64,000 nucleotides of DNA from Curvibacter microcysteis (lineage in GTDB: Bacteria > Pseudomonadota > Gammaproteobacteria > Burkholderiales > Burkholderiaceae_C), in contig NZ_JAQSIO010000002.1 of assembly GCF_028649455.1 (NCBI RefSeq), positions 186,001-250,000 of the forward strand, read 5' to 3'. Below are positions 1-64,000 of the stretch, piece by piece. The notes under the pieces were generated by a model. The model did not search any database, was not told the DNA's origin, and worked only from the letters and a program-made list of their open reading frames with translations. Made by a program: the position numbers and the translations under genes. Each line of letters opens with the position of its first letter. Position 1 is the first letter of the stretch.

Positions 1-680
1 CGGGCGGTTTTGACGAAGTCCATCTGCGCGACTTCGAGCATGGAGGCGCGCGTCATGCGGGCATAGACCGCCATGTAGAACAGCGCCAGGGTCAGGGCCG
101 GCAAGATCAGGTGCTGGGCCACGTCCCAGGCGTGGGCCAGGCCTTGGTGGGCGGTGCCCACGGTGAAGTAGCCAAAGCCTGGCAGCCAGTCCATTTGCAC
201 GGTGAAGACCAGCACCGCCATCATGGCCAGCCAGTACAGCGGTGTGGCGTAGAACACCAGGGCCACCACGGTGATGGCGCTGTCCACCCAGGTGCCCACG
301 CGCCGGCTGGCCATGGCCCCCAGGCCGACGCCAAACAACAGGGACAGGGCAAAGGCGCTGCCGGTCAGCAGCAAGGTGGCGGGCAGGCGGTCCAGGATCA
401 GCTGCAGCACGGGCTGCTGCTGGCGGTACGAAAAGCCCAGGTCACCGCGCACCACATGGCCCAGGTAGCTGCTCAGCTGGGTCGACAGGGGCTGGTCCAG
501 GCCGAACTCCTGGCGCAACTGGGCCACGAACTGGGCGTCGGTGGCGCCAGCCTCACCGGCCAGCACCGACACCGGGTCACCCGGCGCGGCGCGGATCAGC
601 AAGAAGTTGACGGTGGCGATCAGCAGCAGGGCCAGCAGGCCTTGCACGATGCGCGTGAGCATGAACTGAAGTCGTTGCAT
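1..680 (-). CDS. ABC transporter permease, DppB/OppB type (3' end outside window)
   Basis: Inner-membrane permease of a peptide-type ABC importer. Translation from the ATG at 678-680 begins MQRLQFMLTRIVQGLL, followed by a first membrane segment and the N-terminal sequence RAAPGDPVSVLAG, which is typical of the DppB/OppB branch. Further hydrophobic segments follow (for example ATLLLTGSAFALSLLFG). About 226 residues are in the window; the family is usually 300-340 residues, so the C-terminal EAA loop and last segments lie beyond the left edge. It starts 99 bp downstream of the receptor gene on the same strand and is presumably cotranscribed with it. The substrate cannot be read from the sequence. 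Confidence 0.9.
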   Translation of the reverse strand, partial: MQRLQFMLTRIVQGLLALLLIATVNFLLIRAAPGDPVSVLAGEAGATDAQFVAQLRQEFGLDQPLSTQLSSYLGHVVRGDLGFSYRQQQPVLQLILDRLPATLLLTGSAFALSLLFGVGLGAMASRRVGTWVDSAITVVALVFYATPLYWLAMMAVLVFTVQMDWLPGFGYFTVGTAHQGLAHAWDVAQHLILPALTLALFYMAVYARMTRASMLEVAQMDFVKTA

Positions 681-779
681 GGGCTTTTCCGGGGCGGGTC
701 GGTGGAGCGGTCAGGGGCGGCCGCTGGGGCTGGGCCGGCCGGGCGCCCCCAGGGGCACCGGGCGCGGCCGCAGGCGGGC

Positions 780-2348
780 TCAGGTGAGCGAGGCGCGGCT
801 CAGGCTGTCGTTCAAGCCAATGCCCGAGCTGATCGGGTTCTTCACCTTGCTGCGGTACAGGGTGGGGAAATTGATCTCGTGCAGCCAGGCCACGGGCACT
901 TCTTCGAGCAGCAGCTTTTGCACTTCCAGGTAGGCCTTGGCGCGCGATTCGGGGTCGGTGGCGCGGGCGCCCGCGGCAAACAGGGCGTCGACGCGGCTGT
1001 TGCTGTAGCCCTCGACGTTGTTGAAAGGCGAGCCCTTGGCGATGTTGCTGCTGGTGTAGTTGCGGGCCACGCCCAGGGCGGGGTCGCCGTACTGGTAGAC
1101 GTAGGTGAAGGCGATGTCGTAGTCCCACTCGTTGAGGCGCTGGTTCCAGCCGGCCACGTCGGTGCCGGTGAGTTCGATCTTCACGCCGGCCTGAGTCAGG
1201 TTCTGGCGCACGATCTCGGCCTGGCGCTGCCAGGACTCGCCATAGGGCAGGGGCAGCAGCTTGAGGGGCTCGCCCTTGTAGCCCGACTCGGCCAACAGTT
1301 GCTTGGCTTTTTCGAGGTTGCGCGGGTACTTGGCCACGTCGTCGCTGTAGTACTTGATGTGGCTGTTGAAGGGGCCGGTGGCGGGCTTGGCAAAGCCTTG
1401 CCAGGCCACCTTGGCCATGGCCTCGCGGTCGATGGCGAACATCACCGCTTGGCGGAACTTGACGTTGTTCATCGGCGCCTTGCGGTTGTTCAGCCACAGC
1501 CAGGAATGCGGCGAGAAGAACTCCCAGCCCTTGGTGGTGACGGTCACGCCCGGCAACTTGGACAGGCGCACCACGTCGAAGAACTCGACCGCGCCCCCCG
1601 GCACGATGTCGACCTTGCCCGACTCAAAGGCCGCCGCACGCGAGGCCGCATCGGGGATGACGTGGAAGTACAGGCTGTCCACCAGGGGCTGGTTGGGCGT
1701 GTGGTAGGCCTCGTTGGCCACCAACTGGATGTAGGAGCCCTTGACCCATTCCTTGAACTTGAAGGGGCCGGTACCGATGGGGGTGGCGTTGGCCGGGTTG
1801 GTGGCGTAGTCCGTGCCCTCGTAAATGTGCTTGGGCACCATGGGCATGGTACCGGTTTCGAACAGGCCCAGGAAGGGACCAAAAGGGTACTTGAGCTTGA
1901 ACTCCACGGTCAGTGGGTCCAGCGCCTTGATGGTGTCCACCGCCTCCAGGTTGCCGCGCAGGCGGGCGTGCGTCTTGCGCAGGAACACATCCACCGAGAA
2001 CACCACGTCGGCCGCACTGAAGGGCTTGCCGTCGTGCCATTTGACATTGGGCTTGAGCTTGAAGGTGTAGACCAGGCCGTCCTTGCTCACCGTCCAGGCG
2101 GTGGCCAGGGAGGGCATGGGGTTGAGCTTCTCGTCGTAGCGCAGCAGGCCCTCGTAGAGGTTGCCCGCGATCAGCTGGGTGGGGCCGTTCTGCACCATGC
2201 CCATCATCAGACCCGGCGGCTCAGGCTGCACCAGGACGTTGATCACGCCGCCTTTTTTGTCCTGTGCGAAGGCGCTCAGGGGGACGCCTGCAATGCTCAG
2301 GCCCAGGCTGCTGGCAGCACCCAGTTGAATCAGTTCACGACGCTTCAT
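780..2348 (-). CDS. ABC transporter substrate-binding protein, peptide/opine/nickel family (SBP family 5)
   Basis: Periplasmic receptor that delivers substrate to the adjacent DppB-type permease. It has 522 residues, the usual family length. The N-terminus MKRRELIQLGAASSLGLS then a hydrophobic stretch ending SAFAQ is a signal peptide; the KRR motif suggests Tat export. The mature part has family 5 hallmarks: LLRYDEKLNPMPSLATAW near residue 70, VKWHDGKPFSAADVVFS near 105, and FRQAVMFAIDREAMAK in the second lobe. I chose the ATG at 2346-2348 because upstream codons in this frame have no signal-peptide character. Family substrates range from peptides to opines and glutathione. The aldolase gene just upstream hints at a small organic ligand, but that is inference. 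Confidence 0.93.
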   Translation of the reverse strand: MKRRELIQLGAASSLGLSIAGVPLSAFAQDKKGGVINVLVQPEPPGLMMGMVQNGPTQLIAGNLYEGLLRYDEKLNPMPSLATAWTVSKDGLVYTFKLKPNVKWHDGKPFSAADVVFSVDVFLRKTHARLRGNLEAVDTIKALDPLTVEFKLKYPFGPFLGLFETGTMPMVPKHIYEGTDYATNPANATPIGTGPFKFKEWVKGSYIQLVANEAYHTPNQPLVDSLYFHVIPDAASRAAAFESGKVDIVPGGAVEFFDVVRLSKLPGVTVTTKGWEFFSPHSWLWLNNRKAPMNNVKFRQAVMFAIDREAMAKVAWQGFAKPATGPFNSHIKYYSDDVAKYPRNLEKAKQLLAESGYKGEPLKLLPLPYGESWQRQAEIVRQNLTQAGVKIELTGTDVAGWNQRLNEWDYDIAFTYVYQYGDPALGVARNYTSSNIAKGSPFNNVEGYSNSRVDALFAAGARATDPESRAKAYLEVQKLLLEEVPVAWLHEINFPTLYRSKVKNPISSGIGLNDSLSRASLT

Positions 2349-2418
2349 GGCAAGGTTTCCTTTGAGGTAGTGGGGTGGGGGACAGGAATGACTGGCAAGA
2401 ACGGGGCCCGATGGGGCC

Positions 2419-3189
2419 TCAGTCGCGGAAGCTGCTCGGGGCCGGGCGCTCCAGGTGCTTGAGCAAGCCACGCCATTCGCGCAGATTGGGTTCGGGCGTG
2501 TCGGGCAAGCGGTTGCTGTCGCCGCTCTCGTACTGGCGCGCCGTGCGCTCGCAGACCTCGTGCGAGACCGGGCGCACCGCCTGGCCGCTGGCCTGGATGG
2601 CCAGTTGCACGCGGCAGGCGCGGTCCAGGTTGATCATCAGGATCAGGGCCTGGGCCACGGTGGGCGCCAGCGTCATGAGGCCGTGGTTGCGCAGGATCAT
2701 GGCGCGGGCGCTTGGGCCCAGGTCGGCGATCAGGCGGTCGCGCTCGTCCAGGTCCAGAGCGATGCCCTCGAACTCGTGGTAGACGACGCGGTTGTAGAAC
2801 TGCAGCGCCCACTGGTTGCAGGGCTGCAAGCCGCAGTCCAGCGAAGACACCGCCACCCCCGCCACGGTGTGTGTGTGCACCACGCAGCCCGCGTCATGGC
2901 GGGCCGAATGCACCGCGCTGTGGATGGTGAAGCCCGCGGGGTTCACGTCATGGGGGCTGGGCTCGAGGATGCGGCCCGCCAGGTCGATCTTGACCAGGGA
3001 CGAGGCCGTGATGTCCTTGAACAGCACGCCGTAGGGGTTGATCAGGAACTGGCCCTCGGTGTCGGGCACGCGGGCCGAGATGTGGGTGTAGATGCTGTCG
3101 TCGAGGCCAAAGTGGGCAATCAGCCGGTAGGCCGCGGCCAGGTCTTCACGCACCTGTTGCTCGCTGGGAGAGGGGGTCTTCGAAGTCAT
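2419..3189 (-). CDS. Class II aldolase/adducin family protein
   Basis: Probable zinc-dependent aldolase or decarboxylase of the fuculose-phosphate aldolase superfamily, 256 residues, cytoplasmic. Supporting motifs are FGLDDSIYTHISARVP near residue 32, the metal-binding pair in VVHTHTVAGVAV near 103, and RNHGLMTLAPTV, which carries a third His. The ATG at 3187-3189 is preceded by AAGGA at suitable spacing, so I prefer it to the longer 283-residue reading. It is the first gene of a minus-strand run aldolase, ABC receptor, permease, with 70 bp before the receptor. This suggests that the imported compound is processed by this enzyme. The substrate is not identifiable; adducin-like members of unknown role are common in Burkholderiales. 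Confidence 0.88.
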   Translation of the reverse strand: MTSKTPSPSEQQVREDLAAAYRLIAHFGLDDSIYTHISARVPDTEGQFLINPYGVLFKDITASSLVKIDLAGRILEPSPHDVNPAGFTIHSAVHSARHDAGCVVHTHTVAGVAVSSLDCGLQPCNQWALQFYNRVVYHEFEGIALDLDERDRLIADLGPSARAMILRNHGLMTLAPTVAQALILMINLDRACRVQLAIQASGQAVRPVSHEVCERTARQYESGDSNRLPDTPEPNLREWRGLLKHLERPAPSSFRD

Positions 3190-3252
3190 GGGCCGGTCCT
3201 TCTTGAGGGGCAAGCGGGCGTTGGGCGGTAGCAAAAAACGCCTCGCTTTGGG

Positions 3253-3287
3253 TTGATCTTCGACAGTCATCTGTCGACAGTTATCAA
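3253..3287. promoter_or_regulatory. Nested inverted repeats upstream of the aldolase-ABC operon
   Basis: TTGAT (3253-3257) is mirrored by ATCAA (3283-3287). Between them are GACAG-TCAT-CTGTC (3262-3275) and the perfect 10-bp palindrome CTGTCGACAG (3271-3280). The block lies 64-98 bp upstream of the aldolase start, where a repressor or activator would bind. No regulator gene is adjacent in the window, so the cognate factor is unknown. Confidence 0.45.
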
Positions 3288-3483
3288 CTTAGCAGGTTCT
3301 GGGCCAGCTTGTGAAGGGGTGAAACACCCGGTGCCCGGGCTCTTGGGGGGCTGGTTTCGGCTTGGTTTCGGAGCGACTTTGGTGCTTGGGTCGCTGGCTT
3401 CGGTGCGTGCAGAGTGCTTTTGGTGCACCCGGAGGCCGGAGCCACCCTCCGCGCGGTGCGGCCTCGGTCAGCGCCCGACGGCC

Positions 3484-3519
3484 AAAAAAAATCCCGCAGG
3501 CCAGGGCGGCGTGCGGGAT
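3484..3519 (-). terminator. Rho-independent terminator after rho
   Basis: On the minus strand ATCCCGCA and its complement form a stem around a GC-rich loop (3491-3519), followed at once by seven T residues (3484-3490 on the complement). It lies 44 bp beyond the rho stop codon. The rest of the 373-bp gap (3190-3562) holds the palindromes at 3253-3287 and no convincing gene. Confidence 0.85.
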
Positions 3520-3562
3520 GGGCAGCGCGCCCAGGGTGGGGCGCTGAGGGGGCGAGGGGCGG

Positions 3563-4825
3563 TCAGCCGCCGCGTCGCATCATGTCGAAGAAGTCGACAT
3601 TGGTCTTGGTGGCCTTCATGTTCTTGATCATGAGTTCCATCGACTCGATCTCGTCCATGTTGTACATGAACTGGCGCAGGATGCGGGTCTTTTGCAGGAT
3701 CTCGGGCGGCAGCAGCAGTTCTTCGCGGCGGGTGCCGCTCTTGTTGAGCTCGATGGCCGGAAACACGCGCTTTTCGTACAGGCGGCGGCTCAGGTGGATT
3801 TCGCAGTTGCCGGTGCCCTTGAATTCTTCAAAGATCACTTCGTCCATGCGGCTGCCGGTGTCGACCAGGGCGGTGGCGATGATGGTCAGCGAGCCACCTT
3901 CTTCGACCTTGCGGGCCGCGCCAAAGAAGCGCTTGGGGCGTTGCAGGGCGTTGGAGTCGACACCACCGGACAGCACTTTGCCCGAAGACGGCACGACGTT
4001 GTTGTAGGCGCGGGCCAGGCGGGTGATGGAGTCCAGCAGGATCACCACGTCTTTTTTCAGCTCAACCAGGCGCTTGGCGCGCTCGATCACCATTTCGGCC
4101 ACGTGCACGTGGCGGGCGGCCGGCTCGTCGAAGGTGGAGGCGATGATTTCGCCCTTCACCGAGCGCTGCATTTCCGTCACTTCTTCAGGGCGCTCGTCCA
4201 CCAGCAGCACCATCAGGTGCACGTCGGGGTTGTTGGCGGTGATGGCGTGGGCGATGTGCTGCATCATCACCGTCTTGCCGCTCTTGGGCGGCGCCACGAT
4301 CAGGGCGCGCTGGCCACGACCGATGGGCGAGATGATGTCGATGATGCGGCCGGTGATGTTTTCTTCGCTCTTGATCTCGCGCTCAAGCTTCATCTGCTCC
4401 TTGGGGAACAGCGGGGTCAAGTTCTCGAACATGACCTTGTGCTTGTTTTGCTCCGGTGGGCCACCGTTGACGGCGTCGAGCTTGGTCAGGGCAAAGTAGC
4501 GCTCGCCATCCTTGGGCGTGCGCACTTCACCTTCGATCATGTCGCCGGTGTGCAGGTTGAAGCGGCGCACCTGGCTGGGCGAGATGTAGATGTCGTCCGT
4601 GCTGGCCGTGTAGCTGCTGTCGGGGCTGCGCAGAAAGCCGAAGCCGTCGGGCAGGATTTCCAGCACGCCGTCCGCGAAAACCTGTTCGCCCGCTTTGGCC
4701 CGCTTCTTGATGATCGCAAACATCAACTCCTGCTTGCGCATGCGACCGGTGTTTTCGATCTCAAGCTCTTCGGCTTGCTTCAACACTTCAGACACGTGGA
4801 GTGCCTTGAGTTCATTCAAATGCAT
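3563..4825 (-). CDS. rho: Transcription termination factor Rho
   Basis: Hexameric RNA-dependent ATPase that terminates transcription of untranslated RNA. It has 420 residues, matching the family. The N-terminal helical region (1-45) is followed by a cold-shock-like RNA-binding fold with GFGFLR at 61-66. The P-loop APPKSGKTV is at about 178-186 and the Walker B region VILLD at about 261-265; the conserved C-terminal part ends MMRRGG. The start ATG at 4823-4825 gives the canonical MHLNELK. The gene lies 251 bp downstream of trxA on the same strand, an order common in proteobacteria. It has its own leader with a small hairpin next to the ribosome-binding site and an intrinsic terminator after it. 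Confidence 0.98.
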
Positions 4826-4844
4826 GGAGGGTCCTGCATGGACT

Positions 4845-4860
4845 GACCCGGAAGGGGGTC
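4845..4860 (-). promoter_or_regulatory. Hairpin in the rho 5' leader
   Basis: GACCC-CCTTCC-GGGTC on the minus strand forms a 5-bp stem about 20 nt upstream of the rho start codon, just before the AGGA ribosome-binding site. Rho leaders are known sites of autoregulation in enterobacteria; a similar role here is inference. A possible -10 element, CATAAT, lies near 4978-4983, giving a leader of about 140 nt. Confidence 0.35.
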
Positions 4861-4995
4861 GCCCAAAAATGCCTTGCGGGCTGAAAAATTCGGGGGAGGT
4901 TTGGGGGGAGGCGAGAGAGGCCTCGCAAACCGTTAACTCGAGCCGGGAAGTTGTCTGCTGCCCAGTGAATTCGGCTGATTATGACAGGAAAATTT

Positions 4996-5024
4996 GGCGA
5001 CCCGTTTCAGCAGGGCGGGTCGCC
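4996..5024 (-). terminator. Terminator-like hairpin between trxA and rho
   Basis: GGCGACCC (minus strand, 5024-5017) pairs with GGGTCGCC (5003-4996), an 8-bp stem with a 13-nt loop, followed by AAATTTT. It is 53-81 bp past the trxA stop codon. It would separate trxA from rho, although the T tract is interrupted and readthrough is likely. Confidence 0.6.
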
Positions 5025-5076
5025 ATCAGGTGGGTCGCTGGCGTGCTTGCCAAGGACCCGGACGGTCAAGCGGCCA

Positions 5077-5409
5077 TCAGGCCAGTTGCTGGTCGATGAA
5101 GGCGGTCAGCGCGGCCTTGTTCAGGGCACCCACCTTGGTGGCGGCCAGCTCGCCGTTCTTGAACAACATCAGCGTGGGGATGCCACGGATGCCGAACTTG
5201 GCAGGGATGTCGCGGTTCTCGTCCACGTTCATCTTGGCGATTTGCAGCTTGCCGTCGTAGCTGGCGGCCACTTCGTCCAGGATGGGGGCGATCATCTTGC
5301 AGGGGCCGCACCATTCAGCCCAGTAGTCGACCAGCACGGGCTTGTCGGCTTTCAGGACATCGGCTTCGAAAGAGGCGTCGGAAATGTGTTTGATCAGGTC
5401 GCTGGCCAT
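5077..5409 (-). CDS. trxA: Thioredoxin 1
   Basis: Cytoplasmic protein disulfide reductase, 110 residues. The redox motif WCGPCK has its cysteines at 34 and 37, and the cis-proline loop appears as [10 protein letters not shown]. The start at 5407-5409 gives [10 protein letters not shown] and has AAGGAAA upstream at usable spacing; the longer in-frame reading adds 26 residues unlike thioredoxin and was discarded. It lies upstream of rho on the same strand, separated by a terminator-like hairpin. Confidence 0.97.
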
Positions 5410-5679
5410 GGTGCTGTTTCCTTGGAATGAAACGGTTGAGTTTGCTTGTTGTTGCAGCTGAATTGGCGGCATTGTGACAGAAACCAAGAGTCCGCACGGA
5501 CGCCGGCTTGACTATGGCGGGCATAGCCAAAAGCCATGCTGGCCGGGGCTGTCGGCTGGGCCCTGGCCTGGTTGGCGGGGTTTTGACCCCGCTGCCCTGC
5601 GCCGTCCCCCATACTCGGCGTTTGGGCTGAGGCAGGTCGACCTGCCAAGTCCTTGTATTTTGTTGTTTGAATTTGAGCC

Positions 5680-7050
5680 ATGACCGAGTCTTTTTCCTCT
5701 TCTATTTCGTCCCCAACCGCTTTGGCGGATGCTGCCGCGAGTCCCGTGGTGGTGGTGGGTGGGGGCCCTGCCGGCCTGATGGCGGCCCAGGTCTTGGCCA
5801 AAGCCGGCGTGGCGGTGCATTTGTACGACGCCATGCCCTCGGTAGGGCGCAAGTTTTTGTTGGCCGGCAAAGGGGGCTTGAACCTGACCCACTCGGAGCC
5901 GCATGAGCCCTTTGTCAGCCGCTATGCCGAGCGTGCCGACACGCTGGCCCCGTGGCTGGAGGCTTTTGGCGGGCCGGCGGTGCGCGATTGGGCCGCAGGC
6001 TTGGGCGTGAGCACCTTTGTGGGCAGCTCCGGGCGGGTGTTTCCCTCCGACATGAAGGCTGCGCCCTTGCTGCGTGCCTGGTTGCATCAACTGCGCCAGC
6101 AAGGGGTGCAATTCCACATGCGCCACCGCTGGCTGGGTTGGGATGAAACGGGTGCCTTGTTGTTCCAGGCTCCGGCGGGCCGTGTGGCCGTGCCGGCGCG
6201 CGCGGTCTTGCTGGCTTTGGGCGGCGGCAGTTGGGCCCGCCTGGGCTCGGATGGGGCCTGGTGGCCTTTGCTTGACCAGCGCGGTGTTCCCCTGGCGCCG
6301 CTGCGGCCCTCCAACGGCGGTTTTGAAGTGGCGGCCTCCAACCGCGCGGTGTCGGCGCCTTCTGCTGGGGCCGACGCAGCTTCTGCGGCCCCGGCCTTGA
6401 CGGGGTGGACGCCCTTTTTCAGCGAGCGTTTTGCCGGTCAGCCCTTCAAGTCGGTGGCCTTGCGCTTTGCGGGGGCAGACGGCTCGGTGTTCGAGCGCCG
6501 GGGGGAGTTTGTGGCCACGCGCTTGGGGGTGGAGGGCAGTTTGGTTTACGCCGTGTCAGCCCGCTTGCGCGATGCCATTGAGCGAGATGGAAAAGCGACC
6601 TTTCACCTCGATCTCTTGCCCGACCATTCTGCCGAGCGCGTGCTGTCAGAGGTGCGCCACCCTCGGGGCTCGCGCTCCCTGTCCAGCCACCTCAAGGGGC
6701 GTTTGGGCCTGGAGGGCATCAAGATGGCGGTCCTCAACGAGCTGCTGAGCCGCGAGGCCTTGGCCGATCCTGCCACGCTGGCCGCTGCGATCAAGGCCTT
6801 GCCCATCACCGTGGTGGCGACCCGGCCCTTGGACGAGGCCATCAGCAGTGCGGGCGGCGTGCGCTTCGAGGGCCTGGACCCGCAACTCATGCTGCGCCAG
6901 TGTCCGGGTGTGTTCTGCGCCGGCGAGATGCTGGATTGGGAAGCCCCGACTGGGGGCTATCTGCTCACCGCCAGCTTGGCCACGGGGCGCCAGGCGGCCT
7001 TGGGGCTGATGCATTGGTTGGGCCAGGGCGAGGCGCCGAGCCAGGCTTGA
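5680..7050 (+). CDS. NAD(P)/FAD-dependent oxidoreductase, HI0933/YhiN-like flavoprotein (TIGR03862-type)
   Basis: Probable FAD-binding oxidoreductase of unknown substrate, 456 residues. The N-terminus has the dinucleotide-binding motif VVVVGGGPAGLMAA (about 23-36). Then come GRKFLLAGKGGLNLTHSEP, a signature of the HI0933 group, and a C-terminal FAD-contact region with GVFCAGEMLDWEAPTGGY. The PSVGRKFLLAGKGGLN form and the mid-domain SSGRVFPSDMKAAPLLRAWL fit the subgroup named TIGR03862 (PP_4765-like). It is divergent from trxA with 270 bp between starts and stands alone on its strand. A convergent lipoprotein gene ends 2 bp after it. Confidence 0.9.
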   Translation: MTESFSSSISSPTALADAAASPVVVVGGGPAGLMAAQVLAKAGVAVHLYDAMPSVGRKFLLAGKGGLNLTHSEPHEPFVSRYAERADTLAPWLEAFGGPAVRDWAAGLGVSTFVGSSGRVFPSDMKAAPLLRAWLHQLRQQGVQFHMRHRWLGWDETGALLFQAPAGRVAVPARAVLLALGGGSWARLGSDGAWWPLLDQRGVPLAPLRPSNGGFEVAASNRAVSAPSAGADAASAAPALTGWTPFFSERFAGQPFKSVALRFAGADGSVFERRGEFVATRLGVEGSLVYAVSARLRDAIERDGKATFHLDLLPDHSAERVLSEVRHPRGSRSLSSHLKGRLGLEGIKMAVLNELLSREALADPATLAAAIKALPITVVATRPLDEAISSAGGVRFEGLDPQLMLRQCPGVFCAGEMLDWEAPTGGYLLTASLATGRQAALGLMHWLGQGEAPSQA

Positions 7051-7051
7051 T

Positions 7052-7369
7052 TCAGCGCCAGCCGCGGTGCCAGCCGTGTTGGTGGTGGTGCCAGCCCCAG
7101 CCGTGGCGAGGGTTGGCGACCCACACCCAGCCCACGCCGGGGCTGGCATAGCTGGGGGCCACGTACACCGGTGCGGGCGCCGGGGCGGCGTAGACCGGGC
7201 CCGGGCTGACCACCACTTGGCGCTGCGGCAGCGGTGCCACCACGCAGCCACTCAGGCCCCAAAGGCTGGCGCTCGCCAGCAGTACGGCGCACAGCGCACG
7301 GTGTCCTGTGCGCTGGCGGCCTGCGGCTGGGTGTGAGGCGATGGGAGAAGCGCTGATGGGCGTGTTCAT
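7052..7369 (-). CDS. Small proline-rich lipoprotein of unknown function
   Basis: About 105 residues from the ATG at 7367-7369. A hydrophobic stretch ends in the lipobox LSGC, so a mature lipoprotein beginning CVVAPLPQ is predicted. The rest is rich in Pro, Val, Ala and Tyr (repeated APAPVYVAP-like units) and ends in a Trp/His/Gly tail (GWGWHHHQHGWHRGWR), a composition seen in many small envelope proteins. In-frame ATGs at 7396, 7399 and 7414 would lengthen the N-terminus; no ribosome-binding site decides between them. It lies downstream of a diguanylate cyclase gene on the same strand. No enzyme motif is visible. Confidence 0.65.
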   Translation of the reverse strand: MNTPISASPIASHPAAGRQRTGHRALCAVLLASASLWGLSGCVVAPLPQRQVVVSPGPVYAAPAPAPVYVAPSYASPGVGWVWVANPRHGWGWHHHQHGWHRGWR

Positions 7370-7446
7370 GGGGAGCACCGATGGGGTTATGGTCATCATG
7401 ACAACGCCATGCATCCGTTTCGGTTGACCGAATGTCGCCTCACCGG

Positions 7447-8631
7447 TCACACGACTCGGTTGCGGCCCTGGTGCTTGGCCTGGTAAAGGGCTTGGTCGGC
7501 GCTCTGGTAGAGGCTGTCGAAATCGGCGTTCTTGTCCTGTGCGCCGGCGGCCGACAGGCCGATGCTGGCCGTGATGTGGATCACCTCGTTTTGCACACGA
7601 ACGGGGCTCTGCTCCAGGCGTTGGCGAAGTTTCTCGGCCAGCTTGCGGCCTGCCTCGGCTTGGGTGGCGGGCAGCAGAACAATGAACTCTTCGCCGCCCA
7701 GTCGTCCCACCAAATCGGTGCTGCGCACCGTGCCCATGCACAGGGCGGCGACGTGGCGCAGCACCGCATCGCCAGCGGGATGTCCCCAGTTGTCGTTCAC
7801 GCGCTTGAAGTGGTCCAGGTCCAGGACCAGCAAGGTGGTGGCCGTGCCTTGGCGGCGGGCCCGCGCCAGTTCACCTCGGGTCAGGTCGACAAAGGTGACG
7901 CGGTTGAGCAAACCGGTGAGCCCATCCACGCGGGTCAGGCGCTCCAGTTCCCGCTGCTTGATTTGCAATTCGCTGTTGGCCTTCTCAAGCTCCGCCTGTT
8001 GCAAGTTCAGCAAGGTGAACTTGCGCCACAGCATCACGCTCAAGGTCCAGGCCAGGGCGCAGCCGGCCAAGCCATTGAGGCGGTTGGACAACAAGGCTTC
8101 GCTCTGGGTTTGGGCTTGCCCCATGGCACCGAAGAAAACCACGGCCGTGACCCCAAACAACAGGGCGGCGGTGACCGGGCGCTGGTGAAACGCCAGTGCG
8201 CTCACCATGCAGCCGAGCAAAAAGGGGGTGATGCTGGGGGTGACCAGTTGGTCGATGCAAGCCAGTCCGATGCTGAAACCCAAAGCCAAGGCGTTGGCCG
8301 TGGTGGGCAGCCAGCGGCCCACCCAGCGTCGGCTGTCGTGGCGCCAGTGTTGCGCTGCCAGGGCGCAACCCGTCATCAAGATGCCCATGCCCAGGTGCGC
8401 CAGCAGCAGTTGAAGCTGCCAGCTTTGTGCCACCTCGGGCAGGTCGACCAGCAGCAAGCGCATGCCCAAGACCAGGACCATGAAGGCGTTGAGGCCCGCC
8501 ATCACCGGCGCCAGCAGCCGCAGGCGCTGGAGGTTGATGTCACCGGCGGTCCCTGCGACCCGTTGGTGCTCGTTGAGCCAGCGCTGGTGTTGCAGCCGCA
8601 GCCTGTGCCATTCGCGCTGAAGAGGGTGCAT
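7447..8631 (-). CDS. Membrane-anchored diguanylate cyclase (GGDEF)
   Basis: Predicted to make cyclic di-GMP from two GTP. Of its 394 residues, about 40-205 contain five or six hydrophobic segments. A coiled linker (207-233) precedes the GGDEF domain (about 234-394). The active-site motif GGEEF is at 312-316, with the metal-binding stretch LVLDLDHFKRVND at about 268-280. RSTD at 303-306 lies exactly five residues before GGEEF, which is the product-inhibition I-site. Catalytic and feedback residues are therefore intact. No recognisable periplasmic ligand domain is present, so any signal would be sensed within the membrane part. It is monocistronic or cotranscribed with the small lipoprotein downstream. 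Confidence 0.92.
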   Translation of the reverse strand: MHPLQREWHRLRLQHQRWLNEHQRVAGTAGDINLQRLRLLAPVMAGLNAFMVLVLGMRLLLVDLPEVAQSWQLQLLLAHLGMGILMTGCALAAQHWRHDSRRWVGRWLPTTANALALGFSIGLACIDQLVTPSITPFLLGCMVSALAFHQRPVTAALLFGVTAVVFFGAMGQAQTQSEALLSNRLNGLAGCALAWTLSVMLWRKFTLLNLQQAELEKANSELQIKQRELERLTRVDGLTGLLNRVTFVDLTRGELARARRQGTATTLLVLDLDHFKRVNDNWGHPAGDAVLRHVAALCMGTVRSTDLVGRLGGEEFIVLLPATQAEAGRKLAEKLRQRLEQSPVRVQNEVIHITASIGLSAAGAQDKNADFDSLYQSADQALYQAKHQGRNRVV

Positions 8632-8810
8632 GAAGAGTGGTGTTGGAGCGAATCAACTGCCCCAGGTCAATAACTGGCAGAACTGAAACTTTAACGTCTT
8701 TTTGTAACGATAGTCGGGTTCTCGCGCGTCCGTGCCAAAGTGCTAGGTTTTCAAGTGGGCGCCAGCCGCGCTGGATACAATTTCTTCCCATTGGTCAGCC
8801 CCCTTCACGC

Positions 8811-9839
8811 GTGAAAAACCTCCTTCAGAACCGGCATTTTTCAGGCTTGATGCGAGGGGCCGGGGTGCTTGTGGTGATCCAAGCCATCGGCACGGTGGGT
8901 TACCACTACATCGGCCGGCCCACGGCGACCTGGATCGACAGCTTCTACATGACCTTCATCACCATCGCCACCATTGGCTATGGTGAGACGGTGGACCTGA
9001 CCTACCACCCCCTGGGGCGCTTGTTCACGGTGGGGATCGCGGTGATCGGGATTGGCACCATGAGCTACCTGTTCTCCACCCTGGTGGCCTTGCTGGTGGA
9101 CTATGACCTCAATGCAGCCTTCAGGAGACGGCGGATGGACAAGGAAATTGCCGGTTTATCGGGCCACTACATTGTGTGCGGTATCGGCCGTGTGGGCTCC
9201 AATGTGGCCCATGAGTTGACCCTGACGCGGCGTCCTTTTGTGGTGATCGAGCCCGACCGGGAGGCCCTGGACCGTTGGCTGGAGCACCACCCCGAGGCCT
9301 TGTTTTTGCATGACGATGCCGCCGACGACGAGGCCTTGCAGCGCGCCGGCGTGGCGCGTGCCGCGGGGGTGTTCGCCGTCACGGGGGAGGACAGCCACAA
9401 CCTCATGATCTCCTTGTCGGTCAAGCTGATCCAGCCCAGTGCCCGGGTGGTGGTGCGCTTGCATGACATCCGCAATGAGAAAAAAGCGCGCCGGGCAGGG
9501 GCCGATGAGATCGTGTCGCCCGACTTCACCGGGGGCGTGCACATCGCGTCGGCGATGCTGCGTCCGCAGGTGGTGAACTTCATGGAGCAGATGATGCACA
9601 GCGAAGAAGCCATGCGCGTGGAGGAGGTCACCTTACCCGCTGGCATGGCTCCCACCAGCCTCGGGCAGTTGTTGCCGCGCTCGCGAGACCATGTGCTGTT
9701 GGCGGTGCACGAGGGAGGCCGTTGGGTGTTCAACCCGGACGAATCGCACACCGTGGTGTCCGGGGTGACCCTGGTGCTGATGGTCAGCCCCCATGGTCGG
9801 GCGGCGGTGGAGTCGCGTTTGAGCGCTCTGGCTGCCTGA
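8811..9839 (+). CDS. Two-TM potassium channel with cytoplasmic RCK/TrkA domains
   Basis: Predicted potassium channel, 342 residues from the GTG at 8811-8813. TM1 is about residues 17-36, the pore helix and filter TIGYGE about 42-59, and TM2 about 70-97. The RCK nucleotide-binding domain then opens with HYIVCGIGRVGS (119-130), followed by a TrkA-C-like C-terminal part. A TACAAT hexamer at 8776-8781 could be a -10 element and would place transcription initiation just before this GTG, so I reject a longer reading from 8637. ATG 8850 is another possible start but would shorten the N-terminal cytoplasmic segment. The gene is divergent from the diguanylate cyclase. Confidence 0.9.
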   Translation: MKNLLQNRHFSGLMRGAGVLVVIQAIGTVGYHYIGRPTATWIDSFYMTFITIATIGYGETVDLTYHPLGRLFTVGIAVIGIGTMSYLFSTLVALLVDYDLNAAFRRRRMDKEIAGLSGHYIVCGIGRVGSNVAHELTLTRRPFVVIEPDREALDRWLEHHPEALFLHDDAADDEALQRAGVARAAGVFAVTGEDSHNLMISLSVKLIQPSARVVVRLHDIRNEKKARRAGADEIVSPDFTGGVHIASAMLRPQVVNFMEQMMHSEEAMRVEEVTLPAGMAPTSLGQLLPRSRDHVLLAVHEGGRWVFNPDESHTVVSGVTLVLMVSPHGRAAVESRLSALAA

Positions 9840-9962
9840 GCAATGGGGAGGAGGGGGCTGGCGCTCTGGAGCAGAGCGTTGCGTGTGAGTGCTGCAAACC
9901 GTCGTCACGAGCCGGTAAGCCGACTCAAGTGCGGATCACCCAACGATTTGAAAGAAGAAGTT

Positions 9963-10056
9963 GACGAGCCTTACCCCCGGCACTGGCTCCACAGTTAGGG
10001 CTGCTTGGTTCCCCACCTGACCCGGTTGGCCGCTTCACCATGCGGGGAGGCCCGTC
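9963..10056 (-). ncRNA. ffs: Signal recognition particle RNA (4.5S-type, small SRP RNA)
   Basis: On the minus strand the sequence contains GGTCAGG, an apical loop, then AAGCAGCC, the strictly conserved symmetric and asymmetric loops of bacterial SRP RNA helix 8 that bind Ffh. The ends pair: GACGGGCC (10056-10049) with GGCTCGTC (9970-9963), and TCCCCG with CGGGGG inside, giving one long hairpin of about 94 nt, the size of small SRP RNAs. A TATACT -10 hexamer lies 8 bp upstream of the predicted 5' end, and a pyrimidine tract (CTTCTTCTTT) follows the 3' end. It lies about 0.8 kb from dnaX, but in the opposite orientation. The rest of the 333-bp gap (9840-10172) shows no gene. Confidence 0.92.
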
Positions 10057-10063
10057 AGCTCGG

Positions 10064-10069
10064 AGTATA
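10064..10069 (-). promoter_or_regulatory. -10 element of the SRP RNA gene
   Basis: TATACT on the minus strand, placed so that initiation about 7-8 bp downstream coincides with the first paired base of the SRP RNA at about 10056. No good -35 hexamer is visible. Confidence 0.6.
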
Positions 10070-10172
10070 TGCGATGCCAGGGGCCTGTTTGGGCAGTGCG
10101 GTGCAATTGGTGGCGCGGCGTGGGTTGCGCCGGCGGGCTTGGCTGGCTGCGCTCTCACTGCCACGCACCGTG

Positions 10173-10724
10173 TCAATGGATGCCCGGCAACATGCGGCGC
10201 AGGGTGTTGTCGCGTTGCACAAAGTGGTGCACCAGGGCGGCTGCGGTATGCAGGCCGACCAGCCAAAAGCCCAGGGTGGCGCCCGCTTCGTGCCAGTCCA
10301 TCAGGGTGTCGGCCAGGGCCTTGTCAGGGGCGAGCAGCAGTGGCGGCGTCCAGCCGCCCCACAGCGTTGGCGCCTTGCCCGAGGCGCTCAGCGCCATCCA
10401 GCCCAGCAGGGGCAAGGCGATCATCAGCAGGTACAAGCCGGCTTGTACGGTGTGGGACAGGTTGGCTTGCCAGCGCTTCAACGGCGGCGCGACGGCGGGG
10501 CTCTTGGGGCCCGCCCAGCGCAACAGCAGGCGCAACCAGACCAAGGCGAAGACCGCCAGGCCCAGCGTGAAGTGCCAATTTTTGAGCAGCGCACGGGTTG
10601 GATCGCCTTTGGGCCAGAGTTCATGCAGTTCGATGCACAGCACCACGGCGATCAACAGCAAGGCCATCAGCCAGTGCAGCCAAAGGGTGGGTGGCGCAAA
10701 GCGCCTCAAGTGGGGGGTGGTCAT
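10173..10724 (-). CDS. Cytochrome b561 family protein
   Basis: Inner-membrane di-heme b-type cytochrome, 183 residues, four predicted transmembrane helices, probably passing electrons between quinol and a periplasmic partner. Candidate heme-ligand histidines sit in LWLHWLMAL (helix 1), KNWHFTLGLA (helix 2), DWHEAGATL and GLHTAAALVHH (C-terminal half), the CybB pattern. The start ATG is at 10722-10724. It is transcribed away from dnaX and toward the SRP RNA gene. The electron partner is not identifiable here. Confidence 0.9.
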   Translation of the reverse strand: MTTPHLRRFAPPTLWLHWLMALLLIAVVLCIELHELWPKGDPTRALLKNWHFTLGLAVFALVWLRLLLRWAGPKSPAVAPPLKRWQANLSHTVQAGLYLLMIALPLLGWMALSASGKAPTLWGGWTPPLLLAPDKALADTLMDWHEAGATLGFWLVGLHTAAALVHHFVQRDNTLRRMLPGIH

Positions 10725-10838
10725 GGCATCGATTCCAGGGCAGTGAAAAGGGACATCCTGCGCCTGCTGGATGAATCAATTCTGAAGCGCGGCCAGCGAC
10801 TGACGGTGGTACCCCAGCCGGGCACATAGAATCGCGGG

Positions 10839-13019
10839 ATGTCTTATCTCGTGCTCGCCCGAAAGTACCGCCCCCGCAATTTCACTGAAATGGTGGGGCA
10901 GGAGCACGTCGTGCAAGCCCTGGGCAACGCCTTGCAGACCCAGCGCCTGCACCATGCCTACCTGTTCACCGGGACGCGAGGGGTGGGCAAGACCACGGTT
11001 TCCCGCATCCTGGCCAAGTCGCTCAACTGCGTGGGCGTGGATGGCCAGGGCGGCATCACCAGCAGCCCCTGTGGCGTGTGCCAGGCCTGCAAGGACATCG
11101 ACAGCGGTCGTTTTGTCGACTACACCGAGTTGGATGCCGCCTCCAACCGGGGCGTGGATGAGGTCCAGTCCCTGCTGGAGCAAGCGGTTTACAAACCTGT
11201 GCAAGGGCGCTTCAAGGTCTTCATGATCGATGAGGTGCACATGCTCACCAACACGGCTTTCAACGCGATGTTGAAGACCTTGGAAGAGCCGCCCGAGTAC
11301 CTCAAGTTCGTGCTGGCCACGACCGACCCGCAGAAGGTGCCGGTCACCGTGCTGTCACGCTGCTTGCAGTTCAACCTGCGTCCCATGGCCCCCGAGACCG
11401 TGCTGGAGCACCTGACCCAGGTGTTGGCCAAAGAGTCTGTGCCGGCCGAAGAGGGCGCCTTGCGCCTGCTCTCGCGCGCGGCGCGCGGCTCGATGCGCGA
11501 CGCCTTGTCCTTGACCGACCAGGCCATCGCCTTTGGCAGCGGCCAGTTGCAGGAAGCCGGCGTGCGCCAGATGCTGGGCAGCGTGGACCGCAGCCATGTG
11601 TTCCGCCTGATTGCTGCCTTGGCCGCCAGCGACGGCCGGGTGGTGGTGGAGACCGCCGACACCTTGCGTCTGAATGGCTTGTCCGCCGCGTCCACGCTGG
11701 AGGAGATGACTGCCGTGTTGCAGCGCATGGCCGTGTTCCAAGCGGTGCCCCAGATGGCCGCTGCAGTGGATCCCAGTGACGCCGAAGTGGTCGAAATGGC
11801 CCGCTTGGCCGGCTTGATGCCGCCCGACGAAACCCAGTTGCTCTACAGCATGTGCCTGCATGGCCGTGCCGAGCTGGGCTTGGCGCCGGACGAATACGCC
11901 GCTTTGACCATGGTGTTGCTGCGCTTGCTGGCGTTCAAGACCGCGCACGGAGGCCCCAAAGGCGCCTCTGTGTTGACGGCGCCTGCGGGCTTGGCTGAAA
12001 AAAAAACTCTGAATCCTGAGCCGGCGCCGGTTCAACGCCCGTCGGCTGTCCCCGCAGCGGCCCCCGTGGTGCCGCGCGTGGAGCCCACGCTGCCGACTCA
12101 GGTCGCGTCGGCTCCCGAGCCTGCGCCTCATCAGGCGGTGGCACCCGCCCCGGTAGCCGCCGCCCCGGTAGCCGCCGCTCCGGTGCCGGTGCCTGCACCA
12201 GAGCCGACGCCCGCAGCGCTCACCCCCCAGCCTGGCTCAGCGCCCCGGCCTGCGGCCCCCTCAGGCCCTGGTCCTGCGCCCAATCCCGTGCCTGTTCCCG
12301 CTGCGGCGCTTGCCCCCGAGGCGGACGATGACCGCTGGGGCGATGTGCTGCCCGAGGCCGCGCCGGAGGTGGACGAAGACGATGGCCCTCCGGACTGGGC
12401 CCAAGAATGGCCCGACGACGGCTCGGTGGTGTCCGCGCCGGTGGCTGTGCCAGGTCGGGCCTTGCCGGTGCGCGATCCCCAGTCCCCCGCGCCCCTGGCG
12501 GGCGCTGAACGCGCCGGGGCTGAAGCCCCCCAATTGCTGGCCGTGCCCGTGCGGGTGCAGCCCGAGCCAGGTGAGCGCACGGCCCAGCGTTACGACGTCC
12601 ATGCCGCCTCGCGCATCGACCCCAACTTCACTGACACCGAGGACGGCCGCTTTTGGCACGAGGTGGTGCAGCGCCTGGCGGCGGCCGAGGCCATCACCGC
12701 CCTGGTGCGTGAGCTGGCGCTTCAGTCGCAACTGGTGAACCGGGGCGGCGACGTGTGGACGCTGCGCGTGGAGCGCGATTCCTTGAACCAACCCAACAGC
12801 CGTGAACGCTTGCGTCAGGCCTTGCAGCAAGCGGGGCTGGCCCAACAGATCACGGTGGAGATCGGCTCGGTCACTGACAGCCCGGCGCGGCGCAACGCGG
12901 CGGCGGCCGCAGCGCGGCAGAAGCTGGCTGAGGACGTGATCTTGTCTGACCCCTTTGTGCAGTCCGTCATGCGGGACTTTGGCGCGAAAATCGTGCCTGG
13001 CAGCCTCAAGCCGGCCTGA
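10839..13019 (+). CDS. dnaX: DNA polymerase III subunits tau and gamma
   Basis: Clamp-loader ATPase subunit, 726 residues as tau. The AAA+ module shows P-loop GTRGVGKT at about 45-52, a zinc-binding set of four cysteines (64, 78, 81, 84), Walker B with MIDEVHML, and domain III to about residue 370. A long Pro/Ala-rich linker (about 390-510) with short repeats of PVAAA leads to the C-terminal domains that bind DnaB and the alpha subunit. An A9 run at codons 387-390 has stop codons just after it in both alternative frames, so a gamma form of 390-393 residues is predicted (separate entry). It is followed by ybaB and recR, a widely conserved order. Confidence 0.97.
11998..12019 (+). promoter_or_regulatory. 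Predicted slippage/frameshift site in dnaX (A9 run with flanking stops)
   Basis: Nine consecutive A residues occupy 11998-12006 in frame GAA AAA AAA ACT. Moving to the -1 frame, or adding one A to the transcript, reads AAC TCT GAA TCC then TGA at 12017-12019, giving a 393-residue product. The other frame reads CTC then TGA at 12010-12012, giving 390 residues. The position is the boundary between clamp-loader domain III and the linker, as for gamma subunits in E. coli (ribosomal frameshift) and Thermus thermophilus (transcriptional slippage on an A9 run). Use of the site in this organism is inferred. Confidence 0.75.
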
Positions 13020-13092
13020 GCATCTTCTGCTCGGCCAGCGGCTTCAAATCCATTCAACCTTTTTCTCATCCATTCCAAGAAAGACCCCCAAC

Positions 13093-13425
13093 ATGTTCAA
13101 CAAGGGACAACTCGCCGGCCTCATGAAGCAAGCCCAGGCCATGCAAGACAACCTCAAGAAGGCGCAAGAAGAGCTGGCGCACATCGAGGTCGAAGGTGAA
13201 TCGGGTGCCGGCCTGGTCAAGGTGCTGATGACTTGCAAGCACGATGTCAAGCGCGTCACCATCGACCCCAGTCTGCTGGCCGACGACAAGGACATGCTCG
13301 AAGACTTGGTCGCTGCCGCGTTCAACGCCGCGGTGCGCAAGGCCGAAGAAACGTCCGAACAGAAGATGGGCAAGCTCACCGCGGGCATGCCAGGTCTGCC
13401 GGGCGGCATGAAGTTCCCCTTCTGA
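13093..13425 (+). CDS. ybaB: YbaB/EbfC family nucleoid-associated protein
   Basis: Small DNA-binding protein, 110 residues, forming a dimer with a tweezer-like shape in characterised homologues. It begins [18 protein letters not shown] and contains a coiled N-terminal helix, the central strand region and a Met/Gly/Pro-rich tail ([12 protein letters not shown]), all typical. The ATG at 13093-13095 has AAGAAAGA upstream. It lies between dnaX and recR on the same strand, the standard three-gene arrangement. Confidence 0.95.
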
Positions 13426-13467
13426 AGCCCTTGAGCCTTCGGGCCGGGCGCCAGGGAGGCGCCGCCA

Positions 13468-14058
13468 ATGTCTGACACCCACTCGCTGGACGCGCTGATT
13501 GCGGCCTTGCGCCGTTTGCCTGGCGTGGGGCAGAAATCGGCGTCGCGCATGGCTTATCACCTGCTGCAAAACGACCGCGAAGGCGCTCAGTTGCTGTCGC
13601 GCGCCTTGCATGAGGCCAGCGCCAGCATGCGCCACTGCGAGCGCTGCCACACCTTCACGCAGCAGGCGGTGTGTGCCACCTGCCTGGACCCCAGCCGCGA
13701 CCTGAGCCGCCTGTGCGTGGTCGAGACGCCTGCCGACCAGGCAGCGCTGGAGCGCACCGCGGCCTACAAAGGCCTGTACTTCGTGCTGTTGGGCCGCATC
13801 AGCCCGCTGGACGGCATTGGCCCCCAGGACATCGGCATTGATTTGCTGTTCAAACGGGCCTGTGATGGCGTGGTCCAGGAGGTCATCCTGGCCACCAACT
13901 TCACAGCCGAAGGCGAGGCCACGGCCCATGTGGTCAGCGAAGGCCTGAAGTCGCGCGGGCTCAAGGTCACGCGCCTGGCCCGTGGCGTGCCCGTGGGCAG
14001 TGAGTTGGAGTACGTGGACCTGGGCACCATTGCCCATGCCCTGGCCGACCGGCGCTGA
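13468..14058 (+). CDS. recR: Recombination mediator protein RecR
   Basis: DNA-gap repair protein acting with RecF and RecO to load RecA, 196 residues. The N-terminal helix-hairpin-helix stretch ([20 protein letters not shown]) is followed by a C4 zinc finger (CERC and CATC) and a TOPRIM domain beginning [11 protein letters not shown]. The C-terminus [16 protein letters not shown] fits the family. The ATG has GGGAGG upstream. It is the last gene of the dnaX-ybaB-recR unit. Confidence 0.97.
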
Positions 14059-14200
14059 GGCAACAGCGGCCGTGGGGCTGCTGCACTCATGATGTAATAG
14101 CGACCCCGGCTTCAGGGGCCGCCACTGCATGGCGTGACCCGAGCTGCCTGTTTCGTCTCTTGTCCAATCGCCGTGTTCCCGCCGGGAACGGTTCACCCCC

Positions 14201-14623
14201 ATGAACACCCTGCATTTCGCTCGTTTCACCGTCGCCTATTGGTGCGTGCTGGTGGCCGCCTTGTTGCCCATTGTGTGTGCCGGCATCGCCAAGTACGGCA
14301 TGTTCAACAAGTCGCGCCGAGATGGGGGTTATGACAACCACCACCCCCGCCAATGGTTGGCCCGCCAGACCGATTGGCGTGCACGGGCCAACGCGGCCCA
14401 GGCCAATGGTTTTGAAGGCTTGCCCTTCTTCATCGGGGCGGTGGTGATCGCGCACCAGTTGGGCGCGGCACAAACCTTGCTGGACATCCTGGCCTTTGTT
14501 TATGTGTTGCTGCGCCTGCTCTACATCCTGATGTACGTCGGTGGCTTGCCGACCGCGCGCAGCGCCGTTTGGGTGGCCGGCTTGTTGGTGAACATCGCCA
14601 TCTTGCTGGCGGGCTACCGCTGA
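14201..14623 (+). CDS. MAPEG family membrane protein
   Basis: Membrane protein of 140 residues with four hydrophobic helices, resembling the membrane-associated eicosanoid/glutathione metabolism family. The family signature region is visible as RANAAQANGFEGLPFFIGAV, with Arg/Asn residues before helix 2, and YVLLRLLYILMYVG marks helix 3. In bacteria the activity of most members is unknown; glutathione-dependent chemistry is possible but not shown. It stands between recR (142 bp upstream) and an orphan ABC receptor, with no obvious operon partner. Confidence 0.82.
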   Translation: MNTLHFARFTVAYWCVLVAALLPIVCAGIAKYGMFNKSRRDGGYDNHHPRQWLARQTDWRARANAAQANGFEGLPFFIGAVVIAHQLGAAQTLLDILAFVYVLLRLLYILMYVGGLPTARSAVWVAGLLVNIAILLAGYR

Positions 14624-14759
14624 CGGGCTCACCACCCGCACCAAGCTTGGGCCTTCTGGGCATGGCCTCTTGGGCCTGTGCGCTGATCGCAGTCAGCGCC
14701 GGCCGTTGTATGAATTTCATGAGCCCTTGCGTTTCCCACGCAGACAGGATTTTTGTCGG

Positions 14760-15803
14760 ATGAACCCCTTTGTGCTGAACCGGCGCACCTGGCTCGGTGC
14801 CACCTTGGCTGCCGCCACTGTGGCGGCGCCTTTGGTGCGCGCCCAGCCCCGGCTGGAGCCAAGTGCGGTCTCGATCGCGGTGGGGGGTAAAGCTGCGTTT
14901 TACTACCTGCCGCTGACCATTGCCGAGGCACTGGGCTTCTTCAGGGCTGAAGGGCTGGACGTGGAGATTCGCGACTTTGCGGGCGGGGCCCGCGCCCTGC
15001 AGGCGGTGCTCAACGGGCCTTGCGATGTCTGTGCAGGTGCTTTTGAGCACACCATCACCTGGCAGGCGCGTCAGCAAGCGCTCAAGGCCTTTGTGCTGAT
15101 GGGGCGCGCGCCGCAGGTGGTGGTGGGCGTGTCCCACAAGACCATGCCGCATTACAAGAGCATGGCCGACTTGCGCGGGCGAAAAATTGGTGTGTCTGCA
15201 CCAGGCTCTTCCACCAACACCGTGGTCAATGTCTTGTTGGCGCGCGCGGGGTTGCGGCCTGCGGAGGTGTCGTTTCAAGGCGTCGGGGTGCAGGCCGGGG
15301 CTTTGGCCGCGCTGCGCTCTGGCAGTGTGGATGTGATCAGCAACGTGGACCCAGTGATCACCCAGCTGGAGCAAAAGGGCGAAATCCGCGTGATTGCCGA
15401 CACCCGTACCCTCAAAGGCGCAGACGATGTTTTTGACGGGCTGATGCCCGCGGCCAGCCTGTATGCCCCCAGCGACTTCGTCAAGCGCCATCCCCGCACC
15501 GTACAGGCCCTGACGAATGCGATCGTGCATGCGCTCAAGTGGCTGCAGACGGCAGGGCCTTCGGACCTGTTGCAGACCGTGCCGGAGAGCTATCTTTTGG
15601 GTGACCGGGCCCTTTACTTGGCCGCTTTTGGCAAGGTGCGTGAGGCCATCTCGCTCGATGGCCTGATTCCTGAAGAAGGGCCGCGCACGGCCTGGCGCGC
15701 CCTGGCCAGCTTTGACCCTGCGCTGCAAGGCCAGCGCATGGACGTGAGCAAGGTCTACACCAATGAATTCGCGCGCCGCGCTAAGGACCGCTTCAAGGCC
15801 TGA
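14760..15803 (+). CDS. ABC transporter substrate-binding protein, SsuA/NMT1-THI5-like
   Basis: Periplasmic receptor of the nitrate/sulfonate/thiamine-precursor class, 347 residues. MNPFVLNRRTWLGAT followed by a hydrophobic stretch to VRAQP is a Tat-like signal peptide. YYLPLTIAEALGFFRAEGLDVEI is split by the usual lobe boundary, and SMADLRGRKIGVSAPGSSTN near residue 135 is typical of NMT1-like proteins. The ATG at 14760-14762 fits the signal peptide. No permease or ATPase gene is adjacent, so it must work with a transporter encoded elsewhere or be an orphan. The ligand is unknown. Confidence 0.88.
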   Translation: MNPFVLNRRTWLGATLAAATVAAPLVRAQPRLEPSAVSIAVGGKAAFYYLPLTIAEALGFFRAEGLDVEIRDFAGGARALQAVLNGPCDVCAGAFEHTITWQARQQALKAFVLMGRAPQVVVGVSHKTMPHYKSMADLRGRKIGVSAPGSSTNTVVNVLLARAGLRPAEVSFQGVGVQAGALAALRSGSVDVISNVDPVITQLEQKGEIRVIADTRTLKGADDVFDGLMPAASLYAPSDFVKRHPRTVQALTNAIVHALKWLQTAGPSDLLQTVPESYLLGDRALYLAAFGKVREAISLDGLIPEEGPRTAWRALASFDPALQGQRMDVSKVYTNEFARRAKDRFKA

Positions 15804-15826
15804 GTCCGGGACCCAGGCGTCAGACC

Positions 15827-17401
15827 TCAGTGTTTTTTGCGTGCTGCTGGCGCTGGCGCTGCTGCACGGATGGGGGGCTGTTTGGCGCTGGCGTGGGCGC
15901 TTCGGCCTGCGGGCGCTGCTGCGGCAAGGCTGCGTACCGGCTTGGCCGCACTGGGCTGAGGGCTGCTGGGGGCACTGGCACGGGCGGTCATGGGCAGGTA
16001 CAGCACCACCGATTGGCCTGGCTTGAAGGCCGCGCCTGATTTCACGTCGTTCCAGTCGGCGACCTGGCTGATCGATACCTTGTAGCGCTGGGCGATGCTG
16101 ACCACGGTGTCTTTGCGCCCGGACTTGATGGTGGTGCGGCGGGTCACGATCTCAGGGGCCAGGCTGAGCTGGCCGGTTTCAGCCACGCGACCGGTGACGT
16201 CGTTGTCCAGGGCGCCCAGGCGCGTCACGATCAAGGCCGAGCCCGCTTTGATCAGCATGCGCGGCGGGATGTTGTTGATGTTGCGCAGGTCGTACTCGCT
16301 CATGCCCACGCGCTGGGCGGCCGATGCCACCGACATGGTGCTGGGGGCCGTCCAGGCGGTCCAACTGGCCAGGCGCTCGTGGTAGGCCTCCAGGTTGCGT
16401 TTGAAGATCGAGGCGTTGTCCCAGGGCAGCAGGATTTGGGGCGTGCCAGCGGCCAGGATCACCGGGCGGTGCACGGAAGGGTTCAGCGCCTTGAAGTCAG
16501 CCAGGGGCACATCGGCCAGCTTGGCGGCCAGCGCGACGTCGATGTCGCCGGGGATGTCGACCGTCTCGAAGTAGGGGTGGTTGGGGATGTCGGGCAGCTC
16601 GGCACGGAACAGCTCCGGGTTGGCCACGATGTTCTTCACCGCTTGCAGCTTGGGCACGTAGTAGCGGGTCTCGTTGGGCATGTTGAGGTCCAGGTAGCCC
16701 GTGCCCAGGCCCTGCTTCTGGTTGCGCGCAATGGCCTTGCCGACGTTGCCTTCCCCCCAGTTGTAGGCGGCCAGCGCCAGGTGCCAGTCGCCGAACATGC
16801 CATACAGCCTTTGCAGGTAGTCCAGTGCGGCCCGGGTTGAGGCCAACACGTCGCGGCGGTCGTCGCGGAAGACGTTTTGCTTGAGGTCGTACGAGGTGCC
16901 GGTGGCGGGCATGAATTGCCACATGCCTGCGGCCTTGGCCGAGGACACAGCCTGCGGGTTGAAGGCGCTTTCAATGTAGGGCAGCAAGGCCAGTTCGGTG
17001 GGCATGCCACGGCGTTCCAACTCTTCGACGATGTGGAACAGGTACTTGCGCGAGCGCTCGGTCATGCGAAAGATGTAGTCGGGCCGCGTCGTGTACCACT
17101 GCTCCCGGTCACGCACCAAGTCGCTGTTCAGATCGGGCATAGCAAAGCCCACGCGGATGCGTTGCCACAGATCGGCCGGAGCGGCCATTTGGGCCACCGG
17201 GCGCGAGTTCCAGCTGCTGGCCGCGATCGGCTGCAGGCCAGAAGGCGGACTCAGGCTCAGCGACAGGGCCGGCCGGCTGGTTCCCACGGGGGCGGTGCCT
17301 GTGGGGGGCTCGCTGGCGGGGCTGGACGAGGGAGTGGGCGTGCTGGCGCAGCCAGTGAGCCACAGCAGGGCGGCCAGGCAGGCCGCAGTGAGGAGTTTCA
17401 T
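15827..17401 (-). CDS. mltD: Membrane-bound lytic murein transglycosylase D-like lipoprotein with LysM domains
   Basis: Cleaves peptidoglycan glycan strands to anhydromuropeptides, predicted at the outer membrane; 524 residues. The signal peptide ends in lipobox LTGC. The SLT domain (about 110-270) contains LLPYIESAFNPQAVSSAKAAG split by the catalytic Glu region, then GMWQFMPATG and LAAYNWGEGNV. Two LysM-like repeats follow: one around YDLRNINNIPPRMLIKAG and one around VSIAQRYKVSISQVADWN; the protein ends in an Ala/Pro/Lys tail. Its ATG (17399-17401) overlaps the gloB stop codon as ATGA, so translation is probably coupled to gloB. Confidence 0.93.
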   Translation of the reverse strand: MKLLTAACLAALLWLTGCASTPTPSSSPASEPPTGTAPVGTSRPALSLSLSPPSGLQPIAASSWNSRPVAQMAAPADLWQRIRVGFAMPDLNSDLVRDREQWYTTRPDYIFRMTERSRKYLFHIVEELERRGMPTELALLPYIESAFNPQAVSSAKAAGMWQFMPATGTSYDLKQNVFRDDRRDVLASTRAALDYLQRLYGMFGDWHLALAAYNWGEGNVGKAIARNQKQGLGTGYLDLNMPNETRYYVPKLQAVKNIVANPELFRAELPDIPNHPYFETVDIPGDIDVALAAKLADVPLADFKALNPSVHRPVILAAGTPQILLPWDNASIFKRNLEAYHERLASWTAWTAPSTMSVASAAQRVGMSEYDLRNINNIPPRMLIKAGSALIVTRLGALDNDVTGRVAETGQLSLAPEIVTRRTTIKSGRKDTVVSIAQRYKVSISQVADWNDVKSGAAFKPGQSVVLYLPMTARASAPSSPQPSAAKPVRSLAAAAPAGRSAHASAKQPPIRAAAPAPAARKKH

Positions 17402-18183
17402 TGGAACTTGTTTTTCCATTCACGCAGGCGAGCGAACACATCGATCGCGTCCCCCGCGTGGGTGTCGGCATCGTGCGCTTGAAGTCCTTGGATGACCGAG
17501 GCTTCGCGTGAGCGCAGAAAGGGGTTGATGGCCCGCTCCAGAGCCATGCTGGAGGGCAGGGTGGGCAGGCTTTGTGCGCGCAGGGCTTCGCAGCGGGCCT
17601 GGTAGTCCAAGAGCGCAGCGTTGCCAGGCTCGACCGCGCGGGCAAAGCGCAGGTTGGACAGGGTGTATTCGTGGGTGCAGCAGACGCGGGTGGTGTCTGG
17701 CAGCGCGGCGAGTTGGTCCAGCGAGTGCAGCATCTGGGCTGGCGTGCCCTCAAACAGGCGACCGCAGCCGCCGGAAAACAGCGTGTCGCCGCAAAACAGC
17801 AGGGGCTGGCCCAGCACATCGGCACTGTAAAAAGCAATGTGGCCTGCGGTGTGGCCCGGCACATCCAGCACCTCGAAGTCAAAACCTGCCGCCTGGAGGC
17901 GTTGGCCTTGCTGCACCCGCAGCAGGGGCTCGGGCACGCGTTCCAGGGCCGGGCCCCAGACCTGGGCCTGGGTGGCTTCACGCAGCTGCGCCACGCCGCC
18001 GGTGTGGTCGGCGTGGTGGTGGGTGATCAAGATGCCCTCCAAGCGCAGGGCGGGTCGTGCCGCCAGGGCGTCCAGCACCGGCTGAGCCTGGCCGGGGTCC
18101 ACCACCAAGGCGCGTTGGCCATCGTGCAACAGCCAGATGTAGTTGTCTGAGAAGGCCGGCAGGGGAATGAGTTCGATGGTCAT
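17398..18183 (-). CDS. gloB: Hydroxyacylglutathione hydrolase (glyoxalase II)
   Basis: Hydrolyses S-D-lactoylglutathione to D-lactate and glutathione in methylglyoxal detoxification; 261 residues, cytoplasmic. The binuclear metal motif THHHADH is at 54-60, with VLDVPGHTAGHIAF and FCGDTLFSGGCGRLFEGT further on, all diagnostic of GloB rather than a generic beta-lactamase fold. It is divergent from the methyltransferase and overlaps mltD by 4 nt at its 3' end. The gloB, methyltransferase, rnhA neighbourhood is frequent in proteobacteria. Confidence 0.96.
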   Translation of the reverse strand: MTIELIPLPAFSDNYIWLLHDGQRALVVDPGQAQPVLDALAARPALRLEGILITHHHADHTGGVAQLREATQAQVWGPALERVPEPLLRVQQGQRLQAAGFDFEVLDVPGHTAGHIAFYSADVLGQPLLFCGDTLFSGGCGRLFEGTPAQMLHSLDQLAALPDTTRVCCTHEYTLSNLRFARAVEPGNAALLDYQARCEALRAQSLPTLPSSMALERAINPFLRSREASVIQGLQAHDADTHAGDAIDVFARLREWKNKFQ

Positions 18184-18249
18184 GGGCGGGGCGGATTATA
18201 GGAACATGGCGGGTCGCAAGGGCCTTGCCAGGCGCTATGCTCGGGGCTG

Positions 18250-18295
18250 GAGCTGCCGGGGCCCCGGGCTCTTTTCTGGCGAGAAACACGCCAGA
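18250..18295 (+). promoter_or_regulatory. Two consecutive hairpins upstream of the methyltransferase-rnhA unit
   Basis: First hairpin: GAGC-tg-CCGG(GGCC)CCGG-GCTC at 18250-18271, followed by TTTT (18272-18275), which resembles an intrinsic terminator on the plus strand. Second: TCTGGCG and CGCCAGA (18275-18281 with 18289-18295) around a 7-nt A-rich loop. They lie 85-130 bp before the methyltransferase start, with no plus-strand gene upstream for the first hairpin to terminate. A leader attenuator or the 3' end of a very short RNA would fit. Confidence 0.4.
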
Positions 18296-18379
18296 GGGGC
18301 CAGCCCTCCAGTTTCGCACTGATTGGCATCCTTGTTGTGGTCCATCCCTTCCTTTCGCCTGCCATCCCACTGCCTGCCC

Positions 18380-19201
18380 ATGCTGTCGCTGCCTGAATGG
18401 TTCCAAACCCCCCCGGGACGCTACCTGCTCGCCTGGGAGCAGGCCCGCATGGACGAAGCCGTGGCCGACCTGTTTGGTTACTACAGCCTGCAGTTGGGTC
18501 TGCCGGAGTTGCAGGCCCTGCGCCGCAACCGCATGCCCCACCCCTGGCTGGCGGTGGATTCACTGGATGAGCTGAAGCGGGTCGGCCCCGAGCCTGCGGA
18601 AGGGCGGCTGCCCCGTGCCGCCCTGCTGACGGATTACGCGGCCTTGCCGTTTCCGGAAGCCAGTTTGGACCTGGTGGTGCTGCCGCACACGCTGGAGACA
18701 TCGCACGACCCGCACACCACCTTGCGCGAGGTGGAGCGGGTCTTGGTGCCCGATGGTCGGGTGGTGATCAGCTGCTTCAACCCCACCAGCCTGTGGGGTG
18801 CGCGCCAGCGACGGGCCCGCTTGTACCAGCGTCTGGGGGGCGGCTCGCTGTATCTGCCGGGCGCAGGGGACTTTCTGGGCTACCTGCGCTTGCGCGATTG
18901 GCTGCGTTTGCTGAGCTTCGAGGTTGAGACGGCCCACTTTGGCTGTTACCGTCCGGCGGTGGACAGCGAGACCTGGTTGCGCCGCTTTGAATGGATGGAT
19001 GCGGCTGGCGAGCGCTGGTGGCCTATTTTTGGCGCAGCTTATTTTTTGGTGGCGGTCAAGCGGGTGCGTGGCATGCACCTGCTGGGGCCGGCGTGGAAGC
19101 AGGCCCGTCGCCCCGTTGGGGTGCCGGTGCCCGCCGTCAACCGCCAGCACCGGACCCATCCGGGCCGGGGCGCCACCCCGTTTGAATCTGAAGGAAATTG
19201 A
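18380..19201 (+). CDS. SAM-dependent methyltransferase (type 11)
   Basis: Class I methyltransferase-like protein, 273 residues from ATG 18380. The recognisable core is the methyltransferase 11 pattern: AALPFPEASLDLVVLPHTLE then LREVERVLVPDGRVVISCFNP. The usual glycine-rich motif I is weak in the N-terminal part. The substrate is unknown. It sits next to gloB (divergent) and rnhA (3 bp downstream), an arrangement seen in many proteobacteria, so it is probably cotranscribed with rnhA. The 196-bp gap before it contains two hairpins. Confidence 0.85.
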   Translation: MLSLPEWFQTPPGRYLLAWEQARMDEAVADLFGYYSLQLGLPELQALRRNRMPHPWLAVDSLDELKRVGPEPAEGRLPRAALLTDYAALPFPEASLDLVVLPHTLETSHDPHTTLREVERVLVPDGRVVISCFNPTSLWGARQRRARLYQRLGGGSLYLPGAGDFLGYLRLRDWLRLLSFEVETAHFGCYRPAVDSETWLRRFEWMDAAGERWWPIFGAAYFLVAVKRVRGMHLLGPAWKQARRPVGVPVPAVNRQHRTHPGRGATPFESEGN

Positions 19202-19204
19202 GTT

Positions 19205-19654
19205 TTGAATTCTGTTGTGATCTACACCGATGGCGCCTGCAAGGGCAATCCAGGCCCAGGGGGATGGGGCGTGCTGCTGAAGTCCGGTACGTTTGAGAAA
19301 GAGCTCTTCGGCGGCGAGTTGGGCACCACCAACAACCGCATGGAGATGATGGCGGTGATCGAGGCGCTCAGTGCGCTCAAGCGGCCCTGTCAGGTCACCC
19401 TGTTTTTGGACAGTGAATACGTGCGCAAAGGCATCACTGAGTGGATCCACGGCTGGAAGGCCAAGGGGTGGAAGACGGCGGCCAAGCAGCCGGTCAAAAA
19501 CGCCGAGCTGTGGCAGCGCTTGGACGCGCTCGTGGCCACGGGCGGGCACCAGATCGAGTGGCGCTGGGTCAAGGGCCATGCGGGCGACCCAGGCAACGAG
19601 CGCGCTGATGCCCTGGCCAACATGGGCGTGGAAAAAGCCCTGGGTCGACGCTGA
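19205..19654 (+). CDS. rnhA: Ribonuclease HI
   Basis: Degrades the RNA strand of RNA-DNA hybrids; 149 residues, cytoplasmic. The catalytic carboxylates are in [37 protein letters not shown] and [11 protein letters not shown], matching the D-E-D-D set. The start codon is TTG (19205-19207), supported by AAGGA at 19191-19195; no ATG or GTG gives a complete N-terminal strand. It begins 3 bp after the methyltransferase stop codon, so the two genes form a tight operon. mobA converges from the right. Confidence 0.96.
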
Positions 19655-19699
19655 TTTGTGGCGTGCTGCGACCTCTTGGCGCGAGGCTTCGCAGCCGGT

Positions 19700-20404
19700 T
19701 CAGGATTCCCCTGCAGGCCGCGCTGAACCAGCCAGGGTGTGCAAGGCCGACAAGGTGTTGACGTTGGCAAAGGCCTGCCAGGGCGTTTGAATCGGGTCGT
19801 AGGTGACCTCGACCGTCGGGTGGCCGGCCAGCCAGGCGCCGACCTTGCGCTCCCCTTGGGCTAAAAAGTGGCCCAAGGAGGGCGCCAGGCTGCGGTGCAG
19901 CAGGGCGAACACGGGTTGCCGGTGCAGGGGGTTGGCTGAGGGCGCCGCGCCGCGCGCCAGAGCAAGCAAGTCCTCGTCTTCGGGTGCCCAGGCGCGCACG
20001 GTGGCGACCAAGGCATCGGACTGCTGCAGGGCCTGGCTCAGCCGTGAGCCCAGATCCAGTGGGAAAAACGGCACGTCACAAGGCACGGTCATGAGCCAGG
20101 GCGTGGCCATGTGCTCCAGGCCGCTGAGCACCCCAGCCAGCGGGCCCCAAGCCTGGTCGGGCTGCGCATCAGGCCAGACAGGCGCACCCAGCGCGGCATA
20201 GTCCGCTGGCGAGCGGTTGGCGTTCAATGCCTGCAGGCCGGTTTGGCCGCGCAGGCGCTGCAAGGCACGCGCTGCCAGCGCTTGTCCGTCAAAGCGTTGC
20301 AATCCTTTTTCGCAGCCCATGCGTGATCCCAGGCCGCCTGCCAACACCAGGCCTGTGATGTCTTGTGCACCTCTCGGTGCCACGGGCAGTGTGGGTTCAG
20401 CCAC
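19700..20404 (-). CDS. mobA: Molybdenum cofactor guanylyltransferase
   Basis: Attaches GMP to molybdopterin-molybdate, producing the MGD form of the cofactor; 234 residues. The nucleotidyltransferase signature [17 protein letters not shown] is at about 18-34; the later motif [13 protein letters not shown] carries the metal-binding Asp. The start is GTG (20402-20404), embedded in the last codons of moaA with 8 nt of overlap, which indicates coupled translation. moaA and mobA thus form one cofactor-biosynthesis unit. Confidence 0.93.
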
Positions 20405-21581
20405 CGATGTAGCTCATTTCGACCCGCCGGCGCCCCTCGCCTGGGGCGGGTGCTGCCTCGGCCGGCAGGCTGGCACGCAGTTCGGAATAGCGGTCACTGC
20501 GGCCCTGCCAAATGTGCGCGATGGCCGAGGCGATTTCAGCCTCGCTGGCCCCGCCCCGCACGAGGCTGCGCAGGTCGTGACCTTGGTGACCGAACAGGCA
20601 CAGGTACAACTGACCTTCGGTGGACAAGCGGGCCCGGTTGCAATCGTGGCAGAAGGCCTGGGTCACGCTGCTGATCACGCCCACCTCGCCCAAGGCGGGG
20701 TCCCATTGCCCTTGGGCATTGGCGTAGCCCCAACGCTGGGCGGTTTCGCCTGGGGCGGCGGCCTCCAGCGGCAGCAGGGCAAATTCTTGGCGCAGCAGCG
20801 CGATCACTTCAGCCGAGGGCAGCACCTCGTCCATGCGCCAGCCATTGGTAGCCCCGACATCCATGTACTCGATGAAGCGCAGGGTCACCCCCCGGCTTCG
20901 AAAATAGCGCGCCATCGGCAAAATTTCTTGCTCGTTGGTGCCGCGCTTGACCACCATATTGACTTTCAGGCCGCCGTCAGCCCCCAGGCCCGCCCGCTGG
21001 GCGGCTTCGATCCCGGCCAACACATCGCTGACTGGGAAGTCCACATCGTTCATGCGTCGAAAGGTGGCGTCATCCAATCCATCCAGGCTGACGGTGACGC
21101 GCTGCAGGCCGGCCGCTTTGAGGCTGGCCGCTTTGCGTGCCAGCAGCGAGCCGTTGGTGGTCAGGGTCAGGTCGGGGGCGACGCCGTCGATGGTGCGCAG
21201 TGCCGCCAGTTGTTCGATCAAGCGTTCCAGGTTTTTTCGCAGCAGGGGCTCACCGCCGGTGAGCCGGATCTTGCGCACGCCATGGGCCAGGAACTGGCGC
21301 GCCAGCACCGTGATTTCTTCAAAGCTCAACAGCGAGGCATGCGGCAGGTAGGGGTAGTCCTTGTCGAACACCTCTTTGGGCATGCAATAGCTACAGCGGA
21401 AGTTGCAGCGGTCGGTGACGCTGATGCGCAGGTCGCGCAGGGGGCGTTCCAGCCGGTCCTGAAGCTGGCCTTGGGCCTGCAGCAGGGGCAGGGTCACGGG
21501 CCGCGAGGGCTGTGACTGACGCCAATCCAGCACGGGGATGGTGCGCGGCGCAGCGCTGACTGAGGAAGGGCGGTCGGACAT
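20397..21581 (-). CDS. moaA: GTP 3',8-cyclase MoaA
   Basis: Radical-SAM enzyme for the first step of molybdenum cofactor synthesis; 394 residues. The SAM cluster cysteines lie in CNFRCSYC (C59, C63, C66); the C-terminal second cluster is in FCHDCNR and the later YLCLFG. The chain ends in GG, the functional tail of MoaA. The N-terminus has about 45 residues before the core, longer than E. coli MoaA. The stop codon overlaps mobA. No molybdate-dependent enzyme or other moa gene is in the window, and I see no Moco riboswitch upstream. Confidence 0.96.
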
Positions 21582-21691
21582 GCCGGAGGCTCGAAGATAA
21601 ACAGGGGTGAGGAAACGCTACGCACCTTACACCAGAAGCCCCGGCTGTGGACGCGGGCCCAGGGGTGTCCCTAGGCCCGGTGAGGCTGGGC

Positions 21692-22453
<762 letters not shown>

Positions 22454-22533
22454 GGGAAATCTCCTGATGTTTTCTAGCTATAAAAAGAGTCAGCGCCGGC
22501 GCAGTCTTGCGCGGGCGCTGACGCTGGGGCGTG

Positions 22534-23976
22534 TCAACCGTGGCGGATGGCGACGGTTTTGAGGGTGGTGAAGCCGTACAGGGCTTCAAAGCCCTTTTCG
22601 CGCCCGTAACCGGATGACTTGACGCCGCCGAAAGGCAACTCCACGCCGCCGCCGGCGCCGTAGTTGTTGATGAACACTTGCCCACTGCGCAGGCGCTTGG
22701 CCATGCGGAACTGGCGTCCACCGTCCCGGGTCCAGACGCCCGCCACCAAGCCAAAGTCGGTGGCGTTGGCCAACTCGACGGCATGGTCTTCGTCACGGAA
22801 ACTCATGGCGGCCAGCACGGGGCCAAAGACCTCTTCCTGGGCCAAGCGGTGGTCCACTGGCACATCGCGCAGCAGCGTCGGTGCTTGGTAGTAGCCGGTT
22901 TCTGGCGCCTGGTCGACGATGCGGCCTTGGGCCACCATCTGAATGCCGGCCACTTGGGCGTCGGACAGAAAGTCCCAAACCCGCTGTTGCTGGGTTTGGC
23001 GGATCAGCGGACCCACGTCGAGGTCCATGTTCGCCGGGCCCACCCGCAGGGCTTCAAACGCCTGGCCCAGGCGGGCCAACAAGGCCTCGTAGATGCTTTC
23101 CTGGATCAGCACGCGCGAGCCCGCCGAGCAGGTTTGCCCAGCGTTTTGCACGATGGCGTTGATGATCACGGGCACTGCCGCGTCGAGGTCGGCGTCTTCA
23201 AAAATGATTTGTGGGCTTTTTCCGCCCAGCTCCAGCGTGACCGGGCAGTGGCGTTCTGCTGCCACTTGCTGGATCAGCGTCCCCACCTTGGGGCTGCCGG
23301 TGAAGCTGATGTGGTCGATGCCGGGGTGACGGGCGAGCGCATCGCCCACTTCATGACCATAACCGGTGACGATGTTGATGGCACCCGCCGGGAAGCCCAC
23401 CTCGGCGGCCAACTGCGCGACGCGGATCAGCGACAGGCAGGCGTCTTCTGCAGGCTTGACGACGCAAACATTGCCGGCGGCCAGAGCCCCGCCCACGCTG
23501 CGGCCAAAAATCTGCATGGGGTAGTTCCAGGGGATCACATGGCCCGTCACGCCATGGGGCTCGCGCCAAGTCAGCACGCTGTAGCCCTCTTGGTAGGGGA
23601 TGGTGTCGCCATGGAATTTGTCGGCAGCGCCGGCATAGAACTCGAAGTAGCGCACCAGGGCCAGCGCGTCGGCCTTGGCCTGTTTGGTGGGCTTGCCGCA
23701 ATCGCGTTGCTCCAGCGCCGCCAGTTCTTCGGCGTGCTCACCGACCTTGACCGACAGGCGCATCATGAGACGACCGCGCTCCGCCGCACTCAAGCGACCC
23801 CAGACGGTGTCGTAACACTGGCGTGCGGCCCGTACCGCGTCGTCAATGTCTTGCGCGTTGCTGCGCTGGAGGTGATCAAAAACCTGACCGTCCGACGGAT
23901 CGATCACAGGCAGTGTCTTGCCCGACGAAGAGGGCACCGAGGCGTTGGCGATGAAATTGAGTTGCATGCCGTTCAT
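22534..23976 (-). CDS. Aldehyde dehydrogenase family protein
   Basis: NAD(P)-dependent oxidation of an aldehyde to its acid; 480 residues, standard length. Motifs: PWNYPMQIF in the cofactor entry, FTGSPKVGT, the general base in LELGGKSPQIIF, and the nucleophilic Cys in NAGQTCSAGSRVLI. The end KSSGYGREKGFEALYGFT is typical of the betaine/aldehyde dehydrogenase group. Starts at 23976 (MNGMQLNF) or 23967 (MQLNF) are both plausible; neither has a strong ribosome-binding site. It lies upstream of the SDR gene, the likely operon partner. Confidence 0.94.
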   Translation of the reverse strand: MNGMQLNFIANASVPSSSGKTLPVIDPSDGQVFDHLQRSNAQDIDDAVRAARQCYDTVWGRLSAAERGRLMMRLSVKVGEHAEELAALEQRDCGKPTKQAKADALALVRYFEFYAGAADKFHGDTIPYQEGYSVLTWREPHGVTGHVIPWNYPMQIFGRSVGGALAAGNVCVVKPAEDACLSLIRVAQLAAEVGFPAGAINIVTGYGHEVGDALARHPGIDHISFTGSPKVGTLIQQVAAERHCPVTLELGGKSPQIIFEDADLDAAVPVIINAIVQNAGQTCSAGSRVLIQESIYEALLARLGQAFEALRVGPANMDLDVGPLIRQTQQQRVWDFLSDAQVAGIQMVAQGRIVDQAPETGYYQAPTLLRDVPVDHRLAQEEVFGPVLAAMSFRDEDHAVELANATDFGLVAGVWTRDGGRQFRMAKRLRSGQVFINNYGAGGGVELPFGGVKSSGYGREKGFEALYGFTTLKTVAIRHG

Positions 23977-24111
23977 TTTGCGCCAATGGTCGACGCTTGG
24001 CACCCGGCGGAGTGTTGGCTGTCGACACCTCAGTCCTCGCGCTTGGCTGGGGCTGTCATCGCCGAACGGCGCGGCATGGCTGGATCGGCCGACCGAGAAG
24101 TGGACGCGCAG

Positions 24112-24137
24112 CAAAAAGCGCCTGAAAAAGGCGCTTT
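24112..24137 (-). terminator. Strong intrinsic terminator on the minus strand
   Basis: AAAGCGCC (24137-24130 on the complement) pairs with GGCGCTTT (24122-24115) around a 7-nt loop, and the stem is followed by T residues. No annotated protein gene ends immediately upstream; the nearest candidates are the 25-codon ORF at 24233-24310 and the small ORF at 24434-24658. Its presence implies a minus-strand transcript through this otherwise empty stretch (23977-24433). Confidence 0.8.
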
Positions 24138-24232
24138 GAAGAGGGTGAAGCCTGTGAGTTGTGATGGCTTCTGAGGCTGGGGTCTGCCGTGGATGCAGCC
24201 CTTTCAGGATCGGACTGCTGACCTTGAGTGCT

Positions 24233-24310
24233 TCAGCGTGGGCTGCGCTTGCGATCGCGGTCGTCGTGGGGCCAAGCGTTGGCAGGGATGTTTTTCAAGC
24301 TGGAAGTCAT
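24233..24310 (-). CDS. Candidate 25-residue micro-ORF (or part of a small RNA)
   Basis: Reads MTSSLKNIPANAWPHDDRD then RKRSPR and a TGA stop. CGGAGA lies 9-14 nt before the ATG. It is strongly charged at the C-terminal end (His, Asp, Arg, Lys), with no hydrophobic segment. It sits in the only AT-rich part of the local gap, 96 nt upstream of a strong terminator. I recognise no family. It may be a real micro-protein, or an accidental frame in a small RNA of about 250-300 nt. Confidence 0.35.
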   Translation of the reverse strand: MTSSLKNIPANAWPHDDRDRKRSPR

Positions 24311-24433
24311 CAGGAATCTCCGTGGATGGAGCTTCAACGAGCGCCAGTTGATTCCGGTTGACAGTTTTTTTCAAAAATTTTCAGCTGTGTTGAGAAAATT
24401 CGTTAGAACCGCAGGCAATTGGGTTGGGAAATA

Positions 24434-24658
24434 TTATTTTTCAGTCGAACCGGTTTGTGGCGTATCAGTCACTGACTTGGGCGTCCCATGCTGGATGCGC
24501 TCCGAGTGCAGCAAGCGCTGGGTCAGATCTTCGGCCGCGAGCGCGTCCGGTGTTCGGTAGGCGAGCCGTAAGGCCATCATCAACTCGTCCAACGCGGCCA
24601 AAGTGTCGTGCACAGCCAGCCGGAGTTGTCGGATTTTGGGGTCGTCTGAGGGGTCCAT
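24434..24658 (-). CDS. Hypothetical small protein
   Basis: 74 residues, beginning MDPSDDPKIRQLRLAVHDTL, with an amphipathic helical first half and a polar tail rich in Thr, Ser and Gln. No family recognised, no strong ribosome-binding site. In favour: it is the only reasonable frame between the tRNA and the micro-ORF, and its composition is protein-like. It could also be leader sequence of the transcript ending at 24112. Confidence 0.4.
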   Translation of the reverse strand: MDPSDDPKIRQLRLAVHDTLAALDELMMALRLAYRTPDALAAEDLTQRLLHSERIQHGTPKSVTDTPQTGSTEK

Positions 24659-24825
24659 GGCCCATTGTGACTTGGGATGTGCGTGTCATCCAAGGCCCCA
24701 ATTGTGTGCAATTCCCGGCAAGTGTTGGCAATTGATTCAACACCGAAGGGAATGCAGGGTCGTCAGGCGCTTGACGCGAAGCCCGGACGAGCCGAGCTGT
24801 TTCCTGCGCGGGTTTGTGCGACTGG

Positions 24826-24899
24826 CCTGCCCGACAGGAATCGAACCTGTGACCCACAGCTTAGAAGGCTGTTGCTCTATCCAACTGAGCTACGGGCAG
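24826..24899 (-). tRNA. tRNA-Arg (anticodon UCU)
   Basis: Full cloverleaf on the minus strand: acceptor CTGCCCG/CGGGCAG, D-stem GCTC/GAGC, anticodon stem ACAGC/GCTGT with loop CTTCTAA (anticodon TCT), and T-arm ACAGG-TTCGATT-CCTGT. The discriminator base is G and CCA is not encoded. It reads AGA and AGG codons, which are rare in this GC-rich genome. The flanks 24659-24825 and 24900-25017 show nothing else. Confidence 0.96.
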
Positions 24900-25017
24900 T
24901 CGCATGGATGCTGCGTTTGGAGCCCGGATTATGCCCTAGGGGCACGGCCTTGCCGTCTTCGTCTGAAGCGCTCTGCCCCCCTGGGCGCAGCTGGAAGCCT
25001 TGAATGGAGATCAGGGC

Positions 25018-25710
25018 TCAGCGCGACTGGTACTGGGTGGCGCCAAACAGCACCTCCCGCGCCTTGTCGTCGGTGATTGGGCGGCGCAGGTCGGCCAGCA
25101 CGGTGACCCCTTTTTGTACCGCTGGACGCTCCCCCAGGCGTTCAAACCAGGCTTTCAGATGGGGGTGGTCGGCCCAGTCAATGCCTTGGTTTTGCCAGCT
25201 GCGCAGCCAGGGGTAGATGGCGATGTCGGCAATGCTGTAGTGCGCTCCAGCGATGAAGGGGTGTCGGGCCAGTTGGCGGTCCATCACGCCGTAGAGGCGC
25301 TTGGCTTCGTTGGTGTAGCGTTGGATGGCGTAGTCGATCTTTTCAGGGGCGTACATGCGGAAGTGGTGGGCTTGACCCAGCATCGGGCCGACACCACCCA
25401 TCTGAAACATCAGCCACTGGAGCACCTGCAGTCGTTCACGCTCATCGCTGGGCAGGAAAAGGCCGGTCTTTTGCGCCAAGTAAAGCAAGATGGCGCCAGA
25501 CTCAAAGATGGCGATCGGCTCGCCCCCAGGCCCATCCGGGTCAACCAGTGCTGGAATTTTGTTGTTGGGGCTGATGGCCAGGAAGTCGGGCTGGAACTGA
25601 TCACCCTGGCCGATGTTGATGGGGATGGCTTCGTAGGGCAGGCCACACTCTTCCAGCATGATGTGGATTTTGTGCCCATTGGGTGTGGGCCAAGAATAGA
25701 CTTTGATCAT
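25018..25710 (-). CDS. Glutathione S-transferase, YfcG-like disulfide-bond oxidoreductase
   Basis: Cytoplasmic GST-fold protein, 230 residues. The N-terminal thioredoxin-like domain begins MIKVYSWPTPNGHKIHIML; TPNGHK is the hallmark of the YfcG/YghU group, which uses glutathione without a classical Tyr/Ser nucleophile. SPNNKIPALVDPDG and FESGAILLYLA are the cis-Pro and glutathione-binding motifs; the helical C-terminal domain has YSIADIAIYPWL. GGAGG precedes the ATG at good spacing. It is divergent from an unknown gene. Confidence 0.92.
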   Translation of the reverse strand: MIKVYSWPTPNGHKIHIMLEECGLPYEAIPINIGQGDQFQPDFLAISPNNKIPALVDPDGPGGEPIAIFESGAILLYLAQKTGLFLPSDERERLQVLQWLMFQMGGVGPMLGQAHHFRMYAPEKIDYAIQRYTNEAKRLYGVMDRQLARHPFIAGAHYSIADIAIYPWLRSWQNQGIDWADHPHLKAWFERLGERPAVQKGVTVLADLRRPITDDKAREVLFGATQYQSR

Positions 25711-25758
25711 CCGCTTGCCTCCGGCAAATTGATCAACTTTAGGTGAAATTCATTGGCC

Positions 25759-26433
25759 ATGTTTGAGCGCCTCAAAAAGCTGTTCCAGCCGGACCACTCT
25801 GCCGCTTTGGCTGTCTGGGCGCGACGTGAAGCACTGTTGTTTGAGCAGGTCCCCAGCGGGGACCGATTGGTTTGGACAGGGCAGTTGGAGGGCCACCCAT
25901 TTCGCATGGAGAGCGCGCCGCCGCAACGCGACTACCTGCGGGGTCACGAGTTGCGCCTGCGCTTGGACCTGGCCCTGTCAGACGACTGGTCCATCATGGT
26001 GATGAACCGCGAACTCAATCAGCACCTGGAGCAAGCTGCCTACAGTGGCTACACCGATGCGGTGCAGACCACCGCCCGGCTCAAATTGACGGAGGAAATG
26101 CGTTGGCTGGCCATGTACACCGAGGTCGGGTGGAGTCGCATGAACTCCGACTTTTGGGCCCGTTTCGTGGTCCTGACCGAGCACCGGGAGGACGCGCAAG
26201 CCTGGTTGAGCGCCCCTTTGGTACAGGCTTTGATGAGCTTGCCTGCAGCGCCCGACGGGCACCAAATGCCCTTGGTCATGATGCTGACGCGAGGTCGTCT
26301 GTACCTGCGTACCCAGCATCAGAGGGAGGACACCTTGAAGCTGGATCTGTTCCTGGCCTTGGCCCGCAGCGCTGCTCAAAGTGCCCAGGCCTTGCCCCCG
26401 GAACGCAATCTACTGCCTCCGCCCCAGCCCTGA
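25759..26433 (+). CDS. Hypothetical protein
   Basis: 224 residues from ATG 25759, beginning MFERLKKLFQPDHSAAL. An in-frame TTG at 25753 has AGGTGA at ideal spacing and may be the true start (two more residues). The protein is soluble, mixed alpha/beta by composition, without signal peptide or membrane segment. Conserved-looking patches include LRLRLDLALSDDWSIMVMNR and MPLVMMLTRGRLYLRT. I recognise no family or catalytic motif. The gene is divergent from the GST and converges on the acyl-CoA dehydrogenase. Confidence 0.75.
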   Translation: MFERLKKLFQPDHSAALAVWARREALLFEQVPSGDRLVWTGQLEGHPFRMESAPPQRDYLRGHELRLRLDLALSDDWSIMVMNRELNQHLEQAAYSGYTDAVQTTARLKLTEEMRWLAMYTEVGWSRMNSDFWARFVVLTEHREDAQAWLSAPLVQALMSLPAAPDGHQMPLVMMLTRGRLYLRTQHQREDTLKLDLFLALARSAAQSAQALPPERNLLPPPQP

Positions 26434-26500
26434 GGCAGGTGAGTGGACACCAGGCGGTCCAACCGCTCCCTAGTGGGGGCAGTCGGACTCGGACGCCGGC

Positions 26501-27775
26501 TCAGCAGCCGCGCGTGATTGGCATTTCGACTTCAGTGGCGCGCGCCGAGTACTTGCCCAGCTCCAGCTTGGCGATGGCATTGCGGTGCACTTCGTCCGGG
26601 CCGTCGGCAAAGCGCAGCGTGCGGGCGTGGGCGTAGGCCGATGCCAGCGGGAAGTCGTCGCACATGCCACCGCCGCCATGCACTTGCATGGCCCAGTCAA
26701 TCACTTGGCAGGCCATGCTCGGGGCCACGACCTTGATCATGGCGATCTCGGTCTTGGCGACCTTGTTGCCGGCCACGTCCATCATCCAGGCGGCCTTCAG
26801 GGTCAGCAGGCGGGCCATGTCGATCTTGCAGCGGGCTTCGGCGATGCGCTCTTGCGTCACGGTTTGTTGGGCCACGGTCTTGCCGAAGGCCGTGCGTGCG
26901 CTGGCGCGGCGGCACATGAGTTCGAGCGCGCGTTCGGCCAGGCCGATCAGGCGCATGCAGTGGTGAATGCGTCCCGGGCCCAGGCGACCTTGGGCGATTT
27001 CAAAGCCCCGGCCCTCGCCAAGCAGGATGTTGGAGACAGGAACGCGCACGTTGGTGAAGGTCATTTCAACGTGACCATGGGGTGCGTCGTCGTAGCCCAT
27101 CACATTGAGCGGGCGAAGGATGTTGATGCCCTTGGTGTCCGCTGGCACCAGCACCATGCTTTGCTGCGAGTGGCGCGGGGCGTCCGGGTCGGTCTTGCCC
27201 ATGGTGATGTAGACGGCGCAGCGCGGATCTGCGGCGCCCGAGATCCACCACTTGCGGCCGTTGATGACGTACTCGTCACCCTGGCGTTCGATGCGGGTTT
27301 CGATGTTGGTGGCGTCGCTCGAGGCCACGTCGGGTTCGGTCATGGCAAAAGCCGAGCGGATCTTGCCTTCGAGCAAGGGCTTGAGCCAGCGTTCGCGGTT
27401 TTCGGGCGAGCCGTAACGCGCGATGGTTTCCATGTTGCCGGTGTCGGGGGCGGAGCAGTTGAACACCTCGCTCGACCAGGGAACGGCGCCCATGATTTCG
27501 GCCAAGGGAGCGTACTCTTGGTTGGTCAAACCGGCGCCTTCGTAGCCCGAAGCGGCCGCGCTGTCCACCGGCAGGAACAGGTTCCACAGACCGGCGGCTT
27601 GCGCCTTGGGCTTGAGGTTTTCAATGGTTTGCAGCGCGCTCCAGCGCTTGCCTGCCACGGTGTTGGCAGCCAACTCGGCCTTGTACGCATCCTCCGAAGG
27701 GTAGATGTGATCGGCCATGAACTGCTTCAGTCGAGCCTGGAGTTCTTTTGTTTTCGGGGAGTAATCAAAGTCCAT
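26501..27775 (-). CDS. Acyl-CoA dehydrogenase family protein
   Basis: FAD-dependent dehydrogenation of an acyl-CoA; 424 residues. Motifs: [16 protein letters not shown] in the FAD/substrate loop, [20 protein letters not shown], and near the C-terminus [22 protein letters not shown] with [13 protein letters not shown]. This form, with an aminoglycoside-phosphotransferase-like gene next to it, resembles the ACAD10/11 group, in which a kinase-like domain acts on hydroxylated acyl-CoAs before dehydrogenase action. It is last in a minus-strand run Crp/Fnr, phosphotransferase, this gene. GAGAAG precedes the ATG. Confidence 0.93.
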
Positions 27776-27850
27776 GTGCTTCTCCTGTTGGAATGAAAGG
27801 CGCTGAGGCGGTTGCTTCTGGTTGGAAAACGGGGCGAGGGCGCGCAGGGC

Positions 27851-28942
27851 TCAACGGCCAGAGCGCTGGGCAAACTGCCAAGCCATCTCGGCCAGAGGGC
27901 GAGCGCCCGCGGCTGAGCTGACGGCCTGGGCGCTGGAGGCTGTGCCAGCTTCCACGCGTTTGGCAATGCCTTGCAGGATGGCCGCGAGGCGGAACAGGTT
28001 GTAGGCCAGGTAGAAGTTCCAGTCGGCACGCAAGGCCTCGGGTGTGCTCAGGCCGGTGCGCTCGCAGTAGAGGCGGATGTACTCGTCTTCGCTGGGGATG
28101 CCCAGGCTGACCAGGTCCAGACCACCAATGCCCCGGAAGGAGCCCTGCGGGATGTGCCAGGCCATGCAGTGGTAGCTGAAGTCGGCCAGCGGGTGACCCA
28201 GGGTGGACAGCTCCCAGTCCAGCACGGCTTGAACGCGGGGCTCGCTGGGGTGGAACATCAGGTTGTCGAGCCGGTAGTCGCCGTGCACGATGGACACCAT
28301 GCGTTCGTCACGAGCAGCCGCAGGGATGTTGGCGGGCAGCCAGGCCATCAGCTGGTCCATCTCGGGGATGGGCTGGGTGATGGAGGCCACGTACTGCTTG
28401 CTCCAGCGGCCAATCTGGCGCTCGAAGTAATTGCCCGGCTTGCCGTAGCTGGCCAGGCCGCGCTCGGCGAACTTGACGGTGTGCAAGGCGGCGATGACCC
28501 GGTTCATCTCCAGGTAGATCTCGCGCCGTTGGGCGGGCGACATGCCGGGCAGGGACTGGTCCCACATGACGCGGCCGTCGACAAATTCCATCACATAGAA
28601 GGCGCGACCGATGACGTACTCGTCTTCGCACAGGCAGTGCATTTGCGCCACTGGCACTTCGGTGCCCGCCAGGCCCGTCATGACCGCGAACTCGCGCTCG
28701 ATGGCGTGGGCCGAGGGCAGCAACTTGGCCACCGGACCCGGCTTGGCGCGCATCACATAGGACTTGTGCGGCGTGATGAGTTTGTAGGTCGGGTTGGACT
28801 GCCCCCCTTTGAACATCTCGATGCTCAAGGGGCCCTCAAAGCCTGGCAGGTGGACGCCCAGCCACTGGGACAGGGCGGCGATGTCGATGGCGTGTTGCTC
28901 GGACACCGCGCGGGTGCCGACAAAGTGATCGAATTGGCTCAT
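27851..28942 (-). CDS. Phosphotransferase family protein (APH fold, ACAD10/11-type kinase)
   Basis: 363 residues with the aminoglycoside phosphotransferase fold: the glycine loop appears as FKGGQSNPTYKLIT and the Lys/Arg strand as YVMRAKPG. The catalytic loop is IVHGDYRLDNLMFH and the metal Asp sits in AVLDWELSTLGHPLADFSY. In characterised ACAD10/11 systems the equivalent domain phosphorylates 4-hydroxyacyl-CoA, so a role in breakdown of hydroxylated fatty acids is plausible. That is inferred from its neighbour at 26501-27775, 75 bp downstream. It lies 49 bp after the Crp/Fnr gene. Confidence 0.92.
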   Translation of the reverse strand: MSQFDHFVGTRAVSEQHAIDIAALSQWLGVHLPGFEGPLSIEMFKGGQSNPTYKLITPHKSYVMRAKPGPVAKLLPSAHAIEREFAVMTGLAGTEVPVAQMHCLCEDEYVIGRAFYVMEFVDGRVMWDQSLPGMSPAQRREIYLEMNRVIAALHTVKFAERGLASYGKPGNYFERQIGRWSKQYVASITQPIPEMDQLMAWLPANIPAAARDERMVSIVHGDYRLDNLMFHPSEPRVQAVLDWELSTLGHPLADFSYHCMAWHIPQGSFRGIGGLDLVSLGIPSEDEYIRLYCERTGLSTPEALRADWNFYLAYNLFRLAAILQGIAKRVEAGTASSAQAVSSAAGARPLAEMAWQFAQRSGR

Positions 28943-28991
28943 GGGGCTTGGTCTTGTCTCGGGGTTCTTATGGGGGCAGTCAGGGCACTGG

Positions 28992-29711
28992 CTAGACGTC
29001 GCTTTCAGCGATGCGCATCAGGGCATCGCGGTCGCGCACGATCAGGCCACCGGGTTCGATGCGGATGGCTTCTTCGCGCTCCATGGCTTTGAGTTCCTGG
29101 TTCACGCGTTGCCGGGATGCTCCCAGCAACTGCGCCAGCTCTTCTTGGGCCAGGTGCAGGCTGATGCGCATCTCGCGTCCATCCGACAGACTGGGCACGC
29201 CGTAGCTGCGCACCAAATGCACCAACTGCTTGGCCAGCCGGGCGCGAAGGGGCAGGGTGTTGAGGTCTTCCACCAAGCCAAACAGTTGCCGGATGCGCCG
29301 CGCGTGCAGTCGCAGCATGGCTTCGTACAGTTCGACGTGGGTGGCCAGAATCTTCTTGAAGTCGGCTTTGGCGACACACAGGATGGTGGTCTCGCCATGG
29401 GCGTAGGCATCGTGGGTTCGCCGGTCGCCGTCGAAGATGGCCACGTCGCCGAACCAGATGCCCGGCTCCACATACGTCAGCGTGATCTGCTTGCCCGAGA
29501 TGGAGGTGGAGCTCACCCGCACCGCGCCCTTGGCGCAGGCGATCCACTCTTCGGGTGGGTCGCCGCGGGCCGCGATCAGCTCGCCATCGCGGTAACGCTT
29601 GACGTAGGCGCATCGGAGTATGTCGTGCCTGAGTGAGGGTGAAAGGGATGAAAACCAGCGACCTGAATTGATCGCTTCACGTTCTTCGATATTAAGAATC
29701 GGGTCGTCCAT
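28992..29711 (-). CDS. Crp/Fnr family transcriptional regulator
   Basis: 239 residues: cyclic-nucleotide-binding-like beta barrel (about 25-135, with GDLA-like elements in IWFGDVAIFDGDRRTHDAYA), a dimerisation helix, and a C-terminal winged helix. The recognition region is AQLLGASRQRVNQELKAME. There is no N-terminal cysteine cluster, so it is not an Fe-S Fnr. The gene precedes the phosphotransferase and acyl-CoA dehydrogenase genes and probably regulates them. The 234-bp gap before it contains only a GC-rich hairpin without a T tract. Confidence 0.92.
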   Translation of the reverse strand: MDDPILNIEEREAINSGRWFSSLSPSLRHDILRCAYVKRYRDGELIAARGDPPEEWIACAKGAVRVSSTSISGKQITLTYVEPGIWFGDVAIFDGDRRTHDAYAHGETTILCVAKADFKKILATHVELYEAMLRLHARRIRQLFGLVEDLNTLPLRARLAKQLVHLVRSYGVPSLSDGREMRISLHLAQEELAQLLGASRQRVNQELKAMEREEAIRIEPGGLIVRDRDALMRIAESDV

Positions 29712-29945
29712 GGCCTGTCTTTTGCGTGACTGAAAACAGCCCCATTGTCGCGTCTGGGACGAGGCTCTCCCTGGCGTGTTGTCGCCTGCGTGTCTGGGCT
29801 GTTGGCGTGGGGCGGGAGGCCCCGCGTGGTGCGGGGCTTCAGAGGGGGCGGGACGGGGCCTGCGGGCGAGTTGGCGTGCGGGGGGCAGGCTTCACCCGCA
29901 GGGGCCACCGGGACGGCCCCCGAGGGAGGCGCGTCCGGCGGGCAA

Positions 29946-30722
29946 TCAGTAGCGCGGCGTGGTCTTGTCGAGGAAAGCTGCGATACCGATGCCCGCGTTG
30001 GCATGGTGCAGGTTGCGCACAAAGTGATCGCGCTCCGCCGCCAGGTGCTGGGTCAGCGACTGGGTGCCCGCATCGTTGACCAGCTCTTTGATGCTGGCCA
30101 GCGCGTTGGGCGCACGGGCATTGAGTTGTTCGGCCAACTTCAAGGCCTCGGCCAGGGCCTGGCCCGGTTCGCACACCCGGTTCACCAGTCCGTGCTGCTG
30201 CAGGGCGTCGGCACCGATGCGGCTGCCGCACATCAACAGCTCATTGACCAGTGCGCGCGGCAGGGCGCGCGCCAGGCTCCAGCTGCCGCCGCCGTCGGGC
30301 GACAGGGCGATGTTGCTGTAGGCCATGACGAACTGAGCGTCGCGTGCGGCAGTCAGAAAGTCACACGCCAGGGCCAGCGAGAAGCCCGCGCCCGCCGCTG
30401 CACCCTCGACTGCGGCAATCACCGGCTTGGGAAACACGCGGATCGATTCGATCCAGCTGTGCAGCCCTTCAATGCTGTCTGCCTGGACCTGTGGGGGTAA
30501 CTCACGGTTGCCTTGCAGGCGTCGCAGGTTGCCGCCGGCGCAGAACCAGGGGCCCTCACCGGTGATGACCACCGAACGCACATCGGCGTTGCTCTCGGCC
30601 ACGTTCAGGGCCTCGATGCCCGCGGCGTACATCTCCGGGCCCAGCGCATTGCGGAACTCGGGGTTGCTCAGGGTCAGCACCAGGGTCTGGCCCTGGCTGT
30701 GGCTCTTGAGTTCGGCGCTCAT
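29946..30722 (-). CDS. Enoyl-CoA hydratase/isomerase family protein (resembles oxepin-CoA hydrolase, alternative type)
   Basis: Crotonase-fold enzyme, 258 residues. The oxyanion-hole regions are WFCAGGNLRRL and AAAGAGFSLALACDF; the site segment NIALSPDGGGSWSLARALP has Asp rather than the usual Glu at the first catalytic position, as in several non-hydratase crotonases. The gene begins 4 bp after the 3-hydroxyacyl-CoA dehydrogenase, so the two form an operon. The pairing with a PaaH-like enzyme suggests aromatic-acid or fatty-acid catabolism; the exact substrate is not fixed by the sequence. Confidence 0.88.
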   Translation of the reverse strand: MSAELKSHSQGQTLVLTLSNPEFRNALGPEMYAAGIEALNVAESNADVRSVVITGEGPWFCAGGNLRRLQGNRELPPQVQADSIEGLHSWIESIRVFPKPVIAAVEGAAAGAGFSLALACDFLTAARDAQFVMAYSNIALSPDGGGSWSLARALPRALVNELLMCGSRIGADALQQHGLVNRVCEPGQALAEALKLAEQLNARAPNALASIKELVNDAGTQSLTQHLAAERDHFVRNLHHANAGIGIAAFLDKTTPRY

Positions 30723-30726
30723 GGGT

Positions 30727-32247
30727 TCAGCTTTCTTCGTGCTTCAGGCTCAGGCCAATGGCGCCACGGCGGCGCAGCCAGGGGCTGGGGCGGTAGCGCT
30801 GATCGCCATACACGGTTTGCATGTTGAACAGCACCTCCAGCACATTGGTGGGGCCATAGCGGTCGCCCATGCTCAGGGGGCCCATCGGGTAGCCCAGGCC
30901 CAGGGTCACGGCCAGCTCCAGATCGCCAGGGCTGCAAATGCCCTGCTGGCAGATGTCGGTGGCGATGTTGATGATGGTGCCCACCACGCGCTGGGTGACA
31001 AAGCCTCCGCTGTCACGGATGACGCTGACCGCCTTGCCGTCGCGCGCAAACAGGGCGTGTGCCGCGTCGCGCATGTCTTCGCGCGTGGCCGGGTTGGTGG
31101 CCAGCACACGGCGGCGGGTGCTGGCGTCGTCGACCAGCATGTCAATGCCCACGGTGCGGCTGGGGTCGAGTCGCTCGACCACCGCGACGGTGGTCACGTC
31201 GAAGCCCAGCGGAGCGACCAGGGTGAGCGCATGAGGGGAGGGGGAGGCGCCGGTCTCGATGGTGGCGCCCAAGTCCTTCAGCAGTTGGTACAGCTCAGCG
31301 CGGCGGGCTGCTCGGCTGGACACCCACACGGGCGGCATTTCCTGCACCTGAGGCACGGGTTGCTCGGGAGGCATTTGCGCCTGGCCGTCGACATAGCGGT
31401 AAAAGCCCTGGCCGGTCTTGCGGCCCAGCAGGCCGCCACTGAGGCGCTGAGCGGTGATCACGCTGGGGCGGTAGCGCGCCTCTTCGTGGTACTGGTGGTA
31501 GATCGACTCCATCACCGGGTGCGAGACATCCAGGCCCGTCAGGTCCAGCAACTCGAAGGGGCCGAGCTTGAAGCCAATTTGGTCCCTCAGGATGCGATCG
31601 ATGGTGGCGAAGTCGGTCACGCCTTCGGACACGATGCGCAAGGCCTCGGTGCCGTAGCCGCGGCCGGCGTGGTTGACGATGAAGCCCGGGGTGTCCTGAG
31701 CACGCACCGGCGTGTGGCCAATCTGGCGCGCGTACGCGCTCAGGTCGTCGCACACCGAAGCGTCGGTGGCCAAACCGGCAATCACCTCCACCACCTTCAT
31801 CAGCGGCACGGGATTGAAGAAGTGGTAGCCAGCGACCCGACCGGGGCGCTCGCAAGCCGAGGCGATGGCCGTCACGGACAGCGACGATGTGTTACTGGCC
31901 AGCACGGCTTCCGGCGCGACCACGGTTTCAAGTTGTTTGAACAAGGACTTCTTGATGTCCAGGTTCTCCACAATGGCTTCGACCACCAAGTGGGCATCAG
32001 CCAAGTCTGAAAGTTGCTCAGCCACCACAAGGCGCTGGGCATAAGTGTGAACATCCTCACCGCTCAGCCGTCCTTTTTCGGCCAATCGTCCCCATTGGGC
32101 GATGATCTCAGCCTGGGCCAGGGCCGCAGCGCCCGGCTTGCTGTCATGCAAGAGAACCTGACTACCGGCTTGGGCTGCGAGTTGAGCGATGCCTCGTCCC
32201 ATGGCGCCGGTGCCCACAATAGCGACATTCTGATAAATTATTTTCAT
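30727..32247 (-). CDS. 3-hydroxyacyl-CoA dehydrogenase, PaaH-like
   Basis: NAD-dependent oxidation of 3-hydroxyacyl-CoA to 3-ketoacyl-CoA; 506 residues. The Rossmann motif VAIVGTGAMGRGIAQLAA is at the N-terminus, with the catalytic His in GYHFFNPVPLMK and SNTSSLSVTAIAS before it. Two C-terminal HCDH domains follow (FIVNHAGRGYGTEAL and FVTQRVVGTIINIA), the extended PaaH/HbdA form. I chose ATG 32245-32247 because upstream codons lack a Rossmann strand. The upstream region, shared with the fimV-like gene, is unusually AT-rich. Confidence 0.94.
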   Translation of the reverse strand: MKIIYQNVAIVGTGAMGRGIAQLAAQAGSQVLLHDSKPGAAALAQAEIIAQWGRLAEKGRLSGEDVHTYAQRLVVAEQLSDLADAHLVVEAIVENLDIKKSLFKQLETVVAPEAVLASNTSSLSVTAIASACERPGRVAGYHFFNPVPLMKVVEVIAGLATDASVCDDLSAYARQIGHTPVRAQDTPGFIVNHAGRGYGTEALRIVSEGVTDFATIDRILRDQIGFKLGPFELLDLTGLDVSHPVMESIYHQYHEEARYRPSVITAQRLSGGLLGRKTGQGFYRYVDGQAQMPPEQPVPQVQEMPPVWVSSRAARRAELYQLLKDLGATIETGASPSPHALTLVAPLGFDVTTVAVVERLDPSRTVGIDMLVDDASTRRRVLATNPATREDMRDAAHALFARDGKAVSVIRDSGGFVTQRVVGTIINIATDICQQGICSPGDLELAVTLGLGYPMGPLSMGDRYGPTNVLEVLFNMQTVYGDQRYRPSPWLRRRGAIGLSLKHEES

Positions 32248-32317
32248 CTTTGAATTATCTCTTGGTTGGTGAATTGGGGTGTTGTGCCAAAATCGGCGAT
32301 AAAGCAAACGATAAATT

Positions 32318-34666
32318 GTGAAAATACGTAATATTTTCGTCGGGGTGGCCTTGGTGGCGATGACTGGTAGCAGTTTTTCGCTGAGCCTGGGGAGGGTTCG
32401 CGGAACTGCCGTCTTGGGGCAGCCGTTGACGCTTTCGTTTGAGCTCAAGGCCGAAGCGGGTGAAGATTTTGACCCCGCCTGTCTGGATGTCGTGGTGTTT
32501 CAGGGCGACTCGAGGATAGAAGGCTCTCGCATGACCCTCAGTGCCAGCGGCACGGGTGTCGATCGGGTGCTGCGTCTCAAAACGTCGGTGCCTGTGGACG
32601 AGCCTGCGGTCAGCGTGACCCTGCGTGCGGGCTGTGACGTCAAGACTTCGCGTCGTTATGTGTTGTTGACCGAGCTGCCGCAAGACGGTGCGGGCGCAGT
32701 TCAATCGGCAGATGCTCCTCTGGTACGGGCTCCTGTGGCCACTGGCGCGGGTTCGACGCTCTCCACCAATTTGTCCAGCTCACCCTTGCCGCCGCTGGCG
32801 GGCAAAGCGGCGCAGCCCCGCGAGCCTTCCAGAGCGCGCTCCAAGACTTCTGATGCTGCACCTGTGGCCCAACGCACGGAGTCGGTATCCAACAGCCCAC
32901 GCAAGCCCAAAGAACCCGCGGCAAGCGCTACCAAAGCGCGGCTGAAGTTGGACGCTCCGACCGGGACTGCTGTGGACTACACGGCCGGTTTGCGCTTTTC
33001 GCCATCGCTCGCCGTGGTTCCGCAGGATGCAAGCTCACCCCAACGCGTCGAGGCGCTGGCGGCATGGAGCGCCCTCAACCGGTCCTTGGAGCAGGTGTTG
33101 GCCGACGCAGACAAGCGCAATGGGCTCGAAGCCGAGAACAAGCGCTTGAAGGCTGCAGGCCAAACTGCGCAAGAACAGGTCCATGATTTGCAGGCACGTC
33201 TGACGCAAGCAGAAGAAGAACGCTATGCCAACCCTGTGGTCTATGGGTTGGTGGCGGGCTTGCTTTTGTTGCTGGGCGCGGGTGCCTATGTGTGGCGACG
33301 CCAGGGCCAGCAGCCTGTCAAAGACAAGCCATTGGTCACCCCTCCCGGCACGCCGGTTGGCAAGGTCAAACGCAAGGGTAAGACGCCCTGGTGGCAGGCC
33401 GGTTTGAAGGGCTCGGGTGGGGCTGTTGGGGCCTCCCGCGAGGAAAACCCCGGCTCGACGTTGGAGGCTGCCGCCAGTGAGTTACCCAAAAACCCGTCTG
33501 ACCGTCCTGCTTTTGAGCCTTCGGTCAGCGGCCTGCATGTGGATCTGGATTTGAGCGAGTCGGCCTTCCGCCGACTCGAAGACCTGGGTGCTGCCCCCGC
33601 CGCGGCCGTCGCGCCCGCGATCGATTCACTGCTGAACTCGGTGGCGGCGAACGCCACCGCCCTGCCGTCCCAAACGGAGGGCGGCAGCAAGGCGCCATTG
33701 GACCTGTTCGACGTTCAGCAGCACGCTGAGTTTTTTGTCTCTCTGGGGCAGTACGACGAAGCCATTGAAGTGCTTCAAAAGCACATTGAGACCTTCCCTG
33801 AGGCGACGCCCCTGGCCTACTTGGACTTGCTGAAGATTCACCACATGCTCAGCCGCACCGGTGAATATGCCCATTGGCGCGAGCGCTTCAACGCGGTGTT
33901 CAGCGCGGAAGTCCCCCCTTTCAGTGCGTTTGCCAAGGGCGGCAAGTCTTTGGAGTCTTATCCGCGCACCTTGTCGTACCTCGAGAAGGTCTGGGGTTCG
34001 GCTCGGGCCCTGGTGGCGGTCGAAGACAGTCTGTTTCGTGCCCACGCCGTGTCGATTGGCGAATTCTTCGACCTGGAGGCCTTCAAAGACCTTCTGGTGT
34101 TGCAAGCGGTTGCTCGGCAATTGGCCCAGGATGCCTCCCTGCAGGGAACCCCCACCGTGGAGTCTCGTGTCCAGGCTGGGGACCTGTCCATGGCCTTCCA
34201 GTCGGCCCGGGACGTGCACGCCAGCACGACCCCGGCCCAGTTGCCGGTCGCCTTCATGCCAGTGGAGCCCATCTCGGGTTTTGGTCCTTCGACCCAAATG
34301 CCAAACCCCGACAGCTTGTTGGACTTGGATTTGAGCGATTTAAGCAGTGACGCCAAAGCTCCCCCTGCGGCTCCGGCACCCAGTGTCCCGAACAGTGTCA
34401 TGCCGGCACTGATGGATCTGGATTTGGACAGCTTGCCCCCGCCCAGGGCCGAGGCCGTTCCCGCTTTGCCCAGCATGGTGTCTCCCCTGGATTCACCCTT
34501 GGACTTTGTGCTGGATTCGACCTCCATGCCTTCGCCCTTGGATGTCGAACTCAGCCTGCCGCAAGAGCCCAACTCAGGGTTGGACGACAGCCACATGATT
34601 GATTTCGACATGTTTGAAGCCGACCTCCTCAAGGCCAGCAAGCAGAGCAAGGGCTCGAAGGGCTAG
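32318..34666 (+). CDS. FimV/HubP-like polar protein lacking an evident LysM domain
   Basis: 782 residues, starting at GTG 32318. A signal peptide leads into a FimV N-terminal domain (SLSLGRVRGTAVLGQPL then CLDVVVFQGDS). Next come a Ser/Ala/Pro-rich stretch, a short coiled coil (about 265-300, LEAENKRLKAAGQ), one membrane helix (about 306-326, then basic residues), and a cytoplasmic part. The latter holds a TPR-like block (EFFVSLGQYDEAIEVLQKH) and acidic repeats such as DLDLSDLSSD and MDLDLDSL. The final acidic helix ends DFDMFEADLLKASKQSKG. FimV/HubP proteins organise cell poles, type IV pili and chemotaxis. The peptidoglycan-binding LysM usual in FimV is not visible. It stands alone on its strand. 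Confidence 0.82.
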   Translation: MKIRNIFVGVALVAMTGSSFSLSLGRVRGTAVLGQPLTLSFELKAEAGEDFDPACLDVVVFQGDSRIEGSRMTLSASGTGVDRVLRLKTSVPVDEPAVSVTLRAGCDVKTSRRYVLLTELPQDGAGAVQSADAPLVRAPVATGAGSTLSTNLSSSPLPPLAGKAAQPREPSRARSKTSDAAPVAQRTESVSNSPRKPKEPAASATKARLKLDAPTGTAVDYTAGLRFSPSLAVVPQDASSPQRVEALAAWSALNRSLEQVLADADKRNGLEAENKRLKAAGQTAQEQVHDLQARLTQAEEERYANPVVYGLVAGLLLLLGAGAYVWRRQGQQPVKDKPLVTPPGTPVGKVKRKGKTPWWQAGLKGSGGAVGASREENPGSTLEAAASELPKNPSDRPAFEPSVSGLHVDLDLSESAFRRLEDLGAAPAAAVAPAIDSLLNSVAANATALPSQTEGGSKAPLDLFDVQQHAEFFVSLGQYDEAIEVLQKHIETFPEATPLAYLDLLKIHHMLSRTGEYAHWRERFNAVFSAEVPPFSAFAKGGKSLESYPRTLSYLEKVWGSARALVAVEDSLFRAHAVSIGEFFDLEAFKDLLVLQAVARQLAQDASLQGTPTVESRVQAGDLSMAFQSARDVHASTTPAQLPVAFMPVEPISGFGPSTQMPNPDSLLDLDLSDLSSDAKAPPAAPAPSVPNSVMPALMDLDLDSLPPPRAEAVPALPSMVSPLDSPLDFVLDSTSMPSPLDVELSLPQEPNSGLDDSHMIDFDMFEADLLKASKQSKGSKG

Positions 34667-34735
34667 CCAAGCCTCTGCTTTGGCGCGGTCAGCCACGGCG
34701 GTGGTGGCGCTCAAGGCCTTCTTGGAAGCCAGGAT

Positions 34736-34763
34736 CAGCCCCTTCCGGTCAGGGGCTGTTCAA
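34736..34763 (+). terminator. Hairpin between fimV-like gene and convergent dehydrogenase
   Basis: CAGCCCC (34736-34742) pairs with GGGGCTG (34752-34758) around a 9-nt loop, followed by TTCAAG. It lies 70 bp after the fimV-like stop and 24 bp beyond the convergent dehydrogenase stop. The T tract is poor, so it may terminate weakly or serve mRNA 3'-end protection. Confidence 0.4.
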
Positions 34764-34781
34764 GCGCCTTGGCCGGGAGAG

Positions 34782-35789
34782 TCAGCGGCGAACCTGAAGC
34801 GCACCAGGGTTCACGATATTCGTCGGCGTGCCCCGGATGTAATTGACGACGTTGTCAAACGCAGCACCAAAGTAAAGCTCATAACTGTCTTGCTCGACAT
34901 AACCAATGTGCGGCGTGCAGATGCAGTTCTCCAGCCTGAGCAGGGCATGGCCTTGCAAAATGGGCTCGCTCTCAAACACGTCCACAGCCGCCATGCCGGG
35001 GCGGCCCCGGTTCAAGGCTGCAATCAGCGCATCGGGTTCCAGCAGCTCAGCGCGCGAGGTGTTCACGATCAAGGAGCTCGGCTTCATGCGTGACAGGTCT
35101 TCCAGCGTGATCAGGCCGCGCGTTTCGTCGTTCAGGCGCAGGTGCAGGGACAGCACATCACATTGCTCGAAAAACTCCTCCCGGCTGGTGGCGGCCTGGT
35201 AGCCATCTGCCAGCGCTTGTGCACGCGAGGCTTCACGACCCCAGACCCGCACACTCATGCCAAAGGCGGCGCCATAGCTGGCGACCAACTGCCCAATCTT
35301 GCCGTAGCCCCAGATGCCCAGGGTCTTGCCCCGCAGCACAGCGCCCAGCCCGAAGTTGGCCGGCATGGACGCGGAGCGCAGGCCCGACTGCTGCCAGGCG
35401 CCATGCTTGAGGTTGGAGATGTACTGCGGCAGGCGCCGCATGCTGGCCATGATCAGCGCCCAGGTCAGTTCCGCCGGGGCCACCGGGGAGCCCACGCCTT
35501 CGGCCACAGCAACGCCGCGTTCCGTGCAGGCGCCGACATCGATGTGGCTGCCGACTTTGCCCGTTTGGGAAATCAAACGCAGCTTGGGCAGCTTTTCAAT
35601 CAGCTGGCGTGGCAATTGGGTCCGCTCACGGATCAGCACGATCACCTCAGCGTCTTTGAGGCGAACCGACAACTGACCAAGGCCCTTGACGGTGTTGGTG
35701 TACACCTTGGCGGAGTAGGGGTCGAGACGGGCAGCGCAATTGAGTTTGCGCACTGCGTCCTGGTAGTCGTCCAGTATCACAATGTTCAT
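34782..35789 (-). CDS. D-2-hydroxyacid dehydrogenase family protein
   Basis: NAD(P)-dependent 2-hydroxyacid dehydrogenase, 335 residues from the ATG at 35787-35789. The cofactor motif LGIWGYGKIGQLVASY has the GxGxxG pattern; the catalytic set is Arg in VNTSRAELLE, Glu in VDVFESEP and His in CTPHIGYVEQ. The beginning MNIVILDDYQDAVRKLNCAA is characteristic of a subgroup common in Burkholderiales whose substrate is unassigned. It is monocistronic, convergent with the fimV-like gene. Confidence 0.92.
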   Translation of the reverse strand: MNIVILDDYQDAVRKLNCAARLDPYSAKVYTNTVKGLGQLSVRLKDAEVIVLIRERTQLPRQLIEKLPKLRLISQTGKVGSHIDVGACTERGVAVAEGVGSPVAPAELTWALIMASMRRLPQYISNLKHGAWQQSGLRSASMPANFGLGAVLRGKTLGIWGYGKIGQLVASYGAAFGMSVRVWGREASRAQALADGYQAATSREEFFEQCDVLSLHLRLNDETRGLITLEDLSRMKPSSLIVNTSRAELLEPDALIAALNRGRPGMAAVDVFESEPILQGHALLRLENCICTPHIGYVEQDSYELYFGAAFDNVVNYIRGTPTNIVNPGALQVRR

Positions 35790-35991
35790 CCCCTGATTGT
35801 GCCTTGCCTGCGCCGGCTGCTCGGTGTTCTCAACCGTACCAATCGGTCCTAGTTGGCGATTGATGGTCACCTGTGGGGCTTTGGCCGGCCAGTTTCGGGC
35901 GCTCAGAAGCCAACGGGGTGCTTGCTGGGGCTCGGTGCTGCGGCGGCGCCAGCCTCACAGAGTCCATTTGTCGAACAGGGCATGCCCATGC

Positions 35992-36450
35992 TCAGTGCAG
36001 GAGTCCGGGGTGGGCATTGGCCAGTCGCTCCAACTCCGCGCACACATCTGCCATGCGACCAGAGATCACCAAACGCCCTGCGTGGTGCTTGGACTGGCGC
36101 TGTTCCCGGATGCGCAACACCTTGAGTGGACGGCTGGCGTGGGTCGAGCGCTGGACCGCTTTGGCCGGTGCTGACCAGGGCTCGGGAACCGATGTGGTCG
36201 AGGCCTCGGAAGAATACGTGGAGGCGCCGGGCAAGTCGGGCGAGGCCGCCTCAACCAGTGTGCTCTTTTTAGCATCGATGGCCGTCCCCGGCTCTTTTGA
36301 GCCAGTAGTGGCCTGGATGGCGTTCAGCGCTCCGCCTGTGGATGGCGGAGTCATTGGGCCCATGTGACGAGGCTCAGCTTGACGCCATTGGCCCCAAAAA
36401 TGACTCAGCGGGGCGAGCAGGCGCGACGCGGCAGAGAATGCCTTTCCCAT
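35992..36450 (-). CDS. Hypothetical protein, downstream of lexA
   Basis: 152 residues, beginning MGKAFSAASRLLAPLSHFWG. The middle is low-complexity (Ser, Ala, Thr, Pro); the C-terminus KHHAGRLVISGRMADVCAEL plus ERLA looks like a short conserved domain. The ending GRLxISGRxADVCAELERLA is, to my memory, seen in other Comamonadaceae hypothetical proteins, but no function is known. It lies 123 bp after lexA on the same strand, separated by a large inverted repeat. Codon usage is like the neighbours. Confidence 0.62.
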   Translation of the reverse strand: MGKAFSAASRLLAPLSHFWGQWRQAEPRHMGPMTPPSTGGALNAIQATTGSKEPGTAIDAKKSTLVEAASPDLPGASTYSSEASTTSVPEPWSAPAKAVQRSTHASRPLKVLRIREQRQSKHHAGRLVISGRMADVCAELERLANAHPGLLH

Positions 36451-36518
36451 GTGAAACTCCAGTTCGATTCAGGGGTTGAACACAGGCAGGATTCAATGGG
36501 TTGAGTCAGACCAGGGTT

Positions 36519-36546
36519 GTTTGGCAAATCCGGATTTGCCTCAAAC
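36519..36546. repeat. Large inverted repeat downstream of lexA
   Basis: A perfect 18-bp palindrome GGCAAATCCGGATTTGCC (36523-36540), flanked by GTTTG (36519-36523) and CAAAC (36542-36546) that extend the symmetry apart from one unpaired T. It is 28 bp beyond the lexA stop and 70 bp before the downstream hypothetical gene. It could be a terminator without a T tract or a protein-binding site. Confidence 0.6.
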
Positions 36547-36573
36547 GCCCGCCACCTGGTCCGGCCCGTTGCT

Positions 36574-37260
36574 TTACATCAGCATGGAATTGCGGATCAG
36601 GCCCACCGCCAGGCCTTCAATCTCGAAGGGCTCGTCGGGCTGCACGATGATGGGGGCGAAGTCGGGGTTTTCAGCCAGCAGTTCGATGTGCTCGGCTGTG
36701 CGGTGCAAGCGCTTCACCGTCACTTCTTCACCGAGCCGGGCCACGATGATTTGACCGTTTTTGGCCTCGCGGGTGGACTGCACTGCCAACAAGTCGCCGT
36801 CCATGATGCCCACGTCGCGCATGGACATGCCGCGCACCTTGAGCAGGTAGTCTGGCTTTTGCTGGAAAAGGCTGTTTTCCACGTAATAGGTCTGGTCCAC
36901 ATGTTCCTGCGCGAGAATGGGCGAGCCTGCGGCCACCCGGCCGATCAGGGGCAGGGCCAGCTGGCTCAGGCCCGGCAGGGGCAGAGAGAACTGTGGATCG
37001 CGGGACTGGTTGAGCTGGCGCAGGCTGTTGCCGCGCAGGCGGATGCCCCGAGAGGTACCGCTGACCAGTTCGATCACGCCCTTGCGGGCCAGGGCTTGCA
37101 AATGCTCCTCGGCAGCGTTGGCGGATTTGAAGCCCAGCTCAGACGCGATCTCAGCCCGAGTGGGCGGCGCGCCGGTGCGGGCGATGGCACTCTGAATGAG
37201 TTCCAAAATTTGTTGCTGTCTTGCGGTGAGCTTCACTGTGAGCTGAGGCATGTCCATCAT
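36574..37260 (-). CDS. lexA: LexA repressor of the SOS regulon
   Basis: 228 residues. The N-terminal winged helix ([15 protein letters not shown], then [20 protein letters not shown]) binds SOS boxes. The Ala111-Gly112 self-cleavage bond lies in GRVAAGSP, with the catalytic Ser146 in GMSMRD and Lys167 in REAKNGQ. AGGAG precedes the double ATG at 37255-37260. Two LexA boxes lie just upstream, so it is autoregulated. Cleavage after RecA activation would derepress the regulon. Confidence 0.97.
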
Positions 37261-37275
37261 CGCGGCTCCTGAGGG

Positions 37276-37291
37276 CTGTTTGAATATCCAG
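37276..37291. promoter_or_regulatory. LexA (SOS) box 1
   Basis: CTG-TTTGAATATC-CAG, an exact CTG-N10-CAG match, 16 bp upstream of the first lexA start codon. Confidence 0.85.
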
Positions 37292-37294
37292 TAA

Positions 37295-37310
37295 CTGTAT
37301 TTTTGACCAG
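37295..37310. promoter_or_regulatory. LexA (SOS) box 2
   Basis: CTG-TATTTTTGAC-CAG, a second exact CTG-N10-CAG, 3 bp from box 1 and ending 11 bp before the divergent asparaginase ATG. The E. coli lexA promoter likewise carries two boxes. This one could also affect asparaginase expression. Confidence 0.85.
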
Positions 37311-37321
37311 TTTTTTACGAA

Positions 37322-38296
37322 ATGCAAGTCACCTCTTCGAATGCCAAGCGCTTGGTTGTTTTGGGCACCGGCGGCACCATCGCTGGCGAAGCCGGCAGCC
37401 AGCACGACAACGTGGGCTACCGCGCCGCCCAGCGCAGCGTCATGGACCTGATGGGGGGCCTGCCGGTGCCTGCGGGTTTGAGCGTGCTGGGCGAGCAGGT
37501 GGCTCAGCTCGACAGCAAGGACATGGACCATGCCACCTGGCAGGCCTTGCTGGCCCGGGTGCAGGCCCACCTGGCCGATGACAGCGTGCGCGGCATCGTC
37601 ATCACCCACGGCACAGACACCCTCGAAGAAACGGCTTTTTTCCTGCACACCTTGCTGGGCGCATGCAAGCCCATCGTGCTGACTTGCTCCATGCGGCCCG
37701 CCACGGCTTTGATGTCCGATGGTCCGCAGAACCTGGTCGACGCGTTGGCGGTGGCCGCCGACCCCTCGGCTCGGGGTGTGGTGGTGGTGTGTGCCGGCCA
37801 GATCCATGACCCGGTGGGCGTGCAGAAGGTGCACACCTACCGGCCCGATGCATTTGATTCGGGCGATGAGGGGCCGATGGGCCAAGTGTTGGAAGGCCAA
37901 CCCGTGTGGCACCGGCGTGAGACCCGCGTCCACCGGGCCGCACCTCCCAAGGCTTTGCAGGCCGCATTGAGCTGCGCTGTGGCGGACTGGCCTTGGGTGG
38001 CCCTGCTCAGCAGCCATGCGGGGGCGACCGAGCGCGCAGTGGACGCCTGGCTGGCCCAAGGCGTGGACGGCCTGGTGCTGGCAGGCACAGGTAATGGCAC
38101 GCTGAATCAAGCCTTGGAGCCCGCTTTGCAGCGCGCGGCTGAGGCGGGGGTGCCGGTGTGGCGCAGTACGCGTTGTGTGGGCGGGCCGGTGTTGAGTGGC
38201 GGGGCCTCGACCTGGCCGATCGCTCAGGGCCTCAACGGTGTCAAGGCCCGTGTCGCCCTGCTTTTGGACTTGCTGGCGGCGCGCCACGGGGCTTGA
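37322..38296 (+). CDS. L-asparaginase family protein
   Basis: Hydrolyses asparagine to aspartate and ammonia; 324 residues. The two catalytic threonine motifs are VLGTGGTIAGEA near residue 15 and VITHGTDTLEETA near 93. The region SMRPATALMSDGPQNLVDAL is typical of the type I/II bacterial family. There is no signal peptide, so it is probably cytoplasmic. No clear ribosome-binding site precedes ATG 37322. It is divergent from lexA across only 61 bp containing both SOS boxes. Confidence 0.94.
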   Translation: MQVTSSNAKRLVVLGTGGTIAGEAGSQHDNVGYRAAQRSVMDLMGGLPVPAGLSVLGEQVAQLDSKDMDHATWQALLARVQAHLADDSVRGIVITHGTDTLEETAFFLHTLLGACKPIVLTCSMRPATALMSDGPQNLVDALAVAADPSARGVVVVCAGQIHDPVGVQKVHTYRPDAFDSGDEGPMGQVLEGQPVWHRRETRVHRAAPPKALQAALSCAVADWPWVALLSSHAGATERAVDAWLAQGVDGLVLAGTGNGTLNQALEPALQRAAEAGVPVWRSTRCVGGPVLSGGASTWPIAQGLNGVKARVALLLDLLAARHGA

Positions 38297-38321
38297 TTCC
38301 AGGGCCTTCCTGGTGATTGGG

Positions 38322-38357
38322 CATGAAGAAGCCCGTCACGGCGAGGCCGGACGGGCT
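38322..38357 (-). terminator. Probable terminator after ilvD
   Basis: On the minus strand AGCCCGTC (38357-38350) pairs with GACGGGCT (38337-38330) around a 12-nt loop, followed by TCTTCAT. It lies 88 bp after the ilvD stop and could also act on the convergent asparaginase transcript. The T tract is short. Confidence 0.55.
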
Positions 38358-38445
38358 GGTGCTTGAGCCCACGCCGCACCCGGGTGAGTGGGCGAACTCT
38401 GGTGAGATGGCAGCGCTGAGTGCACTGCCGGCCTCAGCCTGGGGC

Positions 38446-40140
38446 TCAGAAGTTGTCGAGCACTGCGCCCTTGCTGGCGCTGGCGGCGTTGAAGGCGAAC
38501 TTGGCTTGCACACCCCGGGTGTAGCGCGGGGCGGGGGCGGTCCAGCCTTCGCGGCGCTTGGCCAATTCGGCTTCCGGCACGTTCAGCTCCAAGATCAGCT
38601 TGTGCGCGTCGATGGTGATGCTGTCGCCTTCGTTCACGAAGGCAATGGTGCCGCCCGCTGCCGCTTCAGGCGCGACGTGGCCCACCACCATGCCCCAGGT
38701 GCCGCCCGAGAAGCGGCCGTCGGTGATCAGGCCCACGCTCTCACCCAGGCCGGCGCCAATCAGCGCGCCCGTGGGGGCCAGCATTTCGGGCATGCCCGGG
38801 CCGCCCTTGGGGCCGAGGTAGCGCAGCACCATCACGTCGCCAGCCTGGATCTTGCCGTCCAAAATGGCCTTCAGCGCGGATTGCTCGTCGTCGAAGACGC
38901 GGGCCGGGCCGGTGATGACGGGGTTCTTCAAGCCGGTGATCTTGGCGACAGCACCTTCAGGGCTCAGGTTGCCCTTCAGGATGGCCAGGTGGCCTTGTTC
39001 GTACATCGGGTTGCTGATCGCACGGATCACATCCTGGTCGGCGCGCGGCTGATCGGGCACGTCGGCCAGCACTTCGGCGATGGTTTGGCCCGAGATGGTC
39101 AGGCAGTCGCCGTGCAGCAGGCCGGCGTTCAGCAGCACCTTCATCACTTGCGGAATGCCGCCGGCATTGTGCAGGTCCACCGCCAGGTACTTGCCGCTGG
39201 GCTTCAAGTCGCACAGCACGGGGGTCTTTTGGCGCACGCGCTCGAAGTCGTCAATGGTCCATTCCACGCCAGCGGCGTGGGCGATGGCCAAGAAGTGCAA
39301 CACGGCGTTGGTCGAGCCGCCGGTGGCCATGATCACCGCCACGGCGTTCTCGATGGACTTGCGCGTCACGATGTCGCGTGGGCGGATGTCCCTCTTGATG
39401 GCTTCGATCAGCACCTTGGCCGACTCCTTGGCGGAGTTCAGCTTTTCATCGTGCGGATTGGCCATGGTGGAGGAGTAGGGCAGGGAGATGCCCAGGGCCT
39501 CGAAGGCCGAGCTCATGGTGTTGGCGGTGTACATGCCGCCGCAAGAGCCGGTACCGGGGATGGCGCGCTTTTCGATCTCTTTCAGGTCAAAGTCGCTCAG
39601 CTTGCCAGCGGCGTTCTCGCCCACGGCTTCGAACACGCTCACGATGTTCAGGTCTTTGCCCTGGTAGCGGCCCGGCAGGATGGTGCCGCCGTACACGTAG
39701 ATGGCGGGCACGTTGGCGCGCAGCATGCCCATCAGGCCGCCCGGCATGTTCTTGTCGCAGCCACCGACCACCAGCACGCCGTCCATCCACTGGCCTTGCA
39801 CGCAGGTTTCGATGCAGTCCGAGATCACTTCGCGGCTGACCAGGCTGTACTTCATGCCTTCGGTGCCCATGGCCATGCCGTCGCTGATGGTCGGCGTGCC
39901 AAAGACCTGGGCATTGCCACCGGCTTCCTCGATGCCGGCGATGGCGGCGTCCGCCAGCTTTTGCAGGCCCGAGTTGCACGGGGTGATGGTGCTGTGGCCG
40001 TTGGCCACGCCGACCATGGGCTTCTTGAAGTCGCCTTCTTCGTAGCCCATGGCGTAGTACATGGAGCGGTTGGGGGCGCGCGACTTGCCTTCGGTGATGT
40101 TGGCCGAGCGGCGGTTGATCTGGATGGGTTTGGTTTCCAT
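38446..40140 (-). CDS. ilvD: Dihydroxy-acid dehydratase
   Basis: Dehydrates 2,3-dihydroxy-isovalerate and 2,3-dihydroxy-3-methylvalerate in valine and isoleucine synthesis; 564 residues. The iron-sulfur ligand cysteines are C55 ([10 protein letters not shown]), C128 ([10 protein letters not shown]) and C200 ([15 protein letters not shown]). The length, near 560 rather than 610, fits the short IlvD branch; the cluster type cannot be told from motifs alone. It is divergent from a LysR-type regulator, across a 119-bp AT-rich region with operator-like dyads. No other ilv gene is nearby. Confidence 0.97.
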
Positions 40141-40228
40141 GGGGGGCGTCTCTTTCGGCTGTGCCGGCCTCGGATGCTTGGGCCAGCGTGGCCTGAAGTA
40201 TGCCTGGGGTGATTGATTCTTTCTAATC

Positions 40229-40261
40229 TTGATTTTCGATCAATTAATATGCCTGGCATAT
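40229..40261. promoter_or_regulatory. LysR-type operator dyads between ilvD and lysR
   Basis: TTGAT-TTTCG-ATCAA (40229-40243) contains an exact T-N11-A LysR motif with perfect dyad symmetry. A second perfect 15-bp palindrome, ATATGCC-T-GGCATAT (40247-40261), overlaps the first two bases of the LysR start codon. Binding at the second would block translation-start-proximal transcription, the expected autorepression layout. Confidence 0.6.
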
Positions 40262-41204
40262 GAAAGACGCCACCATTGAACTGCGGGTCTGGCGCCAGTT
40301 CGCGGTGCTGGCCGAAGAGCTGCACTTCGGCCGCGCCGCGCAGCGCTTGCACATGACCCAACCCCCCTTGACGCAGGCGATCGCCCAGCTGGAGGCCACA
40401 CTGCAAGTGCGCTTGTTCGACCGCACCCGGCGCAGTGTCAAGCTCACCGAAGCCGGGCGCGCCATCCTGGACGATGTGTTGGGTTTGCTGGCGCGCGCCC
40501 AACAGCTGCCCTGGCGGGCGCGGGCTGCCGCTCAGGGCCAGACGGGGCTGTTGCGCCTGGGCTTCGTCTCCACGATTGGCTTTGATGTGCTGCCGGCCTG
40601 GGTGCAGGCCTTTCGAACCCAGTACCCACAGGTGCAGCTGGAGCTGATCGAAGCCACGGGCGATGTGCAGTTGCAGGCCTTTGAGCGAGGCGAGCTGGAC
40701 GCCGGCTTCATGCTGCACTCCCCAGGCTTTGCACCCCCCGACTTCGCTTGCCGCCGCATCAGCGCCGAGCCCTTGGTGCTGGCCTTGCCTGCCCAGCACC
40801 CGCTGGTGGCGCAGGCCAGCACTTTGTCGAGCAGCGCCTTCTTGGCGCAAGCCTTGGCGGAGCCCTTGGTGATTTTTCCGCGCCGCATCGTGCCCTCCTT
40901 GCATGACGCCATTTTTGGCCTTTACCACGCGCAAGGGCGCAGCCCCCAGGTGGTGCAGGAGGCGATTCAGATGCAGACCATCATCAACTTGGTCTCCGCT
41001 GGTTTGGGCCTGGCCTGGGTGCCGCGCAGCGTGACCCAGTTCCGGCGCGAGGGCGTGGTCTACCAGGCCTTGCCCGCGAGCCGTCGTCCGCTGGTGCCCA
41101 CTTGTGAAACCAGCCTGCTGTGGCCCAGCGCGGTGCAGTCGCCCGTGGTGGCTTGTTTTGCCGTCTGCGCGCCGCCAGGGCTGTCCCGGGTCGAGCCCGA
41201 CTGA
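40260..41204 (+). CDS. LysR family transcriptional regulator
   Basis: 314 residues. The N-terminal winged helix contains [25 protein letters not shown], split here by the recognition helix, then [19 protein letters not shown]. The rest is the periplasmic-binding-like effector domain ([15 protein letters not shown] onward). ATG 40260 is within a palindrome. It is divergent from ilvD and likely regulates it and itself. The effector is unknown; a branched-chain intermediate would be a reasonable guess. Confidence 0.93.
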
Positions 41205-41266
41205 GCCGCGGCCGGGCCTGTTGGGCCGTCACGAGGCCGCCGTCTTCTGCGGGCACAATCTCGCGC

Positions 41267-42088
41267 ATGCTGACCTACCCGCAAATTGATCCCGTGGCCC
41301 TGCAAATCGGGCCGCTGTCCGTGCACTGGTACGGACTGACCTACCTGGCCGCCTTTGGCTTGTTCATGCTTTTGGGGCTGCGTCGCCTGCACCACCTGCC
41401 GTATGCCGCCATGACCGGCGAGCGTGCCTGGGCGCGGCGCGACATCGAGGACATCTTGTTTTACGGCGTGCTGGGCGTGGTGTTGGGGGGGCGCCTGGGC
41501 TACTGCCTGTTCTACAAGCCTTTGCACTACCTCAGCCACCCTCTGGAAATCCTGCAGATCTGGACTGGGGGCATGAGCTTTCATGGTGGCTTGCTGGGTG
41601 TGATCGTGGCCTTGATCTGGTATGCGCGTTCGCACCATCGGCCCTGGCTCGAAGTGACCGACCTGGTGGCCCCCTGTGTGCCCACTGGCCTGGCGGCTGG
41701 CCGCGTGGGCAACTTCATCAATGGTGAGTTGTGGGGCCGCTTCAGCCCGGCTGACCTGCCTTGGGGCATGGTGTTTCCGCAAAGCGGCTCCTTGCTGCCG
41801 CGTCACCCCTCGCAGGTCTACCAGTTCTTGCTGGAGGGGCTGCTGCTGTTTGTGCTGTTGTGGCTGTACGCGCGCCAACCCCGTCGCCTTGGCGAGGTGT
41901 CTGGGGCCTTCCTGGTGGGCTATGGCGTGCTGCGCTTCACGGCGGAGTACTTCCGCGAGCCTGATGCTTTCCTGGGCCTGCTGTCCCTGGGCATGAGCAT
42001 GGGCCAGTGGTTGTGCGTGCCCATGGTGCTGGCGGGAGCGCTGATCTTGGTCATGGCCCAACGCGGCGCAGGGGCTGGTCGGGCCTGA
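41267..42088 (+). CDS. lgt: Prolipoprotein diacylglyceryl transferase
   Basis: Transfers diacylglyceryl from phosphatidylglycerol to the lipobox Cys of prolipoproteins in the inner membrane; 273 residues, seven membrane segments. Family signatures are [18 protein letters not shown], the catalytic-region MSFHGGLLG and the Lgt signature [17 protein letters not shown] 41267 gives [20 protein letters not shown], the normal beginning; the longer in-frame extension upstream overlaps the LysR gene and was rejected. It stands 62 bp after the LysR gene on the same strand. Confidence 0.97.
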
Positions 42089-42181
42089 AGGCGGTTCGGG
42101 CCTGCTGCGGCAGGGCGCGGCGGGCCCATTCTTCAGCCCAATTAAGGGTAAATCCCGGTCTCTGCTGGCTTGCCGGTTTTT

Positions 42182-42211
42182 TGTAATTAGTCATAATTAT
42201 CTGTAATTATG
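42182..42211. repeat. Three 10-bp-phased AATTA repeats upstream of the mat-like operon
   Basis: TGTAATTAGT, CATAATTATC and TGTAATTATG are three tandem decamers sharing TAATTA at exactly one helical turn spacing. They sit in an AT-rich patch 108-137 bp before the GntR start. Each contains the short palindrome TAATTA. They are candidate binding sites for the GntR-family regulator encoded downstream. Confidence 0.6.
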
Positions 42212-42318
42212 AACAAGCCGACCCGTCCTCCAAATGTCACATCCAAGCCCAATGGGGCAACAGGGATGACTGGGCAGGGGTGCCCGACGGGGCCGTGTCA
42301 CAAGGTGGGGCCAAGCGC

Positions 42319-42987
42319 ATGAGGCCGACCACCCACTCCCTGCACAACGAGGTGGCGGACCGCCTGCGGGAGCACATCTTCGCGGGCGAACTGCCTCCTG
42401 GCACCTTCTTGGACGAAGTGGCGCTGTGCGAGCGCCTGCAAATCTCGCGCACCCCCTTGCGCGAAGCGCTCAAGGTCCTGACCGCCGAGGGCTTGCTGCG
42501 CCACGAGCCGCGCCGGGGCTGTTTTGTCAACGAGGTCACGGAGCAAGACCTCGATGAGATCTTCCCCGTCATTGCCTTGCTGGAAGGCCGCTGCGCCTAC
42601 GAAGCCGCGCGCCATGTCAGCGACGCCGATCTGCAGGCTTTGGCCGTGCTGCATGAGCGACTGCAGCAACACGCCCAGGCGCGCCAGATTCCCGAGTACT
42701 ACGTGGCCAACTACGCCATCCACGAGGCTTTGATCCAGTTGGCCAACAACCGCTGGTTGGCCCAGGTCATCAGCGACTTGCGCAAGATCCTCAAGCTGGC
42801 GCGGCTTCAGTCCCTGCAGGCCACAGGCCGCATCGAACAAAGCCTGACCGAGCACCTGGCCGTCTTCGCCGCCTTGAAGGCGCGTGACCCTGAAGGCGCC
42901 GAAGCGGCCATGCGCACCCACCTCATGCGCCAGCGCGATGCGCTGCGCGACCTGGCTCGTCAACACAAAAGCAGTCTCCTTGCATGA
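42319..42987 (+). CDS. GntR family transcriptional regulator (FCD domain), MatR-like
   Basis: 222 residues. The N-terminal winged helix has VADRLREHIFAGELPPGTFL then LQISRTPLREALKVLTAEG; the C-terminal FCD ligand-binding domain has HEALIQLANNRWLAQVI and AEAAMRTHLMRQRDAL. ATG 42319 has AAGGTGG upstream; GTG 42280 would add 13 residues. Its stop overlaps the malonyl-CoA decarboxylase start (ATGA). By position it corresponds to MatR, the malonate-responsive repressor of Rhizobium mat operons, and the phased repeats upstream are its likely operator. Confidence 0.9.
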   Translation: MRPTTHSLHNEVADRLREHIFAGELPPGTFLDEVALCERLQISRTPLREALKVLTAEGLLRHEPRRGCFVNEVTEQDLDEIFPVIALLEGRCAYEAARHVSDADLQALAVLHERLQQHAQARQIPEYYVANYAIHEALIQLANNRWLAQVISDLRKILKLARLQSLQATGRIEQSLTEHLAVFAALKARDPEGAEAAMRTHLMRQRDALRDLARQHKSSLLA

Positions 42988-44459
42988 ACACACCGACCTG
43001 GATCAGCCGCGGCGTTTCCAAGCTCATGCCCGCCCCCAAGGCGGCCAAGACCGCCGAACCCACGGGCGCAGCAGCCGTACCGGCGCCCACCCCCGTCCAA
43101 CGTGGTAAAGCCACCGTGCGCAGCACCCGCGAGCGCCTGGAGGCCACCTTGCGCCAAGGCGACGAAGCCCTGTCGCCGCGCATGTTGCGTCGCACGTTGG
43201 AAGAGCTGCGCGGCATCATCGACGCCCGCGTCAGCGAGGTCGAAGGCGGCCGCCGTGCCATGGCTGTGGCCGCCTGGTACGCGGGCGCCACCCCGGCGCG
43301 CCGACGTGACCTGTGGCTGCTGATGAGCGAAATGTTCGTGGCCGACCCGGTCAAGGCCAAAGAAGCCCAGGCCCGTTTTGCCGCGGCTGTGGGCACGCCC
43401 GATGAGGCGGTGGCCGAGGTGCACTACCGCCGCGCCACGGTGTCGCCGCGCCGCCGCCTGCTGCAGCGCTTCAGCGTCTACCCGGGTGGGGTGCAGTTCT
43501 TGGTCGACATGCGGGCCGACATGCAGGCCTCGTTGCGCAGCGACAAACGCCTGCAAGCCCTGGACGTGGAGATGGAGTACATGTTCTCCACTTGGTTCGA
43601 CGTGGGCTTTCTGGACCTGCGCCGCATCAGCTGGGACTCGCCAGCCTCGCTGATCGAGAAGCTCATTCAGTACGAGGCCGTGCACGACATCAAGAGCTGG
43701 GCCGATGTGAAGAACCGCCTGGACAGCGACCGGCGCTGCTACGGCTTCTTCCACCCGCGCCTGCCCGAGGTGCCACTGATCTTTGTCGAGGTGGCCTTGG
43801 TCGATGAGATCGCCAGCGACATCGTGCCACTGCTCGACGAGTCGGCCGCCGCGGCCGACCTGCAAAAAGCCACCACGGCCATCTTCTACTCCATCAGCAA
43901 CACCCAGGTGGGCCTGCGTGGGGTGAGCTTTGGCGACTCCTTGATCAAGCGGGTGGTCGAAACCCTCAAGGACGAATTTCCCAAGCTGCGGACCTTTGCC
44001 ACGCTGTCGCCCATTCCTGGTCTGCGGGCCTGGTTGGGGCGCCAAGTCACCGCCCAGCTGGAGCGCTTGGACGAACGTTCGCTGCGCGACCTGGGTCGTG
44101 CCGTGGGTTTCGAACCGCCCTCGGCCGAGCATGTGCTGGCCGCCTGGGACAAGCCTCTGGCGCTGGATGCCAAATCACCGGCCCGTCAGTTCCTGCTGCA
44201 ATGCGCTGCCCAGTACCTGGGGCGCGAACTGCAAGAGGGCAAGCCGCTGGACCCGGTCGCCCGATTCCACCTGGGCAATGGCGCCCGGGTGGAGCGCTTG
44301 AACTGGGCTGGTGACCCATCGGCCAAGGGGCTCAAGCAGTCCTACGGGCTGATGGTCAACTACCTGTACGACCTCAAGCGCCTGGACAAGCACCGCGCCT
44401 TGCTGGCCCAAGGTCGGATCCCCATCGCGGGCGAGGTCGAGAGCCTGCTCAAGAACTAG
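42984..44459 (+). CDS. matA: Malonyl-CoA decarboxylase
   Basis: Converts malonyl-CoA to acetyl-CoA and CO2; 491 residues. The N-terminal helical domain is followed by the GNAT-like catalytic domain: YEAVHDIKSWADVKNRLD, the conserved His region in RRCYGFFHPRLPEVPLIFVE, and the Ser region TLSPIPGLRAWL. There is no organelle or export signal. It overlaps the GntR gene by 4 nt, so translation is coupled, and a MatB-like ligase lies downstream, which supports malonate catabolism. Confidence 0.94.
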   Translation: MNTPTWISRGVSKLMPAPKAAKTAEPTGAAAVPAPTPVQRGKATVRSTRERLEATLRQGDEALSPRMLRRTLEELRGIIDARVSEVEGGRRAMAVAAWYAGATPARRRDLWLLMSEMFVADPVKAKEAQARFAAAVGTPDEAVAEVHYRRATVSPRRRLLQRFSVYPGGVQFLVDMRADMQASLRSDKRLQALDVEMEYMFSTWFDVGFLDLRRISWDSPASLIEKLIQYEAVHDIKSWADVKNRLDSDRRCYGFFHPRLPEVPLIFVEVALVDEIASDIVPLLDESAAAADLQKATTAIFYSISNTQVGLRGVSFGDSLIKRVVETLKDEFPKLRTFATLSPIPGLRAWLGRQVTAQLERLDERSLRDLGRAVGFEPPSAEHVLAAWDKPLALDAKSPARQFLLQCAAQYLGRELQEGKPLDPVARFHLGNGARVERLNWAGDPSAKGLKQSYGLMVNYLYDLKRLDKHRALLAQGRIPIAGEVESLLKN

Positions 44460-44558
44460 CCCATCCAGCCCGATGCCCGCGCACCGGAGTGTGAAAGAAG
44501 TGCCCAAAAGGGCCCACGGGGCAGCCGCCTCAGTGCCTACCAAGACAGGAGACAAAAC

Positions 44559-45557
44559 ATGACCCCCTTCAACCTCACGCGCCGCCGTTTGCTGGGCAGT
44601 GCCCCTGCCATGGGCGCGCTGGCCGCCCTGGGCGGCAGCCTGCCCGCCTGGGCCCAAAGTGGCTGGCCGACCAAGCCCGTCAACATGGTCGTGCCCTTTC
44701 CGGCCGGCGGCGGCACGGATGCCTTTGCGCGCCCGATGTCGGCCCAGTTCGCCAAAGCCACCGGCAAGCAACTCATCGTGGACAACCGCGGTGGAGCCGG
44801 CGGCACCTTGGGCGCGAGCATTGCGGCCAAGACGGCGCCTGATGGCTACAACCTGTTCATGGGTGCGGTGCACCACGCGATCGCTCCCTCGATGTACCCC
44901 AAGCTCGACTACGACATCGAAAAAGACTTCGTGCCCCTGATGCTGCTGGCCAACGTGCCCCAGGTGCTGGTGGTCAACCCCAAGAAGGTGCCGGGTGACT
45001 ACAAGGCTTTTCTGGCGGCGGTGAAGGCCGCGCCTGGCCGTTTCAATTTCGGCTCGGCCGGCGGCGGTACCTCGCACCACCTGGCCGGCGAGTTGTTCAA
45101 GATCCAAACCGGCACCTTCATCACCCACATCCCCTACCGGGGGGCGGGCCCGGCCTTGCAAGACCTGATGGCGGGCAATGTGGACATGATGTTCGACGGC
45201 CTGGGCTCGTCGGCCAACCACATCAAAGGTGGGCGCATCAAGGCGCTGATGGTGTCGGGTGCCAAGCGCAACCCGGCTTTCCCGGATGTGCCTTGCGCGG
45301 CCGAGTTGGGCTTGCCGGATTACACCGTCACCACCTGGTACGGGCTGTGGGCGCCCAAAGGGACTTCGCCAGAATTGCAGAACCAAATCATCGAGCAACT
45401 GCGCCAGGTGGGCGCAGCCGATGAAATCAAGACCGCCTGGGCGCAAAACGGCGCCGAGTTCGGTGGCCCGGAGAAGCAGCAGTTTGGCGCTTTTGTCAGC
45501 GGCGAGGTCAAGCGTTGGGCCGCGGTGGTCAAGGCCTCGGGCGCCAAGCTCGATTGA
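44559..45557 (+). CDS. Bug family solute-binding protein (tripartite tricarboxylate transporter receptor)
   Basis: Periplasmic receptor, 332 residues. MTPFNLTRRRLLGSAPAMGA begins a Tat-type signal peptide ending AWAQ. Hallmarks: MVVPFPAGGGTDAFAR, VDNRGGAGGTLGASIAAK and HIPYRGAGPALQDLMAGNVD. It has a good ribosome-binding site (AGGAG). No TctA/TctB membrane subunits are nearby, as is usual for orphan Bug proteins. Its place between malonyl-CoA decarboxylase and the ligase suggests malonate or a related dicarboxylate as ligand (inference). Confidence 0.93.
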   Translation: MTPFNLTRRRLLGSAPAMGALAALGGSLPAWAQSGWPTKPVNMVVPFPAGGGTDAFARPMSAQFAKATGKQLIVDNRGGAGGTLGASIAAKTAPDGYNLFMGAVHHAIAPSMYPKLDYDIEKDFVPLMLLANVPQVLVVNPKKVPGDYKAFLAAVKAAPGRFNFGSAGGGTSHHLAGELFKIQTGTFITHIPYRGAGPALQDLMAGNVDMMFDGLGSSANHIKGGRIKALMVSGAKRNPAFPDVPCAAELGLPDYTVTTWYGLWAPKGTSPELQNQIIEQLRQVGAADEIKTAWAQNGAEFGGPEKQQFGAFVSGEVKRWAAVVKASGAKLD

Positions 45558-45585
45558 CGGGCATTTGAGGACACAAGGAATCAGC

Positions 45586-46362
45586 ATGACAGGACAGCTC
45601 AGGGTGCAGTGGCATGGCGGCGAGGACGCGGGCGTGGTGCAGGTGCAGTTGTCACATCCGGGCAAGCTCAACGCCATGTCGCGTGCCATGTGGCGCCAAC
45701 TGCGCGAGGTGTTTCTGGCGCTGCAGCAGCGGCCCGAGGCCCGTTGCGTGGTGATCAGCGGGGAGGGCGGCCACTTCTGTGCCGGCGGCGACATCGCCGA
45801 GTACCCCGACTTCCGCTACGAGGAGGCCGCCTTGCGCCACTTCCATGAGGAAGAGGTTTGGGGTGGCCTGTCGGCCATGCTGGCCTGTGATGTGCCCTTG
45901 GTGGCCTGCATTGAAGGCGCTTGCATGGGCGCGGGCGTGGAAATCGCCAGCACCTGTGACCTGCGCCTCTCCTCCGCCTCGGCGAGCTTTGGCGCCCCGA
46001 TTGCCAAGCTGGGCTTTCCGATGGCGCCGCGCGAACTGGCCTTGGTGCGCGCAGCGGCCGGCGAACTGAGCACGCGCCAGATGCTGCTTGAAGCGGCCAC
46101 GCTGGACGCCCCCACCTTGCTGGCGCGCGGCTTCCTGAGCCGACTGTTGCCCGACGACCAAGTCCAGGCCGACGCGCGCGACACCGCGCGCCGCATCGCT
46201 GGCCTGGCGCCCCAAGCGGCCCGACTCAACAAGCAGACCCTGCGTGCCCTGGCTTCGCCTTTTCCCGAGGGCCTGCTGGACTCCGCCTATGCCTATGCCG
46301 ACAGCGCCGAACACCGCGAGGGCATCAGCGCCTTCCTGGCCAAGCGCCGAGCCCAATTCTGA
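45586..46362 (+). CDS. Enoyl-CoA hydratase/isomerase family protein
   Basis: Crotonase-fold protein, 258 residues, from ATG 45586 with AAGGAA upstream. The oxyanion-hole regions are HFCAGGDIAEYPDF and CIEGACMGAGVEIASTCDLR; the position usually occupied by Glu reads APIAKLGFPMAPREL, without an obvious catalytic acid pair, so hydratase activity is uncertain. It lies in the mat-like operon 28 bp after the Bug gene. Its contribution to malonate metabolism is unknown; it may act on a malonyl- or methylmalonyl-CoA side product. Confidence 0.87.
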   Translation: MTGQLRVQWHGGEDAGVVQVQLSHPGKLNAMSRAMWRQLREVFLALQQRPEARCVVISGEGGHFCAGGDIAEYPDFRYEEAALRHFHEEEVWGGLSAMLACDVPLVACIEGACMGAGVEIASTCDLRLSSASASFGAPIAKLGFPMAPRELALVRAAAGELSTRQMLLEAATLDAPTLLARGFLSRLLPDDQVQADARDTARRIAGLAPQAARLNKQTLRALASPFPEGLLDSAYAYADSAEHREGISAFLAKRRAQF

Positions 46363-46419
46363 GCTGATCCCCGTGTCGGCTTTCGCCCATTTCTCCTCAT
46401 CCCAACCTCTGCCTCTCCC

Positions 46420-47961
46420 ATGAAGAACCAGAACCTTTTTGTGGCCCTGCGGGCCCAGTTCCCTGCCGACCTCGACGCCACTGCCGTGGAGACGGACAAC
46501 GGCCTGTTCTACACCTGGCGCGACTTGGACCACGCCACCGCACGCATGGCCAACCTGCTGGCCTCGCTGGATTTGCCCGCCGGCGCCCGTGTCGCGGTGC
46601 AGGTCGAGAAATCGGTCGAAGCCATGGTGCTGTACCTGGCCACGCTGCGTGCCGGCTATGTCTTCCTGCCCCTGAACACGGCGTACCAGAGCGCTGAGAT
46701 CGAGTACTTCATCGGCAACGCCGAGCCCTCGGTGGTGGTGTGCAGCAGCAAGAACTTTGGCTGGGTCAGCAAGATTGCCTTCAGCGCCGGCACCGCCCAT
46801 GTGTTCACGCTGGACGACGACCGCAGCGGCTCGCTGTTGGAGCGCGCAGCCCACTTCAGCGACCAGCACACGCCGGTCCAGAGCGCGGCCGATGACCTGG
46901 CTGCCATCCTCTACACCAGCGGCACCACGGGGCGCAGCAAGGGCGCCATGCTGAGCCACGGCAACATGCTGAGCAATGCCGTCATGCTCAAAGACTACTG
47001 GGGCTGGCAGCCCGGCGACGTGCTGATCCACGCGTTGCCCATCTTCCATGTGCACGGCCTGTTCGTGGCCATCCACGGCGCGCTCATCAACGGCAGCAAG
47101 ATGATCTGGCTGGCCAAGTTCGACCCTAAGCTGGTGTTGCAGAAAATGCCCGAGGCGACGGTCTTCATGGGCGTGCCCACGCTGTACGTGCGCTTGCTCG
47201 CCGAGGCCGGTTTGACTCGCGAGGCCACGGCCAACATGCGCTTGTTCATCGCCGGTTCGGCCCCGCTGCTGATCGAAACCTTCAAGGAGTGGCAGGACCG
47301 CACCGGCCACACCATCCTGGAGCGCTACGGCATGAGCGAAACCATCATGCTCACCTCCAACCCCTACCAGGCGGATGCGCGCCACGGGGGCGCCACGGAG
47401 CGCCGGGGCGGCACGGTGGGCTTCCCGCTGCCCGGGGTGTCGCTGCGTGTGCAGTCCGATGACGGCCAGGCCTTGCCGGTGGGCGAAATCGGGGGCATTC
47501 AGGTGCAAGGCGCTAATGTGTTCAAGGGTTACTGGCGCATGCCCGAGAAGACCCGCGAGGAGTTCACTGCCGACGGCTACTTCAAGACGGGCGACGTGGG
47601 CAAGATCGACGAGCGCGGTTATGTGCACATCGTGGGCCGTGCCAAGGACCTGATCATCAGCGGGGGCTACAACGTCTACCCGGCCGAGATTGAGAGCTAC
47701 ATCAACGACATGCCGGGCGTGGCCGAGAGCGCTTTGGTTGGCGTGCCGCACCCGGACTTTGGTGAGGTGGGCGTGGCGGTGGTGATTGCCAAGCCCGGGG
47801 CCCAGGTCGAGGCCGACGCCGTGATCAGCGCGCTGAAGACGCAGCTGGCCAACTTCAAGATTCCCAAGAAGTGCTTTGTCGTGGCCGAGCTGCCGCGCAA
47901 CACCATGGGCAAGGTGCAGAAGAACCTGCTGCGCGACCAGCACAAGACCTTGTTCGTCTGA
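46420..47961 (+). CDS. matB: Malonyl-CoA synthetase-like AMP-forming ligase
   Basis: ANL-superfamily acyl-CoA ligase, 513 residues. P-loop ILYTSGTTGRSKGAMLSHGN is near 165-184, the aromatic/substrate region in ALPIFHVHGL, and A5 motif ERYGMSETIMLTSNPY, which matches MatB-type malonyl-CoA synthetases. The hinge is GYFKTGDVGKIDERGYVHIV, and the C-terminal Lys lies in LPRNTMGKVQK. It forms malonyl-CoA from malonate, CoA and ATP, the substrate of the decarboxylase encoded upstream. Confidence 0.9.
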   Translation: MKNQNLFVALRAQFPADLDATAVETDNGLFYTWRDLDHATARMANLLASLDLPAGARVAVQVEKSVEAMVLYLATLRAGYVFLPLNTAYQSAEIEYFIGNAEPSVVVCSSKNFGWVSKIAFSAGTAHVFTLDDDRSGSLLERAAHFSDQHTPVQSAADDLAAILYTSGTTGRSKGAMLSHGNMLSNAVMLKDYWGWQPGDVLIHALPIFHVHGLFVAIHGALINGSKMIWLAKFDPKLVLQKMPEATVFMGVPTLYVRLLAEAGLTREATANMRLFIAGSAPLLIETFKEWQDRTGHTILERYGMSETIMLTSNPYQADARHGGATERRGGTVGFPLPGVSLRVQSDDGQALPVGEIGGIQVQGANVFKGYWRMPEKTREEFTADGYFKTGDVGKIDERGYVHIVGRAKDLIISGGYNVYPAEIESYINDMPGVAESALVGVPHPDFGEVGVAVVIAKPGAQVEADAVISALKTQLANFKIPKKCFVVAELPRNTMGKVQKNLLRDQHKTLFV

Positions 47962-48049
47962 GCTGGCGACCCTTGCTTCTGAGGCCATTGCCCTGGGAGG
48001 GCATGGCCGACTTGGCCCCTTTTTGATCACCTTCTCCACTGGACTCCCC

Positions 48050-49114
48050 ATGACCCGTTTGCCTGTGATGGCTGCTGTTCGATCCTCATTGACGGCCCTG
48101 GCCATGGCGGCCAGCCTGGCCTCGGGCTGGGCCGTGGCCCAAAGCGCCCCCAGCGCCGAAGCGGTTCCCGTGCTCAGCGCGGCAGAGCGCGCCTCGCTTG
48201 CGGGGCGGGTCGAGTTGCATGGCTTGCCTTCGCTGACCCTGAGCGATGCGCAGTTTCTGCGCGGCGAAACCCAGGGCGCGCAGCCTGTGACCGTGGGGGC
48301 GGAGTTGCGCCTGGCGGCCGTGCCAGGCCGCCAGCCTGTGGTGGTGTTGATCCATGGATCGGGGGGGATCGGCTCCAACGTCGACCTGTGGGCACGCGAC
48401 TTCAATGCCATGGGCGTGGCCACCCTGGCCATCGATGGCTTCACGGGGCGGGGTCTGGTCAGCACCAGCACCCAACAGGCGGCGCTGGGCCGGCTCAACC
48501 TGAGTCTGGACGCCTACAAGGCGCTGGACCTGTTGGCCAAGCACCCCCGCATCGATCCGCAGCGCGTGGTGCTGATGGGCTTTTCTCGCGGGGGCCAAGC
48601 GACGCTGTTTGCCAGCCTCAAGCGCTTCAACGAGCAATGGAACCGCAGCGGTATCCGCTATGCGGCCTACATCCCTTTCTACCCGGACTGCATGACCCAG
48701 TACCAGGGTGATACCGAGCTCGCAGGCGGCCCGGTGCGCATCCACCATGGTCTGGCAGACGACTACAACCCCGCTGCGGCCTGCCAGCCCTATGTGGCCC
48801 GGCTGCAAAAGGCTGGTCAGGACGTGGAGCTGCTGCCCTACCCGGGCGCCCACCATGGCTTTGATGCGCCGACCGCGCCCAACCCGGCCCAGCCCTCCAA
48901 GGGCGCGCAAACCGTGCGCGCCTGTGTGATCCGCGAAACCACGCCCGGCTTGCTGGTCAACGAGGCCACGGGCCAGGCCTTCAGCTACGAGGATGCCTGC
49001 GTGCAACGGGATCCCCATGTGGGCCATGACCCGGTTGCCACCGCCCAGGCCCGGGCTTCAGTGCACGGGTTTGTGCGTCAGCTGTTCAAGCTGCCGGCGT
49101 CGGCCAAGCCCTGA
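48050..49114 (+). CDS. Exported dienelactone hydrolase family protein
   Basis: 354 residues with a signal peptide (about 1-30, ending AVAQ), so periplasmic. It has an alpha/beta hydrolase fold: VVVLIHGSGGIGSN (oxyanion region), nucleophile Ser in LMGFSRGGQATLF, Asp in HGLADDYNPAAAC, His in YPGAHHGFDAP, matching the dienelactone hydrolase layout. The C-terminal extension contains two cysteines (RACVIRE and EDACVQRD) that could form a disulfide. It follows matB by 88 bp and ends at a strong terminator. Whether it belongs functionally to malonate metabolism is open. Confidence 0.86.
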   Translation: MTRLPVMAAVRSSLTALAMAASLASGWAVAQSAPSAEAVPVLSAAERASLAGRVELHGLPSLTLSDAQFLRGETQGAQPVTVGAELRLAAVPGRQPVVVLIHGSGGIGSNVDLWARDFNAMGVATLAIDGFTGRGLVSTSTQQAALGRLNLSLDAYKALDLLAKHPRIDPQRVVLMGFSRGGQATLFASLKRFNEQWNRSGIRYAAYIPFYPDCMTQYQGDTELAGGPVRIHHGLADDYNPAAACQPYVARLQKAGQDVELLPYPGAHHGFDAPTAPNPAQPSKGAQTVRACVIRETTPGLLVNEATGQAFSYEDACVQRDPHVGHDPVATAQARASVHGFVRQLFKLPASAKP

Positions 49115-49137
49115 GCGGATTCAGCGCCCCAACGCAA

Positions 49138-49163
49138 AACAGGCCCCTCGGGGCCTGTTCTTC
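49138..49163. terminator. Bidirectional intrinsic terminator
   Basis: AACAGGCCC-CTCG-GGGCCTGTT, a perfect 9-bp stem with a 4-nt loop (49138-49159). On the plus strand it is followed by CTTC. On the minus strand it is followed by TTTTG, serving the end of the thyA-folA-DUF4337 operon. It lies between convergent stops at 49114 and 49187. Confidence 0.85.
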
Positions 49164-49186
49164 ATGGGCGAGCGCTTGGCTCGGAC

Positions 49187-49762
49187 TCAGATGTGCAGCA
49201 TGGCCGCGCCACCAATCACCAGGCCCACGCCGGCCACGCCGAACATGGCGTATTCCAGCCACTTCTTTTTGGTCAGCAAAGCGATGGCGGCCAGCGCGAT
49301 GGCCACTTGCAGGGCGGTCGTCGACTGGGCCCAGCGGTGGTGCTGGTGCATTTGCTGGTCGGACTGTTCGTCCCACTGCTTGGCATCGGCTTCGAGCTTG
49401 TCGGCCACGACCTTGATCTCGTTCTTTTCTTTTTCGTAGCGTTCCACCTTGGCTTGGTAGGTGGGCTTTTTGTCCTCGGGCGCCAGGTCACGGGCCAGTT
49501 CGGCCAGGGACTGCTTGGTGCTCTTGGACTGGAAGTAATTCCATTGGTTCGAGGCTTCGGTCTTCTTGATGGCCGCGTTGTTCTTGTACAGGCCCGCATT
49601 GGCCTGGGTGGCGCCGCCCATGTAGGAGAACATGGCGCCGACCGTGGCGATGATGGCCGTGAACATGGCAATCTGGTTGGTCATGCGGTCGCCACCGTGT
49701 TGAGCGGCGTGCTCCAGCTCGTGGTCGTGCGGACCGTGCACATGGAATCCGTGTCCGGACAT
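49187..49762 (-). CDS. DUF4337 family membrane protein
   Basis: 191 residues from ATG 49760-49762, preceded by AAGGAG. The N-terminus is His-rich (GHGFHVHGPHDHELEH). One hydrophobic segment (about 30-50, MFTAIIATVGAMFSYMGG) follows, then a long charged coiled region (about 75-135), and two C-terminal membrane segments. The family has no known function. It begins 1 bp after the folA stop codon, so it is cotranscribed with thyA and folA, an association worth noting. Confidence 0.85.
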   Translation of the reverse strand: MSGHGFHVHGPHDHELEHAAQHGGDRMTNQIAMFTAIIATVGAMFSYMGGATQANAGLYKNNAAIKKTEASNQWNYFQSKSTKQSLAELARDLAPEDKKPTYQAKVERYEKEKNEIKVVADKLEADAKQWDEQSDQQMHQHHRWAQSTTALQVAIALAAIALLTKKKWLEYAMFGVAGVGLVIGGAAMLHI

Positions 49763-49763
49763 A

Positions 49764-50261
49764 TCAGGCTCCTTGTTCTTGGGTGTAGGTGACAAAACGG
49801 AATGTGAGGCCAGTCGATGACTGCTGCAGGTCGCTGCGGCTCAGTTCGGTCCAGCCCGGACCGAATTGTGGGGCCAAGGCGTCGCCTTCGAAATCTTGCT
49901 CGATCTCGGTCACCACCGCCTGTTGAGCCAGGGGCAGGGCCTGGGCATAAAGCTCGGCGCCACCAATGACCCAGACGTCCTGCTCGGGGGGAAGCAAGGC
50001 CAAGGCTTCGTTCAAAGAGCCCACGCGCTGGGCGCCCTCGGCCACCCAGGCAGGGTTGCGGCTGAGCACGATGTTCTGACGACCAGGCAGCGGGCGGAAG
50101 CGCGGTGGCAGCGAATCCCAGGTGCGTCTGCCCATGATGACCGGGCAGCCCAGGGTGGTGCGTTTGAAGTGCGCCAGGTCCTCGGGCAGATGCCAGGGCA
50201 GGGCGTTGTCGCGGCCGATCACGCCGTTGGCGGCGCGGGCAAAAATCAGTTTCAAAGGCAT
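49764..50261 (-). CDS. folA: Dihydrofolate reductase
   Basis: Reduces dihydrofolate to tetrahydrofolate with NADPH; 165 residues. It begins MPLKLIFARAANGVIGRDNA; the substrate loop is LPWHLPEDLAHFKRTT with the catalytic acid as Glu, then VIMGRRTWDSLP and VWVIGGAELYAQAL for cofactor binding. The start at 50259-50261 follows thyA by 8 bp. Trimethoprim-resistance alleles cannot be judged by eye. Confidence 0.96.
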   Translation of the reverse strand: MPLKLIFARAANGVIGRDNALPWHLPEDLAHFKRTTLGCPVIMGRRTWDSLPPRFRPLPGRQNIVLSRNPAWVAEGAQRVGSLNEALALLPPEQDVWVIGGAELYAQALPLAQQAVVTEIEQDFEGDALAPQFGPGWTELSRSDLQQSSTGLTFRFVTYTQEQGA

Positions 50262-50269
50262 GGCGGCTT

Positions 50270-51112
50270 TCAGACGGCGACCGGGGCCTTGATGGCGGGG
50301 TGGCATTGGTAGTCCACCACCTCGAAGTCTTCGTACTGGTAGTCGAAGATCGATGCCGGTCGACGCTTGATGTGCAGCGTGGGGTAGGCAAACGGTGTGC
50401 GTGCCAGCTGGGTTTCGACCTGTTCGTGGTGGTTGCTGTAGATGTGGCAGTCGCCGCCGGTCCAGATGAAGTCGCCCACGTCCAGGTCGCATTGCTGGGC
50501 CACCATGTGGGTCAGCAGCGCGTAGCTGGCGATGTTGAAGGGCACGCCCAAAAAAATGTCGGCGCTGCGCTGGTAGAGCTGGCAGGACAGCTTGCCGCGC
50601 TCGCCCGGGGCCTGGCCTGGTGCGACGTAGAACTGGAAGAAGGCGTGGCAGGGCATCAGGGCCATCTTGTCGAGGTCGGCCACGTTCCAGGCGCTGACGA
50701 TGATGCGGCGCGAGTCGGGGTTGCTCTTGAGGGTTTTGATGACCTCGGCGATCTGGTCAATGTGGCCGCCATCGGGCTTGGGCCAGCTGCGCCATTGCAC
50801 GCCATAGACCGGGCCCAGTTCGCCGTCCTCGCGCGCCCACTCGTCCCAAATGGTGACACCACGCTCTTGCAGCCACAGGTTGCTGCTGGAGCCGGTCAGG
50901 AACCACAGCAGTTCCTGGATGATGGAGCGCAGGTGCACCTTCTTGGTGGTGACCAGCGGGAAGCCCTCGTTGAGGTCAAAGCGCATCTGGTAACCAAACA
51001 CGCTGCGCGTGCCTGTGCCGGTGCGGTCGCCCTTGCTCACGCCCGTGGTGTAGACGTGGCGCATGAAGTCCTCGTACTGGGCGCGGACGGGGCGGGGGGG
51101 CAAGGTGGTCAT
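50270..51112 (-). CDS. thyA: Thymidylate synthase
   Basis: Methylates dUMP to dTMP using methylenetetrahydrofolate, producing dihydrofolate for FolA; 280 residues. The catalytic Cys lies in [13 protein letters not shown], with the substrate-binding Arg region [16 protein letters not shown] near the N-terminus and [15 protein letters not shown] further on. The end is [10 protein letters not shown]. It is first in the thyA-folA-DUF4337 operon, divergent from the phytochelatin-synthase-like gene. Confidence 0.97.
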
Positions 51113-51235
51113 GGCAACTCGGCTGGGGTTCGCAAACGCGCGATTTTAAGGCCAGGGCGTCGGACTGCGCGGCGCGCCAGGCTGACTTGGCCGAGAAAGG
51201 CCACTCGGCGCCGCACTACACCCTGGCGCGCCATA

Positions 51236-52069
51236 ATGGAGCGCGTCTTTCACGAGGTTCCCTTGACCCTGTTCACGCACTCCATCCATTGGCCTAACGG
51301 GTCCCGCCTGCTGCGCCGAGCTGCCTGGGTGGCCAGCCTGGTGCTGCCGTTGGCGCTGATGGCCGCGCCCGCCCAGGCGCTGGACCCGGCGCCGGCCATC
51401 CCGTCCGTGGCGCTGCAAGGCACGTCGCTGCCGATCCCCAACCCGCTGTTCCCGCTGTCCCACCCCATTGGGCAGCAGCGGCTGATCGAGAGCAGCTACC
51501 GCCAGGCCTACTTTCCGCTCGCGACTTATTTTGAAACCCAGCGCAACCAGGCCTATTGCTCGGTGGCGACCTCGGTGATGGCCCTGAATGCCCTGGGGGT
51601 CACCCGCCCGGTCACGGCGCTGTACCCGGACTACCGCTTCTTCACCCAACAGGACTTCTTTGCCGGGGTGGACCCGCGCATTGCGCGGCCCGAGGTGGTG
51701 GCGCGCGAGGGCATGACGCTTGAGCAGTTGGGCAGCGTGCTGGCTTTCCAGCCGGTGCGGGCCGAGCTGGTGTTTGCCGACACCCTGAACGTCAGCCAAC
51801 TGCGTCAGTTGCTCATGAAGCACCTGCGCGAGCAGGACCGTTTTGTGCTGTTCAACTTCAACCGCCGCATCATTGGCGAAGAGGGTGGGGGTCACTGGTC
51901 GCCATTGGCGGCCTACCACGAGGCCAGTGACTCGGCCCTGGTGATGGACGTGGCACGCTACAAGTACCCGCCGATGTGGATGCCACTGGCCGACCTGCTG
52001 CGCAGCGCGCAGGACCACGACAGCGTGAGTGGCAAGGCGCGTGGGCTGATTGTCCTGAGTGGCCGCTGA
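51236..52069 (+). CDS. Exported phytochelatin synthase family protein
   Basis: 277 residues from ATG 51236. A signal peptide (hydrophobic about 29-48, ending AQALD) is followed by a papain-like phytochelatin synthase domain. The catalytic Cys108 is in NQAYCSVATSVMALNALG, His220 in GGGHWSPLAAYH and Asp238 in VMDVARYKYPPMW. His-Asp spacing is 18, as in plant PCS, and Cys-His spacing is 112 against about 106. Bacterial single-domain members mainly deglycinate glutathione. There is no good ribosome-binding site at this ATG; TTG 51263 has AGG upstream and would still keep the signal peptide. Divergent from thyA. Confidence 0.85.
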   Translation: MERVFHEVPLTLFTHSIHWPNGSRLLRRAAWVASLVLPLALMAAPAQALDPAPAIPSVALQGTSLPIPNPLFPLSHPIGQQRLIESSYRQAYFPLATYFETQRNQAYCSVATSVMALNALGVTRPVTALYPDYRFFTQQDFFAGVDPRIARPEVVAREGMTLEQLGSVLAFQPVRAELVFADTLNVSQLRQLLMKHLREQDRFVLFNFNRRIIGEEGGGHWSPLAAYHEASDSALVMDVARYKYPPMWMPLADLLRSAQDHDSVSGKARGLIVLSGR

Positions 52070-52098
52070 GAAGGCGATGGCCCCGGCCCGACGCTGGC

Positions 52099-52491
52099 TC
52101 AGTCTTTGGCGGCGTCCACTTCTTTGAACACCTCCTTCGCGGTGCGGAAGCTGTCGATCGCGGCCGGTGCGCCACAGTAGACGGCGGTTTGCAGGAACAC
52201 CTCCTGGATTTCCTCGCGCGTCACGCCGTTGTTGAGCGCGCCGCGCAGGTGCAGCTTCAACTCATGCGGGCGGTTCAGCGCGGTCAGCATGGCCAGGTTG
52301 AGCAGGCTGCGGGTGCGGCGGTCCAGACCGGGGCGATTCCAGATCTCGCCCCAGGCGTACTGGGTGACGAGTTCTTGCATGGGCATGTTGAAGGCGTCGG
52401 CATTGGCGATGGCGGCGTCGACGTAGTCGGCGCCCAGCACCTCACGGCGGGTCTTCAGGCCGGCATCAAACAGTTCTGGGTTCACGGGCAT
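52099..52491 (-). CDS. Carboxymuconolactone decarboxylase family protein, PcaC-like
   Basis: 130 residues, all-helical AhpD/CMD fold. It resembles 4-carboxymuconolactone decarboxylase: GEIWNRPGLDRRTRSLLNLA, then HELKLHLRGALNNGVTREEI and EVFLQTAVYCGAPAAIDSFR with a single Cys (no CxxC redox pair). AAGGAAG lies before the ATG. Other pca genes are not in the window, so a protocatechuate role is unproven. It follows the FAD oxidase on the same strand by 48 bp and may be in its operon. Confidence 0.9.
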   Translation of the reverse strand: MPVNPELFDAGLKTRREVLGADYVDAAIANADAFNMPMQELVTQYAWGEIWNRPGLDRRTRSLLNLAMLTALNRPHELKLHLRGALNNGVTREEIQEVFLQTAVYCGAPAAIDSFRTAKEVFKEVDAAKD

Positions 52492-52539
52492 GGGACTTCC
52501 TTGGATCGGTGGGGTGAGTGAATTGAAAACGGGCTGGGT

Positions 52540-53973
52540 TCAGACCTCGACCACCCGGCCGGGGTTCATCAGATTCTGGGGGTCCAGCGCGCGCTTGATG
52601 GCGCGCATCAGGTCCAGCGCCACCGGTGACTTGTAGTGCGGCAGCTTGTCCCGCTTGAGTGAGCCCACGCCATGCTCGGCCGAGATCGAGCCCGCATAGC
52701 GCTTGACCTGGTCGTAAACGAGGGTGTTGACCCGGTCCTCCTGCTCGCGCAGGAAGGCCTTGGCGTCGCCATCGGCGGGCGCCTGGACGTTGTAGTGCAG
52801 GTTGCCGTCGCCCAGGTGGCCAAAGTTGACCAGGCGCACGCCGGGGATTTCGCGCTGCAGCAAGGCATCGGTCTCGGCACAGAAGGCTGGGATGCGCGAC
52901 ACCGGGATGCTGATGTCGTGCTTGACGTTCAGCCCTTCCTCGGCCTGGGCCAGCGGAATGCTCTCGCGCACATGCCACAGCTGGTGGGCCTGGCTCAGGT
53001 TTTCGGCCACCACGGCGTCTTGCACGCAGCCTTGCTCGAAGGCCGTTTCAAGCAACTTCTCGAAGCGCTCGCGCGCATGGGTTTCGGATTCGCTGTCGGA
53101 GTTCTCCAGCAGCACGCCATAGGGCGCGTTGTCCTGGCCCAAGAAGGGCACGCGCAGCTGCGGCATGTGTTTGCCCACCAGGCTCAGGGCGAACTGGCCC
53201 ATCACCTCGAAGCCGGTCAGGCCGGCCCCCAGGTGCTGGTGCGCCAGGCCCAGCAGGGTGACGGCGTCGTCCAGCGAGGCCACAGCGGCCCAGGCGGTGA
53301 GGGTGGCGGCGGGTTGCGGGTAGAGCTTCAGCGTGGCCGCGGTGATGATGCCCAGCGTGCCTTCGCTGCCGATGAACAGGTCGCGCAGGTCATAGCCTGT
53401 GTTGTCTTTGCGCAGACCCGAGAGGCCGTCCCACACCTCGCCCTGGGCGGTGACCACTTCCAGGCCCAGGCACAGCTCACGTGTGTTGCCATAGCGCAGC
53501 ACCTGGGTGCCACCCGCATTGGTGCCCAGGTTGCCACCGATGGTGCAGCTGCCTTCGGCGGCCAGGCTCAGCGGGAACAGGTAGCCGGCTTGCTCGGCGG
53601 CGGTCTGCAGGTTTTGCAGAATGCAGCCGGCCTCCACCGTGATGGTGAGGTTGTCCGGGTCGAGTTGGCGCACTGCGTTCATGCGGGTCAGGCTCAGCAC
53701 CACTTGGCGGCCCGAGTCGTCCGGGATGGAACCCACGGCCAGGCCGGTGTTGCCGCCCTGCGGCACGATGGGGCTGCCGGCTGCCACACAGGCCTTGACC
53801 ACCGCCGCCACCTCGGCGGTGTTGGCGGGACGCACCACGGCGAGTGCGCGGCCGCGCGAGCGGCGGCGCCAGTCTTGTTCCCAGGCGGTCAGGTCGGTGG
53901 CGGGATCGTCATGGGTCAGCACCTGGGCGGTGCCGACGATGGCTTGGAGTTGGGCAATCAGGGCAGTTGTCAT
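52540..53973 (-). CDS. FAD-binding oxidase of the GlcD/D-lactate/D-2-hydroxyglutarate dehydrogenase family
   Basis: 477 residues. The FAD-binding domain is PVRPANTAEV-like (VVRPANTAEVAAVVKACVA) with IVPQGGNTGLAVGSIPDDSG, then the pyrophosphate loop IGGNLGTNAGGTQVLRYGNT. The C-terminal oxidase domain contains VNFGHLGDGNLHYNV with metal-binding His residues and AEHGVGSLKRDKLPHYKSP. It oxidises a D-2-hydroxyacid, which one being unclear. It is divergent from a LysR regulator across 95 bp, the usual arrangement for local control. The start chosen is ATG 53971-53973. Confidence 0.93.
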   Translation of the reverse strand: MTTALIAQLQAIVGTAQVLTHDDPATDLTAWEQDWRRRSRGRALAVVRPANTAEVAAVVKACVAAGSPIVPQGGNTGLAVGSIPDDSGRQVVLSLTRMNAVRQLDPDNLTITVEAGCILQNLQTAAEQAGYLFPLSLAAEGSCTIGGNLGTNAGGTQVLRYGNTRELCLGLEVVTAQGEVWDGLSGLRKDNTGYDLRDLFIGSEGTLGIITAATLKLYPQPAATLTAWAAVASLDDAVTLLGLAHQHLGAGLTGFEVMGQFALSLVGKHMPQLRVPFLGQDNAPYGVLLENSDSESETHARERFEKLLETAFEQGCVQDAVVAENLSQAHQLWHVRESIPLAQAEEGLNVKHDISIPVSRIPAFCAETDALLQREIPGVRLVNFGHLGDGNLHYNVQAPADGDAKAFLREQEDRVNTLVYDQVKRYAGSISAEHGVGSLKRDKLPHYKSPVALDLMRAIKRALDPQNLMNPGRVVEV

Positions 53974-54068
53974 GGTTCTTGTCTGGGCAGGGCCGGCCAA
54001 TGTGGCCAAAAGGCTGCTTAGCTTAGCGGCCGTTTAAACTGAAGACAAATCGAATAATTTTGAGGTTT

Positions 54069-55010
54069 ATGCGGGATTTTCCGAATAATGTGAGCCTGCG
54101 GCAACTGCGCGCCTTCGCCGAGGTGGCCGAGTGCGCGTCGTTCGCGGCGGCGGCGCGGCGGCTCTACATCACCCAGTCCGCGCTGTCCGAGTCGATCCGC
54201 CTGCTTGAAGAGGCGGTCGGCCTGCGCTTGCTGGACCGCACGACGCGCTCCGTGGCCCTGACCGCGGCCGGGACGGTGTTCCTGCAAGAAGTGCAGCAAG
54301 CCTTGGCCACCCTGGCCCAGGGCATGCGCCGCATGGGTGACCTGGCCTCCCTGCAAGGCGGCGAAGTGCGCGTGGTGGCCGCGCCCTCGGTGTTGGCGGC
54401 CTTGGTCATGCCCTGTTTGCCTGACCTGCGCGCCCGCTACCCGGGGCTGCAGGTGGTGTTGCACGAGGAGGGGGGCGAGGCGGTGCTGCGCGCGGTGCGC
54501 GAGGGCCAGGCCGACTTTGGTGTCGGCGGCTGGCACGCCAGTGCCATGAACCTGGAGGCGCAGCCCCTGTTGCGCGACCGCATGGGTTGGCTGGCACGGC
54601 CCGATCACCCGCTGCTGACACAGTCTGAGCTGGGCCTGCCCGACCTGGCCGGCCAGGCACTGGTGGGCTACACCACGGACACCGCCATCCATGCCTTGCT
54701 CAGTGCCCAGCCCGGTTTGCCGGAGTCGGTGCTGGCGCCGGCTTTGCGGGTGTCGAACACCGTGCTCTTGCAGCAGGCCATCGCCTTGGGATTGGGCGGC
54801 GCGCTGGTGCCGGCCCTGATCGCCCGCCATCCGCTTTTGCAGAACCTGGGCTTCAAACCGCTGGCCACGCCCTCGATCGAGCGCCAGGTGATGGTGTTCC
54901 AGCGCCCCAGGCGCTCCTTGTCCCCCGCCGCGCAAGTGTTCAAGGCCGCCATCGTGCAACAGGCCCAGGCCTTGTGGGGCCAGCCGGGCATCGAGGCGGT
55001 CGAGCGCTGA
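54069..55010 (+). CDS. LysR family transcriptional regulator
   Basis: 313 residues from ATG 54069 (TTG 54060 is an alternative). The N-terminal HTH is SLRQLRAFAEVAECASFAAA, then RRLYITQSALSESIRLLEEA and LRLLDRTTRSVALTAAGTVF. The effector domain follows. It is divergent from the FAD oxidase gene, which it likely regulates. The intergenic region contains the palindrome GTTTAAAC (54032-54039). Confidence 0.93.
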   Translation: MRDFPNNVSLRQLRAFAEVAECASFAAAARRLYITQSALSESIRLLEEAVGLRLLDRTTRSVALTAAGTVFLQEVQQALATLAQGMRRMGDLASLQGGEVRVVAAPSVLAALVMPCLPDLRARYPGLQVVLHEEGGEAVLRAVREGQADFGVGGWHASAMNLEAQPLLRDRMGWLARPDHPLLTQSELGLPDLAGQALVGYTTDTAIHALLSAQPGLPESVLAPALRVSNTVLLQQAIALGLGGALVPALIARHPLLQNLGFKPLATPSIERQVMVFQRPRRSLSPAAQVFKAAIVQQAQALWGQPGIEAVER

Positions 55011-55478
55011 TCAGGCCGCCGGCGGCGCCGTCGGGCTGGAGGCTGCAGCGGCCTGGCTGGCGGCCAGTTCGCGGGCATGGCGCAGGCGCAGTCGCACATG
55101 CAGGGCGCAGGCGGCGAACAGGCTCAGGCACAACAGCACCTCCAACAAGGCCAGGGCGTTGCTGGGGAAGCGGTCGCCATAGGCGCGGACCACCCCTTCG
55201 GTGAAATAGAGCCACACCAGCAGACTGACCCAGCGGTAGGTGTACATGCGGTTCTTCAGCAAGCCGGCCAGCGGGATGCACAAGGGCAGCACCTTGAGGG
55301 CCAGCAGCGACCCACCCGGGCGCACCGGTGCCAGCACCAGCTCCCAGGCCAGGCCCAGCACGATCAGGCCCAGCAAGCTGCCTACGGCCAGCCAGCGGCT
55401 GCGTTGCACGGCAGGGTGGGTGGCCGGCAAAACCGGGGCGATGGCGGGTGAGGCGGCGGGCGGGTGGGGCAGTGTCAT
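55011..55478 (-). CDS. DUF2069 family inner-membrane protein
   Basis: 155 residues with four hydrophobic segments (WLAVGSLLGLIVLGLAWEL, LLALKVLPLCIPLAGLL, a third around WVSLLVWLYFTEGVVRAYGD, and LALLEVLLCLSLFAACAL) and a Pro/Ala-rich tail. LKVLPLCIPLAGLLKNRMYT and FTEGVVRAYGD are the conserved family stretches. Function unknown. It is divergent from the BrkB gene, with only 21 bp between starts, so their promoters must overlap the coding ends. Confidence 0.88.
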   Translation of the reverse strand: MTLPHPPAASPAIAPVLPATHPAVQRSRWLAVGSLLGLIVLGLAWELVLAPVRPGGSLLALKVLPLCIPLAGLLKNRMYTYRWVSLLVWLYFTEGVVRAYGDRFPSNALALLEVLLCLSLFAACALHVRLRLRHARELAASQAAAASSPTAPPAA

Positions 55479-55499
55479 GGCGGTGGCATCATAGCGGCC

Positions 55500-56768
55500 A
55501 TGTTTGAGTCTGCCCGTTCCGCCGCTGTGTCCCGATCGTTTTCTCAACGCCTGATGGTGCAGGCCCGGCAGTTCTGGCGCGAGCTGTCGCGCTTTCCCTG
55601 GCGGGTCACGGCCCTGATCCTGCGCGAGCGCTTTCGCGAAGACCGCCTGGGCCTGACCGCCAGCAGCCTGACCTTCACCACCACCTTGGCGCTGGTGCCT
55701 TTGGTGACGGTGGCGCTGGCCGTGTTCACCGCCTTTCCGATGTTCGGCCAGGTGCAGGACGTGCTGCAGCGCTGGCTGATCGACAGCTTGGTGCCCGAGG
55801 CGATCTCCCGCCAGGTGCTGGGTTACCTGACCCAGTTCTCCAGCAAGGCCAGCCGCCTGGGCGTGGCGGGCCTGTCTGCCCTGCTGATCACGGCGCTGAC
55901 CCTGATCCTGACCATTGACCGCACGCTGAACAACATCTGGCGGGTGCGCCGGCCGCGCCGCCTGCCGCAGCGGGTGCTGATTTACTGGGCCGCCTTGACC
56001 CTGGGCCCGCTGGCGTTGGGCATGAGCCTGGCCTTGACCTCGTATGTGATGAGCGCCTCGCGAGGTGTGGTGTCGGCGCTGCCTGCGCCATTGCGACTGC
56101 TGCTGGATTCGGTGGAATTTGTCGTGTTGGCGGCGGGCATGGCCGGGCTTTACCACTACGTGCCCAACACGGCGGTCAAGTGGAGCCACGCCTGGGCTGG
56201 TGGCTTGTTTGTGTCGGTGGGCATCGAGCTGGCCAAAAAGGTGCTGGGGCTGTACATGACCCAGGTGCCCACGTATTCGGCGGTGTACGGCGCCTTTGCG
56301 ACGTTTCCGATCTTGCTGATCTGGATTTACGTGGCCTGGGTGATCGTGCTGCTGGGGGCGGTGACCACGGCCTACCTGCCCAGTCTGGTGTCGGGCGTGG
56401 CCCGCTACGGCACCGGGCCGGGCTGGGCCTTCCAGTTGGCGCTCGAGGCCGTGGAGCGCTTGCGCCAGGCCCAGAACGGGGCCGAGCGGGGCCTGGGCAT
56501 CAATGCCCTGGCCACCAGCTTGCGCGTGGACCCCTTGCAGCTGGAGCCGGTGGTCGAGACTCTGCAGTCGCTGGATTGGATCGGCCTGCTGCAAGAGGCT
56601 GAACGCGGGGAGGAGCCACGCTATGTGCTGCTGGCCGACCCCGCCCAGACCCTGCTGGCGCCCTTGCTGGAGCGCCTGCTGCTGGAGTTGCACAGCGGCG
56701 TGTCCCCCTTCTGGTCGCGCGCGGGCCTGGACCAGTTGCATCTGGTCGATGCCTTGCCCCGGCCCTGA
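55500..56768 (+). CDS. YihY/virulence factor BrkB family membrane protein
   Basis: 422 residues with six predicted membrane helices. Conserved family stretches are ASSLTFTTTLALVPLVTVAL, LTLILTIDRTLNNIWRVRRP and YHYVPNTAVKWSHAWAGGL, and YSAVYGAFATFPILLIWIYV near the last helix. The C-terminal 120 residues form a soluble winged-helix-like extension. Members were once named ribonuclease BN, but that activity belongs to another gene; the true role is unknown, possibly transport or envelope integrity. It is divergent from DUF2069. Confidence 0.92.
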   Translation: MFESARSAAVSRSFSQRLMVQARQFWRELSRFPWRVTALILRERFREDRLGLTASSLTFTTTLALVPLVTVALAVFTAFPMFGQVQDVLQRWLIDSLVPEAISRQVLGYLTQFSSKASRLGVAGLSALLITALTLILTIDRTLNNIWRVRRPRRLPQRVLIYWAALTLGPLALGMSLALTSYVMSASRGVVSALPAPLRLLLDSVEFVVLAAGMAGLYHYVPNTAVKWSHAWAGGLFVSVGIELAKKVLGLYMTQVPTYSAVYGAFATFPILLIWIYVAWVIVLLGAVTTAYLPSLVSGVARYGTGPGWAFQLALEAVERLRQAQNGAERGLGINALATSLRVDPLQLEPVVETLQSLDWIGLLQEAERGEEPRYVLLADPAQTLLAPLLERLLLELHSGVSPFWSRAGLDQLHLVDALPRP

Positions 56769-56779
56769 GCGGGGGCACT

Positions 56780-56797
56780 GAAGCGCTGCAGCGCTTC
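56780..56797. repeat. 18-bp perfect palindrome between convergent genes
   Basis: GAAGCGCTGCAGCGCTTC, flanked by GCGGGG and CCCCGC arms (about 56769-56806), makes a long GC-rich hairpin between the BrkB and hydrolase stop codons. It has no T tract, so it may act as an mRNA 3'-end stabiliser or Rho-assisted terminator. Confidence 0.6.
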
Positions 56798-56811
56798 GCG
56801 CCCCGCGGTGC

Positions 56812-57630
56812 TCAGCCGCGCAGGAAGTCGCGCAAGGCGAACAGCGTGGCCTCGGGGGCTTCGGTCATCTGGTGGTGCCCCACCGGCAGCAGCACGGTCT
56901 GCACCGCCACACCCGCCGCTTTCGCAGCCTGGGCCAAGCCTTGGGCGGCCTTGGGCGGCGTCATCTGGTCCTGGTGGCCCAGCAGCAGGAGCACGGGGCA
57001 GCGCACCTGGGCCATGGCCTCCAGCCCGTTGGCATAGCGGTCACAGGCCAGAAAGCCCCGGTGGAACACATTGACCTGGGGGTTGCTGCGCAGCACACGC
57101 CTGCCCAGCGCCAGGCTGCTGCCGTAGACCCAGGTGCCCGGCCCCAAGGCCGAGGGCGGTGCGGACAGGGTGCTGCGGGAGAACACATTGATCATGCGCA
57201 GGGCTTTTTCAGGTTCGTTTTGCGCGCTTTCCAGCAAGGCGGGCGACACCTTCATCGGGTAGGCGCAGCCCACCAGGGCCAGGTGGCTGATGCGGTCCTG
57301 CAGCCGGGCGGCGGCCTCCAGCGCGATCAGCGAGCCCCAGCTGTGGCCCACCAGGGCGGCGGTTTGAACGCCCGCGGCATCCAGCAGGGCAGCGATGAAG
57401 TCAGCCGCAGCCTCCACCGTCTCGGGGGCCTCGCCGGCGCTGCGGCAGTGGCCGGGCAGGTCGACGGCCAGCACGTTCCAGCCGTGGTGGGCCAGGTAAC
57501 GGCTTTGCAGAATCCAGACGCTGTGGTCGTTGAGCACGCCGTGGATGAAGACCACGGTCGGTTGCGCCGGGTTGAAGGCCTTGCCCCCGGTGTAGCAGTA
57601 GGTGGAATGACCTTGGACGGGGAGGTACAT
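56812..57630 (-). CDS. Alpha/beta hydrolase fold protein
   Basis: 272 residues, no signal peptide. FIHGVLNDHSVWILQ is the oxyanion loop, VDLPGHCRSAG the strand-4 region, nucleophile Ser in LVGHSWGSLIALEAA, Asp in LGHQDQMTPP and His in VGHHQMTEAPE. It starts 3 bp after metY on the same strand, so the two are translationally close and probably cotranscribed. The reaction is unknown. A homoserine acyltransferase role is unlikely since the MetX signature is absent. Confidence 0.9.
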   Translation of the reverse strand: MYLPVQGHSTYCYTGGKAFNPAQPTVVFIHGVLNDHSVWILQSRYLAHHGWNVLAVDLPGHCRSAGEAPETVEAAADFIAALLDAAGVQTAALVGHSWGSLIALEAAARLQDRISHLALVGCAYPMKVSPALLESAQNEPEKALRMINVFSRSTLSAPPSALGPGTWVYGSSLALGRRVLRSNPQVNVFHRGFLACDRYANGLEAMAQVRCPVLLLLGHQDQMTPPKAAQGLAQAAKAAGVAVQTVLLPVGHHQMTEAPEATLFALRDFLRG

Positions 57631-57633
57631 GGC

Positions 57634-58953
57634 TCAGGCCCCCGCTTTCTCGGCCGCTTTGAGCGCCCGTTTGAGGTCGTCGATCAGGTCGTCCGGGTCT
57701 TCCAGGCCGATTGAGAGGCGGATCGTGCCTTGGCCGATGCCTGCTTGGGCCAGGGCCTCGTCGCTCATGCGGAAGTGGGTCGTGCTGGCCGGGTGGATCA
57801 CCAGCGAGCGGCAGTCGCCCACATTGGCCAGGTGGCTGAAGATCTTCAGGGCTTCGATGAACTTTTTGCCTTGTTCCCGGGTGCCTTTGATGTCGAAGCT
57901 GAACACCGAACCAGCCCCGCGCGCGCCAAAGCGCAGCACCTTCTCGGCCAGTTGGTGGCTGGGGTGGGTGTCCAGCAGCGGGTGGCCTACGCGCGACACG
58001 CTGGGCTGGCTGGCCAAGAACTCGACCACCCGGGCCGTGTTGCTCATGTGCCGTTCCATGCGCAGTGGCAGGGTCTCGATGCCTTGCAGGATCAGCCAGG
58101 CTGAATGCGGGCTCATGCAGGCGCCAAAGTCGCGCAGACCTTCGCGGCGCGCGCGCAGCAAAAACGCGCCCACGGTCGACTCTTCGTTGAACACCATGTT
58201 GTGAAAGCCGTCGTAGGCCTGGGTCAACTCGGCAAAACGGCCTTGGGTGGCGGGTCCGTCCCAGTCGAAGCTGCCGCCGTCGACCACGATGCCGCCAATC
58301 ACCGTGCCGTGGCCCGACAGGAATTTGGTGGCCGAGTGGTAGACCAGGTCGGCGCCCTGGGTCAGGGGCTTGACCAGGTAGGGCGAGGTCAGGGTCGAGT
58401 CCACCAGCAGGGGCACGCCGGCCTCATGCGCGATGGCGCTGATGGTGGGCGTGTCCAAGACGTCCAGACCGGGGTTGCCAACGGTTTCGCCAAAAAACAG
58501 CTTGGTGTTGGGGCGCACAGCGGCGCGCCAGCCATCAATGTCGCCGGGCTTCACAAACGTGGTCTCGATGCCAAAGCGGCGCAGGGTGTAGTGCAGCAGG
58601 TTTTGCGAACCGCCGTACAGCGCCGTCGACGCCACGATGTGCGAGCCCGCGCCCATCAGGGTGGCGATGGCCAGGTGCAGCGCGGCCTGGCCGCTGGCCG
58701 TGCTGATGGCGCCAATGCCTTCTTCCAGGGCCGCGACGCGCTGTTCCAGCACCGCGTTGGTGGGGTTGGAGATGCGCGAGTACACGTGGCCGGCGCGCTC
58801 CAGGTTGAACAGGGCGGCGGCGTGGTCGCTGGACTCGAAGACGAAGGAGGTCGTCAGGTGAATGGGCACGGCGCGCGCGCCGGTGCTGGGGTCGGGCGCT
58901 GCGCCCGCGTGCAAGGCCAGGGTGTCAAAGCCTGGGTCCGAATAACCAGCCAT
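57634..58953 (-). CDS. metY: O-acetylhomoserine sulfhydrylase (aminocarboxypropyltransferase)
   Basis: PLP enzyme forming homocysteine from O-acetylhomoserine and sulfide; 439 residues, longer than cystathionine gamma-synthase, as expected for MetY. The start at 58951-58953 has AGAGGAGA upstream. Motifs: FDTLALHAGAAPDPSTGARA near the N-terminus, YSRISNPTNAVLEQRVAALE, and the PLP Lys in LVYHSATKFLSGHGTVIGG. A TATGAT -10-like hexamer lies about 50 bp upstream. I looked for a SAM riboswitch in the 194-bp gap and saw no recognisable one. Confidence 0.95.
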   Translation of the reverse strand: MAGYSDPGFDTLALHAGAAPDPSTGARAVPIHLTTSFVFESSDHAAALFNLERAGHVYSRISNPTNAVLEQRVAALEEGIGAISTASGQAALHLAIATLMGAGSHIVASTALYGGSQNLLHYTLRRFGIETTFVKPGDIDGWRAAVRPNTKLFFGETVGNPGLDVLDTPTISAIAHEAGVPLLVDSTLTSPYLVKPLTQGADLVYHSATKFLSGHGTVIGGIVVDGGSFDWDGPATQGRFAELTQAYDGFHNMVFNEESTVGAFLLRARREGLRDFGACMSPHSAWLILQGIETLPLRMERHMSNTARVVEFLASQPSVSRVGHPLLDTHPSHQLAEKVLRFGARGAGSVFSFDIKGTREQGKKFIEALKIFSHLANVGDCRSLVIHPASTTHFRMSDEALAQAGIGQGTIRLSIGLEDPDDLIDDLKRALKAAEKAGA

Positions 58954-59147
58954 GCGGTGTCTCCTCTTTGGGTTCTGTGGCGTGTGCCATGTTCTGAATC
59001 GCAAATCATAGAAGGGCCGAGCCCGTCCGGACGTCTGACCAGCCGCCAGCCTGGCATCTGGGGGACGCACAGAGCGCACTTTCTTCCGTCAGCGGCCTGA
59101 TTCTTCGCTATATTCATGTGAAGACCATCCGCTCCAGGAGACGAAAC

Positions 59148-59600
59148 ATGAAAGTCAGCGACATCCTCCGCGTCAAGGGCAACACGCTCTACACCGCCAC
59201 CCCCGATGAACCCCTGGCCAAGGCCATCCAGATCATGGCCGACAAGGACATTGGTTCTCTGGTCGTGATGGAGCATGGCGACCTGGTCGGCATGCTGACC
59301 TTCCGTGAAGTCATCCAGACCGTGGTCAAGAACGGGGGCGCCGTGGGCTCCATGCTGGTGCGTTCGTCCATGGACGACCACCCCATGACCTGCACCTCTG
59401 AAACCGACCTCGACGAAGTGCGCCGCATGATGCTGGACCGCCACACCCGCTACATGCCGGTCATGAACCAGCGCATGCTGATGGGCGTGATCAGCTTCTA
59501 TGACGTGGCCAAGGCCGTGGTGGACAGCCAGAACTTCGAGAACAAGATGCTCAAGGCCTACATTCGCGACTGGCCCGAAGAAGACGAAGCCAAGTCCTGA
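59148..59600 (+). CDS. CBS domain pair protein
   Basis: 150 residues containing two CBS motifs: about 8-65 ([20 protein letters not shown]) and about 76-135 ([20 protein letters not shown]). CBS pairs bind adenine nucleotides and sense energy state; as a stand-alone protein its partner is unknown. CAGGAGAC precedes the ATG. It is a single-gene unit: metY is divergent and a terminator follows 42 bp after the stop. Confidence 0.93.
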
Positions 59601-59641
59601 GCCCGCCGCGCCGCCAAGAAAGGCGGCGTGTTGGCTCCCCC

Positions 59642-59665
59642 AACGGGCCCGAGAGGGCCCGTTTT
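59642..59665 (+). terminator. Intrinsic terminator after the CBS gene
   Basis: AACGGGCCC-GAGA-GGGCCCGTT (59642-59663), a perfect 9-bp stem with a 4-nt loop, followed by TTG. It is 42 bp past the CBS stop. Confidence 0.85.
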
Positions 59666-59785
59666 GCATGGGGGGCTGGCTTGGTGTTTTCCCGGCTTAT
59701 GCCCTCCAGCCCCAGGGCTGATGCCGGATTCACATGCACTTCTGACCTGAAATCTCTACCATTCGCCCATTCACAGGAGCGTGGT

Positions 59786-61399
59786 ATGGAATTCAATCGA
59801 GTGCGGGTCTCTGGAAAAATCTGGGGTGCCATCCTGCTCCTCTTGCTGGCCATGTTGTCGGTGGCCGGCTTCACGCTGTGGCAGGCCGACAGCACCCAAC
59901 AGCGGCTGCTGAGCCAGCAGGCCAAGCAGTACGGCATCATCGAAAAAGCCTTGCAGTGGCGTTCCATGACCCAGGTCAGCCTGACCCGAACCGTGGCGGG
60001 GGGCATGAGTGCCGATCCCTCGGTGGATGACTTCTTCAAGGCCGAGCAGGCCAGCACCATTGCCGAAATCCAGAAGCTGCGTCAAAGCCTGCGCGACAGC
60101 GCAGACAGCGAGGAAGAAAAGCAGTTGCTGGACCGGATCGCCCAGTTGGGCCAGGTGCTGTTGGCCAAGATCAAGATCGTGGATGTGGCCAAGGAGGACG
60201 GCGACGGGACCATCGCGGCGGCCAAAGTCCAAAACGACTTGCTGCCTGCCGCCAAAGCCTATGTGGCGGCCATTGAGTCTTACGAGGCGCTGCAGCGGCA
60301 GATTCTGGAGCGTGAACAGGGGGCCGCCGAGGCCAGCAAACGCCTGATTGCCCTGACCGGCGCCGGCAGTGCCTTGTTGGTGATCGCCCTGGGCAGCGCG
60401 GCCGCCCTGTGGCTGAGCCGAAGCATCAGCCAGCCGCTCAAGGAATCGGTGGCCCTGGCCCAGGCGATTGCTCAGGGTGACCTGAGCCAGCAGGTGCACA
60501 CCCGCCGTGGCGACGAGTTTGGTGACTTGAGCCAGGCGCTGTCGGGCATGAACCAGTTCTTGGGTCAGGTGGTGGGCCAGGTGCGGGAAGCCTCCGACGG
60601 CATCGCAGTGGCCTCCAGCGAGATCGCCAATGGCAACCAGGACCTGAGCCAACGCACCGAGCAGGCGGCCAGCAACCTGGAGCAGACCTCCGCCTCGATG
60701 CAGCACCTGACTGACACCGTGGCGCAAAACAGCCATGCCGCCCAGCAGGCCAATGAGCTGGCCAACAGCGCCTCCGCCGCGGCCCAGCGCGGTGGTGCCG
60801 TGGTGGCGGAGGTGGTGAACACCATGGAGGCGATCACCCAGTCCTCGCGCAAGATCACCGACATCATCGGCGTCATCGATGGCATCGCCTTCCAGACCAA
60901 CATCCTGGCGCTCAACGCCGCGGTGGAGGCAGCTCGCGCCGGCGAACAAGGCCGTGGTTTTGCCGTGGTGGCGGCCGAGGTGCGCAGCTTGGCCCAGCGC
61001 AGTGCGTCGGCCGCGCGTGAGATCAAGGGCTTGATCGGCAGCTCCACCGAGAAGGTGGAAATGGGGGCTTCGCAAGTGCAGGCCGCCGGCAGCAGCATGG
61101 ATGAAATCGTCAGCTCCGTGCAGCGTGTGACCTTGATCATGCAGGAGATCCTGGCCGCCACGCGCGAGCAGGCGACAGGCATTTCCGAGGTCAACCAGGC
61201 GGTCAACCACCTGGATCAAATGACCCAGCAAAACGCCGCTTTGGTGGAGCAGGCCGCAGCGGCGGCCAGTGCCTTGCGGGAGCAGACCACCCAGATGACA
61301 CGCACGGTGTCGGTGTTCCAGTTGGCGCGGGGTGCTGGCCGGGGCCAGGGGCAGGGTGCGCTGGCGGCGCCGCCCGAGCTGCCGCGCCTGCAAGCCTGA
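59786..61399 (+). CDS. Methyl-accepting chemotaxis protein
   Basis: 537 residues. TM1 is about 10-31; a helical periplasmic domain (about 32-185) fits a four-helix-bundle sensor; TM2 is about 189-211, followed by HAMP (about 212-265, with [20 protein letters not shown]). The signalling domain contains the invariant hairpin tip [20 protein letters not shown]. The C-terminus lacks a NWETF-like CheR tether. AGGAG lies before ATG 59786. The ligand is unknown. No other che genes are in the window, so it feeds a pathway encoded elsewhere. Confidence 0.95.
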
Positions 61400-61423
61400 T
61401 CGGCTTTCAGCCCATCTGCGCGA

Positions 61424-63655
61424 TCAGGTCAGGCCGTTGGCCTGCAACCAGGCGGGCAGGGCGGCGGCGGGCAAGGGGCGGCTGAACAAATAGCCTTGCA
61501 GCACGAGGCTGCCTTGGCTTTGCAGCCAGTCTTGTTGTTCGCGGGTTTCCAAGCCTTCGGCGACCAGGGTTTTGCCCAGGCTTTGCGCCAGGCTCATGAC
61601 CGACAAGGTCAGGGCGCGCGCGGTGGGGCTGGCGGAGAGGTCCTGCACAAAGCTTTTGTCCAGCTTCAGCTCGCCAATCGGCAGCCGGTGCAGGTAGCTC
61701 AGGCTGGAGTAGCCCGTGCCAAAGTCGTCCAGGGAGAACACCAAGCCCTGTTGGTGCAGGCGTTTGATGTTGGCGGCCGTCACCGAGCGGGGGTCCATCA
61801 TCACGCTTTCGGTGATCTCCAGCACCAGGTCCTGGGGCGCCAAACCATGGCGCTGCAGAGCGGCTTCGATGTGCTGGGCCAAGTCGTTCTGGTGAAAGCT
61901 GCGTGCGGACAGGTTCAGCGCCAGTCGCGGCACCCGCAGACCGTCGCGTCGCCACTGCGCCATTTGTTGACAGCATTCGTCCAGCAGCCAGCGCGTCATG
62001 GCGTGGATCAGCCCGCTTTCTTCAGCCACCGGGATGAACTGGTCGGGCGGCACCCAACCCCATTGGGGGTGTTGCCAGCGCATCAAGGCCTCCACGCCAT
62101 GCAGGCTGAGGGCTTCTGCGCAGTCCAACTGGGGCTGGTAATGCAGGCTCAATTGACCCAGGGGCAGTGCCTGTCGGAGGGCGCGCTCCAGCGCGGCGCG
62201 GGCTTCGGTGCGCTGGTTCATGTCGGCGCTGAACAGCAGCAGGCTGTGCCGGGTTTCGCTCTTGGCCTGGTACATGGCCTGGTCGGCGTGGCGCAACAAG
62301 GCGTCAATGTGTTCCCCATCGCTGGGGTAGAGGGCGATGCCAATGCTGGCCTGCGGCGTGTGGGTTTGGCCCTCCAGTTGCACGGGCTCGCCCAGTGCCT
62401 GCAGCAGACCTTGGGCGGTTTGCACGGCTTGGTCCGGACCGCAGTCGCTCAGCAGCAGCACGAACTCGTCGCCCGCCAGGCGACCGGGCAGGGCTTCATC
62501 GCCGATGTGGCGCAGCAGGCGGTCTGCCACCGTGCGCAGCAAGGTGTCACCCGCCGCGTGGCCCTGGCTGTCATTGACGTGCTTGAAGCGGTCCAGATCG
62601 ATGTAGAGCAGGGCGCCGCCTTGCTGTGCGCTGGCCAGTTGCTGCAGGGCCGATTCTGCTTTTTGCCGGAACATCGTGCGGTTGGGCAGGCCGGTCAGCA
62701 CATCGAAGTAAGCCAGTTGGTGGATGCGCTGGCGCGAGGCTTCACGCTCCAAGGCAATGGCGCACAGGTGCACACACACCTCGACCAGGCGGTGGTGCAG
62801 TGCGTCGGGCACGCGCTGGTCCTGGAAGTAAAAGGCAAACGTACCCACCACCTGGCCCTGGTGGTTCTTGATCGGGCTGGACCAGCAGGCCTGCAAGCCG
62901 GTGGGGGCGAACAGGTCGCGGTAGTTCACCCACAGCGGGTCGGTCTGGATGTTGGTGACCAGCACGGGCTCACCACGCCAGGCCGCCGTGCCACAGGAGC
63001 CCGCCTGGGGGCCAATCGACTGGCCTTCAATGGCCTGGCCCACGTAGCTGGGCATGCTGGGGGCGGCCAGCGGGTGCACCTTGCCGTGTTCGTCCACGGC
63101 CAAGATGGTGGCGGTCACTTCGGGGGCGATGCGCTCCACTTCATGGCAAACCAGGTTCATCAGTTCGTGCAAGGGGGTTTCGCGCACCATGCTTTCGAGC
63201 ACCCGTTTTTGCAGCACCTCGTGCATTTTGGTCAGCGTGATGTCGCTGAACACGGTGATCGAGCTGGCGCCTCGGTCGGGCAGGTCGCAGCTGTTGATCA
63301 CCATGGACACCCAGCGGGGTTGGCCGCTGCGGCTGTACACCAGGGCCTCGCCATGGGCCTGACCGCGCAGCAGCAGGGCTTCCGCAATGGCCGGGGCCAG
63401 GCTGGGGTCGGAGTGGCGGCCCATCAGCATTTCAGCAGGAATGCGCCCCAGGGCTTCGAGGCTGCTGTAGTCCAGCAGCCGGGTGAAGCCGGCGTTCACA
63501 TAGACAATGCGCCGTTGCGCGTCGGTGATCATGACGGCGCTGTCGCTGGCGTCCAGCGCCCGCAGCAGGTTGCGCAAGGTGAGCGCATCGACTGATCCCG
63601 CCAGGCTGTGGTAGCGACCCAAAGGGTCTAGTTGAGGCGAGTCAATGGAAGTCAT
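61424..63655 (-). CDS. PAS-GAF-GGDEF-EAL protein, probable cyclic di-GMP phosphodiesterase
   Basis: 743 residues from ATG 63653-63655, which has GGGAGG upstream (GTG 63670 is an alternative). PAS is about 27-145, GAF about 160-305, GGDEF about 311-470, EAL about 495-735. The GGDEF motif reads AGDEF (394-398) and is likely non-catalytic. The EAL domain keeps EAL (522-524) in GVEALMRW, NLSARSF, EITES, DDFGTGYSS, KLDKSFV and VAEGLE, so hydrolysis of c-di-GMP is predicted. There is no membrane segment, so it is a cytosolic sensor; the GAF ligand is unknown. Converges with the chemoreceptor. Confidence 0.94.
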   Translation of the reverse strand: MTSIDSPQLDPLGRYHSLAGSVDALTLRNLLRALDASDSAVMITDAQRRIVYVNAGFTRLLDYSSLEALGRIPAEMLMGRHSDPSLAPAIAEALLLRGQAHGEALVYSRSGQPRWVSMVINSCDLPDRGASSITVFSDITLTKMHEVLQKRVLESMVRETPLHELMNLVCHEVERIAPEVTATILAVDEHGKVHPLAAPSMPSYVGQAIEGQSIGPQAGSCGTAAWRGEPVLVTNIQTDPLWVNYRDLFAPTGLQACWSSPIKNHQGQVVGTFAFYFQDQRVPDALHHRLVEVCVHLCAIALEREASRQRIHQLAYFDVLTGLPNRTMFRQKAESALQQLASAQQGGALLYIDLDRFKHVNDSQGHAAGDTLLRTVADRLLRHIGDEALPGRLAGDEFVLLLSDCGPDQAVQTAQGLLQALGEPVQLEGQTHTPQASIGIALYPSDGEHIDALLRHADQAMYQAKSETRHSLLLFSADMNQRTEARAALERALRQALPLGQLSLHYQPQLDCAEALSLHGVEALMRWQHPQWGWVPPDQFIPVAEESGLIHAMTRWLLDECCQQMAQWRRDGLRVPRLALNLSARSFHQNDLAQHIEAALQRHGLAPQDLVLEITESVMMDPRSVTAANIKRLHQQGLVFSLDDFGTGYSSLSYLHRLPIGELKLDKSFVQDLSASPTARALTLSVMSLAQSLGKTLVAEGLETREQQDWLQSQGSLVLQGYLFSRPLPAAALPAWLQANGLT

Positions 63656-63820
63656 AGCCCTCCCAGTCACGATCTGTAACCGTTTGTTCGGATGCTAGCA
63701 GTCTGGGCCGGGCGCGCAAGCCCCAAAACCCAGGGGATGTTTGAATAGGTGGGGCCTCTGGGCCTTGAATCGCGGCGCTTGCTGCGGTGCTGCAGGCAGG
63801 TCGGGGATAATCGGCGGCTA

Positions 63821-64000
63821 TGAGCGGCAACACCCTTGGACACCTTTTCTCCGTCACCAACTTTGGTGAATCCCACGGCCCAGCCATCGGCTGCGTGATC
63901 GACGGCTGCCCGCCGGGCATGAGCCTCTGCGAAGCGGACATCCAGCTGGAGCTGGACCGCCGGCGGCCCGGCACCAGCCGCCATGTGACGCAACGCCAAG
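63821..64000 (+). CDS. aroC: Chorismate synthase (5' part; continues beyond window)
   Basis: Final step of the shikimate pathway, EPSP to chorismate. The first 60 codons are present: [20 protein letters not shown] is the family start and contains the first AroC signature; [18 protein letters not shown] and [14 protein letters not shown] follow, including the FMN/phosphate-binding Arg cluster. It is truncated by the right edge. It is divergent from the EAL protein across 165 bp, where I see no other gene. Confidence 0.96.

Follow-up and report, generated by a model that had tools for sequence, protein, structure and literature searches.

The dnaX gene of the window and its run of nine adenines

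The window, that is the whole stretch of 64,000 nucleotides of DNA that was analysed, contains a dnaX gene in one uninterrupted frame, which begins with an ATG at 10839 and finishes with a stop codon ending at 13019 (Table 1). The encoded protein scores 401 bits against TIGR02397 (cut-off 250), and Pfam recognizes the clamp-loader ATPase, domain III and domain V of tau. The gene is followed by two frames (13093-13425 and 13468-14058) that, from their position and general resemblance, are presumably ybaB and recR; this putative ybaB-recR order after dnaX is that of E. coli.

The central feature of the gene is a run of nine adenines (A9), read in frame as GCT GAA AAA AAA ACT CTG AAT. It starts at codon 387, approximately 53% of the way through the gene and about 20 codons past the Pfam domain III, which agrees with its placement near the boundary of domain III and the linker in the initial annotation. 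Reading of the sequence also confirmed that both of the other frames meet a TGA shortly after the run: the +1 frame continues as CTC TGA and the -1 frame as AAC TCT GAA TCC TGA. Messages containing eight, ten or eleven adenines are computed to give products of 390, 393 and 391 residues, respectively (about 42 kDa, compared with 76.9 kDa for tau), reproducing the 390-393 residues originally proposed for a gamma subunit.

Table 1. Features of the dnaX locus (positions are those of the window)
Feature	Positions	Strand	Basis
dnaX, full-length tau subunit, 726 aa, single open frame	10839..13019	+	ORF, TIGR02397, Pfam
DnaX domain III, aa 238-365, last domain of predicted gamma	11550..11933	+	Pfam PF12169
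A9 run, proposed slippage site, in frame GAA AAA AAA ACT	11998..12006	+	sequence
In-phase heptamer A_AAA_AAA within the A9 run; would suit a ribosomal -1 shift (rival explanation)	11999..12005	+	
TGA in the +1 frame; ends A8 / A11 messages at 390 / 391 aa	12010..12012	+	
TGA in the -1 frame; ends the A10 message or a -1 ribosomal shift product at 393 aa	12017..12019	+	
Tau domain V (alpha-interacting), aa 606-718, absent from predicted gamma	12654..12992	+	Pfam PF12170

The adenine homopolymer had been described as striking for such GC-rich DNA, and this description holds: it is the sole homopolymer of at least nine in the window, one A8 is the only other of at least eight, and dnaX itself is 68% GC. 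The complete 4.82-Mb genome contains eight A9 or T9 runs. Several of the others sit in extended open frames, although in DNA so rich in GC such frames are not necessarily genes. One of these (L134, G000:C2:565606-565614, outside the window) reads CAA AAA AAA ACC within an open frame of 703 residues that has many CxxC repeats and is zinc-finger-like by eye. That the A9 of dnaX is present by more than chance is not demonstrable from the window alone; at the level of sequence it is the relatives that demonstrate it.

Conservation of the run and of the stops in both alternative frames

A search of 150 genomes from the GTDB family of the window, its own genome included, gave 130 dnaX loci that were read, one per genome. 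The 20 genomes left out comprised contig fragments, weak matches and six genes that appear full-length but are distant (59-68% identity). Runs of at least six adenines were sought between residues 340 and 520. A9 is found in identical phase in 80 of the 130 loci, A10 and A8 in one each, and an in-phase A_AAA_AAG in two, while 46 have no A run of at least six in this region. A second set consisted of the best 80 named relatives, selected by protein similarity only and not by the run. Curvibacter is nearest (93%), followed by Acidovorax, Comamonas, Delftia, Variovorax, Rhodoferax, Hydrogenophaga, Ramlibacter and others. Here A9 is present in 77 of 80; of the three exceptions, two are Polaromonas, which have A_AAA_AAG, and the third is a Giesbergeria MAG that has no site. 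Where a run of at least six occurs in the region, the longest is exactly nine in 157 of 163 cases (80/84 in the family set, 77/79 in the named set).

For closer comparison, 159 genes were chosen by a run of at least eight adenines (A8-A10); the family and named sets share genomes, and 150 of the 159 are distinct. This choice in itself forces the two AAA codons, the adenines of the preceding GAA or CAA and part of the identity over the site, so that the claims of selection rest on the named set (77/80), the ninth adenine, the run length and the stops. Elsewhere in the same genes AAG is commoner than AAA (1539 against 843), and the two AAA codons kept in the named genes are therefore not a matter of codon bias. 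No such constraint applies to the ninth adenine, yet 158 of the 159 genes have it. The codon at this position is ACN in 132, AGY in 25, AAG in one and CCG in one. All 25 serine codons here are of the AGY type, whereas TCN is the commoner elsewhere (3452 against 1983). Mean pairwise identity, taken ungapped from the site, is 38% over the 42 nt upstream, 39% downstream and 93% over the 12-nt site. The reading phase of the run is fixed in the family; as slippage does not need a fixed phase, this is attributed to common descent.

Two other accounts of the conservation were considered and rejected. A conserved peptide motif does not fit, as the ninth adenine persists whether its codon specifies Thr, Ser or Lys, and the 13-residue peptides around the run vary, with 146 distinct among 159. 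Nor does a mobile or phase-variable tract, since a one-base indel in the DNA would remove tau, and no frame in the family or named set ends within a few codons of the run. Taken together, these sequence comparisons show that the A9 site is under strong selection at the nucleotide level. The initial annotation had proposed as much, and the check set beforehand, whether the run and stops are lost in close relatives, did not refute it: run, phase and both stops are kept in most sampled Comamonadaceae.

The stops are no less striking than the run. Among the 82 A8-A10 genes of the family, a stop lies within 12 codons in the +1 frame in 79, in the -1 frame in 79 and in both in 76, one of the two being missing in the other six. 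By comparison, the expected number with both stops is 4.2 per 82 when downstream codons are shuffled, 9.7 on synonymous resampling and 4.4 at other places in the same linkers. Synonymous resampling gives the two stops different weights, predicting 55.2 genes per 82 with the +1 stop and 15.1 with the -1 stop, against 79 observed for each. The amino acids account in part for the +1 stop but not for the -1 stop: the residues after the run, mostly Thr-Leu with a next codon that begins with A, often spell CTG A. On its own the +1 stop is less surprising than the pair. Both stops lie within 12 codons in all 77 named A9 genes, and in the 150 distinct A8-A10 genes the +1 stop is found in 147, the -1 stop in 147 and both in 144. 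The +1 stop may be TGA, TAA or TAG, the -1 stop lies 3 to 22 codons away, and there are 149 distinct 30-nt contexts downstream of the run; such variety argues that what is kept is a stop and not a fixed sequence.

In the family tree, 44 of the 46 site-free loci fall on one side of a single branch (a weak branch, SH-aLRT 68; 92 for the nine of these loci that were used in a second tree). The other side contains all 82 A8-A10 genes, two genes with no run (L094 and L108) and the two A_AAA_AAG genes. The 44 loci of the site-free sister clade lie between L075 and L130, with A runs of at least six absent from residues 340-520.

An E. coli-like cassette in Polaromonas and genus g30

The A_AAA_AAG type of site belongs to two genera. 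One of them, g99, is assigned to Polaromonas by its place in the tree, where it shares one branch with the two named Polaromonas (SH-aLRT 100). Of its 31 genomes searched, 26 have a readable site region, the other five being fragments or without a dnaX match, and an in-phase A_AAA_AAG is found in 25 of the 26 (24 new loci and L027). The remaining locus, L380, has no A_AAA_AAG; it is only 71% identical and perhaps derives from a contaminating contig. In the second genus, g30, the cassette is present in 5/5. In Polaromonas it reads GGG AGY GCC GYC GAG CCN NNA AAA AAG CCN or a variant of this, and in both genera GGGAG precedes the heptamer by 15 nt, compared with 10 nt in E. coli. A near-identical cassette, GGGAGYGCCGYCGAGCCNNNAAAAAAGCC, is common to Polaromonas and g30 (L356-L379, L027, L265, L285, L105, L386-L389) with differing flanks, and GCCGYCGAGCC is conserved within it besides GGGAG and the heptamer. 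Matches to the pattern GAGCCNNNAAAAAAGCC occur in 45 of 399 family genomes, five of which coincide with known dnaX loci (four g30 genomes and G099). The free tree places Polaromonas and g30 apart from each other. On a 54-row subset, grouping all A_AAA_AAG rows (p-AU 0.862) or all A9 rows (p-AU 0.751) is not rejected, and both constrained trees scored better than the free tree.

The two types of site differ in their stops. All 32 A_AAA_AAG genes of Polaromonas and g30 have a -1 stop within 6 codons, and only 10 of the 32 have a +1 stop within 12 codons, against 156 of the 159 A9-type genes (Fisher p 3e-18, which is not a true probability as the genes are related). A -1 stop at this distance is likewise present in 156 of the 159 A9-type loci. 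For a ribosomal -1 shift the -1 stop is enough, whereas slippage, by adding or dropping adenines, needs both, and on this reading each class would carry the stops that its mechanism requires.

The upstream sequence also separates the classes. In the 32 A_AAA_AAG genes the energy of pairing with the anti-Shine-Dalgarno (anti-SD) sequence is -7.6 kcal/mol, where control positions give -2.7; the mean z is -2.33, and z is below -1 in 32/32, over an interval (-26 to -4) chosen after GGGAG had been noticed and then scored in all 32 genes. A narrower interval with the E. coli spacing, which gave -6.9 for E. coli itself, finds no signal in the four A_AAA_AAG genes scored with it (z -0.57 to +0.25). 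In A9 genes upstream pairing is at background in either interval (mean z -0.12 for 158 genes with the wide one and -0.31 for 81 with the narrow one), a test made on the class and not on the window gene alone.

The initial annotation saw no convincing stem-loop of the E. coli type after the run, and the fold downstream of the A9 in the window is indeed no better than that of shuffles (z -0.10). Across A9 genes the downstream fold is a little more stable than that of control positions (mean z -0.47), and the z for a local hairpin is -0.43, compared with -0.96 in A_AAA_AAG genes; a hairpin of the A9 class would be a weak one.

The contrast between the two classes is the best sequence evidence that the A9 run slips in transcription and that its neighbours frameshift on the ribosome. 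The view taken at the outset, that slippage in transcription is more likely than a shift of the E. coli type, gains support here from A9 genes that have no upstream SD-like signal, from the downstream fold in the window, which does not exceed that of shuffles, and from the ribosomal-type site at the same place in Polaromonas and g30. A tRNA-Lys with a CUU anticodon was considered as the determinant of the site type and rejected, as no clean pattern was seen among the genomes listed out of a set of 30, with a tRNA-like pattern as proxy. Of the A9 genomes, G000, G085 and G128 have a CTT copy and G114, G015 and G080 do not; four g30 genomes show only TTT; and CTT is present in four of the g99 genomes listed and absent from three.

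Mechanism, known systems and wider distribution

The A9 run of dnaX is best explained as a site of programmed slippage in transcription, like that of Thermus dnaX, a reading to which a probability of about 0.75 is given from the sequence evidence. RNA polymerase would sometimes add or drop adenines on the run. Messages with nine adenines, or with nine plus or minus a multiple of three, would encode tau, and any other count would lead to the nearby stop in one frame or the other and so to a gamma-like subunit of 390-393 residues. As judged from the Pfam domains, such a product would retain clamp-loader domains I-III and lose the polymerase-binding C-terminal part, which in E. coli tau also binds the helicase. 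Slippage presumably occurs at a useful frequency, and gamma is probably both produced and functional. In keeping with this the run reaches beyond the heptamer and stays at nine; slippage has been reported on A or T runs of at least nine, and the Thermus dnaX run placed in E. coli shifts in both directions (PMC6260861).

The heptamer A_AAA_AAA within the run is in phase, and gamma might instead arise by programmed -1 ribosomal frameshifting as in E. coli, here without strong stimulators. The near -1 stop (156/159) is the more exceptional of the two under synonymous resampling, the slight downstream folding of the class points the same way, and the ribosomal-type site at the same place in neighbouring genera also favours this explanation. 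Such a shift would need, however, neither the +1 stop (156/159) nor the ninth adenine (158/159), and the A9 genes are without the SD-like signal. In addition, in the sets that were not picked by the run, A_AAA_AAG occurs only in the other class of gene (2/130 family loci, 2/80 named), plus within the longer run of L066, the single A10 gene of the family. Ribosomal frameshifting at the A9 is consequently considered unlikely.

Both stops could serve translation if ribosomes slid on the poly(A) lysine codons, since sliding can end in any frame; in an E. coli translation system, however, truncation was robust at A11 and little was seen at A9 or A10 (PMC4363877), and the run in the window has just two full AAA codons, which makes this very improbable. 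It is equally hard to regard the stops as fail-safes against accidental loss of frame, with the A9 kept for another reason (a Glu-Lys-Lys peptide, for example) and gamma as a by-product. Out-of-frame stops near a slippery run would presumably limit waste as well, but a synonymous AAG or TCN could break the run and it is unbroken in 77 of the 80 named genes, the surrounding peptide is variable and two neighbouring lineages bear a ribosomal-type site instead.

The site in the window resembles that of Thermus thermophilus, in which an A9 in a single tau frame, with stops close by in both other frames, yields a truncated gamma (PMC1088944, PMC5009743). Slippage is reported for Thermus and proposed for the window gene, and the likeness is to the published description of the Thermus site, not to its sequence. 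Thermus belongs to another phylum and its run lies seven-eighths of the way through the gene (PMC1088944), compared with about 53% here. E. coli dnaX (L239) is similar in that the same gene carries an A-rich site past domain III with a near -1 stop and a predicted short product. It differs in its A_AAA_AAG, preceded at 10 nt by an SD-like element, and in its stop in the -1 frame, whereas the window has A_AAA_AAA inside an A9 and near stops in both frames, and its class has no SD-like signal. The sites of Polaromonas and g30 resemble that of E. coli apart from the 15-nt spacing of GGGAG. Poly-A runs of 7-10, with slippage proposed, are also described in the two-ORF dnaX genes of the GeneTack survey (PMC3711429); in those genes, as they are described, a shift is needed to make tau, whereas in the window tau is the 726-residue single frame and a shift would give gamma. 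In Caulobacter gamma arises independently by proteolysis of tau, a route described with no recoding site (PMC5009743, PMC4456610).

According to one review (PMC3290774), dnaX frameshift signatures are absent from most non-enterobacterial bacteria, and these may produce no gamma; a second regards the frameshift route as apparently confined to enterobacteria, Thermus and Caulobacter representing other routes (PMC4456610). A survey nevertheless includes frameshift genes for dnaX from Vibrio and Neisseria (PMC3711429). Against these reviews stands a signature that is conserved in most sampled Comamonadaceae. Slippage that truncates a protein is described as difficult to detect comparatively, since it opens no long stretch of new coding sequence (PMC1088944), and the paired stops get round this difficulty. 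Slippage as a mechanism is known from Thermus; judging from the sequences, the site of the window is an unusually well-conserved example, and what was not expected is the ribosomal-type site of the neighbouring genera. Among open-licence papers no account was found of the distribution in Comamonadaceae or of the exchange of sites, and an earlier mention may exist elsewhere.

Sites of the A9 type are also found beyond the family. Among 120 genomes from the order 60 loci were read, and among 94 from the class 40, a few of these loci being cut by contig ends (L203 ends before the linker). A run of at least nine adenines at residues 345-440 is present in 10 of the 100, in all three phases. Nine of these ten runs are followed within 12 codons by a stop in each of the two other frames, whereas 2.3 would be expected from the frequency elsewhere in these genes (Poisson-binomial p 4e-7). 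In family f50 all seven loci read, the founding locus included, have A9 with an immediate -1 stop, and a near +1 stop is present in five. Family f13 has A10 in five of the eight loci read, again counting the founding locus; in the other three, short loci with 318, 405 and 430 residues read, it was not seen. A9 or A10 sites with two stops occur sporadically elsewhere in the class.

On balance, gamma production is probably old and actively kept in Comamonadaceae, with its mechanism exchanged (A9 slippage in most genera, ribosomal frameshifting in Polaromonas and g30) and the point of truncation almost unmoved; A9 and A10 sites would have arisen repeatedly in the class, so that a short DnaX may be selected far more widely than reviews allow. 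As closely related genera seem to arrive at one product by two mechanisms, the purpose of gamma and the interchangeability of the mechanisms could be tested in cultivable relatives. In f13 (L402-L406) the A10, read as GAA AAA AAA AAG CTG A with both stops present, lies just before a conserved RDDW stretch and further down the gene than the run of Comamonadaceae.
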